Assembly: GCA_002780065.1 (NCBI GenBank) | Contig: PEWQ01000161.1 | Span: 1 to 26,438 of the forward strand | DNA from: Candidatus Hydrogenedentes bacterium CG07_land_8_20_14_0_80_42_17 | GTDB taxonomy: Bacteria > UBA8481 | Direction: 5' to 3' | Length of the DNA stretch: 26,438 nt | Shown here: positions 1 through 26,438 of the stretch, piece by piece | Layout: every line of letters begins with the position of its first letter | Numbering within the stretch: the stretch's first letter is position 1 | Translations under genes and position numbers: made by a program | Notes under the pieces: model-generated | What the model was told of the DNA's origin: nothing | The model's database searches: none | Seen by the model: only the letters and a program-made list of their open reading frames with translations

Positions 1-67
1 ATATTTGAAATTGCAAATTGGAAAGTGCAAATTGAAAATTTTATTTTTCCAATTTTCATTTTTCAAT
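1..67. repeat. 67-bp repeat, left copy (identical to right end)
   Basis: This stretch is identical, in the same orientation, to the last 67 bases of the window. It is very A+T-rich and is itself an imperfect inverted repeat: TTGAAATTGCAAATTGG near its start can pair with CCAATTTTCATTTTTCAA near its end around a loop of about 27 bases. Short palindromic units of this kind occur as dispersed intergenic repeats in many environmental bacteria. It probably marks where an assembly broke at a multicopy repeat. End overlap of a circular molecule is the alternative. Confidence 0.85.
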
Positions 68-87
68 TATTTCACTTATTTGTGGAG

Positions 88-122
88 GCACGTGCGCTAC
101 GCGTCCATTGACGCCCTCGTGC
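88..122. repeat. G+C-rich imperfect palindrome downstream of the glycan operon
   Basis: GCACG at 88-92 can pair with CGTGC at 118-122, and GCGT at 101-104 with ACGC at 111-114, leaving a small CCATTG loop. The element is clearly richer in G+C than its A+T-rich surroundings. It lies just past the stop of the minus-strand glycosyltransferase gene, so it could help end that transcript, but no T-run follows on the minus strand. A fragment of a dispersed repeat is equally likely. Confidence 0.4.
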
Positions 123-137
123 GTGCTTAATAAACCA

Positions 138-935
138 TTAGCCACATTTAACAAGTCCTTGTTTCGCTTTTATTGGCCGCTCTGAAAGGCTTAGCTTCAG
201 ATTTTTTTCTGAAGCTGAACGGTCGTGCTCGGGGTGATAGAGATGGTAAACAGTCATAGAGCCTCTGGCATCTGCTCTTCTCACTCCTATTTTAAAAAGT
301 CTTTCGACTATGTCCCTGTCTTCATGCCCCCAACCGACAAACTCTTCGTCAAATCCGTTTACGGCGACAAGATGTTCGCGCTTGAAAAGCATGTTGCAAC
401 CTCTGATGCCTTTAGTTTTCACAGTAGGAACGATTGGATACGGATAGCGAAATGAATTTGTTAAATTTGAAAGATGATGCATGTTTGAAAATTTCCATCC
501 AAATCCGAAAATATTTTTACTTTGCGAAATACGCGTTGAGATATATTCGTCGAGTATCACTCTGTGCCCTTGAAAGTAAAGATTGAGATTCAACTTCGCC
601 GACCTTTGCATTAAACGTTTGGCGTCCTCCGAATATTCCGGCGCGGGAATACAGTCTCCGTCAATGAATGCTATTGATGCTCCACTAGCGATAGCAATGG
701 CTCTATTGCGGATTGCGGCGAGCCTGAATCCTTTGTCTTCATGCCATGCATGAATGAACTTTCTTTTCTTGGAAAATTTTTTCACCAAATTCTCTGTCTC
801 TTCTCCTGAACCGTCGTCTGCGATTATGCATTCAAAATTTTGGTCGTGTTGATTAATAATTCCATTAAGCACCAACTCAAGATATTTCGGAGAGTTATAG
901 GTTGAGATGACGATGGAGAGAGAATTCATATTCAT
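138..935 (-). CDS. family 2 glycosyltransferase with galactosyltransferase-type C-terminus
   Basis: A cytoplasmic GT-A fold enzyme of about 265 residues that should add one sugar from a nucleotide-sugar donor to a growing glycan. The N-terminus has the GT2 pattern (SIVISTYNSPKYLELVLNGI, then IIADDGSGEET), followed by a DGD metal/nucleotide motif in AFIDGDCIP. The C-terminal NGFDEEFVGWGHEDRDI is the signature of the Glyco_transf_7C-type second half seen in chondroitin and galactosyl transferases. I chose the ATG at 935, which overlaps the preceding stop as ATGA; a second ATG lies two codons in at 929, and an in-frame TTG at 956 would extend it by 7 residues. It is the last gene of a three-gene operon with a carbamoyltransferase and a polymerase-like protein, so surface glycan synthesis is the likely role. 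Donor and acceptor cannot be told. Confidence 0.88.
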   Translation of the reverse strand: MNMNSLSIVISTYNSPKYLELVLNGIINQHDQNFECIIADDGSGEETENLVKKFSKKRKFIHAWHEDKGFRLAAIRNRAIAIASGASIAFIDGDCIPAPEYSEDAKRLMQRSAKLNLNLYFQGHRVILDEYISTRISQSKNIFGFGWKFSNMHHLSNLTNSFRYPYPIVPTVKTKGIRGCNMLFKREHLVAVNGFDEEFVGWGHEDRDIVERLFKIGVRRADARGSMTVYHLYHPEHDRSASEKNLKLSLSERPIKAKQGLVKCG

Positions 936-2644
936 TTCGATTTGCAGATGAGGCAATCACCCATCGCAAGATATTCAAGGCCTGATGCCAGAAACATTTC
1001 GATTGCTTCTTCGGGCCGGCATATCATCGGCTCACCGCGCCTGTTGAGAGAAGTGTTTATGACGGCGGGGACTCCGGTTTTTTCGTAAAAGGTTCGAATC
1101 AAACGGTGATATCTCGGATTCGCTTTTGCATCCACAACTTGAGGACGAATACTTCCGTCAATGTGCACAGCCTCTTTGATGAGTTCTTTTGCTTTTTCAG
1201 CAGCATTGAAAGCAAGAATCATATATTGAGCGGGATGATTAGAACCGATTACTTCCACGGCTTTTTCAGAAAGCACTGAAGGACAGAAAGGCCGCCATTT
1301 TTCCCTGAACTTTATTCTCAAATTAATTTCGTCTGCAATTCCTTGAATCGAGGGATTTGCGAGAATCGATCTGTTTCCTAAAGCGCGCGGTCCGAACTCC
1401 ATTCTTCCCTGAAACCATGCGACGATCTTTCCGTGAGCTAATAAGTCTGCAACTCTGTCTTCAATAGGAAAAACTTTTTCGAACTTCATATTTTTTTTCG
1501 ATAGAGCATCTTCTATTTCGCGCTGATTGAAATCAGGGCCTAGATAAAGATTCTGCAACGGAGCAATTTTTTCACCATTCAGCCAAGCGGCATAAGTAGC
1601 CGCGCCAAGAGAAGTTCCAGCATCGTTAGCTACAGGCTGAACAAATATTTCACTGACAAGTGGATGATTGAGAAGAACCTGATTCATCTTGACGTTTAGA
1701 GCACAGCCTCCCGCAACACATAATTTTCCTTTAGAATTCTTCAGAGCATCAGAGAGGTGATGTTCGAGGAGATATATTGCTGAATCCTCCAACTGTTTTT
1801 GAAGCGCGGCGGCGATATGAATATACGGCTCCATCACATCGTCTCCGACTCTCGCAGGCCCCAGACGCTCAATGAGCCTCTTGTCGCAATTTAAGCCTTT
1901 TGCTCTTCGCCACCATGGCGCCCAGACAAATCCGTCTTCGACTCGATATTCTCCGTTGCATAACTTTAGAAGAAAACTCAAATCGATTTTATTATGGTCT
2001 CCGTACGGAGCCATTCCCATGACTTTAAATTCTCCGTCATTGGGAATAAAACCTAGATACTCAGTGATAGCGGCAAAATAATTTCCGAGTGAATCCGGCT
2101 CGACAAAACTTTTCAGCTCTCGTATTGAACCGTCAGGCATTCCTTCAGCAATAAGAGTGGAAGTGTATTCTCCCGCTCCGTCCAAGGAAAGTATAGCCGC
2201 TCGTTCAAATCCTGAAAGATGAAATGCGCTCGAAGCATGAGCAAGATGATGGTCGACCTCTACAATTTTAGTTTTTGATAAATCGAAACCGGTTTCCAAT
2301 AATGCTTTTTTCAGAAATGCGCGTTTCTTGTTTATCTTGCGTGAGTGCTCGGTGTAAGCTCGAATTGCGCGGATCGGGTTATGGCTGAAAATTCGTTTCG
2401 CATATTCTTTACGGTTTTTTGTCTGAGATTCTGCAGAAAAAGGGAATGCTACAATATCAATATCGCGGGGAAAAAGTCCGGCGCTTTCGAGGCAGAAGCG
2501 CGCCGCCATAGACGGCGGAATCGAATAAGCATGTTTGATTCTTCTGAAACGTTCCTCTTCTGCGGCTGCTATTATTTCTCCATCAACTAAGAGCGCGGCT
2601 GAAGGATCGTGCCCGAACGCTCCGCCGATACCAAGTATCCTCAT
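932..2644 (-). CDS. carbamoyltransferase, NodU/CmcH/TobZ family
   Basis: A 570-residue enzyme, full length for the family, that transfers a carbamoyl group from carbamoyl phosphate, via carbamoyl-adenylate, to a hydroxyl of a sugar or natural product. The N-terminal Kae1/ASKHA-like domain starts MRILGIGGAFGHDPSAALLV and contains the metal-binding DHHLAHA at residues 131-137, SLDGAGEYTST, and the nucleotide-site AGGCALNVKMN near residue 310. The C-terminal domain shows FGPRALGNRSILANP, RPFCPSVL and NTSLNRRGEP, all diagnostic. Both gene ends are coupled by 4-base ATGA overlaps to a polymerase-like gene upstream and a glycosyltransferase downstream. That favours carbamoylation of a surface polysaccharide over antibiotic synthesis; no polyketide or peptide synthase genes are nearby. 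Family assignment is firm; the acceptor is inferred. Confidence 0.93.
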   Translation of the reverse strand: MRILGIGGAFGHDPSAALLVDGEIIAAAEEERFRRIKHAYSIPPSMAARFCLESAGLFPRDIDIVAFPFSAESQTKNRKEYAKRIFSHNPIRAIRAYTEHSRKINKKRAFLKKALLETGFDLSKTKIVEVDHHLAHASSAFHLSGFERAAILSLDGAGEYTSTLIAEGMPDGSIRELKSFVEPDSLGNYFAAITEYLGFIPNDGEFKVMGMAPYGDHNKIDLSFLLKLCNGEYRVEDGFVWAPWWRRAKGLNCDKRLIERLGPARVGDDVMEPYIHIAAALQKQLEDSAIYLLEHHLSDALKNSKGKLCVAGGCALNVKMNQVLLNHPLVSEIFVQPVANDAGTSLGAATYAAWLNGEKIAPLQNLYLGPDFNQREIEDALSKKNMKFEKVFPIEDRVADLLAHGKIVAWFQGRMEFGPRALGNRSILANPSIQGIADEINLRIKFREKWRPFCPSVLSEKAVEVIGSNHPAQYMILAFNAAEKAKELIKEAVHIDGSIRPQVVDAKANPRYHRLIRTFYEKTGVPAVINTSLNRRGEPMICRPEEAIEMFLASGLEYLAMGDCLICKSK

Positions 2645-3777
2645 GCTAAATCTTCCTTCTCCTCAGAAATTCCGATTCCAACCAGAAACCATGCTTCTAG
2701 GCATATTTGAGTCACAAAGAATGTTTTATCTGCCAAAGCCGCAATCATCATTCCAATCAACATTGAAAACGAAACTATACTCCATTTATTTTGGTTTTTC
2801 AGAAAACTTTTTTTAAGCATCCAAAGTGCAGCCCCAAGAACAAACCACAGGATTGAATATCCAATAATACCTGAAGAATGCAATATCATCAGATAACTGT
2901 TGTGAGGATTGGTTTCATTTGTTGCAAACTCACGAAACACAGTTATGGTTTTTTGGTTATCTGTTTCGAAATTATCAAAGCCATGTCCAAGCAGAGGTTT
3001 TTCTTTTATCTCTTCAATTACCTGATTCCAAATTACCATTCGATAGACAATCGAGGTTTGTTTACTAAGATCGAAAAAGTTCCATCGGTCAAAACCTATA
3101 CAAATTCCAACAAGAATAGAAATTGCAATTATCAGTATTACAATTCTCTTTAATATTTTTTTATCAAAACTACTGAAGACAAGAGCTGTGATGGCCGCGG
3201 CGAATAATGCTATTATCGGCCCTCTTGAATTTATCAAGGTCATTGCTGCAGCGATTATCAGAGCAATTATTGCGTGGGTAAAAAGAATTTTTTCTTTAAT
3301 AAGAATAAACAGCATTGCCGGAATAAGAATGAAGCTGGCGACGTAAGGCGCCCTGTGAAAGGCATATCTGCCGCTTATAGCAGGATCTCCAATCGCTTTT
3401 TGAAAAAGAAAAATAACTGCAAAAATTGCCGAGGCGTAAATGAAAAATGATTCAAGATATCTTCTATGTTTCTCTTCTAATTTTGAAGAGATATTTGCGG
3501 CGACAGGCGCAATCAATATCATCCATGTTCTTCTTAATGACAGCAGAGCGCTTTCAATATCGCCGTTCAGATAGGAGATAATAAAGAGCGATGCAACATA
3601 GAAGAATGCAATTCGCCATAGGAATTTGTTTGCTGATAAACAATCGTTTCCAAATGATAATGAATAAATTATCATTGCAATTGCAATGAGTTGAACAGCA
3701 GCCATAGATGTGAAAAGAGCGAGAAGGAAGATAGTAATTACTGATAATAAAATTTTATTTGATATATTCGAAGTCAT
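2641..3777 (-). CDS. O-antigen polymerase/ligase family membrane protein (Wzy/WaaL-like)
   Basis: A 378-residue integral membrane protein with about ten hydrophobic helices. A soluble-looking segment between late helices carries GHGFDNFETDN and then TNPHNSYLMILHSSGIIGYS. This H-N-x-Y-L arrangement is typical of the O-antigen ligase/polymerase (Wzy_C) superfamily. Such proteins polymerise lipid-linked repeat units or ligate glycans on the periplasmic face of the inner membrane; sequence alone does not separate the two. It is the first gene of the minus-strand operon: its stop overlaps the carbamoyltransferase start by 4 bases. A promoter is visible directly upstream. A second protein of the same superfamily is encoded at 20231-21664, so two distinct polymerisation or ligation activities may serve different glycans. 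Confidence 0.85.
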   Translation of the reverse strand: MTSNISNKILLSVITIFLLALFTSMAAVQLIAIAMIIYSLSFGNDCLSANKFLWRIAFFYVASLFIISYLNGDIESALLSLRRTWMILIAPVAANISSKLEEKHRRYLESFFIYASAIFAVIFLFQKAIGDPAISGRYAFHRAPYVASFILIPAMLFILIKEKILFTHAIIALIIAAAMTLINSRGPIIALFAAAITALVFSSFDKKILKRIVILIIAISILVGICIGFDRWNFFDLSKQTSIVYRMVIWNQVIEEIKEKPLLGHGFDNFETDNQKTITVFREFATNETNPHNSYLMILHSSGIIGYSILWFVLGAALWMLKKSFLKNQNKWSIVSFSMLIGMMIAALADKTFFVTQICLEAWFLVGIGISEEKEDLA

Positions 3778-3782
3778 ATTAG

Positions 3783-3807
3783 AAGTTCAAACGATAATAA
3801 TGAACTT
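3783..3807. promoter_or_regulatory. 7-bp inverted repeat over the -10 region (operator candidate)
   Basis: AAGTTCA (3783-3789) and its exact reverse complement TGAACTT (3801-3807) are separated by 11 bases. The arms span the -10 box and predicted start of the minus-strand promoter in the divergent intergenic region, where a dimeric regulator would block transcription. In A+T-rich DNA such an arm length can arise by chance, so this is a candidate only. Confidence 0.35.
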
Positions 3808-3819
3808 AGTGAAAGTCAA
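3791..3819 (-). promoter_or_regulatory. sigma-70-type promoter for the carbamoyltransferase operon
   Basis: On the minus strand TTGACT (3819-3814) is followed after 17 bases by TATCGT (3796-3791), a reasonable -35/-10 pair. The predicted start of transcription lies a few bases before the ATG at 3777, so the 5' leader would be very short. A perfect inverted repeat (3783-3807) covers the -10 box. Confidence 0.5.
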
Positions 3820-3855
3820 ATAGTTGTGATATGAGAAAAGATTTGGAGCAGAGTT

Positions 3856-4953
3856 ATGAAGAAGGCGTTTAAATTTTTATTTAGTTTTTTATTCGGCATT
3901 CTGCTATTGGAAATATTACTTCGTTTCTTCTGGCTATTGCCGGTAACGGCAAAAGGCGCATATTTGTGCCGAGACGATGTCGCAGATCATTCTCATTACA
4001 AATATGGAATCGGCCGCATGAGGTCGAAGGAATTCAATGTTGTTTTGCGAATGAACAACATCGGTATGCGCGATGATGATGTGTCTCTAAGGAAAAAAGA
4101 CGGAGTGAAAAGAATTTTGATGCTCGGAGATTCCTTTATGGAGGGCTGGGGCTGTGAGCGCGGAGAGATATTTACGGACAGGCTGGAAACGGAACTCAAT
4201 AGCGCGGGAATAAATGCGGAGGTCGTTTCTGCCGGAGTCGCTTCATGGTCGCCTTTGACGGAACTAGCATGGCTTCGAAAAAACGGTTTGCCTTTAGAAC
4301 CGGACATGGTTGTGCTGGCGCTCGATGCGACTGATCCTTCCGGAGATTCGTTTTATGCGCATCGGCTCGAACGAGATTCAAACGGCAGACCTCTTTACAT
4401 TCGAAGTGGAAAAAGATATTTGGATATTCCGAAACCTGTTCACGACTTTTTGTCGGAGCGCTCTTTTATTTACAGGTATCTGGATAGATGGCTTACGAAA
4501 AAATTTCCTCTAACCGAATGGGATTACGGATTCTGGTCGGACAGCGACGACGTTTGGGCTCCGCTTCGCTCTGAAACAGAAATACCTCAACCTCTTTATG
4601 AATCCTACTGGAAGTATACGGAGGAGGCTCTGCGGACAATGCGTGACATTTTGAATGAGAAGAAGATTCCGTTTTTAGTTATTATGTATCCTGCCGGAGT
4701 AGAGGTTGACAGCTCATGCTGGATGCCTGGAAGACATACCGCAAAATTCAAAGATGGATTAATTTTTCCAAGAAGATTTGATTACATGAATAATATGGCT
4801 GAGCGCGACTCGATACCATATTTTAGTTTACTGGAGACATTCAAATCGGATTCGGAACCGGTTCGACTTTTCTATCCGTATGACGGCCACTGGACAAAAT
4901 ACGGACATGAGCTTGCGGCAAAAGCTGTTGCTGAAAGAATTGTGAATCACTAA
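3856..4953 (+). CDS. membrane-anchored SGNH/GDSL hydrolase-like protein
   Basis: A 365-residue protein with an N-terminal hydrophobic helix (about residues 5-28, in FKFLFSFLFGILLLEILLRF), then a periplasmic domain. MLGDSFMEGWG near residue 93 supplies the block I GDS nucleophile. SAGVASWSPLTE resembles the block II glycine region, and YDGHWTKYGHELAA near the C-terminus gives the catalytic Asp-x-x-His-like pair. This layout is shared with O-acetyl-esterases and AlgX/AlgJ-like acetyl-transfer proteins of exopolysaccharide pathways. It is transcribed away from the carbamoyltransferase operon, and GGAG lies 7 bases before the ATG. The likely role is modification or trimming of acyl groups on a surface glycan, inferred from fold and neighbours; the substrate is unknown. 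Confidence 0.75.
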   Translation: MKKAFKFLFSFLFGILLLEILLRFFWLLPVTAKGAYLCRDDVADHSHYKYGIGRMRSKEFNVVLRMNNIGMRDDDVSLRKKDGVKRILMLGDSFMEGWGCERGEIFTDRLETELNSAGINAEVVSAGVASWSPLTELAWLRKNGLPLEPDMVVLALDATDPSGDSFYAHRLERDSNGRPLYIRSGKRYLDIPKPVHDFLSERSFIYRYLDRWLTKKFPLTEWDYGFWSDSDDVWAPLRSETEIPQPLYESYWKYTEEALRTMRDILNEKKIPFLVIMYPAGVEVDSSCWMPGRHTAKFKDGLIFPRRFDYMNNMAERDSIPYFSLLETFKSDSEPVRLFYPYDGHWTKYGHELAAKAVAERIVNH

Positions 4954-4954
4954 A

Positions 4955-5938
4955 TCACAATTTCGATGCTGAGATCCAACGCGCATAGATTTGATCCCGC
5001 CATGAGATTGAACGTTTAGGGACAAACCTTTTTGCTTCCGGGATTGCAATAGATTCTCCGTTTAATTTTGCTGCGCGCAAAGCGGCTCCGCATGCAACAG
5101 CGTTTCGGGCTTCGGCTCTTTCAAGAGTAAAACCCGTCACATCAGAAATAACGCGCATAAGAAAATCACTGCTCGAATCGGAACCGGCCGCATAGAGTTC
5201 GGTCACTGTTCCCTCTCCGGCCATCTCCGCAACGGTATAACGTATCCATGCTCCAACAGACTCCATTGCGGCTCTCGCAATTTGAGGACGCCTTGTTCCT
5301 GGCTTTAACTCCGATATCGTGATTCCTTTATATTCGTTATCTGAATACTGCGGCGCGAAGATTACTCCGGCTGAATCTTCAATTATGCCGGCATGCTGTT
5401 CAACATCTGACAGCGAGTCAAAAAGCCCAAGTCGATCTAACAAAACTCTGATAGGTTCCATAATCCATGGACATGCTTTGTATGCAAAGAACCTTGTTTT
5501 ATTCTGCTCGTCAATAACTCTGATAGTTGCATTGCTTTCAGGCTCCTCGTAATAGATTCTTGCTCGTCCCCCAAAAATGGCCCATGCTCGTTTTGGAGTA
5601 GGCGCGAAGAAAGGAAGCAATGCCGAAACTTCCGGCCCTGAAAAAAGTACAGGTGCTCCTGAAATATACGGTAAAGAGGGATGTATTGTATTGCTCGGCA
5701 AAATTATTCCGCGCGGCTCAGTTTCAGGCGGTGAAAATGCAATGCCGACTCCTTCACACGGTGGAAGCCGTGCGCTCAAATTCTCCAATGCGTGCGTCAA
5801 TACCTCCATCATCTTTTCGCTTCGAGCCTCGCTAGCTCCCGGCAATTCATGCTTGGAATGAGCGATAATTCCTCTAGTAGGAGAAATAATTGTTATTCTC
5901 AACCACTCTCCTAAATCTATTCCTACATAGGTCTTCAC
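4955..5938 (-). CDS. FGGY sugar-kinase-like protein, probably catalytically inactive
   Basis: A 327-residue protein, against about 500 for FGGY kinases such as glycerol kinase. The C-terminal half lines up recognisably: SAGVIFAPQYSDN, RAAMESVGAWIRYTVAEM, AAGSDSSSDFLMRVISD and ARNAVACGAALRAAKLNGE match the corresponding GlpK stretches. Compared with GlpK as I remember it, the catalytic-base motif GDQ reads GPE (FSGPEVSALLPF), the glycine phosphate loop YGTG reads FGGR, the DGG loop reads AGS, and the N-terminal DxGTxS loop is GIDLGEW. The N-terminal domain is also much shortened. It therefore looks like a pseudo-kinase of the actin/hexokinase fold, perhaps a binding or scaffold protein. Translation starts at a GTG with no Shine-Dalgarno; an extended -10 box lies 7 bases upstream. 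It follows trmB by 39 bases and converges with the SGNH gene. Confidence 0.7.
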   Translation of the reverse strand: MKTYVGIDLGEWLRITIISPTRGIIAHSKHELPGASEARSEKMMEVLTHALENLSARLPPCEGVGIAFSPPETEPRGIILPSNTIHPSLPYISGAPVLFSGPEVSALLPFFAPTPKRAWAIFGGRARIYYEEPESNATIRVIDEQNKTRFFAYKACPWIMEPIRVLLDRLGLFDSLSDVEQHAGIIEDSAGVIFAPQYSDNEYKGITISELKPGTRRPQIARAAMESVGAWIRYTVAEMAGEGTVTELYAAGSDSSSDFLMRVISDVTGFTLERAEARNAVACGAALRAAKLNGESIAIPEAKRFVPKRSISWRDQIYARWISASKL

Positions 5939-5945
5939 GGAAAAT

Positions 5946-5954
5946 ATATTAGCA
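5946..5954 (-). promoter_or_regulatory. extended -10 promoter for a leaderless FGGY-like transcript
   Basis: On the minus strand TGC-TAATAT (5954-5946) is a good extended -10 box. It ends exactly 7 bases before the GTG at 5938, so transcription should begin at or one base before the start codon. No convincing -35 hexamer sits 16-18 bases upstream, which fits extended -10 promoters. The site lies in the 39-base gap after trmB. Confidence 0.4.
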
Positions 5955-5977
5955 GAAAAAAATAGGGACCGTCCTCA

Positions 5978-6574
5978 TTAAATTCTTTTGAGATAGATTT
6001 TATTAAAATGCCTATCAGTTCGCAAACAGTGCTCTTCCCATGCCGAAATAATCGGAAGAGAAGGCTCTTCTGAAATCACGAAACTGTTCGAGACTGAATT
6101 GCATGCACTCATAATCGAATCGAAGAGAGAATAGTGATCAGTTCTTATGAAGATGCCGGAATCTTTTTGCATGAATTGAGAAAGTTTTAGAAGCAATTCA
6201 GAAGTTATCAGTCTTCTTTTGAAGTGACGTTTTTTGGGCCACGGGTCGGGAAAAAAAATATAGACTCGGTCAATCCTGCCGCACGGAATAAAATCTTCGA
6301 TTCTATTTGCGATATTTCCGTAAAGGATATGAGCATTGCCGAGTCCTAAGGATTTTATCTTTTCCTTTACGCTGCTGACAAGCGGCAGGCGGATCTCTGT
6401 TCCAAGAATATTCATTTTCGGAAAAAGCTCAGCGTGTCGGATAAGAAATTCACCCTTTGACGAGCCGAATTCCAGAGCAAAAGGAAGTTTTGGATCTTCG
6501 AAAACATTTGGCCAATCCGGGACCTCAATGGAAAATCTTTTAAGCGGATTAGTGTGAGTTCTTACTCGACGCAT
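5978..6574 (-). CDS. trmB: tRNA (guanine-N7-)-methyltransferase
   Basis: This 198-residue SAM-dependent enzyme methylates N7 of G46 in the variable loop of a subset of tRNAs. The SAM-binding motif I appears as LEFGSSKGEFLI near residues 35-46, with the acidic motif GTEIR after it. The family hallmark FFPDPWPKKRHFKRR near residues 108-122 is complete, and a C-terminal FIRTDHYSLF corresponds to the usual TD motif. Length is slightly under the common 210-240 residues, mostly at the N-terminus, and no domain is missing. The ATG directly follows the stop of the acyltransferase gene (TAA then ATG), so the two are cotranscribed. It is a housekeeping gene whose placement next to glycan genes has no obvious functional meaning. 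Confidence 0.95.
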   Translation of the reverse strand: MRRVRTHTNPLKRFSIEVPDWPNVFEDPKLPFALEFGSSKGEFLIRHAELFPKMNILGTEIRLPLVSSVKEKIKSLGLGNAHILYGNIANRIEDFIPCGRIDRVYIFFPDPWPKKRHFKRRLITSELLLKLSQFMQKDSGIFIRTDHYSLFDSIMSACNSVSNSFVISEEPSLPIISAWEEHCLRTDRHFNKIYLKRI

Positions 6575-7153
6575 TTATTCTTTGCCGGACAATCCTTCGT
6601 TATCAACTCTACTTCTGATGAATTTTGCAGGCACTCCTCCGACGATTGAATTCGGAGGAACATCTTTTGTGACAACTGAGCCGGCGGCAACTATAGAACC
6701 TTGACCTATTGTGACTCCGCCTAAAATTGAACAGTTGCCACCTATCCAGACATTATCTTCGATTATTGTAGGCTTATCGATCACTGATAATTTGTTCATA
6801 GGAACCTTTGCAGATGAAAAATCGTGGTCGAACGTCATTATCATTGTGAGCGGTCCTATCATTACATTGTCGCCTATTCTCAATCCGCCTCTTCCGTCGA
6901 TTATAGAACCATAATAAGTCGAGACTCCTTTTCCACATTCGATATTGTAGGTGTGAACGATATTTACATTCCTATAGAAAATGCATCCGCCTTTTAACTT
7001 TTTGAAAGTGACTTTGTAAAAGAGCCATCTCAAAAACATTCCTTCGAAACCGGGAATGGGACGAAGAAACCATAAAATATATTCTTCAAGAAACAGGACC
7101 ACGATTTTTTTAAATCCGTGATGTCTAAAATAGCGAAGCAGTATTTTCTTCAT
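6575..7153 (-). CDS. hexapeptide-repeat O-acyltransferase (LbH/WbbJ-like)
   Basis: A 192-residue left-handed beta-helix acyltransferase. Repeated hexapeptides run through the middle and C-terminus (IGDNVMIGPLTMI, IIEDNVWIGGNCSILGG, VTIGQGSIVAAGSVVTKDV). The catalytic histidine is probably in MTFDHDFSS, and IVGGVPAKFIR is the usual C-terminal cap of the maltose/galactoside acetyltransferase group. The N-terminal extension, EEYILWFLRPIPGFEGMFLR, is hydrophobic and may associate with the membrane, as in capsule and O-antigen acetyltransferases. It probably transfers an acetyl group from acetyl-CoA to a sugar hydroxyl. With the SGNH protein and the carbamoyltransferase it makes a third potential glycan-decorating enzyme within 7 kb. 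No Shine-Dalgarno precedes its ATG; a -10 box ends 7 bases upstream. Confidence 0.88.
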   Translation of the reverse strand: MKKILLRYFRHHGFKKIVVLFLEEYILWFLRPIPGFEGMFLRWLFYKVTFKKLKGGCIFYRNVNIVHTYNIECGKGVSTYYGSIIDGRGGLRIGDNVMIGPLTMIMTFDHDFSSAKVPMNKLSVIDKPTIIEDNVWIGGNCSILGGVTIGQGSIVAAGSVVTKDVPPNSIVGGVPAKFIRSRVDNEGLSGKE

Positions 7154-7160
7154 GCAAATA

Positions 7161-7188
7161 AGATTAGCATATTTTTTATTGCACTCAA
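7161..7188 (-). promoter_or_regulatory. promoter for the acyltransferase-trmB unit (predicted leaderless)
   Basis: On the minus strand TTGAGT (7188-7183), a 16-base spacer and TAATCT (7166-7161) form a plausible promoter. The -10 box ends 7 bases before the ATG at 7153, so the mRNA should start at or within a base of the start codon. It shares the short divergent gap with the clpC promoter. Confidence 0.45.
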
Positions 7189-7210
7189 TTTTTATTGTAT
7201 TTCTGAAATT

Positions 7211-7239
7211 TTGACTTTTTAGTCTTAAAATATTAATAT
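7211..7239 (+). promoter_or_regulatory. clpC promoter (predicted leaderless)
   Basis: TTGACT (7211-7216), a 17-base spacer and TAATAT (7234-7239) make a strong sigma-70-type promoter. The -10 box ends 7 bases before the ATG at 7247. No Shine-Dalgarno is visible before either ATG 7247 or ATG 7253. No CtsR-like or CIRCE heat-shock operator was seen in this gap. Confidence 0.6.
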
Positions 7240-7246
7240 CATAGAT

Positions 7247-9712
7247 ATGAGAATGCCATTTACAGACAATTGCAAAAAAGCTTTAGATCAAGCCGCGTTA
7301 GCGGCTCGCCATTTCGGTCATGAATTTATTGGCACGGAACATATACTTGTCGGCATTTTAAAATTGGGTAAATGCCGCGCTAATGAAGCTTTAAAAAATG
7401 TAGGAGTAGATTCTGAAGATTTACTTAATGAGATAGAGGCAAATATTTCTCATGAAGGCGGAGTTGCTAATAAAGGAAATCTCCCGTTCACTCCGAGAGC
7501 AATCAGAGTAGTTACTCTGTCAGAATCCGCTGCTATGGAAGAAGGTGCAGAATATATTGGAGCGGAACATTTGCTGGTTGCTTTGCTGATGGAAGGGCAA
7601 GGTGTTGCCGCTCAAATACTTCTTTCGCATGGAGTTTTCGACGAAGAGTTGAAAGATAATATATCGCAAATTCCAAAAGATTCCGAAGCGAATCCTCCTC
7701 AAAAAAATCCGTTTATAAATATTAAGCCGCTGCCGCATTTTTCGAGTTCTGCTTCAACGCAGACTCAGAAGCGTAAATCCAAGACGCCTGCGGCAGATTC
7801 ATTCAGCCGCGATTTGACGGCTCTTGCGCATGAAGGAAAACTTGATCCTGTCATTGGCAGGAAAAATGAGATTGAACGCGTCATTCAAATTCTTTCCCGC
7901 CGAACAAAGAACAATCCTGTTTTGATAGGGGATCCCGGAGTTGGAAAGACTGCTGTGGTTGAGGGATTAGCTCAGAAAATAATTTCCGGCGATGTGCCCG
8001 ATACATTGAAGGATAAAAGGATACTCACACTGGATCTTGGCGCAATCGTTGCGGGCACGAAGTATCGAGGCGAATTCGAGGACAGACTTAAACGCATACT
8101 GAAAGAGATAACTACGGTAGGAAATATAATTCTATTTATCGATGAGGTTCATCTTCTTGTCGGAGCGGGCAGTGCGGAGGGCTCGATGGATGCCGCAAAT
8201 ATCTTGAAGCCTCCGTTGTCCAGAGGTGAATTGCAATGCATCGGAGCGACGACTCTGGACGAATATAGAAAGTATGTCGAATCCGACGCGGCGCTTGAAC
8301 GGAGATTCCAGATGATTGCGGTCGATGAGCCGACTGCTGAAGAGACCATAGAAATATTGAAGGGCTTGAAGGAGCGATACGCTGAACATCACGGTGTTGT
8401 TTATTCAGATGAAGCTCTCGTGACATGCGCGCATTCTGCGGCTCGTTACGTTTCGGATAGATTTCTTCCTGACAAGGCGATTGACCTCATGGATGAAGCG
8501 GGCTCAGTAAAAAAACTTTGTGCAGCGGCTGTGCTCGATCCTGTAATCGTAGAGCTCAGAAAGAAGATTGAAGATATTGCTTTGAAAAAGAATGAGGCTT
8601 TAAAACGAGAAGCTTATGAAGAGTGCGCCGAATTGAAGGTCGAAGAAGATAGATTAGCTGATGAATTGATGAAACGCATCGAGTCAAATAAAGGCAAGGA
8701 CAAACCTGTTGTAGATTCCATTGATGTTTTCGAAGTTATTTCCCGCTGGACAGGGATAGCCTTGACTAGACTTAAAGAAGATGAAGTGATACGTCTCTTG
8801 AGAATGGAAGATGAAATCGGAAAAAGATTTGTCGGGCAAAAGGAAGCCGTCAATTCCATTGCAAATGCGATAAGAAGAAGCAGAACAGGAATGAAAGACC
8901 CGAGGCGCCCGACAGGTTCGTTTTTGTTTTTGGGTCCTACAGGAGTCGGGAAGACCGAATTGGCGAGAGCTCTATCCGTATTTCTTTTTGACAATGAAGA
9001 TGCGCTCATACGGATTGACATGAGTGAGTTCATGGAGCGGCATTCCATATCGAGACTGATCGGTTCGCCTCCGGGATATGTCGGCTATGAAGAAGGCGGA
9101 TTGCTGACCGAAAAGGTGCGCAGGAAGCCGTATTCGGTAGTGCTCTTCGATGAGATCGAGAAGGCTCATCCTGAGGTATTTAATATGCTTCTGCAGATTC
9201 TCGATGACGGCAGACTTTCGGATTCGCTTGGACACACGGTGGATTTCAGAAATACCGTGATAATTTTAACTTCGAATCTCGGAGCAAGAGAGATTGTAAA
9301 AGGACAGAGTGTCGGGTTTTCTGCCGGAGAAGTTAACGATGATTATGAACGGATGAAGAATAAAGTCATGGATGAAATGAAACAGTACTTTACTCCGGAG
9401 TTTTTGAATAGGCTCGATGACATAATTGTATTTCGTTCGCTTACAAGAATTGAAATTGAAAAAATAGCTCAACTTATGATCAATGATCTTATCGAAAGAT
9501 TGAATCGGGACAGCGAAATAAAGATAGAAGTCGATGAGAGCGCAATAAAGTTTGTTGTCGATGAAGGCTTTGACCCTTCGATGGGAGCCAGACCATTGCG
9601 CAGAGCAATTCAAAAGCGCATTGAAGACGGACTAGCAAATGTTATTCTGAACAGAGGGAAAATTTCTACGATAAAAGTTCTTTCCGACGGAAAAGAGATT
9701 ATTTTCGAGTAA
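7247..9712 (+). CDS. clpC: ClpC-type AAA+ unfoldase subunit of Clp protease
   Basis: An 821-residue Hsp100 ATPase that forms hexamers, unfolds substrate proteins and feeds them to the ClpP peptidase. The double Clp_N repeat spans about residues 1-145. The first AAA+ module has Walker A GDPGVGKT (228-235) and Walker B ILFIDEVH (about 295-302). A UVR/M-type segment (about 434-472, [20 protein letters not shown] onward) separates ClpC from ClpA and ClpB. The second AAA+ module has Walker A GPTGVGKT (563-570). SVGFSAGE near residue 688 is the ClpP-binding VGF loop, and [11 protein letters not shown] is the sensor-2 arginine region. All catalytic motifs are intact. No clpP, ctsR or mcsAB gene lies nearby. 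The start could also be the ATG two codons downstream. Confidence 0.97.
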
Positions 9713-9803
9713 ACGGAATACTGTGATCTAATAACTCCAGTAATAACTCAAGATTAAAATAGATAGTGACGATAAGAATTTCGAAAAAAGGTTAAATTGA
9801 AGC

Positions 9804-9832
9804 TTGACGTATAGAATTGAAACTGTTAGAAA
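9804..9832 (+). promoter_or_regulatory. candidate smc promoter
   Basis: In the 168-base gap after clpC, TTGACG (9804-9809) is followed after 17 bases by TAGAAA (9827-9832), a moderate promoter match. A 9-base inverted pair, GTGACGATA (9766-9774) and TATCGTCAC (9861-9869), brackets it and could be regulatory or coincidental. I saw no clear intrinsic terminator for clpC in this gap. Confidence 0.35.
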
Positions 9833-9880
9833 TAACTTTCAATGCAGTAAAGACTATAGCTATCGTCACAGGAGTCGAAC

Positions 9881-12800
9881 GTGGTACTTAAGAAAATAGA
9901 AATATGCGGTTTCAAATCTTTTCCTGACAAAACAATTCTTGATTTTCCGGATGGAATTACCGGAATTGTAGGTTCAAATGGTTGCGGGAAATCCAATGTA
10001 AGTGATGCAATACGATGGGTGCTTGGAGAGCAGTCAGCAAAATCTTTGCGCGGCGAAAAGATGGAAGACCTGATTTTTGCCGGCACATCAAACAGAAAAC
10101 CGATGGGATTTGCTGAAGTAATTTTAACTTTTGACAATACAAAAAAACTTTTTCCTTTGGAATACACTGAAGTTTCAATCGGCAGAAGATTATTCAGAGA
10201 CGGCCAATCCTGCTATCTTCTGAACAAACAGGAATGCAGACTTCGCGATATTTACGATCTGCTGATGGACTCGGGAATCGGCCGCCGAGCTCATGCAATT
10301 ATCGAGCAGGGCGCAATTGAAGAGATAATTATGGCAAAGCCTGAGGAGCGGCGGCAGTTGATAGAAGAAGCCGCCGGCATTGCAAAATATCGTTCACGCC
10401 GCGCCGAGGCATTGCGGAGGCTCGAAAGCACTCGCGAAGGACTCCAGCGTGTCGACGATTTAATTTCAGAGATGGACAGGCAGGAGCAGTCTTTAAAACG
10501 TCAGTCGAAGAAAGCTGAACGATATCGTGAGATTGAGATAGACCTTAAGAATTTTGATATTGCTTTAGCGAGTTTAAAAATTAAGGAGATCGACGAAAAG
10601 ATAAGCGAGATGTCGGAGACAAGGCGCAAGCTGACTGACCGTCTGACCGAGCTTGAAGTCGAATCGAGCAGAACTGCTTTAGAAATCGAAGAATTAAAAA
10701 CAAAATTAGAATTGGAGCGTAATGCAGTCAGAGACAGCGGTAGAAAGCTTTCCGAATCGGAAAAGACGTATTCCGCCGCAGAGTCAAAATTGGTCGAATT
10801 GAAGGCCAGACAGACTGATGACGAGGATGCAATTAATAGGCTCAATAACGAATTGGAATCGCTCAACTCAAGAATCTCGGAGTCGGAAGCTTTGAAACAG
10901 TCTGCTATTTCAGAGATTTCCGGATATGACGAACGGCTTCATTCTCTAGCGACGAATCTCAGCGAGACTGAATTGGTTTCTAACGGATGCAAAGAAGAGA
11001 TTACAGCGGCGAATGCGAATTTCAGTTCATGCAGTGAAGAGCTCAGACATTATAGCGAAAAGGCTGTAAAGTTCGAATCCGAGCTAATTTATTCTACGAA
11101 GAAGGCAGAGGAGCTAGAAAAAGAAATTGTTAAATTATCGGCAGAATCCGAACGGATGATTGCAGAACAGAACGATATTCTTTATAACATTGCCGAATGG
11201 AACCGTGAAAAGAATGAACTCGGTTCAGCGCGCTCACAGATGATGTTTGAACGCGCTAATGTTGAAAATAAAATTTCAGAAATAAAAAACGAATTAGAGC
11301 GTTCAGCTCTCGAACATTCATCACTTGGCCGAAAACTTGAGAACTTATCTACACGTCTTGAAAATGCGCGTTCGAGTACTGAGATGACAGCAGAGGAGCT
11401 TTCAAAGGCGTCTCAATCGACTGGAATCGAGCTCAAAGCTATAGCTGATTTAAAATTAACTCTACCCGAATACTCAGTGCCTGTTCTTGCGGCTCTGAAT
11501 GAAATAAGAAACGGAGTATTAGCTGAAGAGGCTTCGGTCGAATCTTCTAAAGTCGTTGCTGAGAAACTTCGCGGCCGCGCAGTATTAGGTTTGCAGAGAG
11601 AAATCATAGAAGAGTGGCGAGCCAAAGAAGGATTGACTCCATTATATTCACTTCTTTTGCCTACTGCTCCGCCTGCTTTGAAAACCGCTCTTTCGGGCTG
11701 GTACCTTGCGTTGACGGCAGAAGATGCTTTGAAGATTTTACCTTTGCTCGATGAAAGAGAACGGATTGTAACGATAAACGGAGATATTTATTATTCCTTT
11801 GGAGCGGTAAAGATTCAGAGGGAAGAAGAACTCGATGCGACTGCTGTTTCAATGAATATGCTCGAGGAAGAATCAAATCTTATCCGAGAAAAATTATTGT
11901 CGATAGAATCAGAGATCGAAAAGAATAGGGCAGAACTTTTGTCGCTCGAAGAGAAACTGAAGTTTATCTCAGGTGAAATAAATTCTAACGACACTCGAAC
12001 AATAGAATTATCGACTCGAATCGAAGCTGAAAATAACCGTCTTTCCAGATTAGACATTTCAAAGCTCGAAGAAGACTCAATGAAAATTAAAGAGGATCTC
12101 GATATCACAAATAAAGTTCGAGAAAATCTTAAGACAGAGCTAATTTCGGTTCAAAACTTTTCAAAAGCATTTGAGGTTCGAGTTGAAGAGGCTCGCACTG
12201 CAATGAAAGAATTGGAACAAAAAGGCGAGGAAGTGCGGGAAAGAATTTCCTCTTTGAAGCGAGAAATTGCGACAATGGAAGAGCGCAGATTATCTCGTAT
12301 AAGGGAATCAGAACGATTTACGCAATGGATCGAAGAGTCTCGATCTGCAATGACAAGATACAGCGAGATGCGAGATGAAATTGTTTCCCGAAGAGAAGAG
12401 AGAGTTTCAGTAATTGAGCAATTGAATTTGGAAACAGGATCGCTAGCGGCTGAACTAGAAACTCGTAAGAATGAATTTGTCCGCTTAGAGGCTTCATCAA
12501 AGGAATTAGATTCAGAATTGAATGAAAGAGAGTCTAAATTTAATTCAATAAACCGAGAACGAGAAGATAGAAGAAACGAACTTCACGGACAGGATGTTCT
12601 GGAAGTTCAGCTTTCCAGTGAAAAGGGCGTGATACTTGGAAGGGTTTCGGAAAAATACGGCGAGTGCGATTTGGATGCAGTCGCGATTCCGGAGAGCAAT
12701 AGCGCGGAGAGCAATGGCGCGGAGAGCAATGGCTCTCAAATGGATATCGATGCGATAAGCGCTCGAATTGAAGAATTGAAAGAGATGATGAAGCGGCTAG

Positions 12801-13435
12801 GTGGAATTAACTTTGCCGCGGCGGAAGAACTGGGTGAAGTAACAAATAGATTAGAATTTTATCGGACTCAAAGAGAGGATCTTAGCCGCGCGGAATCCGG
12901 GCTTACCGAAGTTGTGCGGGATATTGACAAACAGACGAAAACACTTTTTATCGAGACCTTCAATGCTGTGAATTCAAATTTCAATTTACTTTTCAACAGA
13001 CTCTTCGGCTCTACGAGCGATACACAAGGCTCTGCTGAACTTGTGCTTCTCGATCCGGACAATCCGTTAGAATCGGGAATAGATATATTAGCAATGCCGC
13101 CAGGAAAGAAATTGCAGACGATTTCGCTTCTGTCCGGCGGAGAAAAGGCTTTGACAGCGGTATCGCTTTTGTTTTCGATATTCCTTGTTCGGCCGAGTCC
13201 TTTTGCCGTGCTTGATGAACTTGACGCTTCGATGGATGAGGCGAACGTCGGAAAATATGTTCAGCTCTTGAAAGAATTTTCTCTGAGATCGCAGTTTATA
13301 ATTATTACTCACAACAAGCGAACAATGGAGGCGGCGAATACATTATACGGCGTAACGCAGACTGAAAAGGGCATTTCAAGACTTATTGGTGTGAGAATGG
13401 ATGAGTATGAAGCGCTTCCGGAGGCGGCAGGCTAA
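9881..13435 (+). CDS. smc: chromosome segregation/condensation ATPase SMC
   Basis: This 1184-residue protein is full length for bacterial SMC, which with ScpA and ScpB loops and compacts DNA around the origin. The N-terminal head has Walker A GSNGCGKS (about 32-39) and the RWVLGEQSAKSLRG segment. Long coiled-coil arms flank a hinge at about 525-645 (from PEYSVPVLAALNEI to INGDIYYSFGAVKI). The hinge looks divergent: I do not see the usual glycine-rich interface motif. The C-terminal head has the ABC signature LSGGEKALTA (about 1084) and Walker B FAVLDELDAS (about 1108), ending in ITHNKRTMEAA. Three ESN-type pentapeptides interrupt the second arm near residue 938. Translation starts at GTG 9881 with GGAG 6 bases upstream. 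scpA and scpB are not in the window. Confidence 0.96.
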   Translation: MVLKKIEICGFKSFPDKTILDFPDGITGIVGSNGCGKSNVSDAIRWVLGEQSAKSLRGEKMEDLIFAGTSNRKPMGFAEVILTFDNTKKLFPLEYTEVSIGRRLFRDGQSCYLLNKQECRLRDIYDLLMDSGIGRRAHAIIEQGAIEEIIMAKPEERRQLIEEAAGIAKYRSRRAEALRRLESTREGLQRVDDLISEMDRQEQSLKRQSKKAERYREIEIDLKNFDIALASLKIKEIDEKISEMSETRRKLTDRLTELEVESSRTALEIEELKTKLELERNAVRDSGRKLSESEKTYSAAESKLVELKARQTDDEDAINRLNNELESLNSRISESEALKQSAISEISGYDERLHSLATNLSETELVSNGCKEEITAANANFSSCSEELRHYSEKAVKFESELIYSTKKAEELEKEIVKLSAESERMIAEQNDILYNIAEWNREKNELGSARSQMMFERANVENKISEIKNELERSALEHSSLGRKLENLSTRLENARSSTEMTAEELSKASQSTGIELKAIADLKLTLPEYSVPVLAALNEIRNGVLAEEASVESSKVVAEKLRGRAVLGLQREIIEEWRAKEGLTPLYSLLLPTAPPALKTALSGWYLALTAEDALKILPLLDERERIVTINGDIYYSFGAVKIQREEELDATAVSMNMLEEESNLIREKLLSIESEIEKNRAELLSLEEKLKFISGEINSNDTRTIELSTRIEAENNRLSRLDISKLEEDSMKIKEDLDITNKVRENLKTELISVQNFSKAFEVRVEEARTAMKELEQKGEEVRERISSLKREIATMEERRLSRIRESERFTQWIEESRSAMTRYSEMRDEIVSRREERVSVIEQLNLETGSLAAELETRKNEFVRLEASSKELDSELNERESKFNSINREREDRRNELHGQDVLEVQLSSEKGVILGRVSEKYGECDLDAVAIPESNSAESNGAESNGSQMDIDAISARIEELKEMMKRLGGINFAAAEELGEVTNRLEFYRTQREDLSRAESGLTEVVRDIDKQTKTLFIETFNAVNSNFNLLFNRLFGSTSDTQGSAELVLLDPDNPLESGIDILAMPPGKKLQTISLLSGGEKALTAVSLLFSIFLVRPSPFAVLDELDASMDEANVGKYVQLLKEFSLRSQFIIITHNKRTMEAANTLYGVTQTEKGISRLIGVRMDEYEALPEAAG
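12691..12735 (+). repeat. 15-bp tandem repeat x3 inside smc
   Basis: GGAGAGCAATAGCGC, GGAGAGCAATGGCGC and GGAGAGCAATGGCTC follow head to tail and encode ESNSA-ESNGA-ESNGS, about residues 938-952. The unit length is a multiple of three, so copy-number change keeps the frame. It lies in the short polar linker just before the conserved LGGINFAAAEELGEV region near the C-terminal head. Confidence 0.9.
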
Positions 13436-13502
13436 GGGATAATCAGTTTGACTTGATATTGAAATAAGTTCAGCTATGGCGAGGCAGAACAAAAGGTGAA
13501 GT

Positions 13503-14324
13503 ATGGATACCAAAAGTAAATCGCTACATAATCGTGACAGAAGATCAAAGATAGAGCAGGAAGAAGAGCCAAAGAAGAAGAAGAAGCCCCCAAAAAAGCG
13601 CTGGCTTATCATATTATCCTTTTTTTTAGGTTTTGTGATTCTTGTCTTCTCTGTTGCTGTTATGGGAGCATATTACGGAGCAGTATCTGTTCCTCCTCCG
13701 GTTGCATCTGATTACGATGAAGATGAAGACACTACTCCTATTGAAGTTTTATATCAGCGCCAGGCGCGGCTTCTGGATATTGCCCGAGAGAAATTTTTGC
13801 ATATGAGCGGAGATTTGAAAGACGTAATTAATTTGGATGTGGGTATGAATTATCCCGGCAGAGCAACAGAATCTTTTGGAACTTCTTATGTTGATCCTGA
13901 ATTGAAATTGGAGATAAGCAGACCGTTTGAACTTAAACCTGAGAGTGATAGATTCATTGACACATCGCTCTCTGCGGTTTCAGAGAACCTTGAGCGGCTT
14001 GGCGGACTTGGCGGAAACGAATCATTGGCAAGACAGAAGACAGTTCCGCGAGCTCCATCCGAGACAGAACCGGAAATACCTTTGAATTCAACTCAGGATA
14101 TCAGGGAATTATCTGCAGAAGACAAAGCAGAGATTTTCGCGTCTACTCACTCGACAATACCTACTCCGATAGGCTATACTGAAATTAGAATGGAAAGACG
14201 AAGAGATATGCCGGAACATGTCGAAGCGAACAAAGCTATGCCGGATTTCATTCGCGGCGGCAACGAAGCACCAATTGAATCAAATCCGAAAGACGAATCA
14301 TATACTCGAGGTAATGTTAATTGA
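13503..14324 (+). CDS. unknown single-pass membrane protein with basic N-terminus
   Basis: I do not recognise this 273-residue protein. The first 38 residues are strongly charged, ending in a lysine cluster (PKKKKKPPKKR). One hydrophobic helix follows (about 39-60, WLIILSFFLGFVILVFSVAV), so the N-terminus should be cytoplasmic and residues 61-273 periplasmic. The outer part is polar and proline/glutamate-rich, looks mostly unstructured, and contains VLYQRQARLLDIAREKFLHM as its one clear amphipathic helix. No catalytic motif is visible. AGGTGA lies just before the ATG. It is the first gene after smc and directly precedes the polysaccharide-export genes, so it may be an accessory of that machinery or of the smc locus. 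Both ideas rest on position alone. Confidence 0.75.
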   Translation: MDTKSKSLHNRDRRSKIEQEEEPKKKKKPPKKRWLIILSFFLGFVILVFSVAVMGAYYGAVSVPPPVASDYDEDEDTTPIEVLYQRQARLLDIAREKFLHMSGDLKDVINLDVGMNYPGRATESFGTSYVDPELKLEISRPFELKPESDRFIDTSLSAVSENLERLGGLGGNESLARQKTVPRAPSETEPEIPLNSTQDIRELSAEDKAEIFASTHSTIPTPIGYTEIRMERRRDMPEHVEANKAMPDFIRGGNEAPIESNPKDESYTRGNVN

Positions 14325-14439
14325 GAAGCAACAAATTGGCGTCTGCAAAGAAATTTCTTTTGTTAGGAATAAAATTTGCCGATGCTCTGAAATGGATTAG
14401 GTGTCAAACAAGATGGCAGAAAACTTATGAAAGGTGGAG

Positions 14440-15771
14440 ATGACAGTGACGACGAAGAATAAAGATTATTTTTTTGGTCGAAGCGTCGGTTGGATTTTTA
14501 TTTTTATTGTTGGATTAGTTGCTATCGGCGGCAGCGGAGTCACTCCAACACTTGCTGAAGAGATAGCGTTACCCGGCGCGAGCTATAATGTTTCATCCTC
14601 TTCTGTTGTACCCGGCACGGTCTGGGGCAGAGAAGGGGAGGAAGAGGTTTATAGAATAGGCGCCAGTGATGTTCTAGACATCTCTGTTTGGCAGAGCCCG
14701 GATCTCAACAAAACTGTAACTGTAAGATTCGACGGCCGAATTGCGTTTCCTCTGGCCGGTGAAATTATGGCAGCAGGTTTGACGCCTGCTGAATTATCTG
14801 CGGAGATTAGCGAGAGGCTGAGAGAGTTTATTCGAAATCCTCAAATTACTGTTTCGGTAAAAGAATTTCATTCAAGGCAAGTTGTTGTTCTGGGAAAAGT
14901 GGGGAAACCGGGAATTTATCCGATTCAAGGTCCCATGAAGTTGCTTGAACTGCTGACTGCGGCAGGATTGAATCTTGCCGATATCGACATGAAAAATGTA
15001 ACGGTCATGCGATCAAGCGGAGATGTGCTGAAGATTGACCTTGAAGCTTTGCTTTACCGTTCTGATGTTAGACAGAATATTGATCTGCGTTCAGGAGATA
15101 ATATTTTTATTCCTGAAAAGCCTTCTGTCTCTACTTCCGGGCCTCAGATGAAAGAGATAATGGTTTTAGGCGAGATAGCAAAACCTGGAGCATATACTTT
15201 TCCTTCGGACAAACCGGTCACTGTGAAAGAGATATTGCTTTCGGGCGGCGGCGTCACGGAGCGAGCTTCTTTGAGCACTACTAAGATTGTGCGGGCAAAC
15301 AAATTTCAGGAACCAACTGATCTCAATAAACTTATTTTCAACGGAGACATGTCACAGGATCTTCCGCTATATGCCGGTGATGTTCTTTACATTCCGAAAA
15401 CAAAGTTAATGCGGGTTTATGTGTTAGGAATGGTTCAGAGGAAAGGAATCATTGAAGGTCAGCCGAATACGTTGGATCTTTTGCAGGCGATTTCTCTTTC
15501 TACACCTGAAAAGTTCGGAGCAGTTTTGTCGAACGTGAAAGTGGTTCGAGGCTGGCCGAACAATCCAAAGGTTATGAATGCGAATGTTGAAGCTTTGCTT
15601 TATCGAGGCAGACTTGAAGAGAACATTCCGTTGCAGGATGGAGATGTAATTTACGTGCCGGAATCGTTCTTATCGAATGCAACTGATTTTATAACGAAAT
15701 TGTTAGCACCTTTGTCAGGAACAGTTTCTTTTGTTAATAGTGCTCAGGATGTGCGAGATAATACTCGCTGA
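14440..15771 (+). CDS. polysaccharide export outer-membrane protein, Wza/BexD family
   Basis: A protein of about 443 residues expected to form the outer-membrane export channel for a capsule or exopolysaccharide. A signal peptide (hydrophobic WIFIFIVGLVAIGG, likely cut after TLA) has no lipobox cysteine, unlike Wza itself. The Poly_export domain begins at YRIGASDVLDISVWQSPDL and contains VRFDGRIAFPLAG. Three SLBB-like beta-grasp repeats follow, marked by VVVLGKVGKPGIYPI, IMVLGEIAKPGAYTF and VYVLGMVQRKGIIEG. The C-terminus lacks an obvious Wza-type amphipathic barrel helix. I chose ATG 14440 with AAGG 5-7 bases upstream; an in-frame GTG at 14434 would add two residues. It stands immediately before two Wzc-like co-polymerases, the usual partner order. 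Confidence 0.92.
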   Translation: MTVTTKNKDYFFGRSVGWIFIFIVGLVAIGGSGVTPTLAEEIALPGASYNVSSSSVVPGTVWGREGEEEVYRIGASDVLDISVWQSPDLNKTVTVRFDGRIAFPLAGEIMAAGLTPAELSAEISERLREFIRNPQITVSVKEFHSRQVVVLGKVGKPGIYPIQGPMKLLELLTAAGLNLADIDMKNVTVMRSSGDVLKIDLEALLYRSDVRQNIDLRSGDNIFIPEKPSVSTSGPQMKEIMVLGEIAKPGAYTFPSDKPVTVKEILLSGGGVTERASLSTTKIVRANKFQEPTDLNKLIFNGDMSQDLPLYAGDVLYIPKTKLMRVYVLGMVQRKGIIEGQPNTLDLLQAISLSTPEKFGAVLSNVKVVRGWPNNPKVMNANVEALLYRGRLEENIPLQDGDVIYVPESFLSNATDFITKLLAPLSGTVSFVNSAQDVRDNTR

Positions 15772-15803
15772 GTTAAACTGAATCGGGAGAGAAAGTTTAA
15801 GAA

Positions 15804-17918
15804 ATGGAACGAGGAATGAATACAGAGAGATCGCTTTGGGATTATTTGAGAGTCATCAAGCGCCGAATAAAGATTATTGTGTTGCTTCCAATTTTTGGAC
15901 TTCTAATTTCTTGGCTTTATGCTTCGAACATTACGCCGCGTTATGCTACTCGAGCTCAATTGACTATTCAGAAGAATATTCTTCGGGTAGGAGCAGGATT
16001 GCAGAGGGGAGTAATTTCAGCATTAGAAAAATCAGCCTTGACGAGGATGGCATCGAGTAAGGAAGTTTCTTTTCTTGCCGCACAGTATCTTCTTGATGGC
16101 GGTGGTCACGAGTTTCATGCAAAGTATGATAATCAAAATGAAGCTCAGCTTGCCGGAATGGTAAGATCCGTTGTTCAGATTTCAAATATTGAACAATCCA
16201 ATTTAATTGAAGTGAATGCAGTAGGAGAAAAGCCTGAAGAGCTCGCCGACTTTGCCAATGCGTATTCCCAAGCTATAATCGAATTTTTCAATGCTGAGCG
16301 AAGGAAAAATATTAATGAGCTTAAAGATTATCTTAATGCTCAGATTGCTAAATACACAGACAGACTTTCCGAATTAGATGTAAGAATTCTCGCTCTTAAA
16401 GCTCCGGAAAGAAATCTTCCGGAAGGAACGATGTCAAGTTCCGAGTCTGTTATGTCGGTAGAAAAAGAATTGAGACAGGTCGAATCAACTGATGAAGAAC
16501 TAACTAATTCGATTTCAAATTTGGAATCTGCATTGAAGAGCGGAGACATTAACAGAATACTTGCTATTTTACCATCGAGCAGTTTTGTAAATGAAAGAGC
16601 GGAACTGGCGAGATTGTCAGTTCAGCTTCGAGATTTATTGAAGCAGTTTACGGAATCTCACCCGAAGGTTGAACGTGCCAGGGCTGCTCTAAATTCATTA
16701 CGTGCATCATTGTTGGAGAGCACGAATTCAGAGGGAAATAAACTTCTGTCAGGTTGGAAGAAGAAATTGGAAGATATCAATATCGATAAAGCAAGATTGA
16801 ATTCAGAACGCGCTATGATCTCTTCTGCGATTGCTTCTTTACCGGATAGGTTGCGTGAAGAGGGAACTCTTGTGAGGGAACAGTCGGTTGTGACATCAGT
16901 GATTCAGATGTTTCGAAATAGATTGGAAGATCTTGATCTGTCTCTTTCCACTCCGAGCGACAGAATTGAACTTTTTGAGCTGGCATCAGTTCCACAAAAA
17001 CCATTTTATCCCGATACAAAGCTGATAATAGGAATGGGATTTGCGATAAGCCTTATTTTTGCCTTAGCGATTGCATTTATTCTGGAATCGCTTGATACGA
17101 GTTTATTTGAATTACGGGATGTTGAACGGTTAATTGAAAAACCGATTTTGGCTGTAATCCCGTCGATTAATATAGATGCAGATAAAGTTAACGAATGTAA
17201 GATTCCAATTAAACGTGAGATGGTGGAAAAATTACCGCTTGTTGTCGATCCGCGTTCACCATCTTCTGAAGCTTATCGAACATTAAGAACTGTAATAAAT
17301 AATCGATTTACTTCAAAGGGAAAGAAGACTTTGCTGATAACCAGCACTACTCCTCAAGAAGGAAAAACGACGACAATCGTAAACCTTTCGCTTGCCTGCG
17401 CTGATGCCGGAATGAAGACATGTTTAGTTGGAGCCAACTTACGCCATCCGATTATCGGAAGATTTTTTGCTATTGATAGAACAAAGGGACTTCATGAGAT
17501 ACTTACAGGAACAATGCCTCCCGAGAATGTAGTTCAACCGACCGGCTATGAAAATTTAGATATCATTGATTCGGGCTCATTTGCAAGAAGACCTGCGGAA
17601 CTTCTTGCAAAGCCTGAATTAGAGAAATTATTTTCATGGTTGAAGGAGCGGTATGAAATTATTCTAATAGATTCGCCTCCAACTCTTCCTGTTGCTGATT
17701 CAGCAACAATAGCGCCGAAAGTGGACGGAATTCTTTTGGTTTACCTCGTGAGTGTAGCTCCGCGTGACGCTCTTGTTCGTTGTAAAAACATTTTGGAAGA
17801 GGTTGGCGGGAATATTATCGGAGTAGTCTTCAATGATATTTGGGGTGCCTCACAGGCAGATTACGCCGGCTATTATTATTATCATCGATATGCAAGCGAT
17901 GAGTTCAGGAGAATCTAA
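15804..17918 (+). CDS. Wzc-like polysaccharide co-polymerase with degenerate BY-kinase domain (copy 1)
   Basis: A 704-residue inner-membrane protein of the Wzc type, which controls chain length and couples synthesis to the export channel. Two transmembrane helices (about 23-45 and 406-428) bracket a periplasmic Wzz/GNVR coiled-coil domain. The cytoplasmic CpsD/CapB-like domain has Walker A TPQEGKTTT (about 516-524) and Walker B IILIDSPP (about 619-626). Walker A', normally DxDxR, reads LVGANLRHP (about 541-549), so both aspartates needed for tyrosine-kinase chemistry are replaced. The C-terminus still carries a tyrosine cluster, AGYYYYHRYASDE. Nucleotide binding is plausible and kinase activity doubtful. 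The start at 15804 has only weak Shine-Dalgarno support; an ATG at 15816 is the alternative. It is a paralogue of the next large gene. Confidence 0.9.
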   Translation: MERGMNTERSLWDYLRVIKRRIKIIVLLPIFGLLISWLYASNITPRYATRAQLTIQKNILRVGAGLQRGVISALEKSALTRMASSKEVSFLAAQYLLDGGGHEFHAKYDNQNEAQLAGMVRSVVQISNIEQSNLIEVNAVGEKPEELADFANAYSQAIIEFFNAERRKNINELKDYLNAQIAKYTDRLSELDVRILALKAPERNLPEGTMSSSESVMSVEKELRQVESTDEELTNSISNLESALKSGDINRILAILPSSSFVNERAELARLSVQLRDLLKQFTESHPKVERARAALNSLRASLLESTNSEGNKLLSGWKKKLEDINIDKARLNSERAMISSAIASLPDRLREEGTLVREQSVVTSVIQMFRNRLEDLDLSLSTPSDRIELFELASVPQKPFYPDTKLIIGMGFAISLIFALAIAFILESLDTSLFELRDVERLIEKPILAVIPSINIDADKVNECKIPIKREMVEKLPLVVDPRSPSSEAYRTLRTVINNRFTSKGKKTLLITSTTPQEGKTTTIVNLSLACADAGMKTCLVGANLRHPIIGRFFAIDRTKGLHEILTGTMPPENVVQPTGYENLDIIDSGSFARRPAELLAKPELEKLFSWLKERYEIILIDSPPTLPVADSATIAPKVDGILLVYLVSVAPRDALVRCKNILEEVGGNIIGVVFNDIWGASQADYAGYYYYHRYASDEFRRI

Positions 17919-17919
17919 A

Positions 17920-18006
17920 ATGCCCTTCAACTATATCAACTCTCTCAAAGGGCGAGGGGAAACAGTTGCAAAAGCTATTAGAAAGGAGGATAGATCGTGG
18001 CGGTAG
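17920..18006 (+). CDS. possible 28-residue leader ORF between the two wzc-like genes
   Basis: An ATG two bases after the first wzc-like stop opens a 28-codon frame (MPFNYINSLKGRGETVAKAI and eight more residues). AGGAG lies 8 bases upstream, inside the last codons of the preceding gene. The frame fills the 78-base gap and ends 10 bases inside the second wzc-like gene, which would couple its translation to that of the GTG start at 17997. The predicted peptide is basic and has no recognisable motif. Chance is a real possibility at this length; the well-placed RBS and the exact fit are its only support. Confidence 0.28.
   Translation: MPFNYINSLKGRGETVAKAIRKEDRSWR
17922..17953 (+). other. hairpin between the wzc-like genes
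   Basis: GCCCTT (17922-17927) and AAGGGC (17948-17953) are perfect complements around a 20-base loop. No T-run follows, so it is not an intrinsic terminator. It could stabilise the upstream mRNA or set relative expression of the two paralogues. Confidence 0.3.
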
Positions 18007-20231
18007 GCTATGAGATGTCGCTCCAGGATTACCTCCGCGTAATATTTAAACGGAAATGGATTATTCTAGTATCAACTTTTACAATTTTCGTAACCTCTCT
18101 AGTTTATACAAGTAAGTTAATTCCGAGATATGTTGCTTCCGGCAGAGTGGAACTCAACTATCAGTCGACGCTTGCAACTTTGTTGTCAGATGCGCTTTTA
18201 TACAAAGGCAACGAGCTTGCGACTGCGATAAATTTTGCTACTTCGATGCCGGTTATGGAGAACGCAGTCAGGAGATTGGGGCTAGTCGGGCCTGATGCAA
18301 CAAAGGCTGACGTATTAGTCGAAGCTTCGAAATTGCAAGCGGGAGCTTCAGCAATTGGCGACGGTCAGACGAATTTCATTACGATTTCGTTTACGCATTG
18401 GGATCCGAAATTTTGCGCCGAAGCAGTGGATGCAATAGCTGAAGGATTCAGTGAAGAGTATCGATCGAGAAACACCAAAGATGCAGATCAAATAAAATTG
18501 TTTTTAGAGGAACAGGCTCGAATGGCAGAACAGCAGTTACTTGAGTCTGAAAATGAGCTTGCTTTTTTGAAACAGCAGAAAAATTATGTCGAACTCGATC
18601 AAGGAGTTCGGATTAACATAGAACAAGCGGCTACTATCGAGGCTGATTACACGAAGATAAAGATGGAGCGACAGCAGATAGAGCGTGAACTTCTTGAAAT
18701 GAAAACGGAGCTTAAGAATGAGGAACCAAGCGTAAGAACTCAGGAATTAATTCAGAACGATCCTCGATTGAGAGAAAACCGCAAACAGCTTATAGATGCG
18801 GAGATGGAACTTGCTACAAAACTTAAGACATTAACTCCGCTACATCCTGAAGTTAAGAGAGTCGAAGACAATTTGAGACGATTACGCACTCAGATGGAAA
18901 TAATTATCGGAGAGATTACAAAGGACCGACGAGCCGAATTGGAAACCAAATTCGGAATTTTGAAGGAGAAAGAAGCAGCCATTCAGCACGCTATTCCTCG
19001 TTTGAAGTTCTTAACTGAAGACATTCCGCGGCAACAGATGGAACAGGCGCGCATACAAAGACAGATATCTATGCAGGAAAAATTATTTTCTTTCTTCAGA
19101 GATAAGCTGGAAGAGAAGAAATACGATGAGCTTGTAAGCAGGGACAATGCGATATCAGTCATAGAGCATGCGGCTATTCCGCTAACACCTAATTATCCGA
19201 ATAAAAAAACAAATGCAATGGTTGGAATGGCAATCGGATTAATTTTAGGATTTGCTTTAGCGTTTGTGGTTGAAGCGATGGATACTTCTATTGGAACGAT
19301 AGAAGATGTAGAAAGAACTACTGGGCTCCAGGTTTTGGGAGTTATTCCATCAATAGCTGTAGATGAAGATGAACAGGCTTTAGCGACTCAGTCGATTGTG
19401 ACTTTCGATCCGGATCATGTGAGAACTCGAGATATTAAAGAGCGACTGCTGGAACTTGACACTTCTGTTCGGCAAAGTCAAAACGGGACAGGAGTCTTCA
19501 AACCACAATTGATAACATATCATGATCCGAAATCTCCGATTTCAGAAGCATATAGGACATTGCGAACGAACGTGCAATTTAAGGGAGCCATTGGCGATAT
19601 GAAGACGTTGACTGTTACCTCGTCAGGGCCTCAGGAAGGCAAGACTACGACACTTTGCAATCTTGCTGTTGCGATGGCGCAATCAGGATTGAAGGTGCTG
19701 GCAATGGGTTGCAACTTGAGAAGACCGGCATTGCATAAACTTCTAGGAATAAACAAAAAACCCGGCGTAACAGATATTTTGATTGGAGCTCGAAAATGGG
19801 AAGAGGTTGTTCAGAAAACAGGAATTGAAAATCTGCATGCGTTTTGTTCAGGACCTATTCCTCCGAATCCAAGCGAACTTTTGGCATCCGACGAGATGAC
19901 TGAACTGATAAGGCAGGTCAGAGAAGCTTATGACATCGTGATATTTGATTGCCCGCCCATTTTACCGGTTACAGATGCGGCAGTTTTGTCGGCAAAATGT
20001 GATTCCGTGCTTTTGGTTTATTATGTCGGCAAAGCCGCCAGAGAAGCATTGGTCAGAGCAAAGGTTCAGTTAGAGAATGTAGGCGCAAAAATATTAGGAG
20101 TTGTTTTGAATCACATACCCGCCGAAGGTAGATTAGGATATTCATACTATTATTATCACTATCATTATTACGGCGAGTCATCTAAAGAAGACGGTCTACC
20201 AACCAGGATATTGAAGAAGAGAAAAACCTGA
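17997..20231 (+). CDS. Wzc-like polysaccharide co-polymerase with degenerate BY-kinase domain (copy 2)
   Basis: A 744-residue paralogue of the preceding protein with the same plan: transmembrane helices at about 22-44 and 405-427, a periplasmic Wzz/GNVR coiled coil, then a CpsD-like ATPase domain. Walker A is GPQEGKTTT (about 544-552) and Walker B IVIFDCPPI (about 647-655). Walker A' reads LAMGCNLRRP (about 568-577), again GxN instead of DxD, the same substitution pattern as copy 1. The tail holds an unusually dense tyrosine/histidine cluster, SYYYYHYHYYGES (about 715-727), followed by a basic end. The GTG start has a strong AAGGAGG upstream. Its stop overlaps the next start as TGATG. Two full-length Wzc-type proteins in one operon suggest a hetero-oligomer or two export systems. 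Confidence 0.9.
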   Translation: MAVGYEMSLQDYLRVIFKRKWIILVSTFTIFVTSLVYTSKLIPRYVASGRVELNYQSTLATLLSDALLYKGNELATAINFATSMPVMENAVRRLGLVGPDATKADVLVEASKLQAGASAIGDGQTNFITISFTHWDPKFCAEAVDAIAEGFSEEYRSRNTKDADQIKLFLEEQARMAEQQLLESENELAFLKQQKNYVELDQGVRINIEQAATIEADYTKIKMERQQIERELLEMKTELKNEEPSVRTQELIQNDPRLRENRKQLIDAEMELATKLKTLTPLHPEVKRVEDNLRRLRTQMEIIIGEITKDRRAELETKFGILKEKEAAIQHAIPRLKFLTEDIPRQQMEQARIQRQISMQEKLFSFFRDKLEEKKYDELVSRDNAISVIEHAAIPLTPNYPNKKTNAMVGMAIGLILGFALAFVVEAMDTSIGTIEDVERTTGLQVLGVIPSIAVDEDEQALATQSIVTFDPDHVRTRDIKERLLELDTSVRQSQNGTGVFKPQLITYHDPKSPISEAYRTLRTNVQFKGAIGDMKTLTVTSSGPQEGKTTTLCNLAVAMAQSGLKVLAMGCNLRRPALHKLLGINKKPGVTDILIGARKWEEVVQKTGIENLHAFCSGPIPPNPSELLASDEMTELIRQVREAYDIVIFDCPPILPVTDAAVLSAKCDSVLLVYYVGKAAREALVRAKVQLENVGAKILGVVLNHIPAEGRLGYSYYYYHYHYYGESSKEDGLPTRILKKRKT

Positions 20232-21664
20232 TGTCTGAAGTTGGAACTTCTGCCGGCACTTTATCTCCTTACCGAATAGAATCACCATCTCAGACCAAAC
20301 CTATGGCCGGAGCCATGGGTTTGGTATTTATTTCGCTGGGATTTGTAATGTATCTTGCAATGCAGGCAGATGCTGCGGGTTCTTCATATCTTGCAATAGG
20401 CATCGTTTCATTGATAGTTATTCTTTTTACATTAATCGATGTAGAATTTGGTATTTATTGCTTAATCGGAGGAATGCTTCTTTCGCCTGAAATTCCTATT
20501 CCTTTCATTCATCTTCCCGGTAGACAGGTTATCGTACGAATAGATGATATGATGATTTTAATGGTTGGAGCGGCATGGTTTGCTCAAACTGCAGTTAGAG
20601 GAAAACTCGACCATCTTGTTTCTACTCCATTAAATAAACCTATTTTGTTATTTCTATTCATCACTATTATTTCTACAGCAAGAGGCTCTTTCATGGGCTC
20701 AGTCGGCAGTCCGCTGACAGCATTCTTTTTTGTTCTGAAATTCATAGAATTTTTTCTTTTATATTTTTTGGTAGTGAATACTATTTCATCTGAAGCTCAG
20801 ATACGGCGAATAATGATATCGTATTTTATTACGCTATTAGTTGTAGTAATTTATGCAACATGGATGTCAGTAGTAACTCGACAGATTGGGCGAGCAACTA
20901 CTCCGTTTGAGTCTGCTGAAGAGCCAGGAACGCTTGGCGGATATCTGCTTTTTTCTTTTGCTCTTGCATTTGGACTTTTAAATTACATATCAAATCCGAT
21001 CTCTAAATTATTTTATTTTGCCGTGATGTGCGCCATTATTCCGCCTTTTCTTTACACGCTTTCAAGAGGTTCATATATGGCCTTTTTTCCAATGTTCATT
21101 GGCGTTTTGTATTTGAGCAAGCGAAAACTGATTCCGTTTGCGTTGTTGGTTGTGTTAGCTTTGGCAATGCCTTATCTCCCTTCCACCACGAAGGAACGCG
21201 TCGAATATACATTTCAGAATAGGATTGAAAATATTTTCAATCCTGAAGAAGAGGTTGTATTGGATCCTTCGTCAACCGCCAGACTTGAACGATATAATGG
21301 GGTTATTCTTCAGTGGCAGTATAAACCTCTATTGGGGCAAGGAATGACCGGTGTTGGATTCGTGGACAGCCAAATAGTTCGTGTCTTGGGAGAACTGGGC
21401 ATTCTAGGGCTATTGACATTGTCGTGGATATTCAAAAATCTTTTTCAATCGGCATTAACGCTCTATCGATTTCTTCCGAATGGCTACATGAAAGGATTGG
21501 TGCTTGGAATGATTGCAGGTACTATCGGACTGATATTTCACGGAGCTACTGCGAACACATTTACTGTAGTGCGTATTGCAGGACCATTTTGGGTTATGGC
21601 AGGGATTACTTTTGTGATATATCGCTTACATGAGAAGGAATTAAAGGCAAGCCATGCGTCTTGA
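20231..21664 (+). CDS. O-antigen polymerase/ligase-like membrane protein
   Basis: A 477-residue protein with about ten to twelve hydrophobic helices. Near the C-terminus YKPLLGQGMTGVGFVDSQIV and VLGELGILGLLTLSWIF form the loop-plus-helix typical of the Wzy_C superfamily. ATTPFESAEEPGTLGGYLLF earlier resembles the first periplasmic loop region. It would polymerise or attach lipid-linked glycan units on the periplasmic face, working with the Wzc-like and Wza-like proteins encoded upstream. It starts within the TGATG overlap with the second wzc-like gene and overlaps the next small gene by 11 bases. It is clearly different from the 378-residue protein at 2641-3777, so the locus has two members of the superfamily. 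Polymerase is favoured over ligase because of the export genes beside it. Confidence 0.85.
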   Translation: MSEVGTSAGTLSPYRIESPSQTKPMAGAMGLVFISLGFVMYLAMQADAAGSSYLAIGIVSLIVILFTLIDVEFGIYCLIGGMLLSPEIPIPFIHLPGRQVIVRIDDMMILMVGAAWFAQTAVRGKLDHLVSTPLNKPILLFLFITIISTARGSFMGSVGSPLTAFFFVLKFIEFFLLYFLVVNTISSEAQIRRIMISYFITLLVVVIYATWMSVVTRQIGRATTPFESAEEPGTLGGYLLFSFALAFGLLNYISNPISKLFYFAVMCAIIPPFLYTLSRGSYMAFFPMFIGVLYLSKRKLIPFALLVVLALAMPYLPSTTKERVEYTFQNRIENIFNPEEEVVLDPSSTARLERYNGVILQWQYKPLLGQGMTGVGFVDSQIVRVLGELGILGLLTLSWIFKNLFQSALTLYRFLPNGYMKGLVLGMIAGTIGLIFHGATANTFTVVRIAGPFWVMAGITFVIYRLHEKELKASHAS

Positions 21665-21866
21665 AGAAACTGGATTTTTATTATTTTTATTAGCCGCAAT
21701 CGTTCTGATCTCAGGATTTTACATTTCAGAGCAGTGGACTAATCTTGTGAAACCATTTTTTGAATTATTTGGCGCGATAATTATTTATTTTCGTTATCCG
21801 GCAATTGCAATTGCATTGCTAATTGGTATTGTAATCTTCATGAAGAAAATCAGCAGAGCCAGATGA
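21654..21866 (+). CDS. small two-helix membrane protein, unknown function
   Basis: A 70-residue protein I cannot assign to a family. Two hydrophobic helices (about residues 7-24 and 44-63) are joined by a polar stretch with SEQWTNLVKPFFELFG, and the tail is basic (KKISRAR), so both termini probably lie in the cytoplasm. Its ATG overlaps the end of the polymerase-like gene by 11 bases and its stop overlaps the proC start as ATGA. This tight packing on both sides is good evidence that it is translated. It may be an accessory subunit of the polymerase or of YggT-type membrane proteins downstream; nothing in the sequence decides this. Confidence 0.75.
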   Translation: MRLEETGFLLFLLAAIVLISGFYISEQWTNLVKPFFELFGAIIIYFRYPAIAIALLIGIVIFMKKISRAR

Positions 21867-22660
21867 AGATAAGATTTGTCGGCGGCGGCCGAATGGCTAC
21901 TGCAATTCTTTCAGGCTTAATTGCAAAGGAATATTCGAGCGGAGAACTTTTTGTATCCGATCCCCAACTTCAAGCTAGAGAAAAATTAAAAACAATTTTA
22001 CCTGAAGAAAATATTTTTTCTGATACGTCGAAGATGCTTTTGACAACTGATGGAGTAATTGTCATTGCAGTTAAGCCGCAAGAGATTAATAACGTATTTC
22101 CATTATTCAAAGAGATAGAAAAGAGTTTGGTAATTTCTATTGTTGCCGGAATAACTTGCGCAAAGATTGAATCTCATCTTTCTGAAGGCGTTCCGGTAGT
22201 TAGAGCAATGCCGAATACGCCTGCGCTAATTGGACAGGGAATTACCGCTATTGCCTCGGGTAAGTGGGCTGGAGATGCAGAGATGAAGACTGCAGAAAGC
22301 ATTCTTTCGACAGTAGGCAAAGTAGTTTTACTTAATGAAGAATCAATAGACGCAGTGACGGCAATTTCAGGTTCCGGCCCAGCGTATTTTTTTCTCTTCA
22401 TGAAAGCGCTTTATCGAAGCGGAATAAAACTCGGTCTGAATGAAGATACGGCTCTAGAGTTAGTGCTATCTACTGCTAGAGGAGCCGTCATGCTTGCTGA
22501 AAATTCGAAAACACCGCTTCAAGATTTAATCTCTGCTGTTGCATCGAAAGGCGGAACAACGGAGCAAGCGCTGAAAGTTTTTGCGGAACGAGGCTTAGAA
22601 GAGATCGTTTTTTCTGCGGCTCTAGCGGCGAAGAATCGTTCAGAGGAACTTTCTCGTTGA
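21863..22660 (+). CDS. proC: pyrroline-5-carboxylate reductase
   Basis: A 265-residue cytoplasmic enzyme, normal length, that makes L-proline from pyrroline-5-carboxylate using NAD(P)H. The Rossmann start IRFVGGGRMATAILSGL is intact, followed by IAVKPQEI and SIVAGITCAKIE. VRAMPNTPALIGQG and the ProC signature AVTAISGSGPAYFFLF are present, as is the conserved GAVMLAENS and SKGGTTEQALKVF in the dimerisation domain. It begins in an ATGA overlap with the small membrane protein gene and ends in a TTGA overlap with yggT. proC next to yggT is a widely conserved pairing; their attachment to a polysaccharide operon is less usual. Confidence 0.96.
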   Translation: MKIRFVGGGRMATAILSGLIAKEYSSGELFVSDPQLQAREKLKTILPEENIFSDTSKMLLTTDGVIVIAVKPQEINNVFPLFKEIEKSLVISIVAGITCAKIESHLSEGVPVVRAMPNTPALIGQGITAIASGKWAGDAEMKTAESILSTVGKVVLLNEESIDAVTAISGSGPAYFFLFMKALYRSGIKLGLNEDTALELVLSTARGAVMLAENSKTPLQDLISAVASKGGTTEQALKVFAERGLEEIVFSAALAAKNRSEELSR

Positions 22661-22971
22661 TAGTTTTTTCGAATTTATTGAAAGCCACGGCACTAATTAT
22701 AGATTTGCTGTTGCAGGCATATTTGTGGATAGTTATTGCATCGGCAGTCATTACGTGGGTGAACGCTGATCCGTGGAACCCGATTGTTAAATTTCTTAGA
22801 AAATCCACATCTCCAGTCTTTATTCGATTACGAACTTGGTTTCCTTTTTTCTCTCTAGGCGCAATCGACTTCACGCCGATGGCAGTGATTGCAGTCATAA
22901 TGTTTCTTAGATATTTTGTTGTTGGAACTATGATTGACTACTCAATTTTATTAAGGATGCGCGCTCTGTAG
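22657..22971 (+). CDS. yggT: YggT family membrane protein
   Basis: A 104-residue integral membrane protein of the YggT family, linked in other bacteria to cell division, thylakoid organisation or osmotic stress, with no settled biochemical role. Two hydrophobic helices (about 10-30 and 68-90) flank the family signature SAVITWVNADPWNPIVKFLR and the later GAIDFTPMAVIAVIMFLR. This copy has one YggT unit, where many proteins carry two. Translation starts at TTG 22657, overlapping the proC stop by 4 bases. Its last codons (LLRMRAL, stop) lie inside a 35-bp sequence that recurs about 600 bases downstream, on the far side of an inserted DUF4160-DUF2442 module. Confidence 0.92.
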   Translation: MIVFSNLLKATALIIDLLLQAYLWIVIASAVITWVNADPWNPIVKFLRKSTSPVFIRLRTWFPFFSLGAIDFTPMAVIAVIMFLRYFVVGTMIDYSILLRMRAL

Positions 22972-22976
22972 AAGCG
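22942..22976 (+). repeat. 35-bp direct repeat, copy 1 (3' end of yggT)
   Basis: TCAATTTTATTAAGG (22942-22956), then AT, then GCGCGCTCTGTAGAAGCG (22959-22976) matches copy 2 at 33 of 35 positions once the insertion splitting copy 2 is removed. It includes the final codons and stop of yggT plus five bases beyond. Flanking sequence outside the 35 bases does not match. Confidence 0.85.
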
Positions 22977-22983
22977 GAATAAC

Positions 22984-23289
22984 TTAGATATGGCTGTAAG
23001 CGAATGACCTAGCTATTTTGTTAGATTTATTATGTTTGTATTTAAGAGGGTATTTTTCAGGATGCTCCAAATTATCTATTTCTAAATCTATATCTAAGTC
23101 TGGCCAATATAGATGAAAACCATGAAGTAATTTTACATTTTGAATTGATTTAATGCTTTCGTCTTTAAAATATGGATAATTTTCAAAAGATAAAAAATAT
23201 TCTTTTCCTTTTACAAACAACCATATTCCAAAAGAAGAAATATTTTCAATTGATACTGAAATATTTTTTCCATTCTTTAATGATTTCAT
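22984..23289 (-). CDS. DUF2442 domain protein
   Basis: A 101-residue protein of the DUF2442 family. ENYPYFKDESIKSIQNVKLL, HGFHLYWPDLDIDLEIDNLE and the ending HPEKYPL are the family's typical core, and the C-terminal KHNKSNKIARSFAYSHI is extra. I chose ATG 23289 because AAGGAG lies 7 bases upstream and residues match the family from there; an in-frame ATG at 23322 would add 11 residues out of family. DUF2442 genes commonly sit directly after a DUF4160 gene, as here, with the two overlapping. The pair is often treated as toxin-antitoxin-like, but which partner does what is not established. It converges on yggT with only 12 bases between stops. Confidence 0.85.
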   Translation of the reverse strand: MKSLKNGKNISVSIENISSFGIWLFVKGKEYFLSFENYPYFKDESIKSIQNVKLLHGFHLYWPDLDIDLEIDNLEHPEKYPLKYKHNKSNKIARSFAYSHI

Positions 23290-23487
23290 TTTTATGCTCC
23301 TTGACAAGTTTCTGTATTTCATTTAATTTTTTGCATTAAGTTTATGGTATGTTGCCATTGAAACTATAGGTTCTAACCAAAATTTTGCTTCACCATCTGC
23401 ACAAATAATATGAACATGCATTCTATTTTCTTCATTTGAAAGAAAATAGAATCGATAACCTTTAATTCGAAATAAAGTAGGACTCAT
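23246..23487 (-). pseudogene. DUF4160 domain gene interrupted by a -1 frameshift (broken or programmed)
   Basis: From ATG 23487 the frame encodes 54 residues starting MSPTLFRIKGYRFYFLSNEE and containing GEAKFWLEPIVSM, a clear DUF4160 N-terminus, then stops at 23323. The remaining family sequence, LNEIQKLVKEHKNEIIKEWK and on to a TGA at 23246, continues in the -1 frame. The junction reads GCA AAA AAT TAA: a slippery A AAA AAT heptamer (23332-23326) directly before the stop. A -1 slip there gives an 80-residue product of normal family length. A single lost A in this A6 run (by mutation or sequencing) explains it equally well. The intact frame on both sides favours either recent damage or real recoding. 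The end overlaps the DUF2442 start by 44 bases. Confidence 0.8.
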
Positions 23488-23498
23488 AATTTATTGCC

Positions 23499-23510
23499 TA
23501 ATAATTATTA
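23499..23510. promoter_or_regulatory. 12-bp perfect palindrome upstream of the DUF4160 gene
   Basis: TAATAATTATTA is its own reverse complement. It lies between the -10 box and the ATG of the minus-strand DUF4160 gene, over the predicted transcription start. That is where autorepressing toxin-antitoxin-type proteins often bind. Its low complexity makes chance possible. Confidence 0.4.
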
Positions 23511-23513
23511 ATT

Positions 23514-23542
23514 AGAATAAAACCGTTAAATGGTATTGTCAA
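23514..23542 (-). promoter_or_regulatory. near-consensus promoter of the DUF4160-DUF2442 pair
   Basis: On the minus strand a perfect TTGACA (23542-23537), a 17-base spacer and TATTCT (23519-23514) form one of the strongest promoters in the window. The -35 box straddles the edge of direct-repeat copy 2: its first four bases come from the repeated sequence and the last two from the module. Confidence 0.65.
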
Positions 23543-23632
23543 TTTTATTAACCGGAGTCCTGTCCGTGGTAAAGATTATTTTCGACGACTTGCAGGAGTC
23601 CGGTTATTAAGGCCGCGCGCTCTGTAGAAGCG
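23539..23632 (+). repeat. 35-bp direct repeat, copy 2, split by a palindromic insertion
   Basis: TCAATTTTATTAA (23539-23551) matches the start of copy 1 and GGCCGCGCGCTCTGTAGAAG onward (23611-23632) matches the rest with two changes. The parts are separated by 59 bases: a 52-bp palindrome-ended unit plus a second TTATTAA. Read in the yggT frame, the right part would encode RPRAL and a stop, nearly the real yggT end (RMRAL), so it is a relic of the same gene terminus. Confidence 0.8.
23552..23603. repeat. 52-bp palindrome-ended insertion with 7-bp flanking duplication
   Basis: CCGGAGTCCTG (23552-23562) and CAGGAGTCCGG (23593-23603) are inverted repeats with one mismatch. TTATTAA stands immediately on both sides (23545-23551 and 23604-23610), as expected for a target-site duplication. 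Comparison with the unbroken copy 1 shows exactly what was inserted. The unit is non-coding and resembles a very short MITE-like element. It can also fold into a stable hairpin in RNA. Confidence 0.65.
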
Positions 23633-23663
23633 AAAATTCTTTCGAAATTATCTCTTCGATTGC

Positions 23664-23691
23664 TTGACTATTTCGGTTAGACTTATAAATA
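23664..23691 (+). promoter_or_regulatory. candidate mtnP promoter
   Basis: TTGACT (23664-23669) and TAAATA (23686-23691) are 16 bases apart. An overlapping alternative is TTGCTT with TATAAA (23684-23689) at 18 bases. Either would start transcription shortly before the GGAGG that precedes the mtnP ATG. This promoter lies just outside the duplicated yggT end. Confidence 0.4.
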
Positions 23692-23715
23692 TCCATAAAA
23701 GATGGAGGAGAATAG

Positions 23716-24570
23716 ATGCGGGGACTGATAGGAATAATTGGCGGAAGTGGAATTTATGAAATGGATGGATTACAAAATATAGAAGAGATTGATATTGATA
23801 CACCTTTTGGTAAACCTTCGGACTCTATAGTTCTCGGGACTTTATCAGGGAGGCGGCTTGCGTTTTTACCTCGACACGGCCGCGGACATAGAATTATGCC
23901 GGGGGAACTGAATTTCAGAGCAAACATCTGGGCAATGAAGAAACTTGGTGTGGAGTGGCTTTTGTCTTTTTCGGCGGTAGGCTCATTGAAAGAAGAGATA
24001 AAGCCTCGTGATGTTGTCATTCCTGACCAAATATTCGATCGGACTTTGCAGAGACCGAGGACTTTTTTTGGAAACGGTATTGTTGCTCATATATCATTTG
24101 CTTCGCCGTTCTGCCCGGTGCTAAGAAAACTTCTTATGGAATCTTCAAGGAAACTTGGATTGGCAGTTCATGATGGAGGAACTTATGTTTGCATTGAAGG
24201 ACCGGCGTTTTCTACAAAGGCAGAGTCAGCGGTTAATCGAATGCTCGGTTTTTCGATTGTTGGAATGACAGCGGTGCCGGAAGCCAGACTAGCTAGAGAA
24301 GCCGAGATTGCTTATGCAACTGTTGCGCTCTCTACAGATTATGACGTATGGCATGACTCCGGTGAGGTTTCAGTAGAGATGGTTATGGAAAATTTGAGGA
24401 CGAACACAGAAAATGTCAAACGGATAATCAAAGAAATTGTTCCTCAAATTCCAACTGACCTTTCCAGTCCGTCACATGATGCTTTGAAAGGAGCAATTAT
24501 GACCGATAGATCTATTTGGCCTGATGAAACAGTAAAGCGTTTAGGCGTTATTATCGAGCGATATTTGTAA
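23716..24570 (+). CDS. mtnP: S-methyl-5'-thioadenosine phosphorylase
   Basis: A 284-residue purine nucleoside phosphorylase-fold enzyme that splits methylthioadenosine with phosphate into adenine and methylthioribose-1-phosphate, the first step of methionine salvage. IGIIGGSGIYEMDGL holds the phosphate-binding start, and LPRHGRGHRIMPGELNFRAN is the MTAP-type signature. YVCIEGPAFSTKAE and MTAVPEARLAREAEI follow. STDYDVWHDSG carries the aspartate pair that selects adenine over hypoxanthine, arguing for MTAP over PNP. Length is typical. The ATG has GGAGG 7 bases upstream, and the PilB-like gene follows after 16 bases, so the two are probably cotranscribed. No other salvage genes (mtnA, mtnB and so on) are in the window. 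Confidence 0.93.
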   Translation: MRGLIGIIGGSGIYEMDGLQNIEEIDIDTPFGKPSDSIVLGTLSGRRLAFLPRHGRGHRIMPGELNFRANIWAMKKLGVEWLLSFSAVGSLKEEIKPRDVVIPDQIFDRTLQRPRTFFGNGIVAHISFASPFCPVLRKLLMESSRKLGLAVHDGGTYVCIEGPAFSTKAESAVNRMLGFSIVGMTAVPEARLAREAEIAYATVALSTDYDVWHDSGEVSVEMVMENLRTNTENVKRIIKEIVPQIPTDLSSPSHDALKGAIMTDRSIWPDETVKRLGVIIERYL

Positions 24571-24586
24571 AAGCTTTGGAGGAATT

Positions 24587-26266
24587 ATGTACACAAAAGA
24601 AAATTTAGGGTCGTTACTTTTAAGAGCCGGCGCAATAACAGAAGAACAGTTGAATGAATCTCTTAGAATTGCCGAAGCGGAATCGAAGCGATTAGGAGAA
24701 GTGCTTGTTCAGAACGGCTATGTCACTGAAGAGAGAATACACCAATTTTTGGGAATTCAGCTCGGCTATCCGTCAATAGTATTGGAGCGGACATATTTAG
24801 ATTCTGCAATTGCGAAAAAAATTCCGGAAAAATTTGCAAGGCGGTATGGAGTTATCCCTCTATACCGTACTGAAACTGCTCAGGGGCCGGTAGTAGTTGT
24901 TGCGATGGCGGATCCGACTAATATTAAAGTTAAAGATGAGATTCAACATGCTCTCGAAGAAAATATTTTTGTTGCGATTGCCAGTCCGAAAGATATTGAT
25001 CAAACACTCGATTCGATTTGGAATCCTGATTACAGTTCTGCAACAACTGAGTCGGAACAGAGAAATTTGCTTCCGGTAACTGAGGAGGAGACTAAGCCGG
25101 CAATTGCAAAGATATTAGAAAACATATTCAAGAGAGCTCTGGAACTGCGCGCAAATGCTATTCACATAGAGCCTAAAAATAAATATGCCGGAGTCAGATT
25201 TAAAATTGACGGCAGTTATCATTCGATTACTTCATTCCCGTTGGATACATATCAGGCGGTGTTGGCGAGAATCAAGATATTATCCAAGATTCGGGTTGGT
25301 GAGTCGGTAATTTCTGTTGAAGAAGGAAGATTTCATATTCGAGAAGATCTCGCAAAACCTGTCATCGATGTCCGAGTGACTATTGTTCCTGAAGTATTCG
25401 GCGCAAAGACGATTTTGAGACTTACTCGCAGAGAAGAAATAATAAGGCCAATAGAGCAAATAGGTTTTGAACCTGAACAGTTGGGAATTTTACAAACTAT
25501 TTTGTCTAATAAGTCAGGACTTATTTTAATTTCAGGACGATACGATTCAGGCAAGACTACTTTAGCATATTCTCTGCTTTCAGCGGTCAGTTCTAAATCG
25601 AATATGATCGTTACGGTAGAAGACCCTACCGCATATCCGATTTCAAGTTTCAATCAAATTAAAAAATTAATAAACTCGCCTGACAGCGGAAATGTTTGGG
25701 AACAGACCTTGAGGATTGTAGAAAGTCAGGACCCGAACATTGTATATATGTCCAATGTAGATACTAAAGGGGAAACTGCGATGATGCTGAGATTTGCATC
25801 AACCGGCCGCAGAGTTATTGCAACTTTGTATGCTGAAGATGCGCCTTCGACTCACTGGGTTCCATTTCGACTCGGAGCAGATTCGTATTCTCTTGCGTGG
25901 TCATATTCGGGAGTGATATCGACAAGGCTGATAAGGAGGCTTTGCGATTCATGCAAAGAGGAGACAGTAATTAACGAGGAAGTTCTTGCTAAATTAGGTT
26001 CGAATAAAAAGATGATTGCCGGGAAAAAGATTTATTCTGCGACAGGTTGTGAAGTTTGTAATGGTACTGGATACAGGGGACGAATTGGAGTTCATGAAGT
26101 AATGCCAATCTACGACCACACAAAGGAATTAATAGAATCAAAGGCCGATTCGGATAGGATTCGCGAATCCGCAAAGGAATCGGGGATGATGTCGTTTAAA
26201 GAAGCGGCTATTTGCAAAGTTATTCAAGGATTGACAAGCCTTGACGAAATTGAACAATTTATGTAA
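24587..26266 (+). CDS. PilB/GspE family ATPase with degenerate catalytic motifs
   Basis: A 559-residue homologue of the motor ATPases of type IV pili and type II secretion. An MshEN/GspE N-domain (about 6-57) has a tandem motif, LGSLLLRAGAITEEQL then RLGEVLVQNGYVTEERIHQF, of the c-di-GMP-binding kind. Walker A survives as GRYDSGKT (317-324) and the Asp box as VEDPTAY. Walker B, normally GEIRD, reads SNVDT (389-393), so the catalytic glutamate is gone. The His box, normally TLHTNDA, reads TLYAEDA (413-419). The zinc motif is kept: CDSC (453-456) and CEVC (488-491). It probably binds ATP but hydrolyses it poorly, perhaps as a regulatory partner of an active PilB. GGAGG precedes the ATG. No pilin, pilC or pilT gene is nearby. 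Confidence 0.85.
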   Translation: MYTKENLGSLLLRAGAITEEQLNESLRIAEAESKRLGEVLVQNGYVTEERIHQFLGIQLGYPSIVLERTYLDSAIAKKIPEKFARRYGVIPLYRTETAQGPVVVVAMADPTNIKVKDEIQHALEENIFVAIASPKDIDQTLDSIWNPDYSSATTESEQRNLLPVTEEETKPAIAKILENIFKRALELRANAIHIEPKNKYAGVRFKIDGSYHSITSFPLDTYQAVLARIKILSKIRVGESVISVEEGRFHIREDLAKPVIDVRVTIVPEVFGAKTILRLTRREEIIRPIEQIGFEPEQLGILQTILSNKSGLILISGRYDSGKTTLAYSLLSAVSSKSNMIVTVEDPTAYPISSFNQIKKLINSPDSGNVWEQTLRIVESQDPNIVYMSNVDTKGETAMMLRFASTGRRVIATLYAEDAPSTHWVPFRLGADSYSLAWSYSGVISTRLIRRLCDSCKEETVINEEVLAKLGSNKKMIAGKKIYSATGCEVCNGTGYRGRIGVHEVMPIYDHTKELIESKADSDRIRESAKESGMMSFKEAAICKVIQGLTSLDEIEQFM

Positions 26267-26299
26267 TCACCGAAGTCATGCAAGTCGATATGGAATGCA

Positions 26300-26363
26300 A
26301 CCACTGAGTTACGGAGACACAGAGAAAAAATAGATAAAAAATCTCAGCGTCTTGGTATCTGGT
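26300..26363. repeat. imperfect hairpin of the CACAGAG-type dispersed repeat
   Basis: ACCACTGAGTTACGGAGACA and the CAGAG that follows face TCTCAGCGTCTTGGTATCTG and GT across an A-rich loop, giving a long but mismatched stem. Palindromes built from CACAGAGACACAGAG-like arms are frequent intergenic repeats in environmental bacterial genomes, by my recollection. Placed 34 bases after the PilB-like stop, it could also act as a terminator for that gene, though no clear T-run follows. Confidence 0.55.
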
Positions 26364-26371
26364 ATGTTATT

Positions 26372-26438
26372 ATATTTGAAATTGCAAATTGGAAAGTGCA
26401 AATTGAAAATTTTATTTTTCCAATTTTCATTTTTCAAT
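26372..26438. repeat. 67-bp repeat, right copy (identical to left end)
   Basis: Identical over all 67 bases to positions 1-67, same orientation, and it ends exactly at the window edge. It directly follows the CACAGAG-type hairpin, so at least two families of intergenic repeat cluster here. Confidence 0.85.

Follow-up and report, generated by a model that had tools for sequence, protein, structure and literature searches.

DhiT-DhiA is composed of a DUF4160 toxin followed by a DUF2442 antitoxin and was shown in E. coli and Dickeya dadantii to act as a type II system (PMC8198452). For the DUF4160-DUF2442 persistence module of Thermus plasmids, a plasmid without the second ORF yielded zero transformants in T. 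thermophilus (PMC12724237). No target duplication is described for DhiTA or the Thermus module in the available sections of PMC8198452 and PMC12724237. For restriction-modification systems, long and variable target duplications in the order of 100 bp are described in PMC3874152 and PMC3031569. Furthermore, toxin-antitoxin cassettes are well known in superintegrons (PMC2654758).

We compared these systems with a locus in the window, as we call the whole stretch of 26,438 bp that was analyzed. Between the host genes yggT and mtnP the window carries a DUF4160-DUF2442 module, which is flanked by two copies of the yggT end. The features are as follows:

22657-22971, plus strand: yggT, intact host gene with its last 30 bp in repeat copy 1 (Pfam YGGT, E 6e-14)
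22942-22976, plus strand: repeat copy 1, consisting of the yggT 3' end, the stop codon and 5 bp past the stop
22977-23538, no strand assigned: inserted block of 562 bp with 25.6% GC (window 41.5%)
22984-23322, minus strand: DUF2442 ORF, antitoxin-like, for which an ATG inside the ORF, near 23289, is the likely start; as in homologues, the gene overlaps the toxin gene end
23246-23487, minus strand: DUF4160 gene, toxin-like, in the frames 23487-23323 and then about 23332-23246
23514-23542, minus strand: candidate module promoter, a 10/12 sigma-70 match that is not above chance for the region
23539-23632, plus strand: repeat copy 2, a remnant of the yggT end broken by the nested insert
23550-23607, no strand assigned: nested palindromic insert of about 59 nt, a short form of a dispersed repeat with TTATTAA at either side
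23716-24570, plus strand: mtnP-like phosphorylase, host gene downstream of the module

Both domains of the module were recognized by Pfam, DUF2442 with 50.8 bits (E 2e-13, cut-off 23.9) and DUF4160 with 36.1 bits (E 8e-9, cut-off 23). The toxin gene comes first and the antitoxin gene overlaps it on the same strand. DhiTA and the Thermus plasmid module have the same domain pair, the same toxin-first order and overlapping or nearly overlapping genes. The window differs from DhiTA in that its toxin frame is broken. The break lies at an A-run near 23329-23336 and leaves the profile positions 1-44 and 44-65 in separate frames, while the closest homologue has its DUF4160 in a single frame. We favour decay as the cause of the split frame over a sequence error or a -1 slip on the run, which reads A AAA AAT. 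The DhiT model NF048015 (cut-off 100) did not match the window ORF and gave 27.5 bits with the intact homologue, which suggests that this branch is a distant relative of DhiT.

Proteins with 82% and 73% identity to the DUF2442 protein occur in genomes related only at the domain level, whereas mtnP is 68% identical within the order, which argues for a foreign origin of the pair. Judged from these sequence comparisons, the module is predicted to be a DhiTA-like toxin-antitoxin pair that was gained horizontally. The original prediction of a minimal, toxin-antitoxin-like DUF4160-DUF2442 module at the yggT 3' end, with a duplicated gene end and without an internal recombinase, is supported, and the A+T-richer 562-bp segment on the opposite strand between the repeat copies was confirmed as well (25.6% versus 41.5% GC). 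The promoter of its own that had also been claimed for the module stands as one 10/12 sigma-70 match at 23542-23514, with a -35 hexamer straddling the edge of repeat copy 2; the number of matches in the region was no higher than in shuffled sequences (5 versus 4.4).

The inserted block contains no recombinase according to its ORFs and Pfam, and none was recognized by eye among the ORFs of the window, with Pfam run on the ORFs of 20231-26266. DUF2442 gave no matches in viral contigs and phages, and no relatives were found among solved structures or in PADLOC. DNA similarity to the homologue in genome G171 amounts to 83% but spans 23018-23488 only, ending at the toxin start codon; of five further homologues, four show its onset at nearly the same point. 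Because relatives become similar only from the toxin start codon onwards, the module has no conserved ends that a recombinase could recognize. Inverted repeats, as they would be found in an insertion sequence or MITE, were absent from the block edges. Furthermore, the window differs from these elements by a 35-bp duplication instead of a short fixed one and by homologues that lack conserved ends. As a separate observation, GTCTAACAA...GTTAGGC with a long inner palindrome, perhaps attC-like, is located near 4700-4800 of locus L182, 3' of the G171 DUF2442.

Re-alignment of the two repeat copies confirmed the predicted repeat of the yggT end around a nested insertion: 33 of 35 positions are identical once the 59-nt insert is removed, and the sole difference is AT versus CC. 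The copies share no exact match longer than 18 bp. The ungapped core (22948-22979 and 23604-23635) scored 45.5 bits, compared with a maximum of 27.4 bits among 200 dinucleotide shuffles of both flanks. Besides the identical contig ends, this is the sole direct repeat of such kind in the window. No third copy of the 35-mer was found in the own genome (87% complete, 207 contigs). The possibility of a generic multicopy repeat, which had been named as a point against the prediction, did not apply, and a dispersed nature of the 35-mer was ruled out, since the genome has just two copies.

The nested insert has inverted ends (AACCGGAGTCCTG and CAGGAGTCCGGTT). With up to 3 mismatches, the right end is shared by a dispersed element present at 28 sites of the genome, compared with 0 sites for a reversed control pattern. 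Many copies of this element finish with ...GTGGTTGCATTCCATATCGACTTGCATGACTCCGGTTA. As copy 1 is without the insert, it most simply would have entered copy 2 after the duplication. Apart from this, the dispersed element was seen to end in CGACTTGCATGACTCCGGTTA; many of the 28 sites are near contig ends and several are located just 3' of genes. A short two-ended form is present in the window's own genome at G000:C166:9374-9457.

The yggT gene of the window is open through copy 1 and encodes 104 aa with the C-terminus SILLRMRAL; copy 2 minus the insert would read SILLRPRAL-stop. In the order-level relative, which is without the module, yggT also encodes 104 aa and has the C-terminus SLLKGRVF. Because of this same length and similar ending, copy 1 looks like the proper yggT end. 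The relative carries proC-yggT without the module, but its downstream synteny differs from that of the window, and it gave no DUF2442 match. No yggT-mtnP junction without the module was found when mtnP was sought in 60 relatives as well as throughout the order, which was represented by one other, non-syntenic genome; a scan of GTDB contigs for mtnP gave matches from other phyla only. Likewise, no relative carrying the module with diverged flanks was found within the order, represented by this one other genome.

Homologous loci were scanned for direct repeats straddling the module. In the single-contig genome G261 an 83-bp repeat with 98.8% identity covers the 5' end of hsdM, and a third, weaker copy lies 2.3 kb off. 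Genome G044 carries a 94-bp repeat (94.7%) over the 3' end of nrdB, the ribonucleotide reductase small-chain gene, where the module opposes the gene direction as in the window. The same genome carries a 56-bp repeat from the 3' end of a prepilin peptidase gene and a 234-bp repeat from the 5' end of a gene which we take to be uvrA, with a 120-aa fragment without Pfam match. In G017, a 37-bp repeat derives from the 3' end of an acyl-CoA dehydrogenase gene. At the described gene-end loci the module separates an intact gene from its truncated copy. Across the homologous modules the repeats range from 34 to 234 bp, and both 5' and 3' gene ends were targeted. The copies at the other loci differ by 1-12%, which argues that not all duplications are recent, and events after the insertion may have contributed. 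An empty site in a close relative was found neither at yggT nor at any other locus examined, and for the G347 locus no orthologue was present in the genus.

With L186, L241 and L197, genome G044 holds three separate DUF4160 insertions (nrdB, prepilin peptidase and uvrA), perhaps reflecting a burst or a host factor. At the hicAB loci L341, L308, L321, L342 and L319, the duplicated ends belong to hypD, pckA, nuoG, a 5S rRNA gene and a tRNA gene, the last three being assigned by eye; the tRNA and 5S rRNA ends would also fit integrases. Plasmid and E. coli copies were of no use as sources of empty sites: the copies examined in E. coli, Citrobacter and Pantoea have a fixed position in an ICE-like region, and flanking duplications were absent from nearly all plasmid-borne copies tested. 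As a side observation, among 5426 E. coli genomes 5 carry the DUF4160-DUF2442 pair or, in one case, DUF2442 alone. The copies in the three chromosomes examined (L389-L391) belong to an ICE, where they lie between the STY4534/ssb region and pilL.

More than a hundred DUF4160 loci were obtained from 385 genomes with Pfam, and straddling repeats were enriched in them over the background. In a loose test they were found at 34 of 134 DUF4160 loci, compared with 13 of 300 and 8 of 151 control positions. When at most two copies per locus and closeness were required, the numbers were 14 of 126 for DUF4160, 9 of 66 for hicA and 1 of 400 for random positions. The strictest test gave 13 of 128 DUF4160 loci, the window being counted among them, versus 0 of 151 small ORFs (p 3e-5) and 2 of 210 intergenic points (p 1e-4); the hicA figure of 9/66 and this 13/128 come from slightly different tests. 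By inspection, the flanking repeats of L188, L237, L298 and L263 are palindromic or multicopy, and 13/128 is therefore a ceiling for genuine target duplications. The gene end is clearly involved in about six DUF4160 cases, three of which share the genome G044. A feature specific to DUF4160 was ruled out by the similar hicA rate.

Based on our analysis, it is probable that a DhiTA-like module was inserted after the yggT stop with a 35-bp target duplication, as one case of a wider pattern of toxin-antitoxin insertion. The DUF4160-DUF2442 module would have arrived by horizontal transfer and inserted directly 3' of the yggT stop codon. The insertion itself presumably doubled 35 bp of the target, keeping yggT intact and leaving a remnant of the gene end beyond the module. 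It would have proceeded without a dedicated recombinase, most likely by capture of a fragment or circle at a staggered break, the overhangs of which were filled in. Addiction may then have selected for the retained insertion. Insertions elsewhere would break genes and be lost, which we propose as the reason for finding the survivors at gene ends. Later, the dispersed repeat would have entered copy 2 and the toxin frame would have decayed.

The locus belongs to a wider pattern, in which DUF4160-DUF2442 and HicAB modules at least are found with long, variable target duplications at many unrelated gene ends. By analogy, the gene-end duplication in this form resembles, and may be a variant of, the pattern already described for restriction-modification systems. 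Insertion of these systems with long target duplication was reportedly described by Nobusato et al. 2000 and Furuta et al. 2010, as cited in PMC3874152 and PMC3031569. According to the available parts of the published accounts, an addiction module, flanking target repeats of tens to hundreds of bp and the lack of a mobility gene are shared features. The cargo is different, since the window carries a toxin-antitoxin pair of about 500 bp. Additionally, the restriction-modification cases rest, as far as these accounts go, on comparison with empty genomes, whereas the duplication in the window is known from the occupied site.

A different origin would be a site-specific cassette, either the module itself or the remnant of a larger element, which was integrated by a recombinase acting in trans and brought along a yggT end of its own as the attachment site. 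Gene 3' ends are usual targets of integrases, the copies differ at 2/35 positions, and the duplicated end would restore yggT, in the same way as elements integrated at the 3' end of a gene or tRNA keep their target gene whole. However, unlike these elements the modules show no integrase, no common attachment site and no common ends, the ORFs of the window include no recombinase recognized by eye or, for those of 20231-26266, by Pfam, and both gene ends are targeted, so that we regard this origin as unlikely. A single attachment site does not account for the pattern, because the targets differ, both gene ends are used, the repeats range over 34-234 bp and common ends are lacking. The view of the yggT terminus as attachment site is not supported for the window either: the 35-mer is not reused in the genome, homologues are inserted at unrelated targets and no ends are shared. 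Mobilization in trans had moreover been put forward as a new arrangement, but long target duplications without a recombinase are already described for restriction-modification systems in PMC3874152. Quite improbable is the history of an integron gene cassette inserted outside an integron, with the repeat being incidental or a later duplication. The motif ATCTAAC after the window DUF2442 and GTCTAACAA at the same place in the closest homologue do resemble the first attC box, and a longer attC-like stretch was seen by eye 3' of DUF2442 in L165. However, a strict RYYYAAC/GTTRRRY search found no complete attC pair in the repeat-bearing loci tested, and the insertion of cassettes does not duplicate 35-234 bp of target. 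Small toxin-antitoxin cargo without a recombinase of its own is common to the window, integron cassettes and pdif modules, but neither of these two systems duplicates the ends of target genes. The window differs from both in its duplicated gene end, with no attC pair in the strict search and no dif-like site recognized by eye.

Programmed frameshifting, by which -1 slippage on A AAA AAT would give a functional toxin and a live module, is hardly to be expected. The run looks like a -1 slippery site, and the family profile carries on in the downstream frame, but the closest homologue and nearly all others encode the toxin in one frame; in any case, frameshifting bears on the state of the toxin and not on the entry of the module. 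That the repeat or the join was created by the assembler may come to mind for a fragmented genome with 207 contigs and 87% completeness. This is extremely improbable, since the longest exact match of 18 bp is below the usual assembly word sizes, the flanking genes are read through normally and the single-contig genome G261 shows the same architecture. Target duplication during insertion of the module is the reading we prefer.

Up to one in ten DUF4160 relatives and one in seven hicA modules are flanked by duplications, and entry without transposon or integrase may therefore be frequent. It is conceivable, though rather doubtful, that small toxin-antitoxin modules as a class spread free of recombinases and leave long target duplications, for which toxin-provoked breaks or the death of losers would perhaps be responsible. 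If so, long target duplication would be a general scar of addiction-module entry, beyond restriction-modification systems. The route by which toxin-antitoxin genes reach chromosomes in the absence of plasmids, phages or transposons is still debated. If scars were present on a good part of the modules, the duplicated end of a neighbour gene would allow entry points and age to be mapped in any genome, and what has been proposed for restriction-modification systems would become testable on smaller and far more numerous modules. No report of a long target duplication for DhiTA or HicAB was found in the literature searched, which covered few subscription papers.

Three further features were noted within the window. 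The sequence 22406-22427 inside proC resembles the yggT end (19/22 match with 22961-22982), probably by chance. The two ends of the window, 1-67 and 26372-26438, share 67 identical bp. Since the dispersed repeat is also present at 26267-26287, this more likely reflects a repeat located at either contig end than a circular molecule. Finally, a perfect 24-bp palindrome (AGGATTGAAAATATTTTCAATCCT) is located at 21221-21244 within an O-antigen ligase-like ORF.
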